Assembly: GCA_025963715.1 (NCBI GenBank)
Contig: JAOQAG010000016.1
Span: 1-64,000, forward strand
DNA length: 64,000 nt
Direction: 5' to 3'
Source: Bacteroidota bacterium
GTDB lineage: Bacteria; Bacteroidota; Bacteroidia; 2-12-FULL-35-15
Positions 1 through 64,000 of this stretch are shown here, one piece after another. Position 1 is the stretch's first letter, and each line of letters begins with the position of its first letter. Below the pieces are notes generated by a model. It worked only from the letters and a program-made list of their open reading frames with translations. It ran no database searches and was not told the DNA's origin. A program made the position numbers and the translations under genes.

Positions 1-2
1 TA

Positions 3-96
3 CTGTCATCCCGGGCTTGACCCGGGATCTGTTAAATACTTGCAGCGCCTACACAGTTCTTAATTGGCAGATCCCGGGTCAAGCCCGGGATGACAG
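3..96. repeat. Palindromic REP-like element, 29-bp perfect inverted repeat (CTGTCATCCCGGGCTTGACCCGGGATCTG)
   Basis: Arms 3-31 and 68-96 are exact reverse complements; related copies occur elsewhere in the window. Confidence 0.9.
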
Positions 97-227
97 CTGA
101 AGAAAGTATTTCTGTTTCCATAAACAATAATGTTCTGCAACATAACCATACAAAATAAAAGCATTTGGTATAAACTTTCCGACAGTCATTAAATTTTATT
201 TAAAACTTTATTACCTTCATTAAAAAT

Positions 228-806
228 ATGAGCACATACATAAAAATTATACTCAATGCGTTGTGGTTCCTGCTGTTCATTTACTGGCTGATCACTTCCA
301 TTAGCAGTAAGAGGCCAGCAAATAAAGAATCGCCCTTCATCCGCTTTATTCTATACTGGCTTCCTTTAATTTTTGCATGTTATTTATTAGGTCCCGGCGA
401 TTGGTTCGGACATACACTCATGCGCGAGAATTTTGTTCCGCATACCGACGCCGTCGGTTTAACCGGATTGGCTTTTTGTACTGCCGGAGTGATCATTGCC
501 TGCTGGGCGCGTTACCTGCTGGGGAAAAACTGGAGTTTGTCGGTTCAGAAAAAAGAAGAGCATGAACTGATCTCCACCGGTATTTATAAAGTTGTGCGGC
601 ATCCGATCTATACCGGATTAGTACTTATGTTTTTTGGGAATGCGCTGATCGTTGGTGATTGGCGTGGCCTGATCGCCGTTGCGATTGTGCTGATCTCGTT
701 TTTATTCAAACTTAAAAAAGAAGAAAAATGGCTCACCGAAGTTTTTGGCGATCGTTACACTGCGTACAAGTCGCATACAAAAATGCTGATCCCCTGGCTG
801 ATCTAA
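228..806 (+). CDS. Isoprenylcysteine carboxyl methyltransferase / PEMT-like membrane methyltransferase family protein
   Basis: ORF with several TM segments and C-terminal GIYKVVRHPIYTGL...KKEEKWLTEVFGDRYTAYKS motif typical of ICMT/PEMT families. Confidence 0.8.
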   Translation: MSTYIKIILNALWFLLFIYWLITSISSKRPANKESPFIRFILYWLPLIFACYLLGPGDWFGHTLMRENFVPHTDAVGLTGLAFCTAGVIIACWARYLLGKNWSLSVQKKEEHELISTGIYKVVRHPIYTGLVLMFFGNALIVGDWRGLIAVAIVLISFLFKLKKEEKWLTEVFGDRYTAYKSHTKMLIPWLI

Positions 807-858
807 GGTGTAAAAGCTAATCGCGTATAGTTGTATATTACTCCATACTTAATGCAAA

Positions 859-1560
859 ATGCGGACAAGAAACCTGGTAACATTATTATTCTTTATCAGC
901 GGAAATTTTCTTTTTTCGCAAGCTCCCAATGCAGCTAATGCTGTAAAAGTAACAGGGCCGCATTTATTATTAAAAGCCGACGTCCGTTCATTAGAGCTTC
1001 AACCAAAGCTTTCCCTTGAATATTTCTTCACTAAAAAAATATCACTGGAGGCGGGATACTGCTACTTTTGGACCGGACAAAAAATGCATTTCGAAGATTT
1101 TTACCAGCAGGGAATGGTGGCGGCTTTATTTGGGCTTGGTCCTGCAAAAGGGAATGATATTTTTTCTGACTGGAAATATTCTTTTAACAATGGGTTGTAT
1201 CTGGGACTTGGTTACATGTACCGGTACTCGTGGTTTACAAATAAACACCAGGAAGCGGATGTGGGCGAAAATTCATATCAGTATTACAACCAGAGCGAAA
1301 CAGCGCATTCCAGTTTTGTACGCCTGACACTGGGCGGCCATTATAAAATAAAAAACAGGAACCTCTATCTGAATCCCTATATTTCTACCATGATCGGAAA
1401 TACAGATCTGCAATTACGGATTGATACAACGGGTGGAAAGCCTGCAAACTATTCCCGGGATGTGAAACCCGTTAATACACACCAGCAACTGACCCGCTGC
1501 ATTGTGATCATTGGATTTAACTTTTGTTTTGATGTGTTTGACAGGAAGAAAAAAAGTTGA
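859..1560 (+). CDS. Hypothetical secreted / outer-membrane beta-barrel-like protein
   Basis: N-terminal signal peptide; alternating aromatic beta-strand pattern. Confidence 0.6.
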   Translation: MRTRNLVTLLFFISGNFLFSQAPNAANAVKVTGPHLLLKADVRSLELQPKLSLEYFFTKKISLEAGYCYFWTGQKMHFEDFYQQGMVAALFGLGPAKGNDIFSDWKYSFNNGLYLGLGYMYRYSWFTNKHQEADVGENSYQYYNQSETAHSSFVRLTLGGHYKIKNRNLYLNPYISTMIGNTDLQLRIDTTGGKPANYSRDVKPVNTHQQLTRCIVIIGFNFCFDVFDRKKKS

Positions 1561-1595
1561 TCTGCCTGTTAACAATTGTTAAGCTTCGGATGATG

Positions 1596-1627
1596 TTTGC
1601 TTGCCATTGCAGTATTTCTTATATTTG
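1596..1627 (+). promoter_or_regulatory. Bacteroidota-type promoter TTTG-N20-TATATTTG
   Basis: TTTG 1596-1599 and TATATTTG 1620-1627, 27 nt upstream of ATG at 1655; matches the -33 TTTG / -7 TAnnTTTG consensus. Confidence 0.55.
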
Positions 1628-1654
1628 AAATGCGACTCCTTAACCACACACCGC

Positions 1655-2071
1655 ATGAAACAATCAAAATACATTAAAGGACTTACCATAACGGTTTTTG
1701 TAACACTGATCGCTGCGTTTATTTTATACCGCGCCGGTTATTTTGATAATTATTTGTACCACGAAAGTGCGGATTTACAAACAAGCCCCAACGGCGGAAC
1801 AATTTCTCAACATTCCAAAGATTCACTCAGCTTTAGCAAAGACAGTCTGCCACGTAAAAAAGTCATGTTCTCTTCTTCCAAATCTGCAGTTGTAACGGAT
1901 AATATTGATTTTAGCGCAGATCAAAAGAAAAAGTTTGGCGACACTGCAAAAGCCAATCAAGGAGAATTGCAAATAATGAGCAGCTCCAAATCGGCTGTTA
2001 TTTTTCATCCAAAGCCCGAGCTCCAGATTGTGGATTCTGTTCTTTTAAAAGGTGCGAAAAAGAAACCATGA
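1655..2071 (+). CDS. Hypothetical protein with N-terminal TM segment; ATG 1655 preferred over the upstream 1601 start
   Basis: MKQSKYIKGLTITVFVTLIAAFILYRAGYF; promoter-like element lies inside the extended 5' ORF. Confidence 0.55.
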   Translation: MKQSKYIKGLTITVFVTLIAAFILYRAGYFDNYLYHESADLQTSPNGGTISQHSKDSLSFSKDSLPRKKVMFSSSKSAVVTDNIDFSADQKKKFGDTAKANQGELQIMSSSKSAVIFHPKPELQIVDSVLLKGAKKKP

Positions 2072-2865
2072 ATTACGTTAATTTAATTCTTGCAACGGGT
2101 GCCAGCCTGCTTTTTCTGGTGCTTGTATTTGTGCCGATGGAAAAAATATTTCCTGCAAAACCTGGTCAGAAAATATTCAGAAAACGCTGGTTCCTTGATC
2201 TGTGTTACCTGTTGGGGCAATACCTGCTCTGGAGCGGTTTGGTATTGGAGATCCTCACCTATTTTAACGATTGGTTGAACAAGATCATTTCGCAACCGGT
2301 AAGAATTTCCATTCAGTCGCAACCGCTGTGGCTCCAGGCAATTGAAGTATTATTCATCAGCGATTTTATTATTTACTGGGGGCACCGGCTGCAGCACAAA
2401 GTAGATTTTTTGTGGCGTTTCCACAAAGTGCATCACAGTGCCGAGAGCCTGGATTGGCTGGCAGCACACCGGGAACACCCGCTGGATTCGATCTACACCG
2501 TAGGACTTATTAATTTACCTGCATTTATTTTTGGTTTTGATCTGGGTGCCATTTCCATGATCGTTGCCTTCAGAGGGATCTGGGCCATTTACATCCACAG
2601 CAATGTGCGCTTGCCCATCGGCCGTTTAAAAATGCTGATCGGTGCACCGGAGCTGCATCACTGGCACCACGACCTGGAAAGGGATCGTGGCAATTATGCA
2701 AACATTTCACCCATTATGGATCTGCTGTTTGGCACATATACCTGTCCGGATAAGGAACCGGAGCAATACGGCATCAAAGAAGATTTTCCTAAAACCTATG
2801 TTGGACAAATGCTTTATCCAATGCTGCCGAAAACAATCTGGAATAAACTGGTGAAAAAGAAATAA
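2068..2865 (+). CDS. Sterol desaturase / fatty acid hydroxylase family protein
   Basis: Histidine boxes HRLQH, HKVHH, HWHHD in a multi-TM protein. Confidence 0.9.
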   Translation: MNYVNLILATGASLLFLVLVFVPMEKIFPAKPGQKIFRKRWFLDLCYLLGQYLLWSGLVLEILTYFNDWLNKIISQPVRISIQSQPLWLQAIEVLFISDFIIYWGHRLQHKVDFLWRFHKVHHSAESLDWLAAHREHPLDSIYTVGLINLPAFIFGFDLGAISMIVAFRGIWAIYIHSNVRLPIGRLKMLIGAPELHHWHHDLERDRGNYANISPIMDLLFGTYTCPDKEPEQYGIKEDFPKTYVGQMLYPMLPKTIWNKLVKKK

Positions 2866-2911
2866 GTATGAAGCGATTTTTTTAATCTCGATTTCTATAT
2901 AAAAACGGGAT

Positions 2912-3448
2912 CTATCTCCTCGGTCCTTCCGGCGCAATCCTTTTAATATCGCTATAGCGCACGTGCTCATCATAAATGCGCTCGATCAAACTGAAATTAC
3001 CTTCCAAACTGTTTGATTCTATTTTTTCATCAAACCGTTCGTTGATCCCGGAAATAAATTCCAGCTCTTTTTTATTCTCCGGGAAATTAGCGCGAATGTT
3101 TACAATACCCGGAAAATCGCGGTGAGTGGTCAGTATGTAACGGTACAAAACTTCATTTGGTTCATAGATGAATTTATGAGTGCTCAGATCTTCGCGGATC
3201 CGGTCTTTTACCATTCTCAGATCAGCAGCTTTTATCTCTTCAATAGAACGGAAATCCTGGTAGGGCATGTTATAATCCATGTAATCCAGCGGATAAACCG
3301 ATTTGCCTTCACTTTCCGGCTCGTCATCCGAATACAGCTGGCGGTAGCCGGTATAGTTTACATACGTTTGCCGGCGCTGATCGTAGCTGATGATGAATTC
3401 TGCAAAAAGGTGATCTGATTTTGAGTAAATGCGAAGTATCCTGTCCAT
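2912..3448 (-). CDS. Hypothetical protein
   Basis: Long ORF convergent with the sterol desaturase gene. Confidence 0.5.
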   Translation of the reverse strand: MDRILRIYSKSDHLFAEFIISYDQRRQTYVNYTGYRQLYSDDEPESEGKSVYPLDYMDYNMPYQDFRSIEEIKAADLRMVKDRIREDLSTHKFIYEPNEVLYRYILTTHRDFPGIVNIRANFPENKKELEFISGINERFDEKIESNSLEGNFSLIERIYDEHVRYSDIKRIAPEGPRR

Positions 3449-3557
3449 AGCGTAAAGATAAATTATTTATTGAAAGGCAGAAGTTAATGAGAGGCCTTTT
3501 AGCCGGGATCAATAAAGGTTCCCGTTTTTTATTTTATATTCGTGTAAAGAAATTGAT

Positions 3558-4295
3558 ATGAATAAAAATAAAAAACCAGCAAAGATCTTACTGGGAATCC
3601 TTTTAATGATTACATTTTCCCGTGAAGGATTCCGTGGTTATAAAGAAACAGGAAATCTTTGGTTGTTCGTAACAATGACAATTATTGCGCTTATCTGTTG
3701 TGCATTGTTGATCAGGAGTGCATTTAGACCCCAGAAGGTAAGTGTGGTCGAAAATAAGTACGACTTATATGGCCGGGGCTTTCTTAAAATATTTTCCATC
3801 ATGGGATTGCTTGGCGTTTTTTTTGAAATAGCAGGCATCATTCCTTCGGCACCTTTAAAAAAAACATGGACAGAGGAATTGAAAAAATCAGTGAAAGAAG
3901 GGATCGTGGCAGAAGCGCTTGCGCAGCACCAGGATTCTATACTGGATATAGATGCTTTTAGTAATTGTGCAGTAGCAAAATTAACGGCCTATCCTCCTGA
4001 GCGCATGCATTCGCCTGAATTTCTAAAATCAGCCGAGTTTAAAGCAATTGTTGCAGGATGCAAGCAAAGCTCCAGAAAATGGACAGATTCTTTCAAAAAA
4101 TCATTTAAAAAAGGACTGGTGGACAAGATGATTGCAGGGCACCAGGATTCGATATTAAATGTAGATGCTTTTGGCAATTGCATGGTGGAAAAGCTAGCGA
4201 TGTATTCCCCCGATAGCGTTTATTCGATTCGTTTCTGTAACTCAGCAGAATTTCAGGCGATTCTTGTGGGATGCAACCAAAGCTGTAAGAAATAA
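3558..4295 (+). CDS. Hypothetical membrane protein with a tandemly duplicated ~75-aa domain
   Basis: KKTWTEELKKSVKEGIVAEALAQHQDSILDIDAFSNCAVAKL... and RKWTDSFKKSFKKGLVDKMIAGHQDSILNVDAFGNCMVEKL... Confidence 0.7.
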   Translation: MNKNKKPAKILLGILLMITFSREGFRGYKETGNLWLFVTMTIIALICCALLIRSAFRPQKVSVVENKYDLYGRGFLKIFSIMGLLGVFFEIAGIIPSAPLKKTWTEELKKSVKEGIVAEALAQHQDSILDIDAFSNCAVAKLTAYPPERMHSPEFLKSAEFKAIVAGCKQSSRKWTDSFKKSFKKGLVDKMIAGHQDSILNVDAFGNCMVEKLAMYSPDSVYSIRFCNSAEFQAILVGCNQSCKK

Positions 4296-4347
4296 ATAAG
4301 CAGACGAGAAGGGATTAGCGCTACCTGCATTTTACTATAAAAATCAC

Positions 4348-5043
4348 ATGGAACAACAGGAAGAGAAACATTACATCAACCGGAGCGGCTGGCTCCGGGC
4401 GGCTGTATTGGGCGCAAACGACGGCATTTTATCCACCACCAGCTTAACCATTGGTGTTGCTGCAGCTTGTGATACGCGCAATCCCATTATACTGGCATCG
4501 CTGGCCGGACTAGTGGCAGGCGCATTATCCATGGCTACCGGTGAATATGTTTCCGTAAGCTCGCAGGCAGATGTGGAAAAATCGGACCTGGAAAGAGAAA
4601 AAATAGAGCTGGAAACCATGCCCGAAGCGGAATTAAAAGAACTGGCGAAGATCTACGAAAAAAGAGGATTAAGTGAAGAATTATCCATGAAAGTGGCCAT
4701 TGAGCTGATGAATCACAATGCATTGGAAGCGCATGCCCGGGACGAATTAGGCATCAACGAAATGACCCAGGCGAAACCTTTCCAGGCAGCATTTGCATCA
4801 GCATGTTCATTTATTGCCGGAGGCATGCTGCCGCTCATCGTATCCATTTTTGCACCGCTCAAACAAATGATCTTTTTTCAATACGGATTTGCCATTATCT
4901 TTCTTGCTTTTTCGGGTTCACTGGCGGCAAGTGCGGGCGGATCGGCAGTTGGAAAATCAATTCTCAGGATCTGTTTCTGGGGCACATTTGCCATGTTCGC
5001 ATCGGCGCTGGTGGGGTATGTTTTTGGCGTACAAACGGAATAA
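4348..5043 (+). CDS. VIT1/CCC1 family transporter
   Basis: GANDGILSTTSLTIGVAAA, ATGEYVSVSSQADVEKSDLEREK and C-terminal TM segments characteristic of the VIT family. Confidence 0.9.
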   Translation: MEQQEEKHYINRSGWLRAAVLGANDGILSTTSLTIGVAAACDTRNPIILASLAGLVAGALSMATGEYVSVSSQADVEKSDLEREKIELETMPEAELKELAKIYEKRGLSEELSMKVAIELMNHNALEAHARDELGINEMTQAKPFQAAFASACSFIAGGMLPLIVSIFAPLKQMIFFQYGFAIIFLAFSGSLAASAGGSAVGKSILRICFWGTFAMFASALVGYVFGVQTE

Positions 5044-5065
5044 TTTCTAAAACAAAAAAATTAAA

Positions 5066-5296
5066 CCACATAAGGCACAAAGAAACACATAAGGCTAGAT
5101 GTGGGAAAAATAAAAATGAAACCACAAAAGAAAACAAAAGAGACAAAAGGCAAGATGTAACATGCCAGCCTGCAGTATTTGTTTTACACATAGTTTGACA
5201 CACTCCAATTCTTTTGATTCTTTTGTTTTCTTTTGTGGTTCAAAAAATGTAGTACTTCCGGGCAAAACCTTATGTGTTTCTTTGTGCCTTATGTGG
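5066..5296. repeat. Nested inverted repeat: outer 29-bp arms CCACATAAGGCACAAAGAAACACATAAGG, inner arms AACCACAAAAGAAAACAAAAG
   Basis: Outer arms 5066-5094 and 5268-5296 are exact reverse complements; inner arms near 5119-5141 and 5218-5240. Confidence 0.85.
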
Positions 5297-5413
5297 TGGA
5301 AAAAAATAGTGGTTAACCAGCTATCATAAATTGGTTTGATTATTGGCAAAGCGAAATGACCCTTTTTTACTAAATTTGATCTTCCTGTTTAAACATTTAA
5401 AACCACTCTCCGC

Positions 5414-6406
5414 ATGAAAAAAATTTTGGTTGGATCATTGCTTGCCGCGATCTTATTTTCCGGCTGCTCCAAATACGGAAACGTACAGTTAAAATACCCT
5501 ACTGCACCGCTTGTTTTTTTACCTTCAACTATTCATTCCATCGCGATCGTAAACCGCTCGCTTACCAAAAAAGAAGATCACTCTTCCGTGATCGAATCGG
5601 TGATCAGCGGGGAAGTGGCCGGTTCGGACAAGCTGGCCTCGGACGAATGTCTGAAAGGTGTATTTGACCGCATCAACGGCTGGCGACAGCTGAATGTGGT
5701 AATTCCTGCTAAAACAAGATTATACGGTACCGGCACCCGCGAAACGCCGGAATTGCTGGATTGGAAAACCGTAAAACAAATTTGCGATTCAACAAAAACA
5801 GATGCCTTGCTGGTGCTGGAAACATTTGATTCCAACTCCGACCTGATCAGCAGCGCCATCACCAACGGTGTAAATGCTGTGGTGAATGGAACCGCGCCAA
5901 GTCCTGCAGTGAACCAGATCCGTATGAACGTGATTTGTTTCTGGCGCATGTACGACCCGGTAAATCAGAAAATTGTTGATCAGTATCAATCTACCAGTTA
6001 CCTGACGTTTGACGGAACCCGCGTGCCGCCGCCGGAAGCGCTTCCGCAAACTGCTTACCAGGCAGGAAAAGAATACATCCAGCGTTTTTTACCGAACTAT
6101 TATTATGTAAGAAGAGAGATGTATAAACGCGGTAAGGGAAGGGACAAACAAGCATTCCTGGCTGCATTCCGCAAATCGGAAGTGGCCGATTGGGAAGCTG
6201 CAATGGCCGCATGGCAGGAGCTTGCAAAAAGCAATAACCGCAAAAATGCAGGCAGGGCTTGCCTCGATGTGGCTGTATCGTATGAAGTATTGGGTAAAAT
6301 CGATCAGGCATTGATCTGGGCGAAAAAAGCGTACGAAGATTATGGAAATAAAATGGCAAGAACCTATCAGAATGAACTGAGCTACCGCATTCGCTTTGAA
6401 TATTAA
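5414..6406 (+). CDS. Lipoprotein, DUF6340-like
   Basis: Lipobox LLAAILFSGCSK; overall pattern of Bacteroidota DUF6340 lipoproteins. Confidence 0.65.
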   Translation: MKKILVGSLLAAILFSGCSKYGNVQLKYPTAPLVFLPSTIHSIAIVNRSLTKKEDHSSVIESVISGEVAGSDKLASDECLKGVFDRINGWRQLNVVIPAKTRLYGTGTRETPELLDWKTVKQICDSTKTDALLVLETFDSNSDLISSAITNGVNAVVNGTAPSPAVNQIRMNVICFWRMYDPVNQKIVDQYQSTSYLTFDGTRVPPPEALPQTAYQAGKEYIQRFLPNYYYVRREMYKRGKGRDKQAFLAAFRKSEVADWEAAMAAWQELAKSNNRKNAGRACLDVAVSYEVLGKIDQALIWAKKAYEDYGNKMARTYQNELSYRIRFEY

Positions 6407-6452
6407 ATGAGCATCCGGAGCTTTTTATTATAAAATGAATTGCTTTGAGAAC

Positions 6453-6542
6453 GTCATTGCGAGGGCTTTTCGCCCGAAGCAATCTCATTTTAGCTTATAC
6501 ACTAGTGTGAGATTGCTTCGGGCGAAAAGCCCTCGCAATGAC
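6453..6542. repeat. 35-bp perfect inverted repeat with 20-nt loop
   Basis: GTCATTGCGAGGGCTTTTCGCCCGAAGCAATCTCA 6453-6487 and exact reverse complement 6508-6542. Confidence 0.92.
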
Positions 6543-6636
6543 GCGTTAATCAGAACTTTTTCGATAAAAAACAAAATAGGTTTGATATAAACTTTACGAT
6601 AGTAATTGAATATTAAAAGGAGATTGTGCCTGAACG

Positions 6637-7680
6637 ATGAATGAAAATCCGCTTATAAAAAAAGTTAAGATCAGCCAGATCATTTCTGAAACCAGGGATG
6701 CAAAAACATTTGTACTTGCTCCGCCGGATGATTGGCAGCCGCAATACAAACCCGGACAATTTCTCACACTTGTGTTTTATACGGAGCATGGCGAAAAAAG
6801 AAGATCGTATTCCATTTCTTCATCACCTGCTTTAAACGAACCGCTGAGCATTACCGTAAAAAAAGTGGATAACGGCGAATTTTCCCGCCTGCTTAATTAT
6901 ACGGCAAAAGTGGGGGACATCCTTTACACATCAGGCATTAGCGGGATGTTTCAATTGCCTGAAAATATAAACACGGCGACGCAGTATTTTTTTATTGCAG
7001 CCGGAAGCGGCATCACACCGTGCTATTCGCAGATCAAAACAATACTGGCAACCGCAACCAGCAAGGTGATCCTGATCTACAGCAACAAAAGCGAAGCGGA
7101 TACCATTTATTACGAACAGCTAAAAAACTTGCAGGAACAATACAAAGAGCGGTTTAGCATCCGGTTTTTATTCAGTAATATATTTGATGTATACCGCAGT
7201 CGCCTCAGTAACTGGCTGCTGCAGCAATTGCTCAACGATTATTTAATGGCGGATGAAGAGCATAGATCACTGTTTTACATTTGCGGCCCGTTTGAATACA
7301 TGCAAACCGTTACCATTACTTTATTGAACCGCGTTCCGGCGCAAACTATTTTTAAGGAAAATTTCAGTACGCTTCCGCGGATGATCATTCCGCGCCCGCC
7401 CGATACCAACGCACACATTGTAACCATTAAGATCAGCAACAGGGAATACAAACTTCCTGTACAGTACCCGAAATCGATCCTGGCATCTGCGAAAGCGCAG
7501 AAAATAGAATTGCCGTACAGCTGTGAGGCCGGGCGTTGCGGAAGCTGCGTAGCCACCTGCACCAAAGGCAAAACCTGGATGGCGTACAATGAAGTACTTA
7601 CCGATAAAGAAGTGGAAAAAGGAAGGGTATTGGTTTGCCAGGCCTACCCGGTAGGCGGGGATGTGGAACTGGAATTTTAA
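6637..7680 (+). CDS. Ferredoxin-NADP reductase-like protein with C-terminal 2Fe-2S ferredoxin domain (PaaE/HCP-reductase type)
   Basis: KPGQFLTL, RRSYSISSSP, GSGITP, and plant-type CEAGRCGSCVATC...C cluster motif. Confidence 0.88.
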   Translation: MNENPLIKKVKISQIISETRDAKTFVLAPPDDWQPQYKPGQFLTLVFYTEHGEKRRSYSISSSPALNEPLSITVKKVDNGEFSRLLNYTAKVGDILYTSGISGMFQLPENINTATQYFFIAAGSGITPCYSQIKTILATATSKVILIYSNKSEADTIYYEQLKNLQEQYKERFSIRFLFSNIFDVYRSRLSNWLLQQLLNDYLMADEEHRSLFYICGPFEYMQTVTITLLNRVPAQTIFKENFSTLPRMIIPRPPDTNAHIVTIKISNREYKLPVQYPKSILASAKAQKIELPYSCEAGRCGSCVATCTKGKTWMAYNEVLTDKEVEKGRVLVCQAYPVGGDVELEF

Positions 7681-7690
7681 CCGGCAAAAA

Positions 7691-7722
7691 AATCGTTGTT
7701 CAAAAATGAACAACGATTTTAT
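7691..7722. terminator. Bidirectional Rho-independent terminator
   Basis: AATCGTTGTTC-AAAAAT-GAACAACGATT between converging genes, flanked by A and T runs. Confidence 0.8.
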
Positions 7723-8045
7723 TTAATGTAATTATTGTGCATTTCGTTTGCTTTAACAAGGCAGCTCCAGGCCGGATATTCATCGTCTTTTCGCTTGTTA
7801 TTTTCCCATTGCAAAGGTTGTAAGTTCGGCAGATCGTCGGAACCGCCCTGGCTTACCGGTTTTATACGATCTATTTCCCAGCCCATGGAACGGGATTCGC
7901 TATGGTTTAAGTACATATCCCTGCGGATGATTGCGCCGCAATGGTCTTTTCGGTAGAGGCAAGGGTCCATACCTTGTATGACCAGCGCTTTTTCCCATAC
8001 TTTCTGAATCAGCGTTTTATCATAGCTGAATTTGTCAGGCATCAT
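7719..8045 (-). CDS. Small HNH endonuclease family protein
   Basis: CLYRKDHCGAIIRR...MGWEIDRIKPVSQGGSDDLPNLQPLQWENNKRK. Confidence 0.8.
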   Translation of the reverse strand: MMPDKFSYDKTLIQKVWEKALVIQGMDPCLYRKDHCGAIIRRDMYLNHSESRSMGWEIDRIKPVSQGGSDDLPNLQPLQWENNKRKDDEYPAWSCLVKANEMHNNYIK

Positions 8046-8220
8046 ATTTTTGTCGGTTTAAAATTAAAAAGTCATTTACGATCTTTGCCGAATTGCCAAT
8101 TACCAATACTGCATGAATAAGATCTTGTTCTTCACAACACAGCGTTTCGCTCCATTGCTTGATGGAAGCTTTGTTGCTAATGTCGATTTTGTAGTTTGCT
8201 AATTCTTGTTCATTCATCAT
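8035..8220 (-). CDS. DUF3606-like small protein
   Basis: IDISNKASIKQWSETLCCEEQDLIHAVLVIGNSAKIVNDFL. Confidence 0.65.
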   Translation of the reverse strand: MMNEQELANYKIDISNKASIKQWSETLCCEEQDLIHAVLVIGNSAKIVNDFLILNRQKYDA

Positions 8221-8442
8221 GGCTGCTAAATTATTTCATCGCCGCGGGATATTTATCGGTAAAAAACACATATTTTCAGTACCCGTAAAAACACGGAAAA
8301 AGACCCGTAAAAATACGGGTCTGGGCGGGGTCTGTTTTTTGTAAACAATTCTAATTCAGTGGCTTGTAAAAACAGTCTTTTAAGGAATGCAAAACCGATT
8401 TCTAAAATTGTATATTTTGCATAAACTTTAAACCAAAAACCT

Positions 8443-8763
8443 ATGAGCTTTACAGGAAATGAAAATCATGATTTTACGCTGTCAGAAGCCAGCGAGTGGA
8501 CCGCTAATTTTCGTGCTGCGCATCCGGCATCGATTCTCGGACACTTTTTCGGAAAAACAGCATTGGAGGCAGTGCTGGCACAAACCGGTTGTGTAGGAAT
8601 CCGTTTTTATTACGCTTTGGATGATGGCGGTGCAAAACAGCTGATCGTTGTTGGGGTCGATTCGAGTGAAGACGACATGACTGCAGGACTGATCAAAGAA
8701 AGAAGCTGTCCCAGCCCTCCTTACTCCGGAGATAAAAATTGTTTGAATTCGGATGATAAATAA
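8443..8763 (+). CDS. Hypothetical ~106-aa protein
   Basis: Intact ORF followed by a terminator hairpin. Confidence 0.55.
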   Translation: MSFTGNENHDFTLSEASEWTANFRAAHPASILGHFFGKTALEAVLAQTGCVGIRFYYALDDGGAKQLIVVGVDSSEDDMTAGLIKERSCPSPPYSGDKNCLNSDDK

Positions 8764-8781
8764 AAAAAGTATTAAAAAATT

Positions 8782-8809
8782 AAAGACGGTTAATTCCGTC
8801 TTTTTTTTT
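8782..8809 (+). terminator. Rho-independent terminator
   Basis: AAAGACGG-TTAATT-CCGTCTTT followed by T run. Confidence 0.8.
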
Positions 8810-8820
8810 ATTTTTAATTA

Positions 8821-9468
8821 ATGGACACTACAATTTACGATAAGCTTTCGACCACTTCAACGATTGTTTCTTTTTTACCGCCTTTAATAGGACTTGTTTT
8901 CCTGAGAAACATGAGAGGTTATTTAGTTCCTGTGCTCATCCTTGCATTGTGTGGCTTGTTAACCGACGGCATCAATTATGCGCTCATGCAAAACGGTGTT
9001 TCCAATTTGCCACTCTTCCATTTTTATACATTGCTCGAATTTACATTGATGAGCGTAATGTATTTTGTGTTTTACAAACAATATGTAAAGAAAAATTATC
9101 TTTTTCTGTTCATGATCCCGGCGTTTTACATTGTAGGTTACGTTGATTACCTGCTGCACGGGCTCAATTGCATTGATAGCCTGTCGGCTTCCATCGAATC
9201 GGTGATCCTTACAATATATGCACTGATCTCTTTCCTGATCATCATGAACAAGCTGATCTTTAAAGACCTGTTGTCGGCTCCGTTCTTTTGGGTCAATTCC
9301 GCCATCCTGCTTTATTTCCTGGGCAACCTGCTCATCTTTGCATTCTGTACGTACGCTACCGAATCGGAGCGGGTAAATACACAGGCCGTATGGGCATTAC
9401 ACTCGATCCTTAACATTATTTTTAATCTTTTAATTTGTGTGGCATTTTGGGAAACGAGAGCAAAATAG
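8821..9468 (+). CDS. Hypothetical multi-TM membrane protein
   Basis: Hydrophobic ORF immediately upstream of a histidine kinase gene. Confidence 0.65.
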   Translation: MDTTIYDKLSTTSTIVSFLPPLIGLVFLRNMRGYLVPVLILALCGLLTDGINYALMQNGVSNLPLFHFYTLLEFTLMSVMYFVFYKQYVKKNYLFLFMIPAFYIVGYVDYLLHGLNCIDSLSASIESVILTIYALISFLIIMNKLIFKDLLSAPFFWVNSAILLYFLGNLLIFAFCTYATESERVNTQAVWALHSILNIIFNLLICVAFWETRAK

Positions 9469-10253
9469 AATTATCGGCATTACTCGGCATTGCTACACTC
9501 GGGATCGTTTTGATGATCCTGTTCATTATCCTGTTTGTATTGGTGCATCAGAAAAAAATGCTGGCCAACGAGGTGCTGCTGAATGAAAAAGAAAGCAGCC
9601 ATCAAAAAGTATTGTTAAATGCATCGCTGGAAATTGCAGAGCAGGAACGTGCAAAAGTAGCCGCCAATATTCACGATGATATTGGCATGATGCTGCATGT
9701 GATCAAATTAAATGTGAACAAAGCCCGGCGTAATCTCGATAATAAGGAACAAACTACCGATTTACTCGTAAACACGAACAAGATCATTGAAGATACGATT
9801 GACACCATTCGTAGTATTTCCAGTGAGCTGATGCCGCCATCGCTGGTTAACCTTGGTTTTATTGAAGGAATTACCGAAATGTGTAACCAGGTAAATTCCA
9901 TTGGGATCATTGAAATGGAATTGAAAAAGGAAGTGGATTGGGTGGACCTGGATAAAAAAAATGCGATCCAGCTGTATCGCCTCCTCAAGGAAGTACTGAA
10001 CAACATTATTAAACATACAAAAGCGTCGAAGGTGGAGATGGCCATCAGCTCCAGCAAAGAAACGCTGACGATTGTGATCACACACAACGGAAAAGGAATT
10101 ACAAATGAGGCGATCAACCGGCTGGCGGAATCCACAAAAGGCATTGGCCTGAAAAGCATACAGGGCAGGGCGCAGCTGATCGATGCAACGGTGCAATACA
10201 TTATTGTGGGCGCCGAAGAATCAAAAATTATAGTAGAAACAGCATTAGTATGA
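9435..10253 (+). CDS. Sensor histidine kinase (HisKA_3 / NarL-partner type); start uncertain
   Basis: One TM segment, HDDIGMMLHVIKL H-box, HATPase_c-like C-terminus; followed by a LuxR-type response regulator. Confidence 0.85.
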   Translation: MCGILGNESKIELSALLGIATLGIVLMILFIILFVLVHQKKMLANEVLLNEKESSHQKVLLNASLEIAEQERAKVAANIHDDIGMMLHVIKLNVNKARRNLDNKEQTTDLLVNTNKIIEDTIDTIRSISSELMPPSLVNLGFIEGITEMCNQVNSIGIIEMELKKEVDWVDLDKKNAIQLYRLLKEVLNNIIKHTKASKVEMAISSSKETLTIVITHNGKGITNEAINRLAESTKGIGLKSIQGRAQLIDATVQYIIVGAEESKIIVETALV

Positions 10254-10912
10254 AATCAAAAAAACGAATAGCATTGGTGGATGATCATGATCTTTTCAGG
10301 AAGGGAATGGGTTCTTTATTGAAGGAATTTGAAGAGATCGATATTTCGATGGAGGCTGTGAACGGGAAAGATCTGTTTCATCAGCTGACCAATCTTTCGC
10401 CTACAAAACACCCGCATGTGATTCTGCTGGACATTCAAATGCCGGAGATGGATGGCATTGAAACCACCATGCAGCTGAAAAAGAAATACCCGGCGATCAA
10501 AATAATTATGCTTACCATGCACAATGAGGAACAGCTGATCTACAGCCTCATGGAAAAAGGTGCGAACGGTTTCCTTGAAAAAAATACGGACATTGAAGTG
10601 GTGGTGGATGCCATCTATTCGGTGATCGAAAAAGGATATTATTTTAACGATTACATTTCCAAAGCGATGGTGAAAGGTGTGAGCAATCACAAAAAAATGA
10701 TCCGTTTTAACACGGTAAATGCCTTAACTGACCGGGAAATTGTGGTGATCCGTTTGATCTGCCAGCAAAAAACGATCAAGGAAATAGCAGAAGAGCTTTC
10801 GCTGAGTCCGCGTACGATTGACTCGTACCGCGAAAATATATTTTTGAAAACCGGCGCTAAAAATATGGTGGGGATTGTGTTTTATGCAATCGAGCATAAT
10901 TTGCTCGAATAA
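10250..10912 (+). CDS. NarL/FixJ family response regulator
   Basis: VDDHDLFRKGM...LLDIQMPEMDGIE...LTMH receiver and LTDREIVVIRLICQQKTIKEIAEELSLSPRTIDSYRENIFLKTGAKN LuxR helix-turn-helix. Confidence 0.93.
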   Translation: MKSKKRIALVDDHDLFRKGMGSLLKEFEEIDISMEAVNGKDLFHQLTNLSPTKHPHVILLDIQMPEMDGIETTMQLKKKYPAIKIIMLTMHNEEQLIYSLMEKGANGFLEKNTDIEVVVDAIYSVIEKGYYFNDYISKAMVKGVSNHKKMIRFNTVNALTDREIVVIRLICQQKTIKEIAEELSLSPRTIDSYRENIFLKTGAKNMVGIVFYAIEHNLLE

Positions 10913-11053
10913 GTTTAAAGTTGGAAAGTTTTAAAGTTCAAAGTTTGCTGTGTGGATTTTACCGCAAAGGGCGCGAAGAAGGCGCAGAGAGCGCAAAGTT
11001 AAGGTGTAGATGCTTCGTGTTTATTTATTCGATATTTTTCTTCCGAAGCCGTC

Positions 11054-11079
11054 ATCCCGTCCGCCGCGGCGGACGGGAT
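11054..11079. repeat. 26-bp perfect palindrome ATCCCGTCCGCCGCGGCGGACGGGAT (REP-like)
   Basis: Self-complementary; flanked by GTC...CTCATAAATGTTTG as in other copies. Confidence 0.88.
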
Positions 11080-11210
11080 CTCATAAATGTTTGCACTATG
11101 ACGTAGGCGCCAGGCTCCGCCTGGTGACAAATACTCAATCCAAAATTTATCATATTTAATAAATGGCATGTTTTTATAGTCGCTTAAAAACATAACCAAC
11201 ATTAAAAGTC

Positions 11211-11411
11211 ATGACAAAGTATGGAAAAAAAGCAAGCGAAAAAGTAGAAAAATCGCTGCACGAAATGAAACACGGAGAATTAAGATCCGGCTCCGGTGAA
11301 AAAGTAACAAGCCGTAAACAGGCAATTGCAATAGGACTTTCCGAAGCACGTGAAGCAGGAGGAAAGGTGCCGAAAAAAACGGTTGCTAAAAAAACTTCTG
11401 CAAAAAAATGA
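11211..11411 (+). CDS. DUF6496-like small basic protein
   Basis: KVEKSLHEMKHGELRSGSGEKVTSRKQAIAIGLSEAREAGGKVPKK. Confidence 0.75.
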   Translation: MTKYGKKASEKVEKSLHEMKHGELRSGSGEKVTSRKQAIAIGLSEAREAGGKVPKKTVAKKTSAKK

Positions 11412-11420
11412 AGGGGTAAA

Positions 11421-11457
11421 AAAACATCCCGGCTGATTTTACCAGCCGGGATGTTTT
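11421..11457 (+). terminator. Rho-independent terminator
   Basis: ACATCCCGGCTG / CAGCCGGGATGT stem followed by T run. Confidence 0.85.
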
Positions 11458-11585
11458 TTTAGTTCAAAGTTTCTATTAAGGCGGAATGCGGAAGTTCCAA
11501 TTCGGAAGTTTGCTGTGTTGTTAGTATACGCAGATGCTGTGTTTACCGGATGTTTAATTATTCGACATTTTCCTCCGGAGCTGTC

Positions 11586-11611
11586 ATCCCGTCCGCCGCG
11601 GCGGACGGGAT
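11586..11611. repeat. Second copy of the 26-bp palindrome ATCCCGTCCGCCGCGGCGGACGGGAT
   Basis: Identical to 11054-11079; followed by degenerate CCGATCCCGCAACCGGATCGGGATGACA at about 11640-11668. Confidence 0.88.
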
Positions 11612-11838
11612 CTCACAAATGTTTGTAGTTTTTAATTAACCGATCCCGCAACCGGATCGGGATGACAATATAAATAGGACTATGCTTTTCAAATGATACA
11701 TTCCACACAGCATTTCCTCCGATTGTACATTAGCATTTTACACTACGCTCTTTTGATTTTTTTGTTTTCTTTTGTGGTTCAAAAACATACAGCATCCACA
11801 CAGATTAGTACATTGGTACAAATTAGTATTTAGTAGAT

Positions 11839-13911
11839 TTATTTATTCGTAACCACTACTTCCTCATACTCTTTCTCTCCGCCTTTACCAAAGATCCGCA
11901 ATGCCAATTCCTTTCCCGTTCCTTTTGCATCTTTAAAGATCATTTGCTGATCGGTTACAACCGGAGTGCCGCTACCGCCTTTTACATTGATCACTGCTTC
12001 GTAGAGCTTTCCTTTTTTATCAAAAACAAGCGTTACTTCCGGAATATTTGCGCTGCTTTCTGTTGTCCAGTCGATATTACAGCCTTTTAAATTGTCGATT
12101 ACCTGTTTTGTAACGGCATCGCTGATACCGGAAGTCGATAATTTCATTTTCATGCGAATGCCGGAGAAAGGCACCAGTTGTGGAAATTCTTCGTAATATT
12201 TATTGCTGTATTCGGCAAATGCTGTTTTGTTGCCATTATCTTCATAGGTATGCGACATCAGCTCGTACAAGCGTGCAACAAATAATTTTTCATAAGCCGT
12301 ATCCACACCTCTGAGATCGCCTTCGGGCGAAGTGCGTGTGAATTCGTTTTGCAGAATATCGTCAGCAATTGCGGATGCTTTTTTATCATCACCGTTTTCC
12401 AATTCTAATTTTGCCAGCAACAGCTTAAAATATTTCTGAGCTTTGATCCGCTTGTCGCGAAGCTGATATGCTTCATATTTTTCACGGAAGTAAGGCGTAC
12501 TGAAATCTTTGAGCAGGTAAGTGGTTTCATCAAATGATACGGTGGATTCGGCGCAAAACAGGTCGTACACAATGCGTTTGCGCTCCGGGTTATTCACCAG
12601 CTCATTCACCACCACGTATTCCATCATCAGTTTTTTTACTTTCAGCGTAACCAGGTCCACCAGGTTGCTGATGGAATACCACCAACCTTTATTTAAAAAT
12701 TTGATCTGCTGCATTTTTTTGTCCAGCAATTGCACTTTCAGCAGGTTGATGGTAAATTCATACTGCGATTGTGTAAGCGTGGTATTGATGTGCAGCTCTT
12801 TAAAATTAGCAGCTTTGTCGAGGAACAATTCGGCGCTGTCCAGCTGCCCGTCGTATAAATAACTGCGGCCCAATGCAATGTTGTACCAGCCAAAACCGGG
12901 CGTGGAGCCGCTGCTCTGGATCTTTTCCTGCACACGGCTGATCGCCTGTTTTGTTTTTCCGCCGTAAATGTACAAGGTTGGTAAAAAGTAATCCGATTCG
13001 CTTAGCGAGTGTTCGCGGGCATTGTGCGGCTTTTCGTAAAAAGCGATGGCCGTATCGATGTTGCCAATCTCGTGCTGCATGCCTGCATAATTTCCCCAGG
13101 AAACGCGGCCGCCATCCACCAGCAATGTGTAATAATAAGAACTGCTATCGTAATTCTGGTTGTAACAATGCAGCATGGAAAGGTAATGATAGGTGGATAA
13201 TTTATCATCATAACTTTGGCGCGCACCGTACCAATAATCATTCACATCCTTGTTTTTTTCAATACGTGCCAGTTGTTTGTAACAGCATTGAAAAGCCATT
13301 TGTTCGTTTTCCTCCACCGAATTTTTCAGGAAGGGATATTTTTCGGAAGTGAAAAAACGATTGCGGTGATAGGTCCAGGCACGTTCCTCATCAATCCCGA
13401 AATAATCGCGCTGAAGCTTATACCGGTCCATACGATCGTACAGCGCCATGGCCGAATCCGGCATCTCAATGCTGTTGTAACAGTTGGATAGTGTATACGC
13501 CAGTTCATACAGATCCGCCATGCGGTTATTATATTCGTTGTAATAGGTAAAAGACGAATACACATTTTTTATTTTATCGCCGTAATCTTTTTCCAATAAA
13601 TTCAGCGCTTTTTCCAGGGATGGCAATGCGTATTTAAAACCTAAATAATCGGCGCTGCGTTCATATTTATAAATGCCTTCGTACATCCAGCCCACATAAT
13701 AAGTGCTGTCGAGTCGGATAAATTCGCGGCTTCGCGGCAACGCATCCTTATCATTTGGTCCTACACCTATACGTTTCGCATCAATCTCGTAACGGGCCGC
13801 TGCTTTACTTTGAGAAATAGTTTGTGCTGCCGCCGTTCCACTGAACGCGAAATTCATACTGATACAAATCAGCAGGAATAAAAAAGGAGAATATGTTTTA
13901 TTAGTGTGCAA
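11839..13911 (-). CDS. Secreted protein with tetratricopeptide-like repeats
   Basis: Signal peptide and helical repeat pattern; overlaps the 3' end of the moxR-like gene. Confidence 0.65.
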   Translation of the reverse strand: MHTNKTYSPFLFLLICISMNFAFSGTAAAQTISQSKAAARYEIDAKRIGVGPNDKDALPRSREFIRLDSTYYVGWMYEGIYKYERSADYLGFKYALPSLEKALNLLEKDYGDKIKNVYSSFTYYNEYNNRMADLYELAYTLSNCYNSIEMPDSAMALYDRMDRYKLQRDYFGIDEERAWTYHRNRFFTSEKYPFLKNSVEENEQMAFQCCYKQLARIEKNKDVNDYWYGARQSYDDKLSTYHYLSMLHCYNQNYDSSSYYYTLLVDGGRVSWGNYAGMQHEIGNIDTAIAFYEKPHNAREHSLSESDYFLPTLYIYGGKTKQAISRVQEKIQSSGSTPGFGWYNIALGRSYLYDGQLDSAELFLDKAANFKELHINTTLTQSQYEFTINLLKVQLLDKKMQQIKFLNKGWWYSISNLVDLVTLKVKKLMMEYVVVNELVNNPERKRIVYDLFCAESTVSFDETTYLLKDFSTPYFREKYEAYQLRDKRIKAQKYFKLLLAKLELENGDDKKASAIADDILQNEFTRTSPEGDLRGVDTAYEKLFVARLYELMSHTYEDNGNKTAFAEYSNKYYEEFPQLVPFSGIRMKMKLSTSGISDAVTKQVIDNLKGCNIDWTTESSANIPEVTLVFDKKGKLYEAVINVKGGSGTPVVTDQQMIFKDAKGTGKELALRIFGKGGEKEYEEVVVTNK

Positions 13912-14905
13912 ACGCAGTGGGGTTAATGGTGATTTTTAATTTGCTTAAACGGTCGAGTTCTTTTGCCAGGATCATGGCCAGTGCTTTTTGTTTCGCTTCT
14001 TTGTTGCGGTAGATCATGCGGTGATCCAGCACCGGTACTGCCATTTGTTTCAGATCATCTTCCGTTACAAATGTGCGTCCGTTTACCAGTGCAAACGCTT
14101 TCAAACATTTTAAAAAGATAATTCCGCTTCGTGTGGATCCGCCCAGCACAATGTCCGGGTGCTTGCGCGTATCCGTAATAATGTTGCGCACACCGGCAAC
14201 AATTTCCTCGTGAATAAATACTTTTTCGGTCTGGTCCTGCAAAAATAAGATCTCCTGCATGCTCAATACCTGCTGGATATTTTCGAGGTTATTCTGAATA
14301 CCTAAATAATCTTTGTAAATATTTAATTCCGTTACTTCATCCACATAACCAAATTGGATCTTGATAAAAAAGCGGTCGAGCTGTGCGGTTGGCAATGGAT
14401 AGGTTCCTTCCATCTCGATCGGGTTTTGTGTGGCGATGGTAAAAAATAATTTTTCCAACGGGTAGGTTGTTTCGCCCATCGTGATCTGGTTTTCGGCCAT
14501 ACATTCCAGCAATGCCGATTGTACTTTTGGCGATGCACGGTTGATCTCATCCGCCAGTAATAAATTACAGAACAGCGGTCCTTTTTTGAACACAAATTCT
14601 TTTTTGATATCGTCAAAAATATGCGAGCCTATCAAATCCATCGGAAGCAGATCGGGTGTGAACTGGATGCGTTTAAAATTAGCGCCACTGCTTCCATGCA
14701 TGCCTGCAATACTTTTTGCCAGTGTTTTTGCCATCACCGTTTTCCCCGTTCCCGGATTATCTTCCATCAGGATATGTCCTTTTGCAAGTAATGCCGTAAG
14801 CACGTATTGGATCTGCGGGCGTTTACCGCGAATTACTTTTTCGATGTTGTCCACCAGCTTCTGGATATTGGTCAGTGCTTGTTCAATTTGAATTGTTCCT
14901 TCCAT
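13901..14905 (-). CDS. MoxR family AAA+ ATPase
   Basis: Walker A DNPGTGKT, Walker B LLADEINRA, QNPIEMEGTYPLPTAQLDRF. Confidence 0.95.
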   Translation of the reverse strand: MEGTIQIEQALTNIQKLVDNIEKVIRGKRPQIQYVLTALLAKGHILMEDNPGTGKTVMAKTLAKSIAGMHGSSGANFKRIQFTPDLLPMDLIGSHIFDDIKKEFVFKKGPLFCNLLLADEINRASPKVQSALLECMAENQITMGETTYPLEKLFFTIATQNPIEMEGTYPLPTAQLDRFFIKIQFGYVDEVTELNIYKDYLGIQNNLENIQQVLSMQEILFLQDQTEKVFIHEEIVAGVRNIITDTRKHPDIVLGGSTRSGIIFLKCLKAFALVNGRTFVTEDDLKQMAVPVLDHRMIYRNKEAKQKALAMILAKELDRLSKLKITINPTAFAH

Positions 14906-14908
14906 GGA

Positions 14909-17524
14909 TTAGCTTATTTTAGGTTGTGTAAAATAATGAATAGTGTTATAAATATTTAAGAACCTGCTGAATCGTGTTTTTACAGGCGTTTGTTTTGCAA
15001 TTTGTTTGATAAAAGCAGGATAAAATTCCTGTACCGTTTTTTGTTCGGATGCTGTTAATGAAACCGTGCTGTATTTTAATTTTTGGTACACATTATTAAA
15101 TGCATTAAAATGGGTGCTGTATTGCTGATCCATCAGCATAGCAAATTGTTGCGGACCAAGCTCGCTTTTTGTCAATCCCAGCTGGTTCAAATAATACATA
15201 GCTGCACGGTAACGGTAATAAGCTGCATCCGTTTTAGCGCGTTTTGCTTTTGCGTTTATAAAGATCCAGATTAGCCATGGACTCAGGAATACGAATACTA
15301 TGAATGCAGCAAGAATGACCAGGAAAATTTTAATAATGCGGAACCAATCGGTTGGCACTTGCATCATTTCTTTTTCTTTCTTTTTCAGCGCCTGAATTTC
15401 TTCTTTTACCAGGATCTTGATCTCATCTACCGGAACAGGTTTCGGTAATTTTTCAATGATCGCGGCAACGCTGTCGTTCTTCTCCGCCAAAATTGTTTTT
15501 AATGCTTCCGCGTATGAAACCGCCGTGATGTGCATTCCCTGTTTGATCGCGGAAAGCTGCACCGTTCCTGTATCCGCAGTAATGCTTGCCATCGATACAT
15601 CGGTCAGTAAATCTTTTGCAGGCGCCGTTGTGTAATCTTTATCGTGATACAATAATTTAGTGATCTTCATGCTGATCTGTTTTTTTGCAAGATCAACGGA
15701 AACCACTTCGCCATCGGCTACTAAATACGTTTGAGGCGGGTTCAGCGGCGGCGTGCCATCCGGCTGCGGCGATTGCTGTGTATTTGCATCCGGCACGGTG
15801 GTATCAAAATCCATCCAGCCGTAATCCTGGAAATACACCTGCGTCCAGGCATGCGCCTGATCGGCATAAAACCAGTACCAGCCCGGGTTTTTGCTGCTGC
15901 GGTCCACCGTTAAATAGCCTGCGGCCACGCGCGATGGAATGCCGAGCGAACGCAGCATGAACAAGGTGGCACCTGCATAATATGCGCAATACCCTTTCCT
16001 GTTTTCCAGTAAAAAGTAGGTTAATTTATTGGCGCTTGGCATGCCCGGAATCCCGGGATTGTCGGAGTATTTAAATAGGGGTTGCCCGAATTCGTCCTTG
16101 CTTAAAAAATAATCGCGGATCGCCAGCATCTTGTCGATCATGGTGGGAGCGTTGGCTGTGATTTGTTTTGCCAGCACGCTGATCTTTTTATATTCCTCAT
16201 CCTTCGGCATAAAGGTGTAATATTTCATGAAGCGCTCATCCGGCCCGCTGATCTTTTTTACTTCCCGCAGCTTTTCAAAACGCAATTCCTGGAAAGCTTC
16301 CAGCTGTTTATTCCCGGCAGGGTTATAAATAAAATAAGCGCTGTTGAGATCACTCACCCACATTTTGGCGCGGTACACGCTTTTGTATTGCGACTTGTAT
16401 TCTTTTGGAACGGAAAGCGGCTGACAGAAAAATCCGGTGGAAGGCGCTAAATAATTAGTGGCAGAAAGCGCTACTTTATAAATATCAGCGGTAACGACCT
16501 GGCGGTTTTTAGTAGCAAATGTATTTTTAATAACGCTGGAATCTATCTTTGAAAAGTACAATGGAATGCGCGATGGATCAGGACTGAACAGATCGTTGTA
16601 CGGCATCAGGCTATCGATCTCAAACGTTTGTGTGAGTGTGTCAAATTTGGTGTAATAGCAGGATGTGAAATAAAGCGGGTTCGGTGTTTTGCCATCCGGA
16701 AAATAATTATCGAGATGCGCTACAAAGATCAATTGTTTGTCTTTGCTCAACGATCCGGCAAGCTTGGTTTGATCCTTATTACTTACGCCGCCGTTCTTAT
16801 CCTTCTGCGTCATACTCTCGCTGTCTTTCCCTTTATTGTAATCGGCCTGCGAGTTTCCCCATTCTTTTTCCACGGCTTTAAAATCGTTTTTCAGGATATT
16901 AAAAACGATTAAAAACAAGATCAGTACAATTACTCCAAAACCTGATAAGCGTTTGATAATGAACCATGCAAAATGTTTTTCATCTTCGTTCATGTTGCGG
17001 ATCAGCTCGGATGTGTAGATGATGTAGAATGCATAGGCCAACACCGGAACAAATGCATTGATGAGCGTTTCTACTTTTATATCCGTCGTTTTGCTTACGA
17101 TCACGATCTGGGTAACCAGCAGCAACACACTCCAGCCGATGGTGAAATAGCGCGAACGGCTGAAACCGAAGCCGGAAAGCCAACCGAGGCAAAACAAAAT
17201 AGTGAAAATGAGGAACTGGATGGAAAAATAAAACGCATCGAACTCGCCAATGGTAAGTCCGCCCAGGAATTTATACGTAAAATAACAAATCGCAAATACG
17301 ATTGTGGCAGTGCTGATGAAGCGAAAACGGAAAGCGTAAAAAATAATGGCAGCGCCCAGTCCGCTGCTAAAATAAATGCCCTGCCTGATCCAGTTATTTT
17401 CTAAAATATTATAAAACCGGTTGACATCCCACAGCATATAAAAAAAGAAAAGAGCCGTAGGCACCGCCAGCAATACCAATTGCGCCAATACTTTTTTCCA
17501 GCTATGTACTTTTCCTAATCCCAT
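14909..17524 (-). CDS. Multi-TM protein with transglutaminase-like domain
   Basis: RKGYCAYYAGATLFMLRSLGIPSRVAAGYL...AHAWTQVYFQDYGWMDFDTT (Cys-His-Asp transglutaminase core) plus N-terminal TMs. Confidence 0.9.
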   Translation of the reverse strand: MGLGKVHSWKKVLAQLVLLAVPTALFFFYMLWDVNRFYNILENNWIRQGIYFSSGLGAAIIFYAFRFRFISTATIVFAICYFTYKFLGGLTIGEFDAFYFSIQFLIFTILFCLGWLSGFGFSRSRYFTIGWSVLLLVTQIVIVSKTTDIKVETLINAFVPVLAYAFYIIYTSELIRNMNEDEKHFAWFIIKRLSGFGVIVLILFLIVFNILKNDFKAVEKEWGNSQADYNKGKDSESMTQKDKNGGVSNKDQTKLAGSLSKDKQLIFVAHLDNYFPDGKTPNPLYFTSCYYTKFDTLTQTFEIDSLMPYNDLFSPDPSRIPLYFSKIDSSVIKNTFATKNRQVVTADIYKVALSATNYLAPSTGFFCQPLSVPKEYKSQYKSVYRAKMWVSDLNSAYFIYNPAGNKQLEAFQELRFEKLREVKKISGPDERFMKYYTFMPKDEEYKKISVLAKQITANAPTMIDKMLAIRDYFLSKDEFGQPLFKYSDNPGIPGMPSANKLTYFLLENRKGYCAYYAGATLFMLRSLGIPSRVAAGYLTVDRSSKNPGWYWFYADQAHAWTQVYFQDYGWMDFDTTVPDANTQQSPQPDGTPPLNPPQTYLVADGEVVSVDLAKKQISMKITKLLYHDKDYTTAPAKDLLTDVSMASITADTGTVQLSAIKQGMHITAVSYAEALKTILAEKNDSVAAIIEKLPKPVPVDEIKILVKEEIQALKKKEKEMMQVPTDWFRIIKIFLVILAAFIVFVFLSPWLIWIFINAKAKRAKTDAAYYRYRAAMYYLNQLGLTKSELGPQQFAMLMDQQYSTHFNAFNNVYQKLKYSTVSLTASEQKTVQEFYPAFIKQIAKQTPVKTRFSRFLNIYNTIHYFTQPKIS

Positions 17525-17688
17525 ATTTTTACTTTTACCACTAAGGCACTAAGGCCACGAAGATTTTTATTTTGTTATGTTGTAGAACAATGTTATTTAT
17601 GGAAACAGAAATATATCTCTGAGCTGTCAAGCCCGGGATGACAGTATTATTTATGTAATTTTTCTTTATTTTTTTTAATCTGTGGCTA

Positions 17689-19071
17689 TTATCCGTTCTT
17701 TTTCAATACCGTCGAACGGTCGTATTGTTCCAATAATTGTTTTAATTGTTTTTCGTTCCTCGCTACTTTTAAGCGCAATAAAGATAAGCTCCAGTTGGTT
17801 TTGTACACCGCAGTTTTTTCTTTTTCCTGCTGTACAAACAGCCATTGAAACCAATCACCCAAATGCTGCCTGTTAAAGCTTTCGGTAAGCGGAATGAAAA
17901 TAAATGAAATTTCGTTTCCATGTGCTTCAATCAGCTCCTGCACTTGTTCCACATTGCTCAGCGACGAGATCACGATCACCGATGCATCCCGTGTTTTTAC
18001 ATAATCGCGTAATTCCAGATCGGTTTGCCAGCGGCTTACGCTGATGGAATATTTGACCTGTTCTTCTGCACTTTCCATTTGTGTTTGTGATACATCCTGG
18101 TCCGGAATATACTTTACTTCGTATCCTTTTTGTACTAATTGTTTGTATACCGACCAGATCACCGTTTTATAATGATTGAGGAAGGGGATTTCCACCACTT
18201 CATTTCCCTGTATGTTTAAGGATGTAAAAAAGGAAGGGTAGAGGTACATGTGAGAAGCATACGGATCAAGGATCTCCGGGATGCGTACTACCAGCTCTTT
18301 ATTTTTTGCGTAAATTTTCCAGACAATGCGGCGGACATCGTCATTGCTTTCAAAATTTTTATAATTGATCAGCTCGCCTTCCACTTTTTTTAATTCTTCA
18401 ATGCGGGTGCTGGTTTCCTCTGTTTTTCGCGGAAAGGCTTTTATTGCTTTTGATGTGCGGGTAGCCGGTTGTGTATGAAAACTATTGCTGGCATTGATCG
18501 TTAAGGCGATAGAAAAGAATTGGAAAAAATCCTCAAAATAAATAATGGCTTTATCGATCCGGTATTCTTTTATTTCCGGCAATTGCCAGTTATAAATTCC
18601 ATTAATGGTAGTGCTGAATACTTTTTTATCCGCACGCTTCACGATCAGAAATTTTTCAGAAAAATGAACGCTGTCGTATTTCAAACGCACTTTTACAAAT
18701 CCCAATAATGGTTTTAAAACCGGGTGAATGTAAAATGAAACGGTTTGTTTTGGTTGTGTGGAGTCTTCCCGGGATGGAGTGGTGATCCGGAAATCAATTC
18801 CTGTTTTTCTTTTTTTCCAGCTGAAAAATAAAAAGGAAATCATTACTGTGACCAATGCAAAAGAAAAAATAGCAATGCCAAAAAGGATAGCAAAGCGCAG
18901 CAATAATGCAAAAATATCTTTATAAGCCGAATCCGGTGCACCGGCCTGACTTTGCAGCCATTCATAACCGGCAAAACTGGCCAGGCAGAACAATATAAAA
19001 TACCATGTAAATGGAATGTAAAATCCGATCCGCTTCAAAAAAAAACGACTATTTCTGAATCGTTTACGCAT
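17689..19071 (-). CDS. DUF58 family protein
   Basis: Two N-terminal TMs; FESNDDVRRIVWKIYAKNKELVVR motif; located with moxR and transglutaminase genes. Confidence 0.85.
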   Translation of the reverse strand: MRKRFRNSRFFLKRIGFYIPFTWYFILFCLASFAGYEWLQSQAGAPDSAYKDIFALLLRFAILFGIAIFSFALVTVMISFLFFSWKKRKTGIDFRITTPSREDSTQPKQTVSFYIHPVLKPLLGFVKVRLKYDSVHFSEKFLIVKRADKKVFSTTINGIYNWQLPEIKEYRIDKAIIYFEDFFQFFSIALTINASNSFHTQPATRTSKAIKAFPRKTEETSTRIEELKKVEGELINYKNFESNDDVRRIVWKIYAKNKELVVRIPEILDPYASHMYLYPSFFTSLNIQGNEVVEIPFLNHYKTVIWSVYKQLVQKGYEVKYIPDQDVSQTQMESAEEQVKYSISVSRWQTDLELRDYVKTRDASVIVISSLSNVEQVQELIEAHGNEISFIFIPLTESFNRQHLGDWFQWLFVQQEKEKTAVYKTNWSLSLLRLKVARNEKQLKQLLEQYDRSTVLKKNG

Positions 19072-19317
19072 AGGTGGATGGGAAATTAAATGGTGTATTC
19101 ATAAAAATATATAGTCCTGTAAAGCTAATGAATTTGATCAGAAAAAAAGAATGCCTGTTGCTATTTTTAGCTTAATTATAAATAATTAACAAAATCAATT
19201 TTTTAAATCTGGTTCATTGGCTTACTGGTTCATTTGTTCATTGGTGTGCTGTGTGTGCAGGCGCGAGTGTCCCACTCGTGCCTCTTTATTTTATGGCATC
19301 TTGCCATTGAACAAAAA

Positions 19318-19350
19318 AAATCCCGGAACAAAACGATGTTCCGGGATCTT
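19318..19350 (-). terminator. Rho-independent terminator downstream of the giant gene
   Basis: ATCCCGGAACA / TGTTCCGGGAT stem with T run on the minus strand. Confidence 0.8.
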
Positions 19351-19432
19351 ACAATTAACCAATGAAAAGCTATTAAACAAGAGCAGGTTATTCACATGCA
19401 GTACTTGATACCTGCTACCTGATTCTTTTTAT

Positions 19433-19680
19433 TTACTGTACAACCAGTTTACCGCTGCTGATCTCTTTATTATCGTTGATCAAACGGTAGAAGTAAACTC
19501 CTTTGGTCAGGTCTTTTCTGTCCACACGCACATCGTATGTGTGAATGTTCGATAAGATCATCACTTCTTTTCCTAACACATCAAAGATGTGAATTTCTGT
19601 TCCGTTCAGCTGGATCGATTTTCCGATCGATACCGTTGTGTAATCAATGAACGGATTCGGATATACTGTAACCGTGTTGT
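19433..19680 (-). other. T9SS type A C-terminal sorting domain
   Basis: VTVYPNPFIDYTTVSIGK...EIHIFDVLGKEVMIL...LTKGVYFYRLINDNKEISSGKLVVQ. Confidence 0.9.
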
Positions 19681-22600
19681 TCTCATTCGCAGCAGCTACA
19701 CCTGTACACAGATCCACTACGATGTTCGATGTGTCGTTGTTAGCGCAGGAGTTGGCATCACTGTATGTATACGTGATCACAAATGTACCTGCACCGGATG
19801 TGGTAGGTGTAAATGTAGTGCCGCCTGTAACGCCTGTTCCTGAATAAGTTCCGCCAGCCGGACTACCGCCCGACAATGTAAATGCAGGGCCGTTGTCGCA
19901 TACCGGTGTAAAGGAAGTCAGGCTCACATTCGGTAATGGATTCACGGTTACATTAATGTTCAGTGCCGTGCTTGTTCCGCAAGCATTGTTTTCAGTAACC
20001 GAAACAATTCCGCTGTTGGTAGTTGCCGTTGTTGTGATCCCATTTGTTGTGGAAGTACCTGTCCATGTGGCAGGCAATGTCCATGTATATCCGCTTGCAT
20101 TCGGATCCGTATTTACCTGGAAGCTTGCAACTGCGCCGTCACAAATAATTGAATCTGCTGCAACCAGTGTCGGTTGAACCGGTGCCGATTGTACATCGAT
20201 CGCCAATTGCTGCATACCACCGTTTCCACAACCGTTGCTTGCATACACCGAAATAGTACCGGATGTACCGTTTGTGGTTACCGAAATTGTTTCTGTTGTG
20301 GATGTTCCGCTCCATCCACCCGGTAATGTCCAGTTGAAAGATGTTGCAGTAGCATCCGCAGGCACGCTGTACACTTGTGTGCTGGCACCGCAAACCGTAT
20401 TGTTACCTGTGATCGCAACAGGGAATACAGGCAATGGATTTACTGTTACAGCAACGCTTTGTGCAGTGCTGCTTCCGCAGGCATTGTCAGCTGTTACCAT
20501 AATGTTTCCGTTCATCACACCTGCTGTTGCAGTAATGGTTTCGGTCGAAGATGTTCCCGACCAGTCGCCCGGCAATGTCCAGGTATAACCTGTTGCTGCT
20601 GCATCTGCAGGCACGCTGTAGGTTTGTGTTGTTCCTTCACAAATAGTAGTAGTACCGGTGATCGCTGCCGGTTGTGCCGGAGTTGTGTTCACCGTAATGT
20701 TTACTGTTTGTGCAGTTCCCAAACCGCAGGCATTGCCTGGTGTTACCGTAATGGTTCCGCTGGTGGCATTTGCAGTTGCACTGATGGTGTTAGTGGTTGA
20801 AGTACCCGACCATCCGCCCGGTAATGACCATACATAGTTGGTTACATTCGGATCGGTTGCCACAGCGTATGTATTGTTGGTACCGCTGCATATTGTTGTG
20901 CTGCCGGTAATTGCTCCCGGTTGAACCGGAGCGCTGTTGATGTTGATCACCATTGATTGTGGCGTACTTGCACCGCAACCGTTGTTGGCAGTTACAGAGA
21001 TAGTCCCTCCGCTTGTGTTTGCGGTAGCAGTAATCAGGTTGCTGATAGAGCTTCCAGACCATCCACCCGGTAATGTCCATGAATAGAAGGTTGCAGAAGG
21101 ATCATTTGTAACACTGTATACTGCTGCCGATCCCGGACAAATACTGTTGGTACCGGTCATGGCCGATGGCTGAGCAGGAGCAGAGTTCACAATCACGGCA
21201 AGTGACTGAGGCGTGCTGCTTCCGCAACCGTTGTTAGCCGTTACAATAATGCTTCCGCTGCTTGTGCCTGCAGTTGCATTGATCGTGTTGGTTGTGGAAG
21301 TTCCGCTCCATCCGCCCGGTAACGACCAGGTGTAGGAAGTCGCGCTCGGATCAACCGTTACACTGTATGTTTGTGATGTACCTGAGCAGAAGCTGGTGTT
21401 TCCACTGATTGCGGCAGGTTGTGCCGGAACCGGGTTTACCGTGATCGCCAGTGTTTGTGCTGTGCTTGTTCCACAGCTGCTGTTTGCCGTTATGCTGATG
21501 GTGCCGCCTGTAGTACCTGCCGTTGCGCTGATGCTGTTGGTGGTTGAAGTACCGCTCCATCCGCTAGGCAATACCCATGTGTAGGATGTTGCGCCACTCA
21601 CTGCAGCTACGCTGTATGTTGTACCCAATCCCTGGCATACGATGGTAGCGCCTGTAATGGCAACCGGTTGGGTTGGAATTGTACTGATGTTTACTGCCAG
21701 TGTTTGTGCCAATCCTGTTCCACATGCATTGTTCGCTACCACGGAAATAGTTCCGCCTGTAGTGGTTGCTGTTGCCGTAATGCTTGGCGTGGTGGACGTT
21801 CCTGTCCATCCGCCCGGTAATGTCCATGTGTAAGATGTAGCGCCGCTTACAGGTGTAATGCTATAAGTAGCGGTACTGCCTGAACATACAGTAGTGCTGC
21901 CGGTAATCGCAGAAGGCTGCGCCGGTAATGGATTTACCGTTACCACCACGTTATCCGTAAAGCTGCAGGTACCGTTGGATACCGTCACTGTATACGTTGT
22001 AGTTGTTGTTGGTGTCGCAACAGGATTTGCAATGTTGGTTGCGCTTAATCCTGTAGCCGGAGCCCATAAATACGTTCCGCCGCCGGTTGCAGTTAATGTG
22101 GTATTTCCTCCTCCGCAAATTGCCACATCAGCGCCTGCACTTACCGAGCTTCCGCTCAATACCGTCACCGTTACCATATCTACTGCTGTGCAAGAACCGT
22201 TTGTGGCAGTTAATGTATACGTAGTTGTAGTTGTTGGCGTGGCAACAGGGTTTGCAATCGTTGTGGAGCTTAATCCTGTTGGAGGTGTCCATGCATACGT
22301 TGTTGTGGTTGATGCAGGTACACTCCAGGTAAACGTTGTTCCGTTTCCGGGGATCGTTGTAGGCGAACCGCTGCTGAAATAACAATAATCGGATGGCACC
22401 GAACCGCGTGTGGAATTTACCCACGGCCCTGTGGATGAAGTTACCGTTCTGTTATGAACGTTTGTAGCAAATGTATTATCCGCTCCTCTTAAACCGATCT
22501 CAGGATAGCTTGTTCCGGCTCCAACTGTTGTTGGTGCTTTGTAAACAATGTTGATCTGCTTTGTAACCGTGTTCAAGCGGATCTGAAAGCTGACCCTGTC

Positions 22601-25600
22601 CAGCGTACCGGTGGATGCATAACGTCCCATATCCTGGTATTGAACAATAAATTCGTTTCCTACTGTTTGATACCTGATCTCCGGAGTACCGGTAGTTGAT
22701 TTGTTTAAATCCACACCGAATGCAGAAATAACACCGCCCGCATAAGTATTTAAGCTGGAGATCGGATTGTAATCCGTAGTGCCCGGTACTGTTGATCCCA
22801 GTGAAATAAATCCATTGGTACAAATGTAGGCCGTTGTGTATGCTACGTTGTTATAGGTGAACGATGGGATGGTGACCGCACCCGAAACCACATCGTCCAT
22901 AGAGGTGCTTGCACCATTCAGCCAAACTGTACCACCGGTAATGGCAGTGTAAGTACCTACCGCTTGTGTGTAGTTGTAGCTTGTTGCAATATTCACCCAT
23001 GCCGTTGAACTGCCGCCTGTGGACGAACCGCTTAACGTAGTGCTGTTACCCGAACAGATGGTTACATCCGGGCCTGCATTGGCAGTAAGGTTTCCTGTGG
23101 TAACCACTACTGCATCTGTTGATGAGCAGCTTCCGTTTGATACTGTTACTGTGTAAGTAATTGTGGATGCCGGTGTGGCAACCGGGTTGGCAATGTTCGG
23201 GTTACTCAATCCTGCTGTTGGCGACCAGCTGTAAGTTGATCCGCCCGAAGCGCCCAATGTTGTACTGCCACCGCAGGCAATGGTCACATCCGAACCTGCA
23301 TTTGCTACAGGAGCCGGATTTACTGTGATCGTTACAGTAGCTGTTGATGTACAGGAACCGCCGTTACTTACCGTTACCGTGTATGTGGTGGTTGTAGTTG
23401 GAGAAGCAACCGGGCTGGCAACTGTTGGGCTGCTTAATCCTGTTACCGGCAACCATGAGTAGGTTGTTCCGCCTGTTGCAGTTAAAGTAGTGCTGCTGCC
23501 TGAGCAAATGGTTGCAGGAGCGCTCACACTTGCTGTAGGCGCAGGAGCAACTGTTACCAGCACTGTATCCGAAGATGTACAGGAGCCGCTTGTTACCGTT
23601 AATACATAATTAGTAGTACTTGTTGGTGTTGCAGTAGGGCTTGCCACTGTTGTGGAGCTTAATCCTGTTGCAGGCGACCATGCATAGCTCAGTGAGCTTG
23701 TTGTTAATAATTTTGCAATGTAAGCATCACCCGCGCCGGAGCTGGTTAATGTTGTGGAACCGAACGTTGCAGTGGTACCACCGGTTGCATTGAATGTACC
23801 GGTAATGTATGCATTTCCTGCACCATCCGCACCGATCCCATATGCATAATCACCTCCCGGCGACACGCTGTTCGATTTAATTCCGAATAAACCGGTACCG
23901 CTGCTGTTGAAGATCCCCAATAACACCTGTCCGGATGCTCCGAATGAAGTAAGAACGGATGATCCGATCGTTACGGATGCACTGGTGCTGTATCCTGTTG
24001 CGTATATATTTCCGGATAAGGGATCCAGGCAAATTCCGTAAAAGGCATCTGCGCCTGTTCCTCCAATGGCTTTTGCCCATTGTTCAACTCCCGCTGAATT
24101 GTATTTGGTAATGAATGCATCACTTCCCGGGCCTGTGGTGGTCAATGATCCGAAGAATCCTGATGTACCGCCAATGCTTCCGGTTACGTATGAGTTTCCG
24201 GCACCGTCGGTTACAATGGCTCTTCCGTAATCTCCTGCACCTACTGATCCGCCGTATTTTGCCCATTGGCAAACACCGGTTGAGTTGTATTTTACAACCA
24301 ATAAGTCGCCATCCGCATTTACCGGTAAGGAGAAAGTTCCGAACGTTGTTGTTCCTCTTGAGTAACCTGTCATGTAAGCATTTCCGGCAGCATCTACTGA
24401 CACGCCTGTTCCTGCTTCCACATTGTTACTGCTGCCTCCGGCTGCTGCCCACTGGCAGATTCCTGCTGAGTTGTATCTTGCAACAAACAAGTCTTCATCC
24501 GTTGCCGTGTGAGCACTGATGGTAACACCGCTTCCAAATCCTACCGAAGCGCCTGTAAATGTTCCGGTGATCCATACACCGCTTGCATCTGCTGCTATTC
24601 CATTGGAAAGGTCAGACGATGCTCCGCCTGCTCTCAGCGCCCACTGACAGGTTCCTGTGCTGTTATATTTTGCAAGGAACACATCATTAGAGCCTGCGCT
24701 GGTAATTGTGAACGATCCGAATGTGGCTGAACCTGTGGTCATGTATCCTGTTACATATACGTTTCCGGAAGGATCAACTGCAATGCCGTTTCCAAGTTCG
24801 CTGCTTGCGCCTCCCCCTCTTTGCGCCCACAATACTGTTCCTGCAGGACTCACTTTTACAATGTAGGTATCGTATCCACCTGCCGAAGTGAGCGTGAATG
24901 TACCAAATGTTACAGTTCCGTTAAACGTACCTGTAATGTACTGGTTGCCCGCTGCATCAGCTGCTGTTGCAAGTCCTCTGTCAGCACCCGTGCTTCCAAA
25001 GCGCTGAGCGCTGGTCCACGCATACGTGGTAGTGGCACCTGTTGCCGATCCGCCCAATGTAGTGCTTGTTCCTGCGCAAATGGTTACGTTAGGCCCTGCA
25101 TTTGCCGTTAACGGGCTTACCGTTACTACCACAACGTCGGTACCCGAACATCCGCCGGTAGTTCCGGTTACGGTGTACGATGTAGTAGCAGCTGGTGTGG
25201 CAATAGGATTTGCAATGTTTGGATTGCTTAATCCTGCTGTTGGCAACCAGGTATAGGTTGTTCCGCCCGAAGCGCTTAATGTGGCGCTTCCGCTGCAGTT
25301 AATGGAAGCATCCGAACCTGCGTTCACGGATGGTAATGTATTTACGGTAACGGTTACAGATGCTGTTGAAGAGCATGATCCGTTTCCGACTGTTACTGTA
25401 TAAGTTGTTGTTGATGTTGGGTTGGCAGTTGGATTTGCAATGTTGGTTGCACTTAATCCTGTTGCAGGTAACCAGCTGTACATCGTTCCGCCGGAAGCAT
25501 TGAGCGTGGTACCGCCTGAACCTAAGCAGATGGTTGCAGGTGAACCTGCATTTGCTGTTGGTGTAGGATTTACCGTTATGGTTACCGTTGCTGAAGCCGA

Positions 25601-28600
25601 ACAGCCCAACGATGTACCTGTTACAGTATACGTTGTTGTAGTTGCTGGAGTAGCAGTAGGATTTGCAATGCTGGCATTGCTTAGTCCTGTTGTTGGTAAC
25701 CAGCTGTATGTGGTTGCTCCTGTTGCACTTAAAGGAGTGCTGCTTCCCGAACAGATGGTTGCTGTTCCTGTTGCTGCAACTGTAGGAACAGGGTTCACGC
25801 TGATGGTTACAGTTGCTGTATTAGAGCAGGAGCCATTCGTACCTGTTACGGTATACGTTGTGGTGGTTGCCGGTGAAGCAGAAGGGTTTGCAATATTAGG
25901 ATTGCTTAATCCTGTTGCTGGTAACCAGCTGTAAGTAGTAGCGCCTGTTGCATTTAACGTGGCGCTGCTTCCAGCACAAATAGTTGATCCGCCTGTGGCG
26001 GCAACTGTTGGTGTAGGAACTACTGTAATGGTAACAGTAGCTGTACCTGTACAACCTGCAGTTGTTCCTGTAACAGTATATGTAGTGGTTGTAGCCGGAC
26101 TCGCATTTGGATTTGCAACCGTAGGGCTGCTCAATCCTGTTGTCGGCAACCAGCTGTAAGTAGTAGCACCGCTCGCAGAAAGCGGAGTGGAAGTACCCGA
26201 ACAAATAGTTGCTGTTCCGCCTGCAGCAACTGTAGGAGCCGGATTTACTGTAATGGTAACGGTTGTAGAACCGGAGCATCCGCCGGATGTGCCTGTTACA
26301 GTGTAAGTAGTTGTAGTAGTTGGATTTGCTACCGGGTTGTTAATGCTGGCATTGCTCAATCCGGTAGCAGGTAACCATGCATAGGATGTGGAAGCGCCGC
26401 TTGCCGAAAGCGATGTGCTGCTTCCGTTACAAATAGTGGTTGTTCCTGATACGTTAATTACCGGGATCGGGTTAACCGTGATGGTAACCGTAGTTGTACC
26501 GGTACACGATCCGAATGTTCCACTCACGGTATACGTTGTAGTTGTTGTTGGTGAAGCAATTGGATTGGCAATGTTTGTTGCGCTCAATCCTGTTGCCGGT
26601 GCCCACGAGTATGTTGTAGCGCCACTTGCAGTAAGTGCTGTGCTGCCTCCGCTGCAAATACCTGTTGTGCCTGATACGCTGATCACCGGTAAAGGTGTAA
26701 CAGTTACTGTTACAGATGTCGAAGCCGAACATCCTGTTGATGTTCCGTTTACGGTATACGTTGTAGTAGTTGCAGGTGTAGCGACCGGGTTGGCAACGTT
26801 GGCATTGCTTAATCCTGTAGCAGGTGTCCATACATAGGTAACTGCACCGCTTGCATTTAAGGAAGTGGAAGTTCCCGCACAAACAGTGGCTGTTCCAATT
26901 GCGGTTACGTTCGGGATCGGATTTACTGTAAGCGTTACTGTAGTAGTAGCGCTGCAGCTTCCTGTGCTTCCGGTAACGGTGTACGTGGTTGTAGCTGTTG
27001 GATTTGCAACCGGGTTATTAATATTGGCAGCACTTAATCCTGTGGTTGGTAACCAGCTGTAGTTGGTTGCTCCGTTTGCAGTTAAATTAGTGCTGGTTCC
27101 GTTACAAATAGTGGTTGTGCCGCTTACAGATACTACCGGGATCGGTGTAACCGTAATGGTTACCGTTGCTGTAGCTGTACAGCCGCCGCTTGTGCCTGTA
27201 ACGGTGTATGTAGTAGTTGTGCCCGGAGTTGCAGTAGGTGTAGGGCTTGTAGTACTACTTAATCCTGCAGCAGGACTCCAGCTATAAGTTGTAGCGCCAC
27301 TTGCTGTTAATGGTGTGGATGTACCCTGGCAAACTGTTGTTGTTCCGGTAGCTGTAACTGTTGGTACCGGGTTAACGGTTACAATCACAGTAGTGGTATT
27401 GGAACAGCCTGCCGTAGTTCCTGTAATGGTATAGGTTGTGGTTGCAGCCGGTGATACCGATGGGTTGGCAATGTTCGGGTTACTCAGGCCTGCACCTGGC
27501 GACCAGTTGTAGGAAGTTGCGCCGCTCGCCGTAACAACTGCCGATGAACCCAGGCAGATGCTCACGTTTCCGGATGTGGAAATATTCGGAAGCGGGTTAA
27601 CCGTTACCGGTACGCTTGCTGTAGCTGTACAACCTAGTGAAGTACCGCTTACAGTGTATGTGATCGATGTGGTTGGTGAAGCCGTAGGATTTGCAACAGT
27701 AGTGCTGCTCAATCCTGTTCCCGGACTCCATGTATAGGTTGTTGCACCGGTAGCGTTTAAGTTCGCTGATGCTCCGTTACAAATAGTTCCTGAGCCGCTG
27801 GTTGCAACAGTTGGGATCGGGTTAACCGTAATTGCAGAAGTTGCAGTAGCAGCGCATCCGCCGGTAGTACCGGTTACTGTATATGTTGTAGTTCCTGTTG
27901 GTGCAGCAGTTACAGTTGGAGCCGTTGTAGAGCTTAATCCTGTTGCTGGCAGCCATGTATATGCTGCAGCGCCGCTTGCCATCAATGTGGTGGAGCCGCC
28001 TGTACAAATAGCGATCGTGGAAGGTGATACACCCACTGTAGGTACTGGGTTTACTGTAATGGTAACAGTTGCTGTGTTTGAGCAGCCACCGGTTGTACCT
28101 GTTACAGTGTATGTTGTAGTTGTAGAAGGATTTGCGATCGGATTTGAAATGTTCGTCGCGCTTAAGCCTGTTACAGGCAACCAGCTGTAGGAAGCCGTTC
28201 CGCTTGCTGTTAAAGGCGTTGAATTTCCGTTACAGATGGTAGCTGTTCCGCTTGCCGTTAATGCTAAACCGGTGATGTTGAATGCTGCATCGCTTTGGTC
28301 AATGCGTGTACCCACAACTGCATCGGTTACTCTTACTAAACAAGAAGAAGAGATGGTATTCGGAACGCTCCATGCGTATGAACAAGTACTTCCTGCTGCA
28401 GCGTACGATGTAATAATGGATGTCCAGGTTGATCCTCCGTTGGTAGAATAATCCAGATTGTAAGTACCGGATGTTCCACTTGCATTCCAGTTAATATTTT
28501 GTGTAGAGCATGTTTGCCAGTTTTCGCCGCCGTTTGGAGCGGTAACTGTAATGGCAGGAGTGGTGGTGGTGATGGTAAATACCACATCACTCTGGTCGCG

Positions 28601-31600
28601 CTTACATGTATTTACGTTATCCGTAATGCGTACCAGGCAGTTGGTGCTTGGTGCATTCGGGATCGTCCATGCGTACGTATTGGTTGTAATGTTGGTGTTG
28701 AATACAATGGTAGTCCAGGTAGAACCGCCGTTTGTAGAGTATTCAATATTATAAAAATTGGAAACACCGCTCGATGTCCAGGTAATGTTCAATACCGATC
28801 CAACTACATAGCTACCGCCGAAGTTTGGCTGTGTAACTGTAATCGCCGGTGAAATAGTAAATACTGCATTGCTCTGGTCAATTTTCGTTGGAACGCTTGC
28901 ATCGGATACTCTTACCAAACAATTGGCAGATGGAGTAGTAGGCAAGGTCCATGTATACGAACAAGCACCTGTTGTTGTAGCTGCGTAAGATGCTACGATG
29001 GTTGTCCATGCACCTCCGCCGTTGATCGAGTATTCCAGTTTGTAATTTCCGGAACATCCGCCTGCCGTCCAGTTGATACTAGTGGTGGTACAGCTTCCAA
29101 GGTTTTCACCGCCGTTAGGCGCTGTTACCACAATGGCCGGTGCAATCGTAAAGTCTACGTTGCTGATGTCGTTTGTGGATAAGTTACCGTAATCGCTTAC
29201 TCTTACCAAACATTGTGTGGAAGGCGTATTTGGTACCGTCCAGCTGTATGATCCTGTGTTGGTGTATGCTGCGGAGATCACGATCCAGGTTCCGCCGTTA
29301 TCAATTGAATACTCAATTTTTACAAACGAAGAGGATAGGTACGCGTAATTCCAGTTGATGGAATAGGTGCTTCCTACATAATAAGTTACCGCTGTATTCG
29401 GTGCTGTTACTGTAATAAATGGTGTTCCCGGTAAAATGGTAAACACTGCATCACTTTGATCAATTTTACAAGGATTGGCCGCATCGTAAATACGAACCAA
29501 ACATTGTGTGCCCGGTGTATTCGGAATGGTCCAGTTGTACAATCCGCTGGAAGCCACTGCTGTTGTGGTGATTGTTGTCCATGTTGCACCGTTGTCGGTA
29601 GAATACTGGATGGTTAAGTTGGTAGAAGTTCCAACAGCCGCCCATGTAATATTTTGTGTCGGGCCGCCTACCTGCCATACTTCGCCGCCGTTCGGAGCGG
29701 TTACAATAATGGAAGTATTTAAAGGAATGGTAAATGGTGTATTGCTAATGTCGGTAGCAGTAGGAATGCTCACATCCGTTACACGTACCAAACAGTTGGT
29801 GGATGGTGTATTCGGGATCGGCGCCCATGTGTATGAACAAGTTGTTCCGGCACCGCCGTTGTAAGATGCATTCAATGTGATCCAGGTAGTTCCGCCGTTG
29901 ATCGAATATTCAATTTTCGCATTGTTGGTGGTGCCGCCTCTCGTCCAGGTAATGGTTTGAGTGGAGCAACCCTGCCAGTTCTCACCGCCGTTTGGAGATG
30001 TAACCGTAATAAATTGCGGTGCAATCGTAAAGTCTACGTTGCTGATATCGTTCACCGATGGATTTCCAAATTCGCTTACTCTTACCAAACATTGTGTGGA
30101 AGGTGTATTCGGAACGGTCCATGTATATGATCCGCTGTTTGCGACCGAAGCTACAATGCTGATCCATGATGCACCATTGTCGATCGAATATTCGATCTTC
30201 ACAAAAGAAGAAGATAAATAAGCAGATGTCCAGTTGATGTTATAAGCATTTGCCACATAATACGTTACTGCTGTATTCGGAGCCGTTACCGTGATCACCG
30301 GTGTTGGCGGCGAAATGGTAAATGTAGCGTTGCTCACGTCAAATTTACAAGTGTTGGAAGCATCAAAGATCTTTACCAAACATTGTGTGGATGGTGTATT
30401 CGGGATCGTCCATGGATAGGTTCCGCTTGCTGCATTGGCAGTAGTGGTGATCGTGTTCCATGTTGCTCCGTTATCGGTAGAATACTGGATCGTTAAGTTG
30501 GTAGAAGTTCCAACCGCCGCCCATGTAATGTTTTGTGTTGGGCCGCCTACCTGCCAGATCTCGCCGCCGTTTGGTGTGTTCACAATAATAGCGGTATTCT
30601 GAATGATCGAGAAAGGGAAGTTGCTTACATCCGTAGCGGTAGGCACACTTACATCCGTTACGCGAATCAGGCAGTTAGTAGATGGTGTATTCGGAACAGT
30701 TCCCCATGTGTACGAACAAGATGTTCCTGCACCTGCGTTGTAAGAAGCTACAATGGTTGTCCATGTTGCTCCACCATCCAGTGAATATTCAATTTTTGCA
30801 TTGTTCACTGTTCCGCCCCTGTTCCAGGTAATGGTTTGTGACGAACAACCCTGGAAATTCTCTCCGCCGTTTGGCGATGTTACAATAATAAATTGCGATG
30901 CGATCGTGAAATCCACGTTGCTAACATCAAATGTAGCCGGACTGGCCGCATCACTCACTTTTACCAAACATTGTGTGGATGGTGTATTTGGCACTGTCCA
31001 GTTATAGGAGTTTACGTTGTTGGTAGCTGCTACGATCGTGATCCAGCTGGCGCCATTATCAATAGAGTATTCCAATTTTACGTTCGGGCCGCTCAGCGTG
31101 GTGTTGCTCCAGGTAATGGTATAGGTATTGGCTACATAATAAGTCAATGCCGTATTCGGAGCGGTTACTGTAATTACCGGCGACGAGATCGTGAAATCCA
31201 CATTGCTGATATCGTTTGCCGATGGATTTCCGAATTCGCTCACTCTCACCAAACATTGTGTGGAAGGCGTATTCGGAACGGTCCAGTTGTATGATCCGGA
31301 ATTTGCAACCGACGATACGATCGTGATCCAGCTTGCACCGTTGTTGATCGAATATTCGATCATCACATTCGGATTCACAATGTACTGGCTTGTCCAGGTG
31401 ATCGTGTAAGTTTGTAATGCGTAATACGTTACAGCTGTATTCGGAGCTGTTACTGTAAATGTTGGTGTTCCCGGTGAAATTGTAAATAGTGCATCGCTGA
31501 TGTCGAACTTACAAGGATTCGCCGCATCGTAAATTTTTACAAGACATTGGTTCGATGGTGTGTTCGGGATTGTCCATACATATAACCCACTTGCAGCATT

Positions 31601-34600
31601 GGCCGTTGTCGTGATCGTTGTCCAGGTACTTCCGTTATTGATAGAATACTGGATCGTTAAGTTGGTAGAAGTTCCAACCGCCGCCCAGGTAATATTTTGA
31701 GTTGGGCCACCCACCTGCCAGTTTTCGCCGCCGTTTGGTGCCGTTACTATAATAGATGTATTTGGTGAGATCGTGAATGGATTGTTGCTGATGTCCGTAG
31801 CGGTTGGAATGCTTACATCCGTTACACGCACCAGGCAGTTGGTCGATGGTGTATTCGGGATGCCCGCCCAGCTGTAAGAGCAGCTTGTTCCTGCACCTGC
31901 ATTGTACGATGCAATTAATGTGATCCATGTAGCGCCGCCATCTAACGAATAATCAATTTTATCATTATTGGTTGTTCCGCCTCTTGTCCATGTGATCGTT
32001 TGTGTCGAACAGCCCGGCCAGTTTTCCGTTCCCGTGTTTGGCGATGTTACCGTAATAAATTGCGGTGCAATCGTAAAGTCCACATTGCTGATGTCGTTCA
32101 CGGCCGGTGTCCCGAATTCGCTTACCCTTACCAGACATTGTGTGGAAGGTGTATTCGGAACCGTCCAGTTGTATACTCCGCTGTTTGCAACCGAAGCTAC
32201 GATCGTGATCCAACTTGCGCCGTTATCGATCGAATATTCCAATTTCACAAAAGAAGAAACAAGGTAAGCCGATGTCCAGGTAATGCTATATGTATTTGCT
32301 ACATAATAGGTTACTGCTGTATTCGGAGCTGTTACCGTTATTATTTCCGTAGGAGGGGCAATGGTAAATACCGCATTGCTCAGATCAAACTTACAAGGGT
32401 TTGCCGCATCGTAAATTTTTACAAGGCATTGTGATGATGGTGTATTCGGGATCGTCCAAACATATAATCCGCTGGCTGCATTGGCAGTAGTGGTGATCGT
32501 GATCCATGTAGCACCGTTATCGGTAGAATACTGGATCGTCAAATTCGTAGAAGTTCCCGCAGCCGCCCAGGTAATATTTTGTGCCGGGCCGCCCACTTGC
32601 CAGCTTTCGCCGCCGTTTGGTGTATTTACAATGATCGCCGTATTTTGCGAGATCGTGAACGGGTTGTTGCTCAGATCCGTTGCTGCCGGTAAGCTCACAT
32701 CCGTTACACGGATCAGGCAGTTGGTGGAAGGAGTATTCGGAACAGTTCCCCAGGTATAGGAACAGCTTGTTCCTGCACCTGCGTTATACGATGTAACAAT
32801 GGTTATCCATGTAGCGCCGCCATCCAGTGAATATTCAATTTTATCATTGTTGGTTGTTCCGCCTCTGTTCCATGTAATGGTTTGCGACGAGCAGCCCTGC
32901 CAGTTTTCCGTTCCCGTATTCGGAGATGTAACGGTAATAAACGGAGAAGCAATCGTAAAATCTACGTTGCTGATGTCGTTCACAACCGGGTTTCCAAATT
33001 CACTTACTCTTACCAAACATTGTGTAGAAGGCGTATTCGGTGTTGTCCAGCTGTAAGATCCGCTGTTGGCAACCGATGCTACAATGCTGATCCATGTGGC
33101 GCCGTTGTCGATCGAGTATTCGATCTTCACAAAAGAAGAAGAAAGGTAAGCCGAGTTCCAGCTAATGGTATTTACGCTTGCCACATAATAGGTAAGCGCT
33201 GTGTTCGGGTTGGTTACCGTGATCACCGGTGTTGGTGGCGAAATGGTAAATACCGCATTGCTGATATCAAATTTACAAGTGTTGGATACATCGTAAATTT
33301 TTACCAAACACGTGGTGGATGGTGTATTCGGGATCGTCCATGGGTACGTTCCGCTTGCAGCATTGGCTGTAGTGGTAATGGTAATCCATGTAGCGCCGTT
33401 ATCGGTAGAATACTGGATCGTTAAGTTGGTAGAAGTTCCAACAGCCGCCCAGGTAATATTTTGCGTTGGGCCGCCAACCTGCCAAACTTCACCGCCGTTT
33501 GGTGTGTTTACAATGATCGCGGTATTTTGTGAAATGGTAAATGCGCCGTTGCTTACATCCGTTGCCGTTGGTATGCTGATGTCCGTTACACGGATCAGGC
33601 AGTTGGTGGATGGTGTATTCGGAACAGTTCCCCAGGTGTAAGAACAAGAAGTACCTGCACCCGCGTTGTAAGAAGCAACAATCGTTGTCCATGTTGCTCC
33701 GCCATCCAGTGAATATTCAATTTTTGCATTGTTAAGCGTTCCGCCTCTTGTCCATGTAATGGTTTGCGACGAACAGCCCGGGTAATTCTCACTTCCGTTT
33801 GGAGATGTAACCGTAATAAATTGCGGTGCAATTGTAAAATCCACGTTGCTCACATCGCTGATCGCAGGTGTTAATGCATCGCTTACTCTTACCAAACATT
33901 GTGTGGATGGTGTGTTTGGCACTGTCCAGTTATAAGAATTTACGTTGTTGGTAGAAGCAATGATCGTGATCCAGCTTGCACCGTTGTCAATCGAATATTC
34001 CAGCTTTACGTTCGGGCCGCTTAGCGTTGTATTGCTCCAGGTAATCGTATACGTATTTGCTACATAATAGGTAAGCGCTGTATTGGGCGCGCTCACTGTA
34101 ATTACCGGCGATGAGATCGTAAAGTCCACATTGCTCACATCGTTTGCCGATGGGTTTCCAAATTCGCTTACTCTTACCAAACACTGGTTGGAAGGCGTAT
34201 TTGGTACAGTCCAGTTGTAAGATCCACTGTTGGCAACAGAAGCTACAATCGTTATCCATGTTGTTCCGTTATCCGTAGAATATTCGATCATCACATTCGG
34301 ATTCACAATGTACTGGCTCGTCCAGGTAATCGTGTACGTCTGAAATGCATAATACGTAGTTGCTGTATTCGGTGCAGTAACAGTAAATGTTGGTGTACCC
34401 GGCGCAATCGTAAAAAGATTGTCGCTCGCATCCGTCATACAAGGTGTGGCTACATCCCTGATCCTCACCAAACACTGGTTGGATGGTGTATTCGGGATCG
34501 TCCAGGTGTATGATCCGCTGGATGCTACAGCTGTAGTCGTGATTGTTGTCCAGCTGCTTCCCGCATTGATCGAATATTCAAGTGTAAGATTGGCTCCTGT

Positions 34601-35017
34601 ACCAGTCGCTACCCATGTAATATTGTGTGTGGGGCCACCTACCTGCCAGCTTTCACCGCCGTTTGGCGATGTAAGAATCAGCGGTGCCGTAATGGTAAAT
34701 ACCGCGTTGCTCTGATCCACCGTGGCCGGTGTATTATAATCGAAAACCCTTACCAGGCAGTTCGTCGATGAGGTGTTTGGGATTGTCCATGAATACGAAG
34801 TTGCTGCAAGGTTAGTTGCCAGCGATGTCCAGGTGCTTCCGCCATTTGTGGAATAATCAACGGAAAAAAATCCGGAGGTACCGACTGATGTCCATGTGAT
34901 ATTATGAACAGTACAACCAGCCCAGATCTCGCCGCCATTTGGGGAAGACACGTTGATTGTTTGGGCATTTACAATAGATGTAAATACCACCGCAAGGAGG
35001 AGTAGTAATTTTTTCAT
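19433..35017 (-). CDS. Giant (~5,194 aa) T9SS-secreted multidomain repeat protein, adhesin-like
   Basis: Signal peptide MKKLLLLLAVVFTSIVNAQ starting at ATG 35017; ~20 Ig-like repeats, ~19 PKD-like Cys repeats, SBBP propeller, 8 further PKD-like repeats, C-terminal T9SS type A sorting domain. Confidence 0.93.
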   Translation of the reverse strand: MKKLLLLLAVVFTSIVNAQTINVSSPNGGEIWAGCTVHNITWTSVGTSGFFSVDYSTNGGSTWTSLATNLAATSYSWTIPNTSSTNCLVRVFDYNTPATVDQSNAVFTITAPLILTSPNGGESWQVGGPTHNITWVATGTGANLTLEYSINAGSSWTTITTTAVASSGSYTWTIPNTPSNQCLVRIRDVATPCMTDASDNLFTIAPGTPTFTVTAPNTATTYYAFQTYTITWTSQYIVNPNVMIEYSTDNGTTWITIVASVANSGSYNWTVPNTPSNQCLVRVSEFGNPSANDVSNVDFTISSPVITVSAPNTALTYYVANTYTITWSNTTLSGPNVKLEYSIDNGASWITIIASTNNVNSYNWTVPNTPSTQCLVRVSDALTPAISDVSNVDFTIAPQFITVTSPNGSENYPGCSSQTITWTRGGTLNNAKIEYSLDGGATWTTIVASYNAGAGTSCSYTWGTVPNTPSTNCLIRVTDISIPTATDVSNGAFTISQNTAIIVNTPNGGEVWQVGGPTQNITWAAVGTSTNLTIQYSTDNGATWITITTTANAASGTYPWTIPNTPSTTCLVKIYDVSNTCKFDISNAVFTISPPTPVITVTNPNTALTYYVASVNTISWNSAYLSSSFVKIEYSIDNGATWISIVASVANSGSYSWTTPNTPSTQCLVRVSEFGNPVVNDISNVDFTIASPFITVTSPNTGTENWQGCSSQTITWNRGGTTNNDKIEYSLDGGATWITIVTSYNAGAGTSCSYTWGTVPNTPSTNCLIRVTDVSLPAATDLSNNPFTISQNTAIIVNTPNGGESWQVGGPAQNITWAAAGTSTNLTIQYSTDNGATWITITTTANAASGLYVWTIPNTPSSQCLVKIYDAANPCKFDLSNAVFTIAPPTEIITVTAPNTAVTYYVANTYSITWTSAYLVSSFVKLEYSIDNGASWITIVASVANSGVYNWTVPNTPSTQCLVRVSEFGTPAVNDISNVDFTIAPQFITVTSPNTGTENWPGCSTQTITWTRGGTTNNDKIDYSLDGGATWITLIASYNAGAGTSCSYSWAGIPNTPSTNCLVRVTDVSIPTATDISNNPFTISPNTSIIVTAPNGGENWQVGGPTQNITWAAVGTSTNLTIQYSINNGSTWTTITTTANAASGLYVWTIPNTPSNQCLVKIYDAANPCKFDISDALFTISPGTPTFTVTAPNTAVTYYALQTYTITWTSQYIVNPNVMIEYSINNGASWITIVSSVANSGSYNWTVPNTPSTQCLVRVSEFGNPSANDISNVDFTISSPVITVTAPNTALTYYVANTYTITWSNTTLSGPNVKLEYSIDNGASWITIVAATNNVNSYNWTVPNTPSTQCLVKVSDAASPATFDVSNVDFTIASQFIIVTSPNGGENFQGCSSQTITWNRGGTVNNAKIEYSLDGGATWTTIVASYNAGAGTSCSYTWGTVPNTPSTNCLIRVTDVSVPTATDVSNFPFSIIQNTAIIVNTPNGGEIWQVGGPTQNITWAAVGTSTNLTIQYSTDNGATWNTITTTANAASGTYPWTIPNTPSTQCLVKIFDASNTCKFDVSNATFTISPPTPVITVTAPNTAVTYYVANAYNINWTSAYLSSSFVKIEYSIDNGASWISIVASVANSGSYTWTVPNTPSTQCLVRVSEFGNPSVNDISNVDFTIAPQFITVTSPNGGENWQGCSTQTITWTRGGTTNNAKIEYSINGGTTWITLNASYNGGAGTTCSYTWAPIPNTPSTNCLVRVTDVSIPTATDISNTPFTIPLNTSIIVTAPNGGEVWQVGGPTQNITWAAVGTSTNLTIQYSTDNGATWTTITTTAVASSGLYNWTIPNTPGTQCLVRIYDAANPCKIDQSDAVFTILPGTPFITVTAPNTAVTYYVGSTYSINWNYAYLSSSFVKIEYSIDNGGTWIVISAAYTNTGSYSWTVPNTPSTQCLVRVSDYGNLSTNDISNVDFTIAPAIVVTAPNGGENLGSCTTTSINWTAGGCSGNYKLEYSINGGGAWTTIVASYAATTTGACSYTWTLPTTPSANCLVRVSDASVPTKIDQSNAVFTISPAITVTQPNFGGSYVVGSVLNITWTSSGVSNFYNIEYSTNGGSTWTTIVFNTNITTNTYAWTIPNAPSTNCLVRITDNVNTCKRDQSDVVFTITTTTPAITVTAPNGGENWQTCSTQNINWNASGTSGTYNLDYSTNGGSTWTSIITSYAAAGSTCSYAWSVPNTISSSCLVRVTDAVVGTRIDQSDAAFNITGLALTASGTATICNGNSTPLTASGTASYSWLPVTGLSATNISNPIANPSTTTTYTVTGTTGGCSNTATVTITVNPVPTVGVSPSTIAICTGGSTTLMASGAAAYTWLPATGLSSTTAPTVTAAPTGTTTYTVTGTTGGCAATATSAITVNPIPTVATSGSGTICNGASANLNATGATTYTWSPGTGLSSTTVANPTASPTTSITYTVSGTSLGCTATASVPVTVNPLPNISTSGNVSICLGSSAVVTASGATSYNWSPGAGLSNPNIANPSVSPAATTTYTITGTTAGCSNTTTVIVTVNPVPTVTATGTTTVCQGTSTPLTASGATTYSWSPAAGLSSTTSPTPTATPGTTTTYTVTGTSGGCTATATVTITVTPIPVVSVSGTTTICNGTSTNLTANGATNYSWLPTTGLSAANINNPVANPTATTTYTVTGSTGSCSATTTVTLTVNPIPNVTAIGTATVCAGTSTSLNASGAVTYVWTPATGLSNANVANPVATPATTTTYTVNGTSTGCSASTSVTVTVTPLPVISVSGTTGICSGGSTALTASGATTYSWAPATGLSATNIANPIASPTTTTTYTVSGTFGSCTGTTTVTITVNPIPVINVSGTTTICNGSSTSLSASGASTSYAWLPATGLSNASINNPVANPTTTTTYTVTGTSGGCSGSTTVTITVNPAPTVAAGGTATICSGTSTPLSASGATTYSWLPTTGLSSPTVANPNASPATTTTYTVTGTTAGCTGTATVTITVVPTPTVAATGGSTICAGSSATLNATGATTYSWLPATGLSNPNIANPSASPATTTTYTVTGTNGSCSNTATVTISVNPVPTVAATGTATICSGSSTPLSATGATTYSWLPTTGLSNASIANPTATPATTTTYTVTGTSLGCSASATVTITVNPTPTANAGSPATICLGSGGTTLNASGGTMYSWLPATGLSATNIANPTANPTSTTTYTVTVGNGSCSSTASVTVTVNTLPSVNAGSDASINCSGSATLSASGGTTYTWLPTAGLSNPNIANPIATPAATTSYTVTGTTGGCSGTDVVVVTVSPLTANAGPNVTICAGTSTTLGGSATGATTTYAWTSAQRFGSTGADRGLATAADAAGNQYITGTFNGTVTFGTFTLTSAGGYDTYIVKVSPAGTVLWAQRGGGASSELGNGIAVDPSGNVYVTGYMTTGSATFGSFTITSAGSNDVFLAKYNSTGTCQWALRAGGASSDLSNGIAADASGVWITGTFTGASVGFGSGVTISAHTATDEDLFVARYNSAGICQWAAAGGSSNNVEAGTGVSVDAAGNAYMTGYSRGTTTFGTFSLPVNADGDLLVVKYNSTGVCQWAKYGGSVGAGDYGRAIVTDGAGNSYVTGSIGGTSGFFGSLTTTGPGSDAFITKYNSAGVEQWAKAIGGTGADAFYGICLDPLSGNIYATGYSTSASVTIGSSVLTSFGASGQVLLGIFNSSGTGLFGIKSNSVSPGGDYAYGIGADGAGNAYITGTFNATGGTTATFGSTTLTSSGAGDAYIAKLLTTSSLSYAWSPATGLSSTTVASPTATPTSTTNYVLTVTSGSCTSSDTVLVTVAPAPTASVSAPATICSGSSTTLTATGGTTYSWLPVTGLSSPTVASPVASPTTTTTYTVTVSNGGSCTSTATVTITVNPAPVANAGSDVTIACGGSTTLGASGGSTYSWSPTAGLSNPNIANPVATPASTITYTVTVSNGSCSSTDAVVVTTGNLTANAGPDVTICSGNSTTLSGSSTGGSSTAWVNIATSYNYTQAVGTYTAITGGTVWLNGASTSMDDVVSGAVTIPSFTYNNVAYTTAYICTNGFISLGSTVPGTTDYNPISSLNTYAGGVISAFGVDLNKSTTGTPEIRYQTVGNEFIVQYQDMGRYASTGTLDRVSFQIRLNTVTKQINIVYKAPTTVGAGTSYPEIGLRGADNTFATNVHNRTVTSSTGPWVNSTRGSVPSDYCYFSSGSPTTIPGNGTTFTWSVPASTTTTYAWTPPTGLSSTTIANPVATPTTTTTYTLTATNGSCTAVDMVTVTVLSGSSVSAGADVAICGGGNTTLTATGGGTYLWAPATGLSATNIANPVATPTTTTTYTVTVSNGTCSFTDNVVVTVNPLPAQPSAITGSTTVCSGSTATYSITPVSGATSYTWTLPGGWTGTSTTPSITATATTTGGTISVVANNACGTGLAQTLAVNISTIPTQPVAITGATIVCQGLGTTYSVAAVSGATSYTWVLPSGWSGTSTTNSISATAGTTGGTISITANSSCGTSTAQTLAITVNPVPAQPAAISGNTSFCSGTSQTYSVTVDPSATSYTWSLPGGWSGTSTTNTINATAGTSSGSIIVTANNGCGSSTPQSLAVIVNSAPAQPSAMTGTNSICPGSAAVYSVTNDPSATFYSWTLPGGWSGSSISNLITATANTSGGTISVTANNGCGASTPQSMVININSAPVQPGAITGSTTICSGTNNTYAVATDPNVTNYVWSLPGGWSGTSTTNTISATANATSGTITVTPGNACGLGTAQTVNITVNTTPAQPAAITGTTTICEGTTQTYSVPADAAATGYTWTLPGDWSGTSSTETITATAGVMNGNIMVTADNACGSSTAQSVAVTVNPLPVFPVAITGNNTVCGASTQVYSVPADATATSFNWTLPGGWSGTSTTETISVTTNGTSGTISVYASNGCGNGGMQQLAIDVQSAPVQPTLVAADSIICDGAVASFQVNTDPNASGYTWTLPATWTGTSTTNGITTTATTNSGIVSVTENNACGTSTALNINVTVNPLPNVSLTSFTPVCDNGPAFTLSGGSPAGGTYSGTGVTGGTTFTPTTSGAGTFVITYTYSDANSCANNDTSNIVVDLCTGVAAANENNTVTVYPNPFIDYTTVSIGKSIQLNGTEIHIFDVLGKEVMILSNIHTYDVRVDRKDLTKGVYFYRLINDNKEISSGKLVVQ
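19990..21940 (-). repeat. Array of 8 PKD-like domains of the TICxGTxxxYSV...ATSYTWTLPGGWSGTSTTxxIxATA type
   Basis: Counted in the provided translation; approximate boundaries. Confidence 0.85.
23690..25030 (-). other. Seven-repeat SBBP beta-propeller module
   Basis: Seven units of xADxxGNxYxTGxxxG...FGSxTxTSxGxxDxFxxKYNSxGxxQWAxxxGG; approximate boundaries. Confidence 0.8.
25090..28260 (-). repeat. Array of 14 PKD-like domains (TICxGxSTxLxASGATTYSWxPxTGLS...TTTYTVTGTxxGC)
   Basis: Counted in the provided translation; two conserved Cys per unit; approximate boundaries. Confidence 0.85.
28270..34960 (-). repeat. Array of Ig-like ~95-100-aa repeats (GPI-anchored Ser-Thr-rich / Kre9-KNH-like family)
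   Basis: Repeated TVTSPNGGExW...ITWxxxGT...IEYSxDxGxTWxxIxxS...YxWTIPNTPSTxCLVRVxD. Confidence 0.85.
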
Positions 35018-35318
35018 TTCAGGAAGTAAGTAGTTTTGCGTGTTTAGTGTTTCATTTTCGCGGTGCAATGATAGTGAAATACAGATTAGTAACATTTATT
35101 TGTTAATAAATATTAAAACGGATTGGCTGTGTTGTTCTTTTTTGTATATAAAGAAAATGTATATCTTGTTGTTAATCAGTGGTTTGAATTGTTTGGCGGG
35201 AAGGTTTGTTAACGATTTTTTAATTCCGGGTGGAGGAGGTGTTTTTTCGGCAAAACAGCAATTTTTTCCGATTTATTAATAAAGCCACAGATTCACAGAA
35301 AAACAATTAAAAATTCAG

Positions 35319-35419
35319 CACAAAAGGCACAAAAGAAAACATAAGAAGAGATGTAACATATCAATGTTTTAAGTGTGTTTAACAAACACAGTCTTATGTT
35401 TTCTTTTGTGCCTTTTGTG
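35319..35419. repeat. 27-bp inverted repeat CACAAAAGGCACAAAAGAAAACATAAG
   Basis: Arms 35319-35345 and 35393-35419 are exact reverse complements; extra half copy near 35472-35494. Confidence 0.85.
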
Positions 35420-35578
35420 GTAGAAAGGGGCGGAGCACATATTAGCATGTTACACATCGCCTTTCACTTTTCTTTTGTACCTTTTGTGGTAGAAAAATAA
35501 CACAGTTCAACAGCGGAGGTGCATAATTATTTTTCGATTTTTTAATCTGTGAACCGGTGGCTGTTCTATATTTGCCGC

Positions 35579-35932
35579 ATGCAAAAACTCCGTCATTACG
35601 AAAATCTCCACATTCCGCTCTGGCTCTTAAAAGATACCTGCTGGATGCTTCAATGGAAAGCCCTGGGTGTTACCATGATCGTTCCTACCATGTCCGTTGC
35701 TGTGATCATTGCAGTAAAAACATGGCGTGAGCGTGATGATGAATTCTGGATCAACCTCGCTATTTGTTTTTGGATCGCAGCCAATTCCTATTGGATGATC
35801 TGTGAATTTACAGGACACGAAAAAATAAAAGATTATGCAGGATTTCCTTTCCTCGTGGGGATGATCTGCGTAGCGTGGTTTTATATCAAACGACTGATCA
35901 TCAATAAAGACGACAAGAGTATTTTGGATTAA
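35579..35932 (+). CDS. Hypothetical small membrane protein
   Basis: MQKLRHYENLHIPLWLLKDTCWMLQWKALG... two or three TM segments; ATG 35579 preferred. Confidence 0.65.
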   Translation: MQKLRHYENLHIPLWLLKDTCWMLQWKALGVTMIVPTMSVAVIIAVKTWRERDDEFWINLAICFWIAANSYWMICEFTGHEKIKDYAGFPFLVGMICVAWFYIKRLIINKDDKSILD

Positions 35933-35936
35933 TATT

Positions 35937-36078
35937 CGTTCACTGGTTCAATAGTTTATTGGTTCATTAGTCGCCAGGCCCAGGCTAAATAACCAAAGCA
36001 CAGTTAGCGCACATACAGCATAAGTTTAGAAAACACACAGCACACCAATGAACTATTGAACCAATAAACCAATAAACC
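35937..36078. repeat. Inverted pair of TTATTGGTTCAATAGTTCATTGG-type repeats
   Basis: CACTGGTTCAATAGTTTATTGGTTCATTAG near 35941 versus CAATGAACTATTGAACCAATAAACCAATAAACC near 36046; related sequence at about 19208-19255 and 59913-59960. Confidence 0.65.
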
Positions 36079-36081
36079 TTT

Positions 36082-36741
36082 TTATGTCAATCCCGTGTAC
36101 TTCAGATTTTTGCTTGCCAATACAATGTAAAATATATCAATAATCAAATACGCAACCACCATGGCGATGATCCAATGATTTTGCGGCCAGTGCATGATGA
36201 TCATCGCACCGCAAAACAAACTGCCGAGCATGCGGCTCCATGCAGCGATATACGAAATCCCTTTTTCCAGTGGCGCCCGCAACATCATTCCCAAACACGA
36301 TGCGGAAATTAATAACTGGATCGCGTAAGCGGAATTGGCCCCGATCGGATTTTCATTTCCATCCTTAATATAAAAATACAATACAGCCAGCCATGCTAAA
36401 ATGGAGTACGCAAAAAATGCTTTGAAATATTTCTGGTTCTGCGGAAGCACCTGTTTATAACCATACCGGAACATACTGAACACAATAAAACAATCAAGCG
36501 CAAACCAGCCGTAATAACCAATTTGAATGATTTCGCCCATATCCTGGCGAAAAACGAAGGCCCACAAAAATTCCCATGCAAAGTTGGCGCCCACTACGCT
36601 TGCCGAGATGCCTACAAATTTATATTTGATAATTCCCCTGATCACAAATACATAACAAAGGATCCAGAAAAAAGCGCCGATCCCGAATAAAATTAATTCC
36701 GGCAGCGTGTACGTTGCCCTGTTTAACCAATAGTTGCTCAT
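36082..36741 (-). CDS. Multi-TM protein resembling Pyr4/PaxB-type integral-membrane terpene cyclases (tentative)
   Basis: About 7 TM segments with ISASVVGANFAWEFLWAFVF...WFALDCFIVFSMFRYG and C-terminal acidic residue motif LIIDIFYIVL. Confidence 0.45.
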   Translation of the reverse strand: MSNYWLNRATYTLPELILFGIGAFFWILCYVFVIRGIIKYKFVGISASVVGANFAWEFLWAFVFRQDMGEIIQIGYYGWFALDCFIVFSMFRYGYKQVLPQNQKYFKAFFAYSILAWLAVLYFYIKDGNENPIGANSAYAIQLLISASCLGMMLRAPLEKGISYIAAWSRMLGSLFCGAMIIMHWPQNHWIIAMVVAYLIIDIFYIVLASKNLKYTGLT

Positions 36742-36755
36742 GATTTCCGTTTTTT

Positions 36756-38450
36756 TTAAATTATTTTTTTTATAAATACAATGATCTTGTGCAATGTTTC
36801 AAACCCAAACGGCAAATGTCCGCTCCACTGTAAACCTTGCTCATAGCGCTTTTTATCCTTCCAGCGGATCAGCTTTAAAATAAAAGGTTCCTGTAAATCA
36901 TAAATTTTACATTTTGCCGCATTGCTTTTCGATGCATCTAAAATATTATTTACTGCGCGCTTTGCCGCTTCATTCGCGCCTTCCATAGTCGCTAAGTCGG
37001 TGTTGGTTTTTACATAATCCGATGCCAGGAAAAAATTTGGGATCTGTGTATACGAGTATGGGCGAAGGTCCCAGGAGTTAACCGTATTTACCAAAAGTGG
37101 TTCTTTGTTTTCCACATGCGCATTAAATTCAATATCCGGATCAATAAACGAGGTGTGGAGATCTTCATCCCTCAGCACCATTTTTCCGTTCACATTCAAA
37201 CTTCGTTTCAGCTGTGCCCAGATCTCTTTCACGATCTCGTCCTTACTGCAATTTTTTGCCGTTTTGCCATAAATAATTCCGGGTGTATCCCAATCGGAAA
37301 CATCCACCGATAAAATGCCTTTGATGTGTCCGTCGCCGTATTTCGACAAGTCCACATTTTTCCAGAATTGCTTTTGTGAAATAGAAGTCAGCGCCCAGGG
37401 CGTATCAATGTAAATGGCATGTCCGTGGATCAGCGGCAGATCATTATTCAGATAAAACTGGGAGCCGTTCATCCATGAAACTTCCGTACTTAATAATTTT
37501 ACATTCGCCAGTGTTGGATCCAGGTAAATTAAATTATCATCCAGCAGAGGTGCAATACGCTCCACCGGCATGGCCGAAATGTAGTAATCAGCAGTAACAA
37601 TTAATTCGCTTCCGTCTTCTTGTTTTACCGTCACGGAAGTAATTTGTTTTTTATCGCTGTTGATCTTTACGGTCGGACAATTAATAAAAAATTGTACGCC
37701 TTGTTCCTTCAAATGCTTTACCCATGGGTTGATCCAGGCTTCGTTCGTAGGTGCATTCAGGATGCGGTCGCTGCTCATGCCCGGCGAGGCAATATCAAAC
37801 ATCAGTTGTAAAAACACATCGCCGCCGGTTTTTGTACTCGCTACTTCGGCGCGTGCAGCCACCAGCGTACGGGTAAGCCCGCGTACAAACATGGTGCGGT
37901 ATGCTTCCGAACGGTTATCGGCATCCAGGAACTCCCACCAGCCAATGCGCTCGTACTCATTCTTGCGCCGGTTGCGGCAGCTCGTCATTAATTGCCAGAC
38001 TTTCTCTGCAAAAAATTCTTTGTCATCCTCGCTCAATCCAAGATCAACACCTTCTATATTTTGGAAAATTTCTTTGGCTTCTTTCAGCGAACGGGGAAAA
38101 CGTGCAGGCATTACCACAGCTTCCTTATCAAAACGCGCCATCAGGATCTGTGATGTTTCCGTTAAATTATCGAGCACGCCGTTTTTATTTCCCTGGAAAG
38201 GAATTTCCGCCATGGTAGCGGTGACGTGTTTGTAAAATCGTGGAAAAAAACGGAAGCCGTGTTCGCCCGGCAAATTTTTTCTGCCACCGGTGCCCGTGTC
38301 CGGAACGTCCACACTGCGGGCTTTTCCGCCCAACCAGTCTTTTGCTTCATACACTTCTACCGCAAAGCCGCGGTTGATCAGTTCGTGTGCGGCACTTAAA
38401 CCCGCCACACCGCCACCAAGAATGGCCACTTTTAATTTTTGTTTTTGCAT
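36756..38450 (-). CDS. FAD-dependent oxidoreductase, phytoene desaturase / hydroxysqualene dehydroxylase-like
   Basis: N-terminal VAILGGGVAGLSAAHELINRGFAVEVYEAKDWLGGKARS; C-terminal LASDYVKTNTDLATMEGANEAAKRAVNNIL; ATG 38450 preferred. Confidence 0.85.
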   Translation of the reverse strand: MQKQKLKVAILGGGVAGLSAAHELINRGFAVEVYEAKDWLGGKARSVDVPDTGTGGRKNLPGEHGFRFFPRFYKHVTATMAEIPFQGNKNGVLDNLTETSQILMARFDKEAVVMPARFPRSLKEAKEIFQNIEGVDLGLSEDDKEFFAEKVWQLMTSCRNRRKNEYERIGWWEFLDADNRSEAYRTMFVRGLTRTLVAARAEVASTKTGGDVFLQLMFDIASPGMSSDRILNAPTNEAWINPWVKHLKEQGVQFFINCPTVKINSDKKQITSVTVKQEDGSELIVTADYYISAMPVERIAPLLDDNLIYLDPTLANVKLLSTEVSWMNGSQFYLNNDLPLIHGHAIYIDTPWALTSISQKQFWKNVDLSKYGDGHIKGILSVDVSDWDTPGIIYGKTAKNCSKDEIVKEIWAQLKRSLNVNGKMVLRDEDLHTSFIDPDIEFNAHVENKEPLLVNTVNSWDLRPYSYTQIPNFFLASDYVKTNTDLATMEGANEAAKRAVNNILDASKSNAAKCKIYDLQEPFILKLIRWKDKKRYEQGLQWSGHLPFGFETLHKIIVFIKKII

Positions 38451-38721
38451 AAAAGGATTGAAATTTCTTTTTTGCAAAATGTACACTTTTTTTATGTGCT
38501 TAGCAATCCAGTTTAGGAAGGAAACTTACAGGGTACAGATAAGGGTACAGATAGCAAACAGGAACGAATATTACGAATCTATGTGTGAACTGTGTATAAC
38601 GGAACGTGGATGAAACGGGTGTTGCGGATAAGAACAGATTTAGCATCGGTTGCATAAATATCGGAAAATACCCGAAAAAAACAGCTTACGCCCAGATTGG
38701 TATATTAGTACAAATTGGTAT

Positions 38722-39213
38722 TTAGTAGATTTGCTTCTTCAACGCCACCATCTTTAACGCCGTCACAGCCGCTTCATCTCCTTTGTTTCCGTGTTTTCCA
38801 CCGGCTCTGTCCTGCGCCTGCTGCATGGTATTTGGGGTAAGTAAACCGAAGATCACGGGCTTGTTGTATTTCAGGCTTACATTGGTAACACCTTGTGCAA
38901 CCGCATCGCAGATAAAATCAAAATGGCGGGTTTCTCCCTGGATCACACAGCCCAGCGCAATTACTGCATCAATGGATTTATCTTCGCATAAGTATTGAGA
39001 ACCTAAGGTCAGTTCAAAACTCCCGGGCACAGTGGTGATGATGATATCGTCTTTTGATACGCCGTTTTTTACCAATGTAGCTACAGCACCGTCAAACAAG
39101 GCGCCTGTAATTTCCTGGTTCCATTCGGATAATACAATCCCAATGCGCATCCCTTTCCCGTTTGGAATAACTGTTTGATCGAAGTTGGATAAATTTTTTA
39201 ATGCTGATGACAT
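38722..39213 (-). CDS. ribH: 6,7-dimethyl-8-ribityllumazine synthase
   Basis: VPGSFELTLGSQYL, ALGCVIQGETRHFDFICDAVAQGV, PVIFGLLTPNTMQQAQDRAGGKHGNKGDEAA; ATG 39213 preferred. Confidence 0.97.
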   Translation of the reverse strand: MSSALKNLSNFDQTVIPNGKGMRIGIVLSEWNQEITGALFDGAVATLVKNGVSKDDIIITTVPGSFELTLGSQYLCEDKSIDAVIALGCVIQGETRHFDFICDAVAQGVTNVSLKYNKPVIFGLLTPNTMQQAQDRAGGKHGNKGDEAAVTALKMVALKKQIY

Positions 39214-39283
39214 ATCGTGTGTGCGTTTTTTTGTGAAAATATTCTGTTGCAAAGATCAGGAATCCATCTTTGTCTGAAAAAAG

Positions 39284-39315
39284 AAAAGGTGACTTTTTTT
39301 CAAAAATCACCTTTT
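39284..39315 (-). terminator. Rho-independent terminator
   Basis: AAAAGGTGA / TCACCTTTT hairpin downstream of the TPR gene. Confidence 0.65.
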
Positions 39316-39335
39316 AAAATTTTTATGCGAAAGAA

Positions 39336-40025
39336 TTAAATATTTCCCTGCAATGCTTTTGCATGTGCAATGTATTTATCCATTTCTTTTCCTTCCATTG
39401 TTTCGGAAAATTCGTTTTTAATGCGCTCGTATAATTTCACTGCATCTGCATAATTTCCTTTATCTTCATTTGCCATTGCTGCTTTTTTCAGATAAATAGG
39501 AGTAGTAAACTGGTTGTTGGTTTGATCAGCCGCTTTTAAATAATACGTGATCGCTTCATCCGTTTTTCCCAATTCCATGTTTGCATCGCCGATACAGCCT
39601 GTTGCAACCGGTCCAACAATCTGGTCTTTCCCGTTAAACGCCTGTAAATGTGTGATCGCATCTTCATATTGCCCTTTTCTCAAATAACAAACACCAAGGT
39701 AATATTCCGCTAAATTCCCGGAAGGAGTAATGCTGTAATCATCCACAATCTGTGAAAAACCGGCAATGTCGCCGCCATCACCATTGATCGCTTTGTCAAG
39801 AGAGTCTTTCTCAAAATATTGTTCTGCTTTGAACATTTTTGATTTCGCCTCTGTTTCCTGCCCCGCTACATACCAATATTTATAGGCGAAATAACCACCT
39901 ACCAGTATCACAATGGCACTTGCAATGATTGCTAAACTTTTTTTGTTGTTCTCAAGAAAAAGTTCTGTTTTACTAAATGCTTGTTCAACATCTACTATTG
40001 GTTGATCTTTCGTTTCTTTTGCCAT
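39336..40025 (-). CDS. Membrane-anchored tetratricopeptide repeat protein
   Basis: One TM then TPR-like units (YYLGVCYLRKGQYEDAITHLQAF; GDANMELGKTDEAITYYLKAA). Confidence 0.8.
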   Translation of the reverse strand: MAKETKDQPIVDVEQAFSKTELFLENNKKSLAIIASAIVILVGGYFAYKYWYVAGQETEAKSKMFKAEQYFEKDSLDKAINGDGGDIAGFSQIVDDYSITPSGNLAEYYLGVCYLRKGQYEDAITHLQAFNGKDQIVGPVATGCIGDANMELGKTDEAITYYLKAADQTNNQFTTPIYLKKAAMANEDKGNYADAVKLYERIKNEFSETMEGKEMDKYIAHAKALQGNI

Positions 40026-40147
40026 AATGCTTTTTAAATTCTTGTTTCGGATTGCAAAAATAAGTTTTTTTTGCAATATCCATAATTTAATATCTAAAAT
40101 ATGATCCAAACAGTCAATTTTTAGGTAATTTAGAGGCGAATAAAGCC

Positions 40148-41251
40148 ATGTATTTAAAGAAACTTTCCATACTCAATTTTAAGAATTATCCCGAGGCAGC
40201 ACTGGAATTCAGCGCCCATGTAAATTGCCTTACCGGTAATAACGGCGAAGGAAAAACCAATATTCTCGATGCCATTCATTACCTGTCGTTCTGCAAAAGT
40301 TTTTTTAACCCCGTAGATAGCCAGAATATCATGCACGATGCACCTTTTTTCCTGGTGCAGGGGCATTTTAACCTCAAGGGGGAAGACGAGGACATCTACT
40401 GCGGACAAAAACGCAACCAGAAAAAGCAATTCAAACGCAATAAAAAGGAATACCAGCGCCTGGCCGATCACATTGGCCTGTTTCCGCTCGTGATGATCTC
40501 ACCGGCCGATTCGGAGCTGATCACAGAAGGCAGCGAAAGCCGCCGGAAGTTTATCGACAGTGTGATCGCACAATTCGACCGCGAATACCTCGAAAACCTT
40601 ATCAGTTACAATAAGATCGTATCCCATCGCAATGCCGTTTTAAAACAGTTTGGCGACAGTGGTAAATTCGATATGGGTTCACTCGAGATCTGGGATGTGC
40701 AATTGATTGCTTTTGGCGAAAAAGTATATGAAAAACGCAAACGTTTTATCAATGATTTTATTGAGATCTTTCAGAAATATTATGAGCTGATCTCTGGCGG
40801 GCGGGAGCAGGTAGGGATCAATTACGTATCGCACCTCAATGAAAATAATTTTGCAGATGTACTGGCAAAAGCGCTTAACCGCGATAGAGCGATGGAATAT
40901 ACTACGGTGGGAATTCACAAAGATGATCTTGAATTTACGATCAATGGTTATCCGCTGAAAAAATATGCATCGCAGGGACAGCAGAAATCATTTTTACTGG
41001 CATTGAAGCTGGCGCAATTTGATTTTATCAAAAAGATAAAAAATATCACACCGGTTTTATTGCTGGATGATATTTATGATAAGCTCGACGACCTGCGTGT
41101 AAAACAATTGATGGAGCTGGTCAGCAGCGATAACTTCGGACAGATCTTCATTACCGATACGCATCCCGAACGCCTCGCCGAACTATTCAGCGTAACCAAT
41201 GCGGATTTTAAAAATTTCTTTATAGAAAACAATAACGTAAAGGAATTATAA
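40148..41251 (+). CDS. recF: DNA replication and repair protein RecF
   Basis: LNFKNYPEAALEFSAHVNCLTGNNGEGKTNILDAIHYLSFCKSF and YASQGQQKSFLLALKLAQF...PVLLLDDIYDKLD. Confidence 0.97.
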   Translation: MYLKKLSILNFKNYPEAALEFSAHVNCLTGNNGEGKTNILDAIHYLSFCKSFFNPVDSQNIMHDAPFFLVQGHFNLKGEDEDIYCGQKRNQKKQFKRNKKEYQRLADHIGLFPLVMISPADSELITEGSESRRKFIDSVIAQFDREYLENLISYNKIVSHRNAVLKQFGDSGKFDMGSLEIWDVQLIAFGEKVYEKRKRFINDFIEIFQKYYELISGGREQVGINYVSHLNENNFADVLAKALNRDRAMEYTTVGIHKDDLEFTINGYPLKKYASQGQQKSFLLALKLAQFDFIKKIKNITPVLLLDDIYDKLDDLRVKQLMELVSSDNFGQIFITDTHPERLAELFSVTNADFKNFFIENNNVKEL

Positions 41252-41252
41252 A

Positions 41253-41382
41253 TTTTGAATTATAAATTATAAATTATAAATTATAAATGGCACACAGCAT
41301 TTTACACACAGTCTAACATCTAACATCTAACATCTAATATCTAATATCTAACATCCAATATCCAATATCCAACATCCAATTG
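41253..41382. repeat. Heptanucleotide tandem arrays: ATTATAA (about 4 copies), then CTAACAT/CTAATAT/CCAATAT (9-10 copies, 41313-41382)
   Basis: Direct period-7 reading; second array runs into the TTG start of the DUF721-like gene. Confidence 0.92.
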
Positions 41383-41670
41383 AGCCGCCACAACGAACAT
41401 AGCATCAAAGAAGCGATCGAGCAATTACTGAAAGCATACAAGCTTGACGACCGCCTGGCTGAACGCCGTTTGGTAAATGCCTGGGAGGAAGTGATGGGAA
41501 AAATGATCGCGAACCATACCAAAGATATTTTTGTAAAGCACAAACAATTATTCGTTACACTCGATTCGTCCGCTTTGCGCAACGAGCTGGCCATGGCAAA
41601 AACTAAAATTGTAAAAATGATGAACCAGGCTGCTGGCGCCGATGTGATCGAAGATGTGGTTTTGAAATAG
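41380..41670 (+). CDS. DUF721 family protein
   Basis: SIKEAIEQLLKAYKLDDRLAERRLVNAWEEVMGKMIANHTKDIFVKHKQLFVTLDSSALRNELAMAK; linked to recF. Confidence 0.85.
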   Translation: MSRHNEHSIKEAIEQLLKAYKLDDRLAERRLVNAWEEVMGKMIANHTKDIFVKHKQLFVTLDSSALRNELAMAKTKIVKMMNQAAGADVIEDVVLK

Positions 41671-41808
41671 TCTTTAGTCCAAAGTTGTTAGTCGTTAGAC
41701 AGTCAAAATGGAATCACTGCAAAAGGTTTAAAATTTAGTCTTAGCAACACAGATTTCTAAATTTGTATTAAACACAGTTTTGTTCATTTCGTAAATTTTC
41801 GTTTTTCG

Positions 41809-41840
41809 TTGATTAACTCAGATTTGTACATTTACATTTG
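41809..41840 (+). promoter_or_regulatory. Bacteroidota-type promoter TTG-N21-TACATTTG
   Basis: TTG 41809-41811, TACATTTG 41833-41840, upstream of ATG 41890. Confidence 0.5.
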
Positions 41841-41889
41841 TATTTATTCGTAATTTGTAACACATTTATAATTCATCATTTTCGTATCA

Positions 41890-43263
41890 ATGAAACGTAT
41901 ATCCCTCTTTCTTTTTTCGATCGGCTTATTTAATATGCAGTTAAGCGCTCAAACCGACTCTGCCACATTCAAAAAAATATACAGCGAAGCATTGGCCAAT
42001 GGTAAAAGCTATTCCAATCTCGATTACCTCGTGAACAAGATCGGCGGACGATTGAGCGGATCGCCGCAAGCGCAACAAGCGGTAGACTGGGCGTTCAAAG
42101 CCATGAAAGAAGCCGGTGCCGATACCGTATACCTGCAGGAATGCATGGTGCCGCATTGGGTGCGTGGTGAAAAAGAATCGGCGAAAGTGATCACCTCCAA
42201 TTCAAAAGGGATCAAAGAAGTACCAATCGCTGCATTGGGTGGCTCTATCGGAACGCCAGCCAACGGCATCACGGCAAACGTTATTGAAGTAATGGGAATT
42301 GCAGGATTGAAAAAATTAAAAAAAGAAGAAGTTCAGGGCAAGATCGTTTTTTTTAACGAACCGATGGATCCAACCATGATCGAAACATTTCATGCCTACG
42401 GAAAAGCGGTGGAGCAGCGCTGGGCGGGTGCTTCGGCTGCTGCCGAACTGGGTGCAGTTGGAGTGGTGGTGCGTTCCTGCTCGCTGGTGCAGGACGATAA
42501 TCCGCATACCGGTTCCATGGGCTATAAAGATTCCACTAATAAAATTCCGGCTTGCTGCATCAGTACCAACGGCGCTAACTGGCTGAGCAATTATTTGAAA
42601 ACGGATAAAGATCTGAAATTTTATTTCAAAATGAGCTGCCAGACCTTGCCCGATGAAAAATCATACAATGTAGTGGGCGAGCTTCGCGGAAGCGAAAACC
42701 CAAATGAATATATTGTGGTGGGTGGACATCTTGATTCCTGGGATACCGGTAAAGGTGCGCAGGACGACGGGGCAGGCGTAGTGCAAAGCATCGAAGTGAT
42801 CCGGATCTTTAAAGCATTGGGACTGAAACCGAAAAGAACCATCCGCGCTGTCGCATTTATGAACGAGGAAAACGGCGGCCGTGGCGGAAAAAAATATGCA
42901 GAGCTTGCTAAATTAAAAAACGAAAAACACATTGCCGCCATCGAGTCGGATGCCGGAGGTTTTACCCCGCGTGGTTTTAGCAGCGATGTAACACCGGCTG
43001 TAAAAGCAAAATTAAAAAGCTGGAGACCTTTATTTGAGCCTTATGGCGTGTATAATTTTAGCGAAGACGGAAGCGGTTCCGACATTGGCCCGATGAAAGA
43101 ACAAAATGTACCATGCATGGAATTAATACCCGATTCGCAGCGCTATTTTGATTATCACCATACGCAGATAGATACATTTGATGCCGTGAACAAACGCGAA
43201 CTCGAATTGGGCGATGCTTCGATGGCTGCACTGGTGTGGATGATCAGCCAGTACGGATTGTAA
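41890..43263 (+). CDS. M28 family zinc metallopeptidase (carboxypeptidase Q-like)
   Basis: Signal peptide; GGHLDSWDTGKGAQDDGAGV, MNEENGGRGG metal-binding motifs, YHHTQIDTFD. Confidence 0.92.
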   Translation: MKRISLFLFSIGLFNMQLSAQTDSATFKKIYSEALANGKSYSNLDYLVNKIGGRLSGSPQAQQAVDWAFKAMKEAGADTVYLQECMVPHWVRGEKESAKVITSNSKGIKEVPIAALGGSIGTPANGITANVIEVMGIAGLKKLKKEEVQGKIVFFNEPMDPTMIETFHAYGKAVEQRWAGASAAAELGAVGVVVRSCSLVQDDNPHTGSMGYKDSTNKIPACCISTNGANWLSNYLKTDKDLKFYFKMSCQTLPDEKSYNVVGELRGSENPNEYIVVGGHLDSWDTGKGAQDDGAGVVQSIEVIRIFKALGLKPKRTIRAVAFMNEENGGRGGKKYAELAKLKNEKHIAAIESDAGGFTPRGFSSDVTPAVKAKLKSWRPLFEPYGVYNFSEDGSGSDIGPMKEQNVPCMELIPDSQRYFDYHHTQIDTFDAVNKRELELGDASMAALVWMISQYGL

Positions 43264-43321
43264 AAACAACTATTTATGAGCAGTGTTCTCACAAAGTAAA
43301 TACACAACATCTGCGTACAGC

Positions 43322-43357
43322 AAACTTTGAATTTTGAACTTTAAACTTTGAACTGAT
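43322..43357. repeat. Heptamer array AACTTTG/AATTTTG/AACTTTA (5 copies)
   Basis: AACTTTG AATTTTG AACTTTA AACTTTG AACTGAT, ending 7 nt upstream of ATG 43365. Confidence 0.85.
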
Positions 43358-43364
43358 TTTAAAA

Positions 43365-43850
43365 ATGATCTTAAAAAAATTATTGACCGTTCTTTTTGTA
43401 CTTGCCGTACTCGTTATTGCCGGTTGGTTTTACAAAGCCTATCGCACGGTGCCTGCATTACCTGCGTATGAAAATAATTTAACGGACGAGCAGGGGCAAC
43501 CCGTAAAGATCGCTGATTTTAAAGGGCAATATGTTCTCATCAGTTATTTTCAAACATGGTGCGGCACCTGCATTCACGAGCTGCCAGGCATCAGCGAATT
43601 GCAAAAGATCGTGGGAAAAGATAAATTAAAAGTATTGCTGGTGAGTGATGAAGGAATGGAAAAGATCGCACATTTTAAAGAACGTTATAACAATACACTC
43701 GATTATTATCAATCCGATAAACCACTCAAAGACATGAGCATTCGCGTGTTCCCGACCACTTATCTATTGAATAAAAACGGAGAAGTAATCTTCAGCAAGC
43801 TGGAAGCTTACGATTGGAATTCACCGGAAATAGTGAATATGATTAAGTAG
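43365..43850 (+). CDS. TlpA/redoxin-like thioredoxin-fold protein
   Basis: N-terminal TM; YFQTWCGTCIHELPGI CXXC motif; FPTTYLLNKNGEV. Confidence 0.9.
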   Translation: MILKKLLTVLFVLAVLVIAGWFYKAYRTVPALPAYENNLTDEQGQPVKIADFKGQYVLISYFQTWCGTCIHELPGISELQKIVGKDKLKVLLVSDEGMEKIAHFKERYNNTLDYYQSDKPLKDMSIRVFPTTYLLNKNGEVIFSKLEAYDWNSPEIVNMIK

Positions 43851-43929
43851 AAATATTTGCTTCATGTCTTTCAGAATACTCTACTGCCTAATAAGCAAAA
43901 ATAATAGACTACTCATTCTGCCGACTCTT

Positions 43930-44123
43930 TCTGTCTTGTCCGGCAATAGCGGGAATGAGCGCCGACGAATGACACTGAGAAAGATTATCATTTTGCATTT
44001 ATCAGATCAGTGCTGAGAACCAATTGGCGTTCATTAGCCGCGGTTCTTCTGAGCGACAGCGGAAGAAGAAATTGCATTACAAGACGGAAAAGGTTTTTGC
44101 CACTTTTTGCCTTCAAAAAGTGG
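43930..44123 (-). repeat. Inverted partial copy of the 60-61.5 kb non-coding repeat family
   Basis: Reverse complement reads CTTGTAATGCAATTTCTTCTTCCGCTGTCGCTCAGAAGAACCGCGGCTAATGAACGCCAATT..., matching the 60-kb units. Confidence 0.85.
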
Positions 44124-44166
44124 AAGTATGCAATTGCAACGCGATGTATAATTCCGTGATATACAA

Positions 44167-44200
44167 AAGAAAAAAGAGCTTATGCAAGCTCTTTTTTCTT
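44167..44200. terminator. Perfect 15-bp hairpin terminator overlapping the stop codon of the downstream-reading gene
   Basis: AAGAAAAAAGAGCTT-ATGC-AAGCTCTTTTTTCTT; the stop TAA of the minus-strand CDS is at 44180-44182. Confidence 0.85.
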
Positions 44201-45082
44201 AAAACCATCCGCTACTACCAGCTCTTTCGAGCCCGGTGTATACACATAAAATCCTTGTCCGGATTTAGCACCTAAATGTCCTGCAGTTACCATGTTTACC
44301 AATAACGGGCAAGGAGCGTATTTCGGATTTCCATAGCCATCCTGCAATACTCTTAAAATAGAAAGACAAACATCCAAACCAATAAAATCAGCTAATTGCA
44401 ATGGACCCATCGGGTGCGCCATTCCAAGCTTCATTACGGTATCAATTTCTTCCACACCGGCAGTTCCTTCATGCAAAGTAATGATCGCTTCGTTGATCAT
44501 CGGCATTAAAATTTTATTCGCAACAAATCCCGGATAGTCATTTACTTCCACCGGGATTTTTCCTAATTTTTTTGATGTTTCCATGATCAGGTTTGTTACC
44601 GCATCCGAAGTGGAATAACCGCGGATCACCTCCACTAATTTCATAACCGGAACAGGATTCATGAAGTGCATTCCGATCACTTTGTCCGCACGTTTTGTTA
44701 CCGCTCCGATTTTTGTGATCGAGATCGAAGAAGTATTGCTTGCTAAAATGGTATTTGCATTGCAAATTTTATCCAGCTCGCGGAAAATATTCAATTTGAT
44801 CTCTACATTTTCAGTTGCTGCTTCTACCACCAGATCAGCATTCTTCACGCCATCAGCCATTACCGTGTACGTAGTAATGTTTTTTAGTGTAGCTGCTTTG
44901 TCCGCTTCCGTGATCGTTCCTTTTGCCACGATCCTGTCCAGGTTTTTAGCGATCGTTGCCAATGCTTTATCCAATGCTGGTTGCGAAATATCGATCAATG
45001 ATACCGCGTATCCGCATTGTGCAAATGCGTGAGCAATTCCGTTGCCCATTGTTCCCGATCCTATTACTGATATGTTTTTCAT
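44180..45082 (-). CDS. 3-hydroxybutyryl-CoA dehydrogenase family protein
   Basis: VIGSGTMGNGIAHAFAQCGYAVSLIDIS Rossmann motif; ASNTSSISITKIG; GMHFMNPVPVMKLVEVI. Confidence 0.95.
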   Translation of the reverse strand: MKNISVIGSGTMGNGIAHAFAQCGYAVSLIDISQPALDKALATIAKNLDRIVAKGTITEADKAATLKNITTYTVMADGVKNADLVVEAATENVEIKLNIFRELDKICNANTILASNTSSISITKIGAVTKRADKVIGMHFMNPVPVMKLVEVIRGYSTSDAVTNLIMETSKKLGKIPVEVNDYPGFVANKILMPMINEAIITLHEGTAGVEEIDTVMKLGMAHPMGPLQLADFIGLDVCLSILRVLQDGYGNPKYAPCPLLVNMVTAGHLGAKSGQGFYVYTPGSKELVVADGFKKKELA

Positions 45083-45091
45083 GTTTTTTTT

Positions 45092-45127
45092 AGTTCAAAG
45101 TTTAAAGTTCAAAAGTTTAAAGTTGAG
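45092..45127. repeat. Heptamer array AGTTCAA/AGTTTAA (5 copies)
   Basis: AGTTCAA AGTTTAA AGTTCAA A AGTTTAA AGTTGAG, starting 10 nt upstream of the ATG of the minus-strand CDS. Confidence 0.8.
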
Positions 45128-45232
45128 TAACCTGTTAAAAAAATTTGGCTACCAATTATGATGCTAAAAATAGAGAAAATTATTTATCCTGAAAGCGGAA
45201 TTTAATAACAAACAATATCATTCTTTCGAAGT

Positions 45233-45499
45233 TGTCATCCCGTGCTTGACACGGGATCTCATGAATATTGCAGGATACGCGTAAAATAACCTTATTCTTT
45301 TGCCACAGATTTACAGATTAAAAAAAATAAAGCATTGCACGGATTAGCAAAATCGCTTTGCGATTTTTATCTGTGTCATTTAATTCAAATTAAAAAATCT
45401 GTGAATCTGTGGCGAAGAGATTCCACATGGTTTTTAATTTTAAAAAAATGTTGATTATAGTTCTAATTAACAGATCCCGGATCAGGCCAGGGATGACAG
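45233..45499. repeat. Composite nested palindrome: outer REP-like TGTCATCCCG...CGGGATCT / AGATCCCGG...GGGATGACA, inner CCACAGATTTACAGATT / AATCTGTGAATCTGTGG
   Basis: Direct reading of both arms; inner arms at about 45304-45320 and 45395-45415. Confidence 0.75.
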
Positions 45500-45624
45500 T
45501 CTAAGCCAGGGAATTGATTTCTTTAGAAAACGCAGCAAACATTCGGCAAACTTCCGCACTGGAACTTCCGACCTCCGCCTTAGTAACCAACCCAGTACGT
45601 CAAAACTTTAAACTTTGAACTTAT

Positions 45625-47046
45625 TTATTTTCCTCTTCCCTGCACCACAATCAGCGCTGTATAAATAAGGATCTTCAGATCGATCCCCAGCGACATGTTC
45701 TCAATGTAAATGATGTCGTATTTCAAGCGCGCGATCATTTCATCCACATTTTCGGCATAGCCGTATTTCACCTGTCCCCAGGAAGTAATGCCCGGGCGTA
45801 CCTTATGTAAATGTTTGTAATGCGGTGCTTTTTGTACGATCTGGTCGATGAAGAACTGGCGTTCCGGGCGTGGGCCCACAATCGACATTTCGCCGATCAG
45901 TACATTGTAAAATTGCGGAATTTCATCCAGCCTTACTTTCCGTAAAAAACGCCCCAGCGGCGTAATGCGCGGATCGTGTTTGCTGGATAATGCAGGGCCC
46001 ATTTTTTCTGCATCGGTATACATCGAACGGAATTTATGGATCATAAAAGGTTTGCCATGCCAGCCAATACGCTCGTGACTGTAGAATATCGGGCCTTTCG
46101 AATTTAATTTTACGGCAATTGCCACAATAATATACACCCAGCTAAAAAGCGTCAGTACAAAAATCGACACACAAATATCAAAAATGCGTTTCAGCGATTG
46201 TTCCCACGCAGGCATGATCTCGCGCGAAATCTCGATCAATGCAGCGCCGAAGATCGAGGTCATTTTTACAGAGCCTGATAAAATATCATACATGTCCGGG
46301 ATCACTTTAATGATCAGCTTTCCGTTGTCCAGCTCATTTACAATTTTCCCGATATTATCGTGTTCAAACGATTCAATTGCAATGATCACCTCTTCAATAT
46401 CATGCTGATCGATCAGTTTTTTCAAATCGTTCAGCTCACCTAAGTGAGGAATATTTTTGATCAGCTCCTGCGAATACCCATTTTTATTATCCACATGCAC
46501 AAAACCAATGAACCGGTTACCCGATGATTTTACCTGGCTTTGCATTTCCGTATACAGGTTCAGCGCATTTTTATTGCTTCCTACCAGCAGCGTATTAAAA
46601 CCCATGATCCGGTTGTGGATGCGGTAATTGGTAATGCTCGATAAAATAAAACGCAAGGTGGCGGTAAATCCGAAGTGCAGGAAAAACAGCGTTAAAATGC
46701 TCTGGTAATAATTTTTGTAAGATTGGATCTGGTCGTCCAGCAGTAAAATAAAAAACAGGATGATCACACCGATCACCGAGATCAATAACGTTTGTCCTAC
46801 TTCGCGCAAGCGCGATTTGCGGTAAATATTTTTATAAGTACCTGTTAAAATGTAGAGAAAAAGCCAGAAAACGGAAATAATGAGTAAGCCGCGGTAAAAA
46901 TGACTATCGAAAATAACGGGAACCGACTTTCCGTATTTTTCAGATTCGATGTACAATTTACGGAAACTGTAAAACAGCGTCCACGCTATCGTAGCGGAGA
47001 AAACATCAGCAAAAATATATTTTAAAACCTGTAGCTTTTTATTCAT
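45625..47046 (-). CDS. Undecaprenyl-phosphate glucose/galactose phosphotransferase-type sugar transferase
   Basis: Several N-terminal TMs; C-terminal KRIFDICVS...GPIFYSHERIGWHGKPFMIHKFRSM...RKVRLDEIPQFYNVLIGEMSIVGPRPE. Confidence 0.93.
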   Translation of the reverse strand: MNKKLQVLKYIFADVFSATIAWTLFYSFRKLYIESEKYGKSVPVIFDSHFYRGLLIISVFWLFLYILTGTYKNIYRKSRLREVGQTLLISVIGVIILFFILLLDDQIQSYKNYYQSILTLFFLHFGFTATLRFILSSITNYRIHNRIMGFNTLLVGSNKNALNLYTEMQSQVKSSGNRFIGFVHVDNKNGYSQELIKNIPHLGELNDLKKLIDQHDIEEVIIAIESFEHDNIGKIVNELDNGKLIIKVIPDMYDILSGSVKMTSIFGAALIEISREIMPAWEQSLKRIFDICVSIFVLTLFSWVYIIVAIAVKLNSKGPIFYSHERIGWHGKPFMIHKFRSMYTDAEKMGPALSSKHDPRITPLGRFLRKVRLDEIPQFYNVLIGEMSIVGPRPERQFFIDQIVQKAPHYKHLHKVRPGITSWGQVKYGYAENVDEMIARLKYDIIYIENMSLGIDLKILIYTALIVVQGRGK

Positions 47047-47069
47047 ACAAACGTCGTTCTATACGATCC

Positions 47070-47972
47070 CTACTGAAAATGTACGAGTTTTATATTGTCA
47101 ACTGCAAAATAAGGATTGGGGACATTATCCGTGTTGAGCATCCCCAGGAACATGTTATAATAAAGGGGATTGCTGGCTTCACTGATTTGGGGTGTTACAT
47201 AAATATACACTTTGTTCCACTGGTCGGCGGTGGAGTGCAGGTTAATGATCGAGATTTTTACGCTGGTTGCGGCACTGTATGCAAATAAGCCAACCGTAAA
47301 CGGATAATTACACTTGTAATTCATTTCCAAAAAAACCGGCGATGTTCCTCCCGGAAGGTAAAGGGTGGGTGGAAATTTATTGATCACTTCGCAGTAAGTA
47401 TGATCTGAATTATTCAGCAAAGCTATGCCGCTGCCATTTCCTTCAAAAACATTGCCTGGGTCTGTTGATCTTAGGACCTGGTGAATCACTGTATTTACAC
47501 CCGGTGTAGGACTTGTATCCGTGGTAATACCGCCTTCAAAATCATCTTTCCACATACTGCTTGCATCCCAGTTAATGTTGGAAACATAGGTCACCATCGG
47601 GCTCATCGTAGTTACCACGCCTTTTGTAAGGCTGATGGTTGTGTTATAGCTATTATAAAAAGGGTAGGGCGCCCGCGTTGCTGCAATCCCGTTCACTTTA
47701 ATCCCCGGTTTGATCACAAAATTGTGCATGCCGTTATCCGCGATCACCGGGAAAGTCACCGGCAATTCAAAGCAGCCCACCAGGTTACCGTCCATGTACA
47801 CCCAGGCATCAGTAATTTTGCTGGAATTGCTGCCTTCCAGGCTTGGATTGGTGGTAAGTCCGATCTTTTCAATGTGTATATATGCAGGGATAGGCTCTGC
47901 CGGGTTAATGAGGTTACATGCAGAAGCAAGCAATACAATCCCGGCAATCAAAAAAATGTAAATGTGTTTCAT
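47070..47972 (-). CDS. Hypothetical lipoprotein
   Basis: MKHIYIFLIAGIVLLASACN lipobox; ATG 47972 preferred. Confidence 0.7.
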   Translation of the reverse strand: MKHIYIFLIAGIVLLASACNLINPAEPIPAYIHIEKIGLTTNPSLEGSNSSKITDAWVYMDGNLVGCFELPVTFPVIADNGMHNFVIKPGIKVNGIAATRAPYPFYNSYNTTISLTKGVVTTMSPMVTYVSNINWDASSMWKDDFEGGITTDTSPTPGVNTVIHQVLRSTDPGNVFEGNGSGIALLNNSDHTYCEVINKFPPTLYLPGGTSPVFLEMNYKCNYPFTVGLFAYSAATSVKISIINLHSTADQWNKVYIYVTPQISEASNPLYYNMFLGMLNTDNVPNPYFAVDNIKLVHFQ

Positions 47973-47985
47973 TGTAGCGTTTTGT

Positions 47986-48978
47986 TTAAACTCCCTGCTC
48001 CTCAAAAGTGGCTGTAACCTTCATTTTCTCTATGATCTTGTAGGCTACATCCAATGCTTTATACCCGTCGTCAATACTTACTAAAGGAGTCGAGTTGCTG
48101 ATTATAGAATCAGCAAACGTTTCAAGTTCCATTTTTATTGCGTTGGTTGGTAAAATAGTTGGATTTTCGAAATAAATTTGTTTGGTTCCTTTGTTTCCAA
48201 GGTCAATCGTTACTGCCAATGGGTCGGCTTCGCCTTCCACATTTTTTAAACGGATCACATCCACCTTTTTATCCAGGAAATCGATGGAAATATAGGCATC
48301 TTTCTGAAAAAAGCGGGATTTACGCATGTTTTTCATGGAAATACGACTGGCGGTAAGATTGGCCACGCAGCCGTTGTCAAATTCAATGCGGGCGTTGCAA
48401 ATATCCGGGCTATCGCTTACCACCGCCACACCGCTTGCGCTGATGCGCTTGATATTGGATTTAACAACACTCAGGATAATATCAATATCGTGGATCATCA
48501 GGTCCAGTACCACAGAAACATCGGTACCGCGGGGATTGAACTGGGCCAAACGGTGAGTTTCGATGAACATCGGGTTGGAGCAAAAAGATTTTCCGGCAAT
48601 AAAACCGGGGTTAAAGCGCTCCACATGTCCTACCTGCACCTTTACATTGGCTTCTTTCGAAAGCCCGATCAGGCTTTTGGCTTCTTCAATGGTATTGGTT
48701 ACCGGTTTTTCAATAAATACGTGCTTCGATTTTTTGATCGCTTTGGAAGCGCATTCATAATGGGTAATGGTGGGTGTTACAATATCCACCGCATCCACCT
48801 CACTCAGCAGCTCATCAATGGTAGCAAAGCTTTTTATGCCAAATTCTGCTGCCACCAGCGCTGCATTCTCCGCATTCGGGTCGTAAAATCCTACAAATTC
48901 GTATTTATCTATTTCTTTTAAAAGCCGGATGTGGATTTTCCCCAAATGTCCGGCACCTAAAACTCCAATTTTTATCAT
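47986..48978 (-). CDS. Gfo/Idh/MocA family oxidoreductase
   Basis: MIKIGVLGAGHLGKIHIRLLKEI; HVFIEKPVTNTIEEAKSLI; ATG 48978 preferred. Confidence 0.93.
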   Translation of the reverse strand: MIKIGVLGAGHLGKIHIRLLKEIDKYEFVGFYDPNAENAALVAAEFGIKSFATIDELLSEVDAVDIVTPTITHYECASKAIKKSKHVFIEKPVTNTIEEAKSLIGLSKEANVKVQVGHVERFNPGFIAGKSFCSNPMFIETHRLAQFNPRGTDVSVVLDLMIHDIDIILSVVKSNIKRISASGVAVVSDSPDICNARIEFDNGCVANLTASRISMKNMRKSRFFQKDAYISIDFLDKKVDVIRLKNVEGEADPLAVTIDLGNKGTKQIYFENPTILPTNAIKMELETFADSIISNSTPLVSIDDGYKALDVAYKIIEKMKVTATFEEQGV

Positions 48979-49081
48979 AAACGCTTTTTGATTTTGGACA
49001 AAAATACTTTTTTCCACAATAGGCTCTTGAAAAATAACAATGAATTATTCAATATAGATGTGTTAATTTAGTGCCGGAATT

Positions 49082-49735
49082 ATGCTAAACGATACATACA
49101 GACATAAAGGACTGCGCAGACAGCTGGCGGCTTTATTAAAAGAGAAGGGAATTACAGGTGCAGATGTGTTAAAGGCCATTGAAGCGGTTCCGAGACATTT
49201 GTTCCTGAACAGTTCCTTTATAGAACGGGCGTATGAGGATATTGCCTTTCCGATCGGTTCGGGGCAAACCATTTCCCGCCCGCATACTGTGGCTTTTCAA
49301 ACCGAATTACTGCAATTAAAAAAAGGAGAAAAAGTGCTGGAAGTGGGCACTGGATCAGGTTATCAAACCAGTGTGCTGATCGAGATGGGAGTAAAAGTAT
49401 ATTCCATTGAGCGCCAGAAAGCACTTTTTGATACCACCAAAACATTTTTACCTTCCATTGGTTATACATCAGCGAAACTGTTCTATGGCGATGGATACAA
49501 AGGCTTGCCTGTGTTTGCACCCTTTGATAAGATCATTATTACTGCCGGTGCGCCTTCTATACCCAATGATCTGCTGGATCAGTTAAAAGTAGGAGGCATC
49601 ATGATTATTCCTTTGGGAGATAAAGTGCAGACAATGACATTGTTACATAAAACCGCCGAAAAAAAGTTTGAAAAAGTGGAATACGGCGAATTTAAATTTG
49701 TGCCCTTATTGGAAGACAAAGAATGGGGCGCATAG
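49082..49735 (+). CDS. pcm: Protein-L-isoaspartate O-methyltransferase
   Basis: AVPRHLFLNSSF...AYEDIAFPIGSGQTISRPHTVAFQTELL...VLEVGTGSGYQTSVL. Confidence 0.95.
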   Translation: MLNDTYRHKGLRRQLAALLKEKGITGADVLKAIEAVPRHLFLNSSFIERAYEDIAFPIGSGQTISRPHTVAFQTELLQLKKGEKVLEVGTGSGYQTSVLIEMGVKVYSIERQKALFDTTKTFLPSIGYTSAKLFYGDGYKGLPVFAPFDKIIITAGAPSIPNDLLDQLKVGGIMIIPLGDKVQTMTLLHKTAEKKFEKVEYGEFKFVPLLEDKEWGA

Positions 49736-49780
49736 GTTTGTTAACAAGTGCATGTTGATAAGTGTATAAATGTTCATAAC

Positions 49781-49810
49781 TTGTTAGAATGAAAATAATT
49801 CCTACATTTG
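49781..49810 (+). promoter_or_regulatory. Bacteroidota-type promoter TTG-N19-TACATTTG
   Basis: TTG 49781-49783 and TACATTTG 49803-49810 upstream of an outer-membrane protein gene. Confidence 0.65.
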
Positions 49811-49875
49811 CGCAATTGATTTTGAATTTAAAAAAACTGAATTTTAAATTAACAATTAAACTAAACTAAAAAAAA

Positions 49876-50793
49876 ATGAAAAAACAAGTATTAGTAGTGG
49901 CTTTAGCGCTTGGTGTATCAGGTGCTTTCGCGCAAGATTTAACATCGAAAAAAGGTGAGCCAATGTTGCCAGAGGCTGGAGATTACGCAATCAGCATGAA
50001 TGTTGATCCAATCTTCACATACCTTGGAAATGCATTCCACGGAACTGCAGCAACAGGAAACACACCTGGAACTAACTGGTTAAACGGTCAGCAAACGATC
50101 GTTGCTAAAAAATTCATCGATGAGAAAAGTGCTTACAGATTAGTTGTTCGTTTAGGTTTCACTAACCAGACAACTAAAGCAATGATCTCTGATGCAACTG
50201 TAACTACAGCTCCAACATACCCTGCAACACCTGCAATGGTTGAGGATAAAATGAAAGTGAACAATACAAACATCGGAATCGGTGTTGGTAAAGAGATGAG
50301 AAGAGGAAAAACTCGTTTGCAAGGTTTCTACGGAGCTGATGCGATGATCTGGATCTCTATGTTAGGTACTAAATACGATTACGGTAATGCTTTATCTACA
50401 GGAACTCCTGCAGTAGGTGTTGGTAGCAGCACAAACTTTGGTTCTAACATGACAACTGATGCTTACGGTAACAACGCCCGCGTTTTATCTCAAAAATCAG
50501 GTATGACTTTCGGTATCGGAGTTCGTGCATTTGTTGGAGCTGAATATTTCATCATGCCTAAAATCTCTTTAGGAGCTGAATTCGGTTGGGGTATTGGTTA
50601 CCAAATGACTGGTAAAGGAAAAGAAACTGTTGAGTCAATCGGCGGTGCAACTCCTACAGTTGGTCAAGTTGAAACTAAAACTTCCGGAAGCTCTAAATTT
50701 GGTTTTGATACTGATTTAAATCAAGGTACTATCTTTGGTTTCCACGGTTCAAACACAGGTTCTGCTTCTTTGAAAGCAACTTTCCATTTCTAG
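49876..50793 (+). CDS. Outer-membrane beta-barrel protein
   Basis: Signal peptide MKKQVLVVALALGVSGAFAQ; beta-barrel pattern; terminal Phe (KATFHF). Confidence 0.8.
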   Translation: MKKQVLVVALALGVSGAFAQDLTSKKGEPMLPEAGDYAISMNVDPIFTYLGNAFHGTAATGNTPGTNWLNGQQTIVAKKFIDEKSAYRLVVRLGFTNQTTKAMISDATVTTAPTYPATPAMVEDKMKVNNTNIGIGVGKEMRRGKTRLQGFYGADAMIWISMLGTKYDYGNALSTGTPAVGVGSSTNFGSNMTTDAYGNNARVLSQKSGMTFGIGVRAFVGAEYFIMPKISLGAEFGWGIGYQMTGKGKETVESIGGATPTVGQVETKTSGSSKFGFDTDLNQGTIFGFHGSNTGSASLKATFHF

Positions 50794-50811
50794 TCAATAG
50801 AATTGAATCAT

Positions 50812-50848
50812 AAAAAAACCTGCTGACATTGTCAGCAGGTTTTTTTTA
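50812..50848 (+). terminator. Rho-independent terminator
   Basis: ACCTGCTGAC-ATT-GTCAGCAGGT followed by T run. Confidence 0.9.
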
Positions 50849-50899
50849 TATCATCAAATAACTATCGGAAAGTTTATACCAATCTATACTTATTTTCTA

Positions 50900-50992
50900 C
50901 CACATAAGGTACAAAGAAACACATAAGGCGAGAGGTAAATCCGAATTTTTCTTACACACCACGCCTTATGTGTTTCTTTGTGCCTTATGTGG
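50900..50992. repeat. 31-bp near-perfect inverted repeat CCACATAAGGTACAAAGAAACACATAAGGCG
   Basis: Arms 50900-50930 and 50962-50992, one mismatch. Confidence 0.9.
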
Positions 50993-51027
50993 TTTAATTT
51001 GGTAACGGTGATAGCGGTCGTTGGTTT

Positions 51028-51567
51028 TTACATCACCTTCGCAAACAGCAGTTCCAGCTCATCATCACTCAGGTAGCGCCATTCACCTGTTTTTAAATTT
51101 CCAAGCTGAATGTGCATGATACGGATCCGTTGCAACCTGATCACCTGGTAATCAAATACTGCACACATTCTCCGGATCTGGCGATTAATTCCTTGTGTTA
51201 ATATGATCCGGAAAATGCGCCTTGCATTAGGTTCTGCTTTAATTTTGCAGGGCTTTGTAATTATCCCTTCGCCAATGTCTACACCTTCGGCCATTTGTTT
51301 TAAAAACTGGTTGCGCAAAGGTAAATTGAGCGTCACAATGTATTCTTTTTCATGATTAAAATCCGGGTGAATGATCCTGTTGATAATGGCGGCATTGTCG
51401 GTCAGCAATATTAATCCTTCCGAGTCCTTGTCCAATCGCCCTACCGGCAGCAGCGCTTTTTCAAATCTTATTGCATCAATAATATTACCTTCCGTTTTTT
51501 CGGTGGTGCAAACAATTCCTTTGGGCTTGTAATAAGCAATGTACGTGTGTGTGTCGTAGTTATTCAT
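51028..51567 (-). CDS. Pseudouridine synthase, RluE/RluF-like (no S4 domain in this ORF)
   Basis: YYKPKGIVCTTE, LLPVGRLDKDSEGLILLTDNA, ILTQGINRQIRRMCAVFDYQVIRLQRIRI. Confidence 0.88.
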   Translation of the reverse strand: MNNYDTHTYIAYYKPKGIVCTTEKTEGNIIDAIRFEKALLPVGRLDKDSEGLILLTDNAAIINRIIHPDFNHEKEYIVTLNLPLRNQFLKQMAEGVDIGEGIITKPCKIKAEPNARRIFRIILTQGINRQIRRMCAVFDYQVIRLQRIRIMHIQLGNLKTGEWRYLSDDELELLFAKVM

Positions 51568-51645
51568 GCGGCAAAGATAGTCTTAATCCCATCCATAAAT
51601 CCCAATTCCTCATTCCTAAATCCTTTTATTCCTTAATTTTACATT

Positions 51646-52353
51646 ATGAAAACAAAAGCAATTTTTTGTTGGAGTGGCGGAAAAGACTCTGCCATGGCTT
51701 TGCACAAGGTGCTGCAGGAAAAAAAGTTTGAAGTGGTGGCGCTGCTCACAACGCTTAACGAAAATTTCCGACGCATTTCCATGCACGGTGTGCGAGAGGA
51801 GTTGCTCGAAAAGCAGGCTGCATCCATCGGTTTGCCACTGTTGAAAATGTTTGTAAAAGAAGGCACCAATTCCGAATACGAAAAAAATATGGAAACACTC
51901 TTGCTCAAATACAAGCAACAGGGGCTTACACATGTGATCTTCGGTGATATTTTTTTGGAAGATCTGCGCGCTTACCGCGAAAATAATTTGAAAAAAGTAG
52001 GCTTGATCGCAGAATTTCCTTTGTGGAAAAGAGATACCCGCGAGCTGATCAACGAATTTTTTACATTGAATTTCAGAACTGTCACTTGTTGCGTAAACGA
52101 TGGGTATCTTGGAGAAGAAAAAGTTGGAGTAGAGATCGATCCGGCATTTATTGGTTCATTGCCTGCAAATGTTGATCCTTGTGGAGAAAATGGGGAATAC
52201 CATACTTTTTGTTTTGATGGCCCGGTTTTTAAAACACCGGTACGTTTTACCGTTACTGAAAAAATATACAGACCTTTGGAAATAAAAACCACGGACGATA
52301 ATACAAACGGAGTGCAAACAAAAGGATTTTGGTTTGCAGAATTATTGCCTTGA
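51646..52353 (+). CDS. Diphthine-ammonia ligase-like / adenine nucleotide alpha hydrolase family protein
   Basis: IFCWSGGKDSAMALHKVLQEK PP-loop; VDPCGENGEYHTFCFDGP. Confidence 0.9.
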   Translation: MKTKAIFCWSGGKDSAMALHKVLQEKKFEVVALLTTLNENFRRISMHGVREELLEKQAASIGLPLLKMFVKEGTNSEYEKNMETLLLKYKQQGLTHVIFGDIFLEDLRAYRENNLKKVGLIAEFPLWKRDTRELINEFFTLNFRTVTCCVNDGYLGEEKVGVEIDPAFIGSLPANVDPCGENGEYHTFCFDGPVFKTPVRFTVTEKIYRPLEIKTTDDNTNGVQTKGFWFAELLP

Positions 52354-52355
52354 TT

Positions 52356-53489
52356 TTATAAACCATCTTCTACAAGCGCAGCAACTTCTTCACCTACGAG
52401 GCTGCCGATCGCAACGCCCATTCCGCCCATGCGTACGGCACAAAACACATTTTTGCTTACCGCTTTTACAATGCTTTTTTTCGACGGACCAACACCCATG
52501 ATCCCACTCCAGCGTAAATCTATTTTATAATCAATGCCCGGAAGCACTATGGTTTTCAGCAATTCATCCAGCTTGTTTTGCACCAGCTGTGTTAATCCGA
52601 ACTCGGTTGTTTCTTCCGTTTTAAAATCCAGGTTTCTGCCGCCGCCAATCAGTAAGCGGTTGCCAATGTTGCGGAAATAATAATAGCCGCTGTCGTAATG
52701 AAATGTGCCTTTTATTTTTAATCCCTTTATTGGCTCGGTGATGATCACCTGCGCCCTTGCGGGATTTACGGCATAGGCCGGTAATAATTGTTTGGCGAAG
52801 CCGTTGGTACACACGATCACTTTTTTGCAGGTAAGTGCAATTCCATTTGCAGAGCGGATGGCCACCCTTTCGCCTTCGTCGTGCATTTCCTGTACTTCAA
52901 ATCCGTTGATGATCTCGATGCCAGTCTTTCGTGCTTTCGTAATGAGCGCCGTGATCATTTTTCCTGTATCGATCTGGCCTTCGGCGGTATTCACGATCAG
53001 GTGCTTTACTTTTTTTAAACCGAATTTGGAAATGCTTTCATCCGCATTCTTATAAATTACTTTTTTACCGATCACCGGGGAAAGCATCCTGTTGAGATCA
53101 TCCAGCCGCTCGTCGCATTTTTTAAATACAGTTGCAGAATCAAATACTTCGTAACCGCCCCAGTTGTGAAAATCAATAGCGGCATCGCCTAAATTTTTGC
53201 GCAGCCGCTCCAATCCTTTCCAGCGTTTTTCTACAAGTGAAACTACTTCATCTTCAGTATGTTTTGTGAGATCATCTAACAATTCGGTAGGACTGCCGAA
53301 ACACGCAAATCCTGCATTTTTTGAGCTGGCGCCCATTGGCAGCATGCCCCGTTCGAGCACCGTTATTTTTAATTTTTTATTCTTTTTTTTGAGTGCAATG
53401 GCCGCATTTAACCCTACAATTCCGCTTCCGATAATGATCACATCGTTGCCTCTGAAAAAGGTATCCTGTTCCCAAAAACTTAAACTCAT
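52356..53489 (-). CDS. FAD-dependent oxidoreductase (DAO family)
   Basis: VIIGSGIVGLNAAIALKKK FAD-binding motif; GASSKNAGFACFG; RWSGIMG. Confidence 0.9.
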   Translation of the reverse strand: MSLSFWEQDTFFRGNDVIIIGSGIVGLNAAIALKKKNKKLKITVLERGMLPMGASSKNAGFACFGSPTELLDDLTKHTEDEVVSLVEKRWKGLERLRKNLGDAAIDFHNWGGYEVFDSATVFKKCDERLDDLNRMLSPVIGKKVIYKNADESISKFGLKKVKHLIVNTAEGQIDTGKMITALITKARKTGIEIINGFEVQEMHDEGERVAIRSANGIALTCKKVIVCTNGFAKQLLPAYAVNPARAQVIITEPIKGLKIKGTFHYDSGYYYFRNIGNRLLIGGGRNLDFKTEETTEFGLTQLVQNKLDELLKTIVLPGIDYKIDLRWSGIMGVGPSKKSIVKAVSKNVFCAVRMGGMGVAIGSLVGEEVAALVEDGL

Positions 53490-53681
53490 AATTACGGCTT
53501 TTTTATATTTTATGAATGCTTAAAAGTATTGAAAATAAAGGAAAAAACAAATCCCGGGCTTTTCATAAAAACAAGGCTTGTTTTTCGCCCAAACTAATTT
53601 TCAACAAAGTTTAAAACTGTACTTTTTTTCACGATATTTGCTACATTAAAGCTAAAACTAAATTTAAGTAACTGATATTCA

Positions 53682-56600
53682 GTGCGTATGATAATTAATT
53701 TTTTAACGGTCTACTCCAATAAATCGTTTAAATCCTTATTGATCTTTGTTTTTGCTTTTTGCGCGTTTGTTTTCAGCGCACAGGAAGCAAAAGCGCAGTT
53801 CGATTATTCGATCGACGGCACGATCACGACCGGAAAAAAAAAGCTGGAAGGAGCCATTGTAACATTGTTCAAAGGTTCCAACCAGGTGCAGCAGGTTACC
53901 ACCGGATCAAACGGGAAATTCAGCTTTAAGCTCGACCCGAATGCCAATTACACCATGAGCGTGACCAAAGGCGGGTACATCACCAAAAAATTTGTTTTTT
54001 CTACATACGGTATGCCCGATGATGTTGCTAAAACCTATGAAGGCGGCACCAAGCCGGAGATCTCCATTTTTGAGATGCCGAAAGATCCCAATGTGGTTTC
54101 GCAGATCAATTCCATCCTGAGCCAGCCGATGGCCAAATTTTCGTACGACGACCGCGTGAAGGACATTGTATTTGACAAAGCCTATTCACAATCCATGCTG
54201 GATGCGCTCGACCGGTTGAACCAGATCGAGAAAGAAGCCGTTGCAAAAGAAGAGCAGGAAGCCAAACAAAAACAAAACCTAGAAGCAGCAGCTGCCAGTC
54301 AGTACCAGGCTGCCATTGCCAAAGGCGATGCCGCTATGGGTAAAAAAGATTATACCACTGCACGTGCCGCATATACGGATGCTTTATCTGTGAAGCCCGG
54401 TGAGCCTTATCCGAAAGATAAAATCATAGAAATTGAAAAATTAATTGCCGATGCGGCCAAAGGCGCGCAGCTGGATAATGATTACAAAGCAGCGATCGCG
54501 AAGGCGGATGCGGCTTTTGGTACAAAAGATTACACCACTGCAAAAAGCGCTTACAACGATGCATTGAAGTTAAAACCTGCAGAGGCATATCCGAAAGGCA
54601 AACTGGCGGAAATAGAGGCGGCACTTGCTAAAGCAGCTGCGGATAAAGATCTGAACGATAAGTATGCTGCGGCTATTGCTAAAGCGGATAAAGCATTGGC
54701 TGCTAAAACCTACGATGCAGCAAAAACAGGCTACAACGAAGCATTGGGATTAAAACCTGCGGAGAAATATCCGAAAGACAAGCTGGCTGAAATTGATAAA
54801 ACGCTGGCCGATCTTGCAAACAAAGAAAAAGCAGATAAAGACCTGAACGATAAATACACTGCAGCTGTTGCGAAAGGCGACAAAGCGCTTGCTGCAAAAG
54901 ATTATACGAATGCCAAAGCCGGTTACAACGAAGCACTGGGATTAAAACCGGCAGAAGCGTATCCGAAAACAAAACTAGCCGAGATCGATAAAGCCATTGC
55001 CGATGCGGCGGCGAAAGATGCTGCTGAAAAAGACAAGCTGGCGAAAGAAAAAGAACTGAATGATAAATATACCGCAGCCATTGCGAAAGCAGATAAAGCG
55101 CTGGGAGCAAAAGATTACACGAATGCAAAAGCAGGTTATAACGAAGCGCTTGGATTAAAAGCGGCAGAGCAATATCCGAAGGATAAAATTGCGGAGATTG
55201 ATAAAGCATTGGCTGATGCAGCAGCAAAAGACGCCGCGGAAAAAGATAAATTAGCGAAAGAAAAGGCCCTGAATGATAAGTACACCGCAGCTGTTGCGAA
55301 AGGCGACAAAGCGCTTGCTGCAAAGGATTACACCAATGCAAAAGCCGGTTACAATGAAGCGTTGGGATTAAAAGCAGCAGAACAATATCCGAAAGACAAA
55401 CTTGCGGAAATAGAAAAAGCACTGGGGGATGCCGCTGCAGCAGCTGCCGCTGAAAAGGATAAGCTGGCAAAAGAAAAAGAGCTGAACGACAAGTATACTG
55501 CCGCCGTTGCGAAAGCCGACAAAGCACTTGCCGCAAAAACGTATGATGCCGCAAAAGCAGGCTACAACGAAGCACTGGGATTAAAACCGGCGGAAGCATA
55601 TCCGAAAACAAAATTGGCGGAAATTGATAAAATTTTAGGCGACCTTGCCGCGAAAGATGCTGCGGACAAAGAAAAACAAGCGAAGGATAAAGAGCTGAAC
55701 GATAAATACCTGGCGACTATTGCTACAGCCGATAAAGCATTGGCTGCAAAAACATACGATGCTGCCAAAGCCGGATACAATGAAGCACTGGGTTTAAAAC
55801 CTGCAGAAGCATATCCGAAAACAAAACTGGCAGAGATAGATAAAGCATTGGCGGATGCTGCTGCAAAAGATAAAGCGGAGCAGGACAAGCTGGGGAAGGA
55901 AAAGGAAATGGCGGAAAAATACGCTGCTGCCATTACAAAAGCCGATGCGGCACTGGCTGCAAAAGATTACACAGGAGCAAAAGCCGGTTATAACGAAGCG
56001 ATCAGCTACAAGGCAACCGAGCAATATCCGAAAGATAAGATCAAAGAGATTGATGCGATTGTAGCCAAAGAAATGGGCGCAAAAGCACTCGAAGAAAAAT
56101 ACACCGCGGCCATTACGAAAGGCGATAAAGGCCTGGCAGCAAAAGATTACACCACTGCAAAAGCTGCTTATACGGATGGAGCCGCATTAAAACCGGCGGA
56201 ACAGTACCCGAAAGACAAGCTGGCTGAAATTGATAAAGCGCTGGCCGATGCTGCTGCTGAAAAAGACAAAGCTGTGCAGGCCGCTGCATTGGATGCAAAA
56301 TATAAAGCTGCTGTTGCGAAAGGGGATGCTGCTTTAAAACTGAAAACGTACGACGCTGCAAAAACAGCTTACAATGAAGCATTGGGAATAAAAGCAGCGG
56401 AACAGTATCCGAAAGATAAGATCGCAGAGATAGATGCACTGCTTGCGAAAGACCTGGATGCAAAAGCACTGAACGATAAATACACTGCCGCTGTTACGAA
56501 AGGCGATGCTGCTTTAAAAGCAAAATCATACGACGAGGCCAAAGCTGGCTACAATGAAGCATTGGGTTTTAAACCGGCCGAAGCATACCCGAAAACAAAA

Positions 56601-59198
56601 CTTGCCGAGATTGACAAAGCGATTGCAGATGCTGCTGCGAAAGATGCTGCTGAAAAAGATCGCCTGGCAAAAGAAAAAGAACTGAACGATAAATACACCG
56701 CTGCTATTGCAAAAGCTGATGCTGCTTTGGGTACAAAAGATTATGAAGCTGCAAAAACGGCTTATACCGAAGCATCGGGATTGAAGGCTGCTGAAAAATA
56801 TCCGAAAGATAAGCTTGCGGAGATCAATGCCATTCTTGCAAAAGAAATGGGCGCGAAAGAGCTGGAGAAAAAATATACGGATGCGATCGCGAAAGCAGAT
56901 GCGGCACTCGGAACAAAAGATTACACGAACGCAAAAGCACAGTATACTGCGGCGCTTGCGCTGAAACCAACCGAGCAATATCCGAAAGATAAGCTGGCCG
57001 AAGTGGACAAAGCGCTGTCGGATGCTGCAGCAGATAAAGATAAAGCTGCGCAGGCTGCCGCATTGGATGCAAAATACAAAGCTGCCCTTGCAAAAGGTGA
57101 TGCGGCATTAAAAGCAAAAACATACGATGCTGCCAAAGCCAGCTACAATGAAGCATTGGGATTAAAAGCAACGGAACAATACCCGAAAGATAAAATTGCG
57201 GAGATCGATCAGTTACTGGCGGATGCTGCCAATAAAGATGCTGCTTCAAAAGAGCTGGATGCAAAATATAAAGCTGCTATTGCGAAAGGCGATGCTGCTT
57301 TGAAAGCAAAATCATACGACGAGGCGAAAGCCGGTTATAACGAAGCCTTGGGTGTAAAACCTGCCGAAGCATATCCGAAAACAAAATTAGCGGAGATCGA
57401 TAAAGCGATTGCGGATGCTGCAGCGAAAGATGCTGCTGATAAAGACCGTCTTGCAAAAGAAAAAGAAATCGCTGAAAAATATGCTGCTGCGATCGCGAAA
57501 GCAGATGCCGCTTTGGGTACAAAAGATTACGATGGTGCAAAGGCGGGTTATACCGAAGCATCGGGATTAAAACCAGCAGAAAAATATCCGAAAGATAAAT
57601 TAGCAGAGATCAATGCCACGCTTGCCAAAGAAATGGGAGCGAAGGAACTGGAGAAAAAATATGCTGATGCCATTGCAAAAGGCGATGCCGCTTTGGGAAC
57701 AAAAGATTATGCTGCTGCAAAAACGCAATATACCGCAGCACTGGCGTTAAAACCTACGGAGCAGTATCCGAAGGATAAGCTGGGGGAAGCAGATAAAGCA
57801 TTAGCGGATCTTGCTGATGCGAAAAACAAAGATGCGGCACAGAAAGCGCTGGAAGCAAAATACACGGCAGCCGTTGCCAAAGGCGATAAAGCATTGGCGG
57901 CAAAAACATACGATGCAGCTAAAGCAGCTTACAATGAGGCATTGGGTGTAAAACCAACGGAGCAATATCCGAAAGATAAGCTGGCTGCGATCGATCAGCT
58001 GATCGCGGATGCCTCGTCGGAAAAAGACAAAGCCGCGAAGGATGCTAAATACAATGGCGCTCTTGCCAAAGGCGATGCTGCGTTGAAAGCAAAAACGTAT
58101 GATGTGGCTAAAGCTGCTTATGGAGATGCAAGCGGAATGAAACCGGGAGAACAATATCCGAAAGATAAAATTGCGGAGATCGATAAATTGCTGAACGACC
58201 TGGCGAATAAAGATGCGGCTTCGAAAGAACTGAATGAAAAATATGCTGCAGCGATCACAAAAGCGGATGCGGCATTGGCAGCAAAAGATTATGACGGCGC
58301 CAAAGCCGGGTATAACGAAGCGCTGGGTATAAAAGCAGGCGAGAAGTATCCGAAGGATAAGCTGGCTGTGATTGATGCACTGATTGCGAAAGATGGTTCC
58401 GCAAAAGAGGTGGAAGCAAAATACACTGCTGCTATTACCAAAGCGGATGCAGCGTTTGCCGCGAAGGATTATGCTGCAGCAAAAACAGGATATACGGAAG
58501 CATCGGGATTAAAAGCAACGGAGCAATATCCGAAAGACCAATTGGTAAAAGTAAACGGTTTGTTAAATGACCTGGCGAAAAACAGGGCGTCACAGGATAA
58601 ATTTGATGTGGCTGTTAAAAAAGCGGATGACTTGCTGGCGCTGAAAAAATATCCGGAAGCCATTGCTGCATACAAGGATGCGCAGGCAATAAAAACAACG
58701 GATCCGTATCCTGCGAATAAAATTACGGAGATCAATAAAACGCTGGACGACCTTGCACGTGCAAAAGAAAAAGATAAGCAGTACGCTGATATTATCGCAA
58801 AAGCGGATAAGCTGTTTGAGCTGAAAGATTATAAGTCGTCAAGAAATAATTACCTGGATGCTGCGTTAGTAAAACCTGCGGAGAAATATCCGAAAGATAA
58901 AATATCGGAAATAGATGTTTTACTGAAAAAGAAAGGTGCAGTTGCAACTACTACGGTTGCAAGTAATAGTAAGGATGATTTTAAAAGTGATCTTGCAAAA
59001 AAATATCCTGAAGGAATAACGGAGGAAAGCGGCACGGAAAGCAATGCGAAAATTACGAGGAGAATTGTGGTAAAAGGAAACGAAGGACACATGTATATTA
59101 AAAAAGAAACAAGCTTTGGGCCGGTTTATTATTTTAAAGACGATGTGCCGATCACTGAACAGGAATTTATTAGAAATACCGAAGTTGAACAGCAATAA
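53682..59198 (+). CDS. Secreted protein with N-terminal carboxypeptidase-regulatory-like domain and 24 TPR-like repeats
   Basis: Signal peptide; DYSIDGTITTGKKKLEGAIVTLFKGSN...; 24 counted YPK-containing units (KYxAAIAKADAALAAKDYxxAKAGYNEALGLKPAEQYPKDKLAEID); distinct C-terminal tail. Confidence 0.88.
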   Translation: MRMIINFLTVYSNKSFKSLLIFVFAFCAFVFSAQEAKAQFDYSIDGTITTGKKKLEGAIVTLFKGSNQVQQVTTGSNGKFSFKLDPNANYTMSVTKGGYITKKFVFSTYGMPDDVAKTYEGGTKPEISIFEMPKDPNVVSQINSILSQPMAKFSYDDRVKDIVFDKAYSQSMLDALDRLNQIEKEAVAKEEQEAKQKQNLEAAAASQYQAAIAKGDAAMGKKDYTTARAAYTDALSVKPGEPYPKDKIIEIEKLIADAAKGAQLDNDYKAAIAKADAAFGTKDYTTAKSAYNDALKLKPAEAYPKGKLAEIEAALAKAAADKDLNDKYAAAIAKADKALAAKTYDAAKTGYNEALGLKPAEKYPKDKLAEIDKTLADLANKEKADKDLNDKYTAAVAKGDKALAAKDYTNAKAGYNEALGLKPAEAYPKTKLAEIDKAIADAAAKDAAEKDKLAKEKELNDKYTAAIAKADKALGAKDYTNAKAGYNEALGLKAAEQYPKDKIAEIDKALADAAAKDAAEKDKLAKEKALNDKYTAAVAKGDKALAAKDYTNAKAGYNEALGLKAAEQYPKDKLAEIEKALGDAAAAAAAEKDKLAKEKELNDKYTAAVAKADKALAAKTYDAAKAGYNEALGLKPAEAYPKTKLAEIDKILGDLAAKDAADKEKQAKDKELNDKYLATIATADKALAAKTYDAAKAGYNEALGLKPAEAYPKTKLAEIDKALADAAAKDKAEQDKLGKEKEMAEKYAAAITKADAALAAKDYTGAKAGYNEAISYKATEQYPKDKIKEIDAIVAKEMGAKALEEKYTAAITKGDKGLAAKDYTTAKAAYTDGAALKPAEQYPKDKLAEIDKALADAAAEKDKAVQAAALDAKYKAAVAKGDAALKLKTYDAAKTAYNEALGIKAAEQYPKDKIAEIDALLAKDLDAKALNDKYTAAVTKGDAALKAKSYDEAKAGYNEALGFKPAEAYPKTKLAEIDKAIADAAAKDAAEKDRLAKEKELNDKYTAAIAKADAALGTKDYEAAKTAYTEASGLKAAEKYPKDKLAEINAILAKEMGAKELEKKYTDAIAKADAALGTKDYTNAKAQYTAALALKPTEQYPKDKLAEVDKALSDAAADKDKAAQAAALDAKYKAALAKGDAALKAKTYDAAKASYNEALGLKATEQYPKDKIAEIDQLLADAANKDAASKELDAKYKAAIAKGDAALKAKSYDEAKAGYNEALGVKPAEAYPKTKLAEIDKAIADAAAKDAADKDRLAKEKEIAEKYAAAIAKADAALGTKDYDGAKAGYTEASGLKPAEKYPKDKLAEINATLAKEMGAKELEKKYADAIAKGDAALGTKDYAAAKTQYTAALALKPTEQYPKDKLGEADKALADLADAKNKDAAQKALEAKYTAAVAKGDKALAAKTYDAAKAAYNEALGVKPTEQYPKDKLAAIDQLIADASSEKDKAAKDAKYNGALAKGDAALKAKTYDVAKAAYGDASGMKPGEQYPKDKIAEIDKLLNDLANKDAASKELNEKYAAAITKADAALAAKDYDGAKAGYNEALGIKAGEKYPKDKLAVIDALIAKDGSAKEVEAKYTAAITKADAAFAAKDYAAAKTGYTEASGLKATEQYPKDQLVKVNGLLNDLAKNRASQDKFDVAVKKADDLLALKKYPEAIAAYKDAQAIKTTDPYPANKITEINKTLDDLARAKEKDKQYADIIAKADKLFELKDYKSSRNNYLDAALVKPAEKYPKDKISEIDVLLKKKGAVATTTVASNSKDDFKSDLAKKYPEGITEESGTESNAKITRRIVVKGNEGHMYIKKETSFGPVYYFKDDVPITEQEFIRNTEVEQQ
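56520..58091 (+). repeat. Two tandem copies of a 786-bp four-unit block inside the TPR-like gene
   Basis: GCAAAATCATACGACGAG anchors at 56520 and 57306; units 12-15 and 16-19 share order and diagnostic sequences. Confidence 0.75.
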
Positions 59199-59205
59199 AG
59201 ATGTG

Positions 59206-59242
59206 CGGATAAAAAAGCATTTTTATCCGTATACTTTTTTCT
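59206..59242 (+). terminator. Rho-independent terminator
   Basis: CGGATAAAAA-AGCAT-TTTTATCCG followed by T-rich tract. Confidence 0.7.
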
Positions 59243-59269
59243 GTAATCTGTTGGAAATAATTTAAGAGT

Positions 59270-59911
59270 ATGCAGATCCATTTTTTAAAAAAAGCATTGA
59301 TCGTTGTATTCATGCTTTCGCTTTTTGAGACACCTCTTTTTGCTCAAAACTATTCGAACAAACCTTCTTCCATCTTTTCATTTACGCTTGGGCTTACCAG
59401 CACCAACCTGATCAAAGATACTACAGGCTATAAATCGGGAATTTTATTCAATGGCGGTTTTACATATAGCTTAACGCTCAACGATCATTTTAATGTGGCT
59501 GTGGAAGCGCTGTATACCGGTAAGGCTTTTAAAATGGATTCGCCTTTGATCAAATACCGTTATTATTATATGGACATTCCATTGTATGCTCAATGGAAGC
59601 TGGGCGATAATGTGCGGATCAATGGCGGCGGCTATTATTCGATCGCGACCAATTCGCAGCAGATTGTGCTGGATTCGGGTAAGCCCAACGGTGTACGCAT
59701 CAATAAAGTGAGCGCTGTAAAACCAACGGATTATGGCTTTTTGCTGGGAGTTGAATTTGATATCAATAAAAGCATTGGTCTGGGTGCGCGATACAGCATG
59801 TCGGGTTCCACTTTTTTTGAAAAGAACGCTGTTAATTTTGGCGTGTTCCAGTTCTCTGTAAAATATTCGCCGATCAAAACATATAAAGTGTTTTTTGGGA
59901 AGAAGGATTAA
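59270..59911 (+). CDS. Outer-membrane beta-barrel (porin-family-like) protein
   Basis: Signal peptide; barrel pattern ending SVKYSPIKTYKVFF. Confidence 0.8.
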   Translation: MQIHFLKKALIVVFMLSLFETPLFAQNYSNKPSSIFSFTLGLTSTNLIKDTTGYKSGILFNGGFTYSLTLNDHFNVAVEALYTGKAFKMDSPLIKYRYYYMDIPLYAQWKLGDNVRINGGGYYSIATNSQQIVLDSGKPNGVRINKVSAVKPTDYGFLLGVEFDINKSIGLGARYSMSGSTFFEKNAVNFGVFQFSVKYSPIKTYKVFFGKKD

Positions 59912-60011
59912 CGTTTACTGGTTCATTTGTTCAATCGTTCATTGGTTGCTGTGTGTGCTGTATGATCAATGTACCGGTTGTATTATCATTAACCATCTGC
60001 CTGATAAATTT

Positions 60012-61490
60012 GTACTCAAATCAGATCATAATTTTAAATCATAAGCGCCACAGGCGATCTTTTTATACATCATAAAGATCATTTTTGATCTGCGTTCCGA
60101 TACGCAGGACTTCACTGGTATGATTTGGTTCCAAGAATTTAAAGTTTCTGCAATTTTTTATCTTTTATCTTTTATCTTTTATCTTTTTACTTTTTGCAGC
60201 CAAAAAGTAACAATCCCGCACGTGCGGGATAATCTTGTAATGCAATTTCTTCTTCCGCTCTCGCTCAGAAGAACCGCGGTTAATGATCGCCAATTAATTC
60301 TCAGCATTGATTTGATATATTCGAAAAGATCTTCTGTTTTTGCATCATTCGTCCGGCGATCATTCCCGCTATTGCTGCACAAGATCAAAAGCGTCTACCC
60401 GGATGAGTATCGTTTTTAATTGTGATTCCGTTGCTGTGTGTGTTGCTGCGTGGTAAGACAGAATGAAAGCTGTCTGATTAATTTGCACTAAAATCAAATC
60501 ATAATTTTAAATCATAAGCGCCACAGGCGATCTTTTTGTACATCATAAAGATCATTTTTAATCTGCGTTCCTATACGAAGGGCTTCACTGGTATGATTTG
60601 GCTCCGAGAATTTAAAGCTTCTGCAATTTTTATCTTTTTACTTTTTGCAGCCAAAAAGTAACAAAAAGCTTTTTTATCTTGTAAGGCAATTTCTTCTTCC
60701 GCTCCCGCTCAGAAGAACCGCGGTGAATGATCGCCCATTAATTCTCCGCACTGATCTGATATATTCGAAAAGATCTTCTGTTTTCGCATCATTCGTCCGG
60801 CGATCCTTCCCGCTATTGCTGCACAAGATCAAAAACGTCTACCCGGATGAATATTGTTTTTAATTGGGATCTCATTGCTGTGTGTTACTGTGTGGTAAGA
60901 CAGAATGAAAGCTGTTTGATTAATTTGCACCAAAATCAAATCATAATTTTAAATCATAAGCGCCACAGGCGATCTTTTAAGCATCATAACAATCATTTTT
61001 AATCTGCGTTCCGATACACAGAACTTCACTGGTATGATTCGTTCCAAGAATTTAAAGTTTCTGCAATTTTTTATCTTCTTACTTTTTGCAGCCAAAAAGT
61101 AACAATCCCGCACGTGCGGGATTAATCTTGTAATGCAATTTCTTCTTCCGCTCTCGCTCAGAAGAACCGCGGCTAATGATCGCCAATTAATTCTCCGCAC
61201 TGATCTGATATATTCGAAAAGATCTTCTGTTTTCGCATCATTCGTCCGGCGATCCTTCCCGCTATTGCTGCACAAGATCAAAAACGTCTACCCGGATGAG
61301 TATCGTTTTTAATTGGGATTGAATTACTGTGTTTGATTTACTTGCAGACAGAATCATCATTAATTTGCTGTTTGATTAATTTGCACTAAAATCAAATCAT
61401 AATTTTAAATCATAAACGCCACAGGCGATCTTTTTATACATCATAAAGATCATTTTTGATCTGCGTTCCTATACGCAGGACTTTACCGGT
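60012..61490. repeat. Direct array of ~440-475 bp repeat units: three full and one truncated copy
   Basis: Anchor (g)cgccacaggcgatc at 60045, 60518, 60960 and 61416; shared hairpins and conserved blocks. Confidence 0.93.
60156..60183. repeat. Heptamer array TTTTATC x4 inside repeat unit 1
   Basis: Four exact copies; units 2 and 3 have a single copy at the equivalent site. Confidence 0.9.
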
Positions 61491-61934
61491 ATATTGTTGT
61501 GTATAAAAAATGGCCGGAAGGCTATCGACCACTGGTAAATGGAAATACAGTAAAGTGGGTAAAAAACACCCCCTGCAGCAAGCAATTATGCATCGTTTAA
61601 GAATTACCTCAAAACTATTTTTACATGTGCAGAAACATCATCGCTGAGCAAAGAATTAAAATCTGCTGCTTCTTTAAATGATATTCAAACCGGTAATGTT
61701 TTTATTGCAGGCGGCTTCCCGGGCCATACTGCATTGCTTGTTGATGTATGCGAAAATAAAATCACGTATGGGGAATTATATATGATCCGGCAAAGTTAGA
61801 TGCCTGCGCAGGAAATTCACATTCTTAAAAATTACACGAACAGCGCTACCTCTCCGTGGTATAGCATCAATTTTGCAGGAGACCCCGAAACGCCATAATG
61901 GACGTTTAAGAAGAAGTCTTTAATGCGATTTTGA
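61490..61934 (+). pseudogene. Decayed DUF4846-like gene fragment
   Basis: Conceptual translation YKKWPEGYRPLVNGNTVKWVKNTPCSK [frameshift] SNYASFKNYLKTIFTCAETSSLSKELKSAASLNDIQTGNVFIAGGFPGHTALLVDVCENKITYGELYMIRQS*MPAQEIHILKNYTNSATSPWYSINFAGDPETP*WTF; in-frame TAG 61797-61799 and TAA 61896-61898. Confidence 0.75.
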
Positions 61935-61943
61935 ATCCTGCTT

Positions 61944-62870
61944 ATGATTAAAAAAATTGTTCGTTTTGCGTGTTTTTTCTTTTTACTTTTTCCCGGTCGT
62001 GCATCCGCACAATTCATCACGCTGAATGAAGGTGTGGTGCCTGCGGGCGACAGAACTTACATTTCTTTTTCACAGGGATTGGGTAACATGCGTACACCTG
62101 CCAGGATCCGGCCGCTGAATGCCATTATTTTTGAAGGACAGCTGGCACCTTCCTTTTTTGTGCGCCTTGGAAATCACAGTCCGTTTGGAGTTGCATTTAC
62201 ACCCAAAGTAGTATTGCGCATGTATCAGCAGGCAAGCCTTCCTGTAAAAAGCCCGAGTTATAATCCTTCGTTGATGATCTACCAGCGATTGAATTATTCT
62301 TTTTTCCATTTAAAAATGTTCAAGTGGTTCAAGACTGAAAAGCGTGTGAATTTTTTGACCTACAAAATTGCGCATCTTTCCAACGGTCAGGCCGGAAGTT
62401 ATTACACTGACAGTTCTAACACGGCCGTTAATTTGAATAATGGGAATTTTTCCACCAACTATGCGGAGATCGCTTACAGCTGGTCGGCGATTGATTCCGG
62501 AAAAGTAGGACGGGCTTATGTTAACGGTCGCATCGCCTACGAGCATCATTTTAACCTGGATCGGGAAATAGGATTAAAAAATACGTACTATTTTAATAAA
62601 GTCTCGATCGAGAACAAGCTGATCTATTCCAATCAGTTTAAAGCATCCATCACGTATAGCATCATGACCGGAAGTAAACAATTTGGTGTAAAGCATTCGG
62701 TGGATCTGTTTTTATCGTACCGGCTTTTTCCTAAAAATTCAGATTTTTCAGTGTTTATCAGGGGATATGTAGGGCCGGATTATTACAACATTTATTATGT
62801 GAATAATATCCGTGCGGTAACGGTGGGGATCCTGGCGGATCCGCTGAGTATTCCGATTTTTAAGAAATGA
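61944..62870 (+). CDS. Divergent outer-membrane phospholipase A (PldA/OMPLA)-like protein
   Basis: Signal peptide; SYNPSLMIYQR, HLSNGQAG, STNYAEIAY and C-terminal GYVGPDYYNIYYVNNIRAVTVGILADPL resemble OMPLA landmarks. Confidence 0.6.
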   Translation: MIKKIVRFACFFFLLFPGRASAQFITLNEGVVPAGDRTYISFSQGLGNMRTPARIRPLNAIIFEGQLAPSFFVRLGNHSPFGVAFTPKVVLRMYQQASLPVKSPSYNPSLMIYQRLNYSFFHLKMFKWFKTEKRVNFLTYKIAHLSNGQAGSYYTDSSNTAVNLNNGNFSTNYAEIAYSWSAIDSGKVGRAYVNGRIAYEHHFNLDREIGLKNTYYFNKVSIENKLIYSNQFKASITYSIMTGSKQFGVKHSVDLFLSYRLFPKNSDFSVFIRGYVGPDYYNIYYVNNIRAVTVGILADPLSIPIFKK

Positions 62871-62940
62871 TACGGATCATACGAATTTGAAAACGAATCT
62901 CTACGAATCTCTACGAATCTGTGTGCGCTGTGTGTTTTTT

Positions 62941-63070
62941 GAACCACATAAGGCACAAAAGAACACAAAAGGCGAGGTGTGAAATGCAATGTATTAATCT
63001 GTGTGTGCTATGTGTTTTTTTGAACCACATAAGGAACAAAAGAACACAAAAGGCGAGGTGTGAAATGCTA
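62941..63070. repeat. Direct repeat (period 81 bp) of GAACCACATAAGGCACAAAAGAACACAAAAGGCGAGGTGTGAAATG
   Basis: Copies begin at 62941 and 63022. Confidence 0.9.
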
Positions 63071-63133
63071 ATGCGTTAATTTGTGTGCAGTGTATGCAAG
63101 ATGCAAAATTTGGAAACCAATCTCTCCTCGTGT

Positions 63134-63226
63134 TGTCATCCCGGGCCTGACCCGGGATCTGTTAATTAAAAAACAAAGCACACACTGCAAACATTCGTAA
63201 GACCCGGGGTCAAGCCCGGGTAAGAG
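63134..63226. repeat. REP-like inverted repeat TGTCATCCCGGGCCTGACCCGGGATCTG ... AGACCCGGGGTCAAGCCCGGG
   Basis: Same family as 3-96, with imperfect right arm. Confidence 0.8.
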
Positions 63227-63237
63227 TAAAATAAAAA

Positions 63238-63265
63238 ATCCCGCTACAATAAAATGCAGCGGGAT
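63238..63265 (-). terminator. Rho-independent terminator
   Basis: ATCCCGCT / AGCGGGAT stem with T run on the minus strand. Confidence 0.7.
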
Positions 63266-63290
63266 CTTTTTATACGTTAATTGGTATAGC

Positions 63291-63836
63291 TTACGCTTTT
63301 ACTTTTATCAATGCAGGATACCTGCGTTGTACCAGGTAAAATGTTCCGAATAAAATTCCATTGAAAAATAAATCCCCCAACATAGTTGGTGCAAAAAACG
63401 GTAATCCCATTACATACGCGGTGTTTAATCCTGTGATGCCGCCTGCAAAATGAATTCCTGCCCAGTAACCAAAATTAGTAATGATGAAAAACAATACCGA
63501 TGATACAACGGAACCCATCGCGATTCTGGTAACAGTAGTGTTGTTTTTTACCCATAAACCAATGCAGGAAGTGATGATAAATGCTGCATATACATACGGA
63601 ATGGTGCTATGGAATCCATAACCGGTAATAAGCTGCAGTGCAACGTCGCTTAAGATCATGGTGATCAGCGGAATCGCGAAAGCAAGAATTTTATTTTCGA
63701 AATAAACGGCACCGAACAATGCCATTGCGGCAATGGGAGTGAAGTTTGGGATGTGCGGAAATAAACGGGTGATCGCAGCTACAAAGATCGCAGAGCAAAC
63801 GAACAGAAATTTAGGGGTGATCAATTTGGTTTTCAT
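63291..63836 (-). CDS. DUF6580-like putative transport membrane protein
   Basis: FPHIPNFTPIAAMALFGAVYF and five or more TM segments, resembling ECF-S-like DUF6580 proteins. Confidence 0.75.
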   Translation of the reverse strand: MKTKLITPKFLFVCSAIFVAAITRLFPHIPNFTPIAAMALFGAVYFENKILAFAIPLITMILSDVALQLITGYGFHSTIPYVYAAFIITSCIGLWVKNNTTVTRIAMGSVVSSVLFFIITNFGYWAGIHFAGGITGLNTAYVMGLPFFAPTMLGDLFFNGILFGTFYLVQRRYPALIKVKA

Positions 63837-63898
63837 GATGAATGATATTATACTACAAAAATAAGTTTTTATTTTTTAATTATAAAATGTACTGTGGT

Positions 63899-64000
63899 TT
63901 ATGTTTGAAGCACACCCACGTTGTATTGTTTGGTGATCGGGGAGTGGTTGGCGGCTTCTATTCCCATGGAGATCCATTTGCGGGTATCGATCGGGTTGAT
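63899..64000 (-). CDS. C-terminal fragment of an unidentified gene running off the window
   Basis: Open frame INPIDTRKWISMGIEAANHSPITKQYNVGVLQT ending in TAA; too short to assign. Confidence 0.5.
   Translation of the reverse strand: MNPIDTRKWISMGIEAANHSPITKQYNVGVLQT

Follow-up and report, generated by a model that had tools for sequence, protein, structure and literature searches.

A dispersed intergenic repeat with covarying hairpins and a three-way-junction core in a Bacteroidota genome

Repeat copies in the window and anatomy of the element

The window, the whole 64,000-nt stretch of Bacteroidota DNA analysed here, contains a non-coding repeat of roughly 200-600 bases. Three tandem units lie at 60-61.5 kb, a number that corrects the first-pass annotation, and a minus-strand copy lies at 43930-44123. 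The latter had been described as a reverse copy of the 60-kb unit, which was confirmed by a reverse match of 163 nt (83%, E 5e-44); however, the repeat extends beyond the earlier limit of 43930, to about 43869. The 44-kb hairpin is CCACTTTTTG-CCTT-CAAAAAGTGG (44100-44123), and the 60-kb hairpin is TTACTTTTTG-CAGC-CAAAAAGTAA (60187-60210). Both sequences and positions agree with the earlier description. The 44-kb copy did not arise from a 60-kb copy by point mutation. Its P0 loop and 3' tail are of class B and its core is of class A, which makes it a mosaic of two subfamilies, and the two hairpins belong to different subfamilies. The features are as follows.

43869..44126, minus strand: whole 44-kb copy, mosaic of class-B hairpin and 3' tail with class-A core; outer limits approximate (all-against-all BLAST ends, flank comparison)
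44100..44123, minus strand: P0, 5' terminal hairpin, 10-bp stem, loop AAGG on the element strand (sequence)
44090..44099, minus strand: linker after P0, an A-run copying the right arm (CAAAAA), then CCTT complementary to the P0 loop AAGG (sequence; complementarity over 67 distinct modules)
43930..44086, minus strand: three-way-junction core (covariance model R1 match, 145 bits, E 1.2e-35)
44079..44086, minus strand: P1a 5' arm CGTCTTGT, partner 43932-43939
43932..43939, minus strand: P1a 3' arm ACAAGACA
44071..44075, minus strand: P1b 5' arm GCAAT, partner 43943-43947
44044..44070, minus strand: P2 hairpin, arms TTCTTCT / AGAAGAA
43949..44043, minus strand: P3 stem-loop, arms 44026-44043 and 43949-43963
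59997..61545, plus strand: tandem array, three class-A units, period 444-473 bp
60187..60210, plus strand: P0, array unit 1 (sequence)
60231..60388, plus strand: core, array unit 1 (R1, 161 bits)
60638..60661, plus strand: P0, array unit 2
60675..60832, plus strand: core, array unit 2 (R1 match)
61079..61102, plus strand: P0, array unit 3
61124..61281, plus strand: core, array unit 3 (R1 match)

The element begins with the 5' hairpin P0 (10 bp), followed by a linker and the three-way-junction core, which is composed of P1a, P1b, the hairpin P2 and the stem P3; longer copies also have a mirror-image hairpin at the 3' end. The limit of P0 is sharp, with T against C at the fourth outer position in most copies. 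The unpaired core motifs AACCRCGG and TTNCCGCTAT are invariant, and no conserved ORF was found in the element. Three contexts were distinguished. Class A is the naked repeat, which forms the tandem array (period near 450 bp) in the window. Class B1 lies inside MITEs that have the terminal repeat GAGTATCSGGAACTTTGYACC and duplications of about 10 bp (locus L106). Class B2 occupies about 500 bp between repeats TTGCATTAGAAAAATGTAGG, and an additional hairpin, TTTCTTTTTG-TTTCAAGA-CAAAAAGAAA, is located towards its 3' end. The core is kept in these very different flanks. The L106 duplications might be taken for the element's own, but they are attributed to the carrier, since these terminal repeats also bound unrelated MITEs of 174-197 bp.

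A short palindrome, TCCCGCACGTGCGGGA or TCCGCCGCGGCGGA, takes the place of the linker that separates P0 from P1a (60213-60230, for example) in numerous copies. At locus L013 (C29:19.4-19.9 kb), a nested palindrome CCCGCCCGAACGACTGAAATTTCGTTCAGTCGGGCGGG is located in the P0 loop, between the arms, and locus L028 is similar. The terminal repeat GAGTATCSGGAACTTTGYACC gave about 121 matches (loci L106, L167, L171 and L182, and contig ends of G000), many of them less than 350 nt from contig ends; this suggests that the repeat it bounds is a multicopy insertion sequence collapsed by assembly, with several unrelated cargoes. Another palindromic repeat, with CGTCATTGCGAGG ends, is located at 6452-6543 of the window. 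Its sequence, which resembles CGTC-tagged REPs, also makes up MITEs of 174-197 bp at other places in the genome.

Complementarity at the ends and covariation of the stems

Each end is built from two arms separated by a loop L, after which come a short A-run that repeats the right arm and a stretch that complements L. In 69 of the 82 parsed modules, the A-run of the linker is as long as the T-run of the stem; the arm lengths rise together (T4/A4, T5/A5, T6/A6). The loop and linker complements are, for example, AAGG/CCTT, AAGC/GCTT, AAAGGC/GCCTTT, ACGG/CCGT and GCAT/ATGC. Over 129 modules (67 distinct), the complement averages 2.96 nt versus 1.22 nt when shuffled (0/2000 shuffles, p<0.0005); the subfamily with the GCCG loop is among the exceptions. 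The 3' end of the long copies is the mirror image (CTTGAT...hairpin, loop ATCAAG), and the two ends share a common architecture with different loops.

The first-pass annotation had proposed that base pairing is maintained in the P0 hairpin. This holds for P0 and for four further helices. Within the own genome, only the outer pairs 2 and 3 of P0 vary. Across 73 copies, pair 2 is TA in 50, AT in 15, CG in 1 and mismatched in 7, and pair 3 is TA in 65, CG in 7 and mismatched in 1; G-U is found at neither pair. The 30 own copies have 93% of their cells paired, with 96 double-changed cells and 2 one-sided. When the genus is included (50 copies), 92.8% of the cells are paired and 283 are double-changed, whereas control slides of 1-3 columns gave 37-51% paired and 19-56 double-changed cells.

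Shared ancestry was removed with an event tree built from the unpaired columns alone, on which the pair states were reconstructed. The 36 pairs showed 101 double Watson-Crick changes and 10 other doubles, and a further 81 changes produced mismatches and 13 produced G-U; whereas 36 random unpaired column pairs gave 5 compensated and 50 other doubles. P0 pairs 2 and 3 contribute 9 of the 101. The covariation analysis over all copies that had been suggested earlier thus supports maintained pairing. Moreover, stem changes do not accumulate at the neutral rate that had been named as evidence against it. Among copies at least 85% alike, differences are 4-6 times rarer in the stems than at unpaired positions (0.16-0.27 of the rate there), and the stems are conserved even among copies at least 95% alike. 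The latter show 15 single changes and 1 double. Single changes dominate among close copies, and compensated doubles among subfamilies. A copying mechanism that fixes both arms together, the other explanation offered at first, is unneeded in view of these 15 single changes.

Structured RNAs normally carry far more G-U than was found here. G-U makes up 18 of 1660 Watson-Crick-or-wobble cells (1642 Watson-Crick), about 1% on the element strand, and helix-by-helix examination of 65 own copies showed it to be absent from P0, P1b and P2. A-C mismatches, which are G-U on the other strand, occupy 45 cells (<3%). Neither strand therefore looks like ordinary RNA, and the scarcity of G-U suggests that the pairing is probably selected at the level of DNA, or in both strands. 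Transversion swaps (e.g. AT to TA) are about half of the variable pair types (20 vs 18). In the internal loop of P3, columns 52/142 of alignment A1 showed apparent non-Watson-Crick covariation (A-A or T/C-C/T), which might be a tertiary contact.

Copy number, placement and distribution

A pattern search over the whole genome (4.9 Mb) gave 75 P0 hairpins, versus 0 for the reversed control pattern. The covariance model of the core found at least 83 copies in the own genome, versus 0-12 in congeners. Relatives were detected in 12 of 36 genomes of the genus, and in 30 of 395 Bacteroidia genomes from 20 genera, the weakest of them near the threshold. Two other Bacteroidia genomes have 6-7 dispersed copies each, which are 82-97% alike and have sharp ends. 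Nearly all of these copies start 0-22 nt before P0, and where tails are shared, the 3' limits lie just after the mirror hairpin. Among 50 scorable copies, 49 are intergenic and 5 lie in divergent spacers, which are slightly under-represented; orientation is inconsistent (16 with the neighbours, 19 against).

A wider search was seeded by a query modelled on a similar proteobacterial motif. The same end architecture was found, unannotated, in Ilyobacter (Fusobacteriota) and Pasteurella, and follow-up searches also found the end module in Aeromonas, Burkholderia (Burkholderiales are among the carriers), Variovorax and Parabacteroides. Comamonas, Chitinibacter and Paraburkholderia gave short matches. 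Both ends are present in the Variovorax copy. Variovorax also shares an inner motif, TGTYTGAGCGNAGCGAG, with Parabacteroides and with two Bacteroidia genomes from a single genus. In Parabacteroides distasonis (L333:3998-4047 and L334:2238-2287), the end module is directly 3' of a gene of the HU family, next to capsule genes. The queried end module was absent from E. coli and phages, and viral contigs (IMG/VR) gave four plus one matches to two such patterns. No Rfam match above the family threshold was obtained for the window and the loci tested, at gathering or loose thresholds.

A possible mobile DNA element and the alternatives

The preferred reading, with a probability of about 0.55, is that the repeat is a non-autonomous mobile DNA element that is gene-free, MITE-like in size and selected for its folded ends. 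It fits the bursts of copies and their scatter over intergenic sites, the sharp limits of the copies, the mirror-image ends, the rarity of G-U pairs, and the pattern of single changes within and double changes between subfamilies. The folded ends and the three-way-junction core would be required in cis at times when the element is extruded or in single-stranded form, probably as recognition sites for a transposition enzyme provided in trans. Selection on still-moving elements might keep both sides of the stems in step, and single copies would decay afterwards. If selection acts on moving lineages, single changes among close copies and doubles among subfamilies are expected. However, the conservation of the core exceeds the needs of transposon ends alone, and the conservation of stems among copies at least 95% alike also counts against mobility. 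No transposase gene was found inside or beside the copies, and the cluster neighbours are ordinary chromosomal genes. The fetched loci contain no ORF between paired ends that would mark an autonomous copy. For the naked element no consistent target-site duplication was found, and one 8-mer, ATTTTAAG (L318), is a candidate.

The element shares with the MITEs the absence of genes, the inverted ends, the dispersal and the copy bursts, and it has terminal inverted repeats with no transposase ORF, in the form of the mirror-image ends. The differences are that its ends are an inverted folded architecture and not an inverted sequence, and that no consistent target duplication was seen; the two clear MITE families here enclose the element and do not define it. 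In the open-licence literature, no description of this end architecture was found, the papers retrieved on the topic being those on REPINs and REPs, and the exact motif strings led to no relevant paper. The recurrence of related ends in distant bacteria suggests a family of structured mobile DNA that has so far escaped annotation. It is a tentative and rather doubtful extension that a mobile class spans at least Bacteroidota, Fusobacteriota and Proteobacteria, defined by the folded end and not by sequence, and moved by a reader of folded DNA other than the known Y1 transposases. Unannotated repeats built in this way are present in the intergenic spacers of many bacteria. If the ends are substrates of a novel recombinase, they would represent a new DNA-mobility system open to experiment; if the repeats are RNAs, they would form an extensive RNA family still to be curated. 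In both cases, the covariation yields a structure model and a directly searchable covariance model.

The main rival to the mobile-element reading is an RNA role, since the complexity and constancy of the core go beyond what an end requires; it is nevertheless considered unlikely. The repeat would then be a structured non-coding RNA family carried in different vehicles, in which the loop and linker form a pseudoknot with an A-rich third strand and the junction is the functional domain. The persistence of the junction core and its invariant unpaired motifs in the flanks of classes A, B1 and B2 would fit, and reading the minus strand as RNA turns a recurrent A-C (17/50, columns 104/175) into G-U. 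However, the low G-U content of both strands, the share of transversion swaps and the lack of an Rfam match argue against it, and ends that are inverted copies of each other suit DNA.

A poor prospect is that the repeats are REP-like palindromes that spread by the IS200/IS605 route, with a RAYT or another Y1 (HUH) transposase as the mobilising enzyme. REPINs and the GTAG- or CGTC-tagged REPs are also short intergenic palindromes in many copies, and compensatory changes in mobile palindromes are already known from the REPIN hairpins (PMC3116915). The hairpin ends here are small. CGTC-tagged palindromes occur in several phyla (PMC3733652), and the Bacteroidetes TnpAREP subclass 2.6 has atypical structures (PMC6006769). 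The CGTC-tagged REPs are defined by a CGTC/TGTC foot, an 8-9 bp stem starting with two A-T pairs, a loop of 4-5 and a CCA tail. Some Bacteroidia copies have this foot and an AACCA tail (TGTC/CGTC-ACTTTT..AGT-AACCA); however, their second stem pair is C-G and their stems are 8-13 bp. The element also differs in its length of 200-600 nt with a three-way-junction core, and in its loop-complementary linker at both ends. The P0 feet are TTTA, TTAA, TCTA, CTTA and GTCA, and not GTAG/GTRG. IS200/IS605 ends likewise have subterminal hairpins at both ends and extra base-pairing segments; in the element, however, the complementary segment is located within the hairpin foot and corresponds to the loop instead of a cleavage site, and no Y1 gene is associated. 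The Y1 domain (PF01797) was undetected in five element-bearing genomes (G029, G011, G032, G006 and G024), a search that could miss weak relatives, whereas the element-free genome G016 has 11. This counter-correlation led to rejection of the Y1/RAYT link, and membership of the REP/RAYT and IS200/IS605 systems failed on the tested features. A classical REP arrangement does occur in the own genome, at L061:1162-2161, where a Y1/RAYT-type gene is flanked by its own GTAG palindromes (GTAGGCGCTAGGC...); the Y1 gene of L062 has another palindrome and no P0 nearby.

It is quite improbable that the repeat serves the host as a terminator, attenuator or processing signal and owes its spread to a benefit for neighbouring genes. 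The intergenic placement, the slight shortage in divergent spacers and the Parabacteroides module 3' of the HU gene would be compatible with this, but orientation to the neighbours is unbiased, none was detected in two thirds of the congeners, and tandem arrays exist. Template switching in replication, which would copy one arm onto the other in one step and without selection, could account for transversion swaps as frequent as transitions and for arms that lengthen together, but it is very improbable and was rejected as the main cause, because single changes prevail among close copies, the P1 arms covary although about 150 nt apart, and the loop-linker pairing is not a hairpin.
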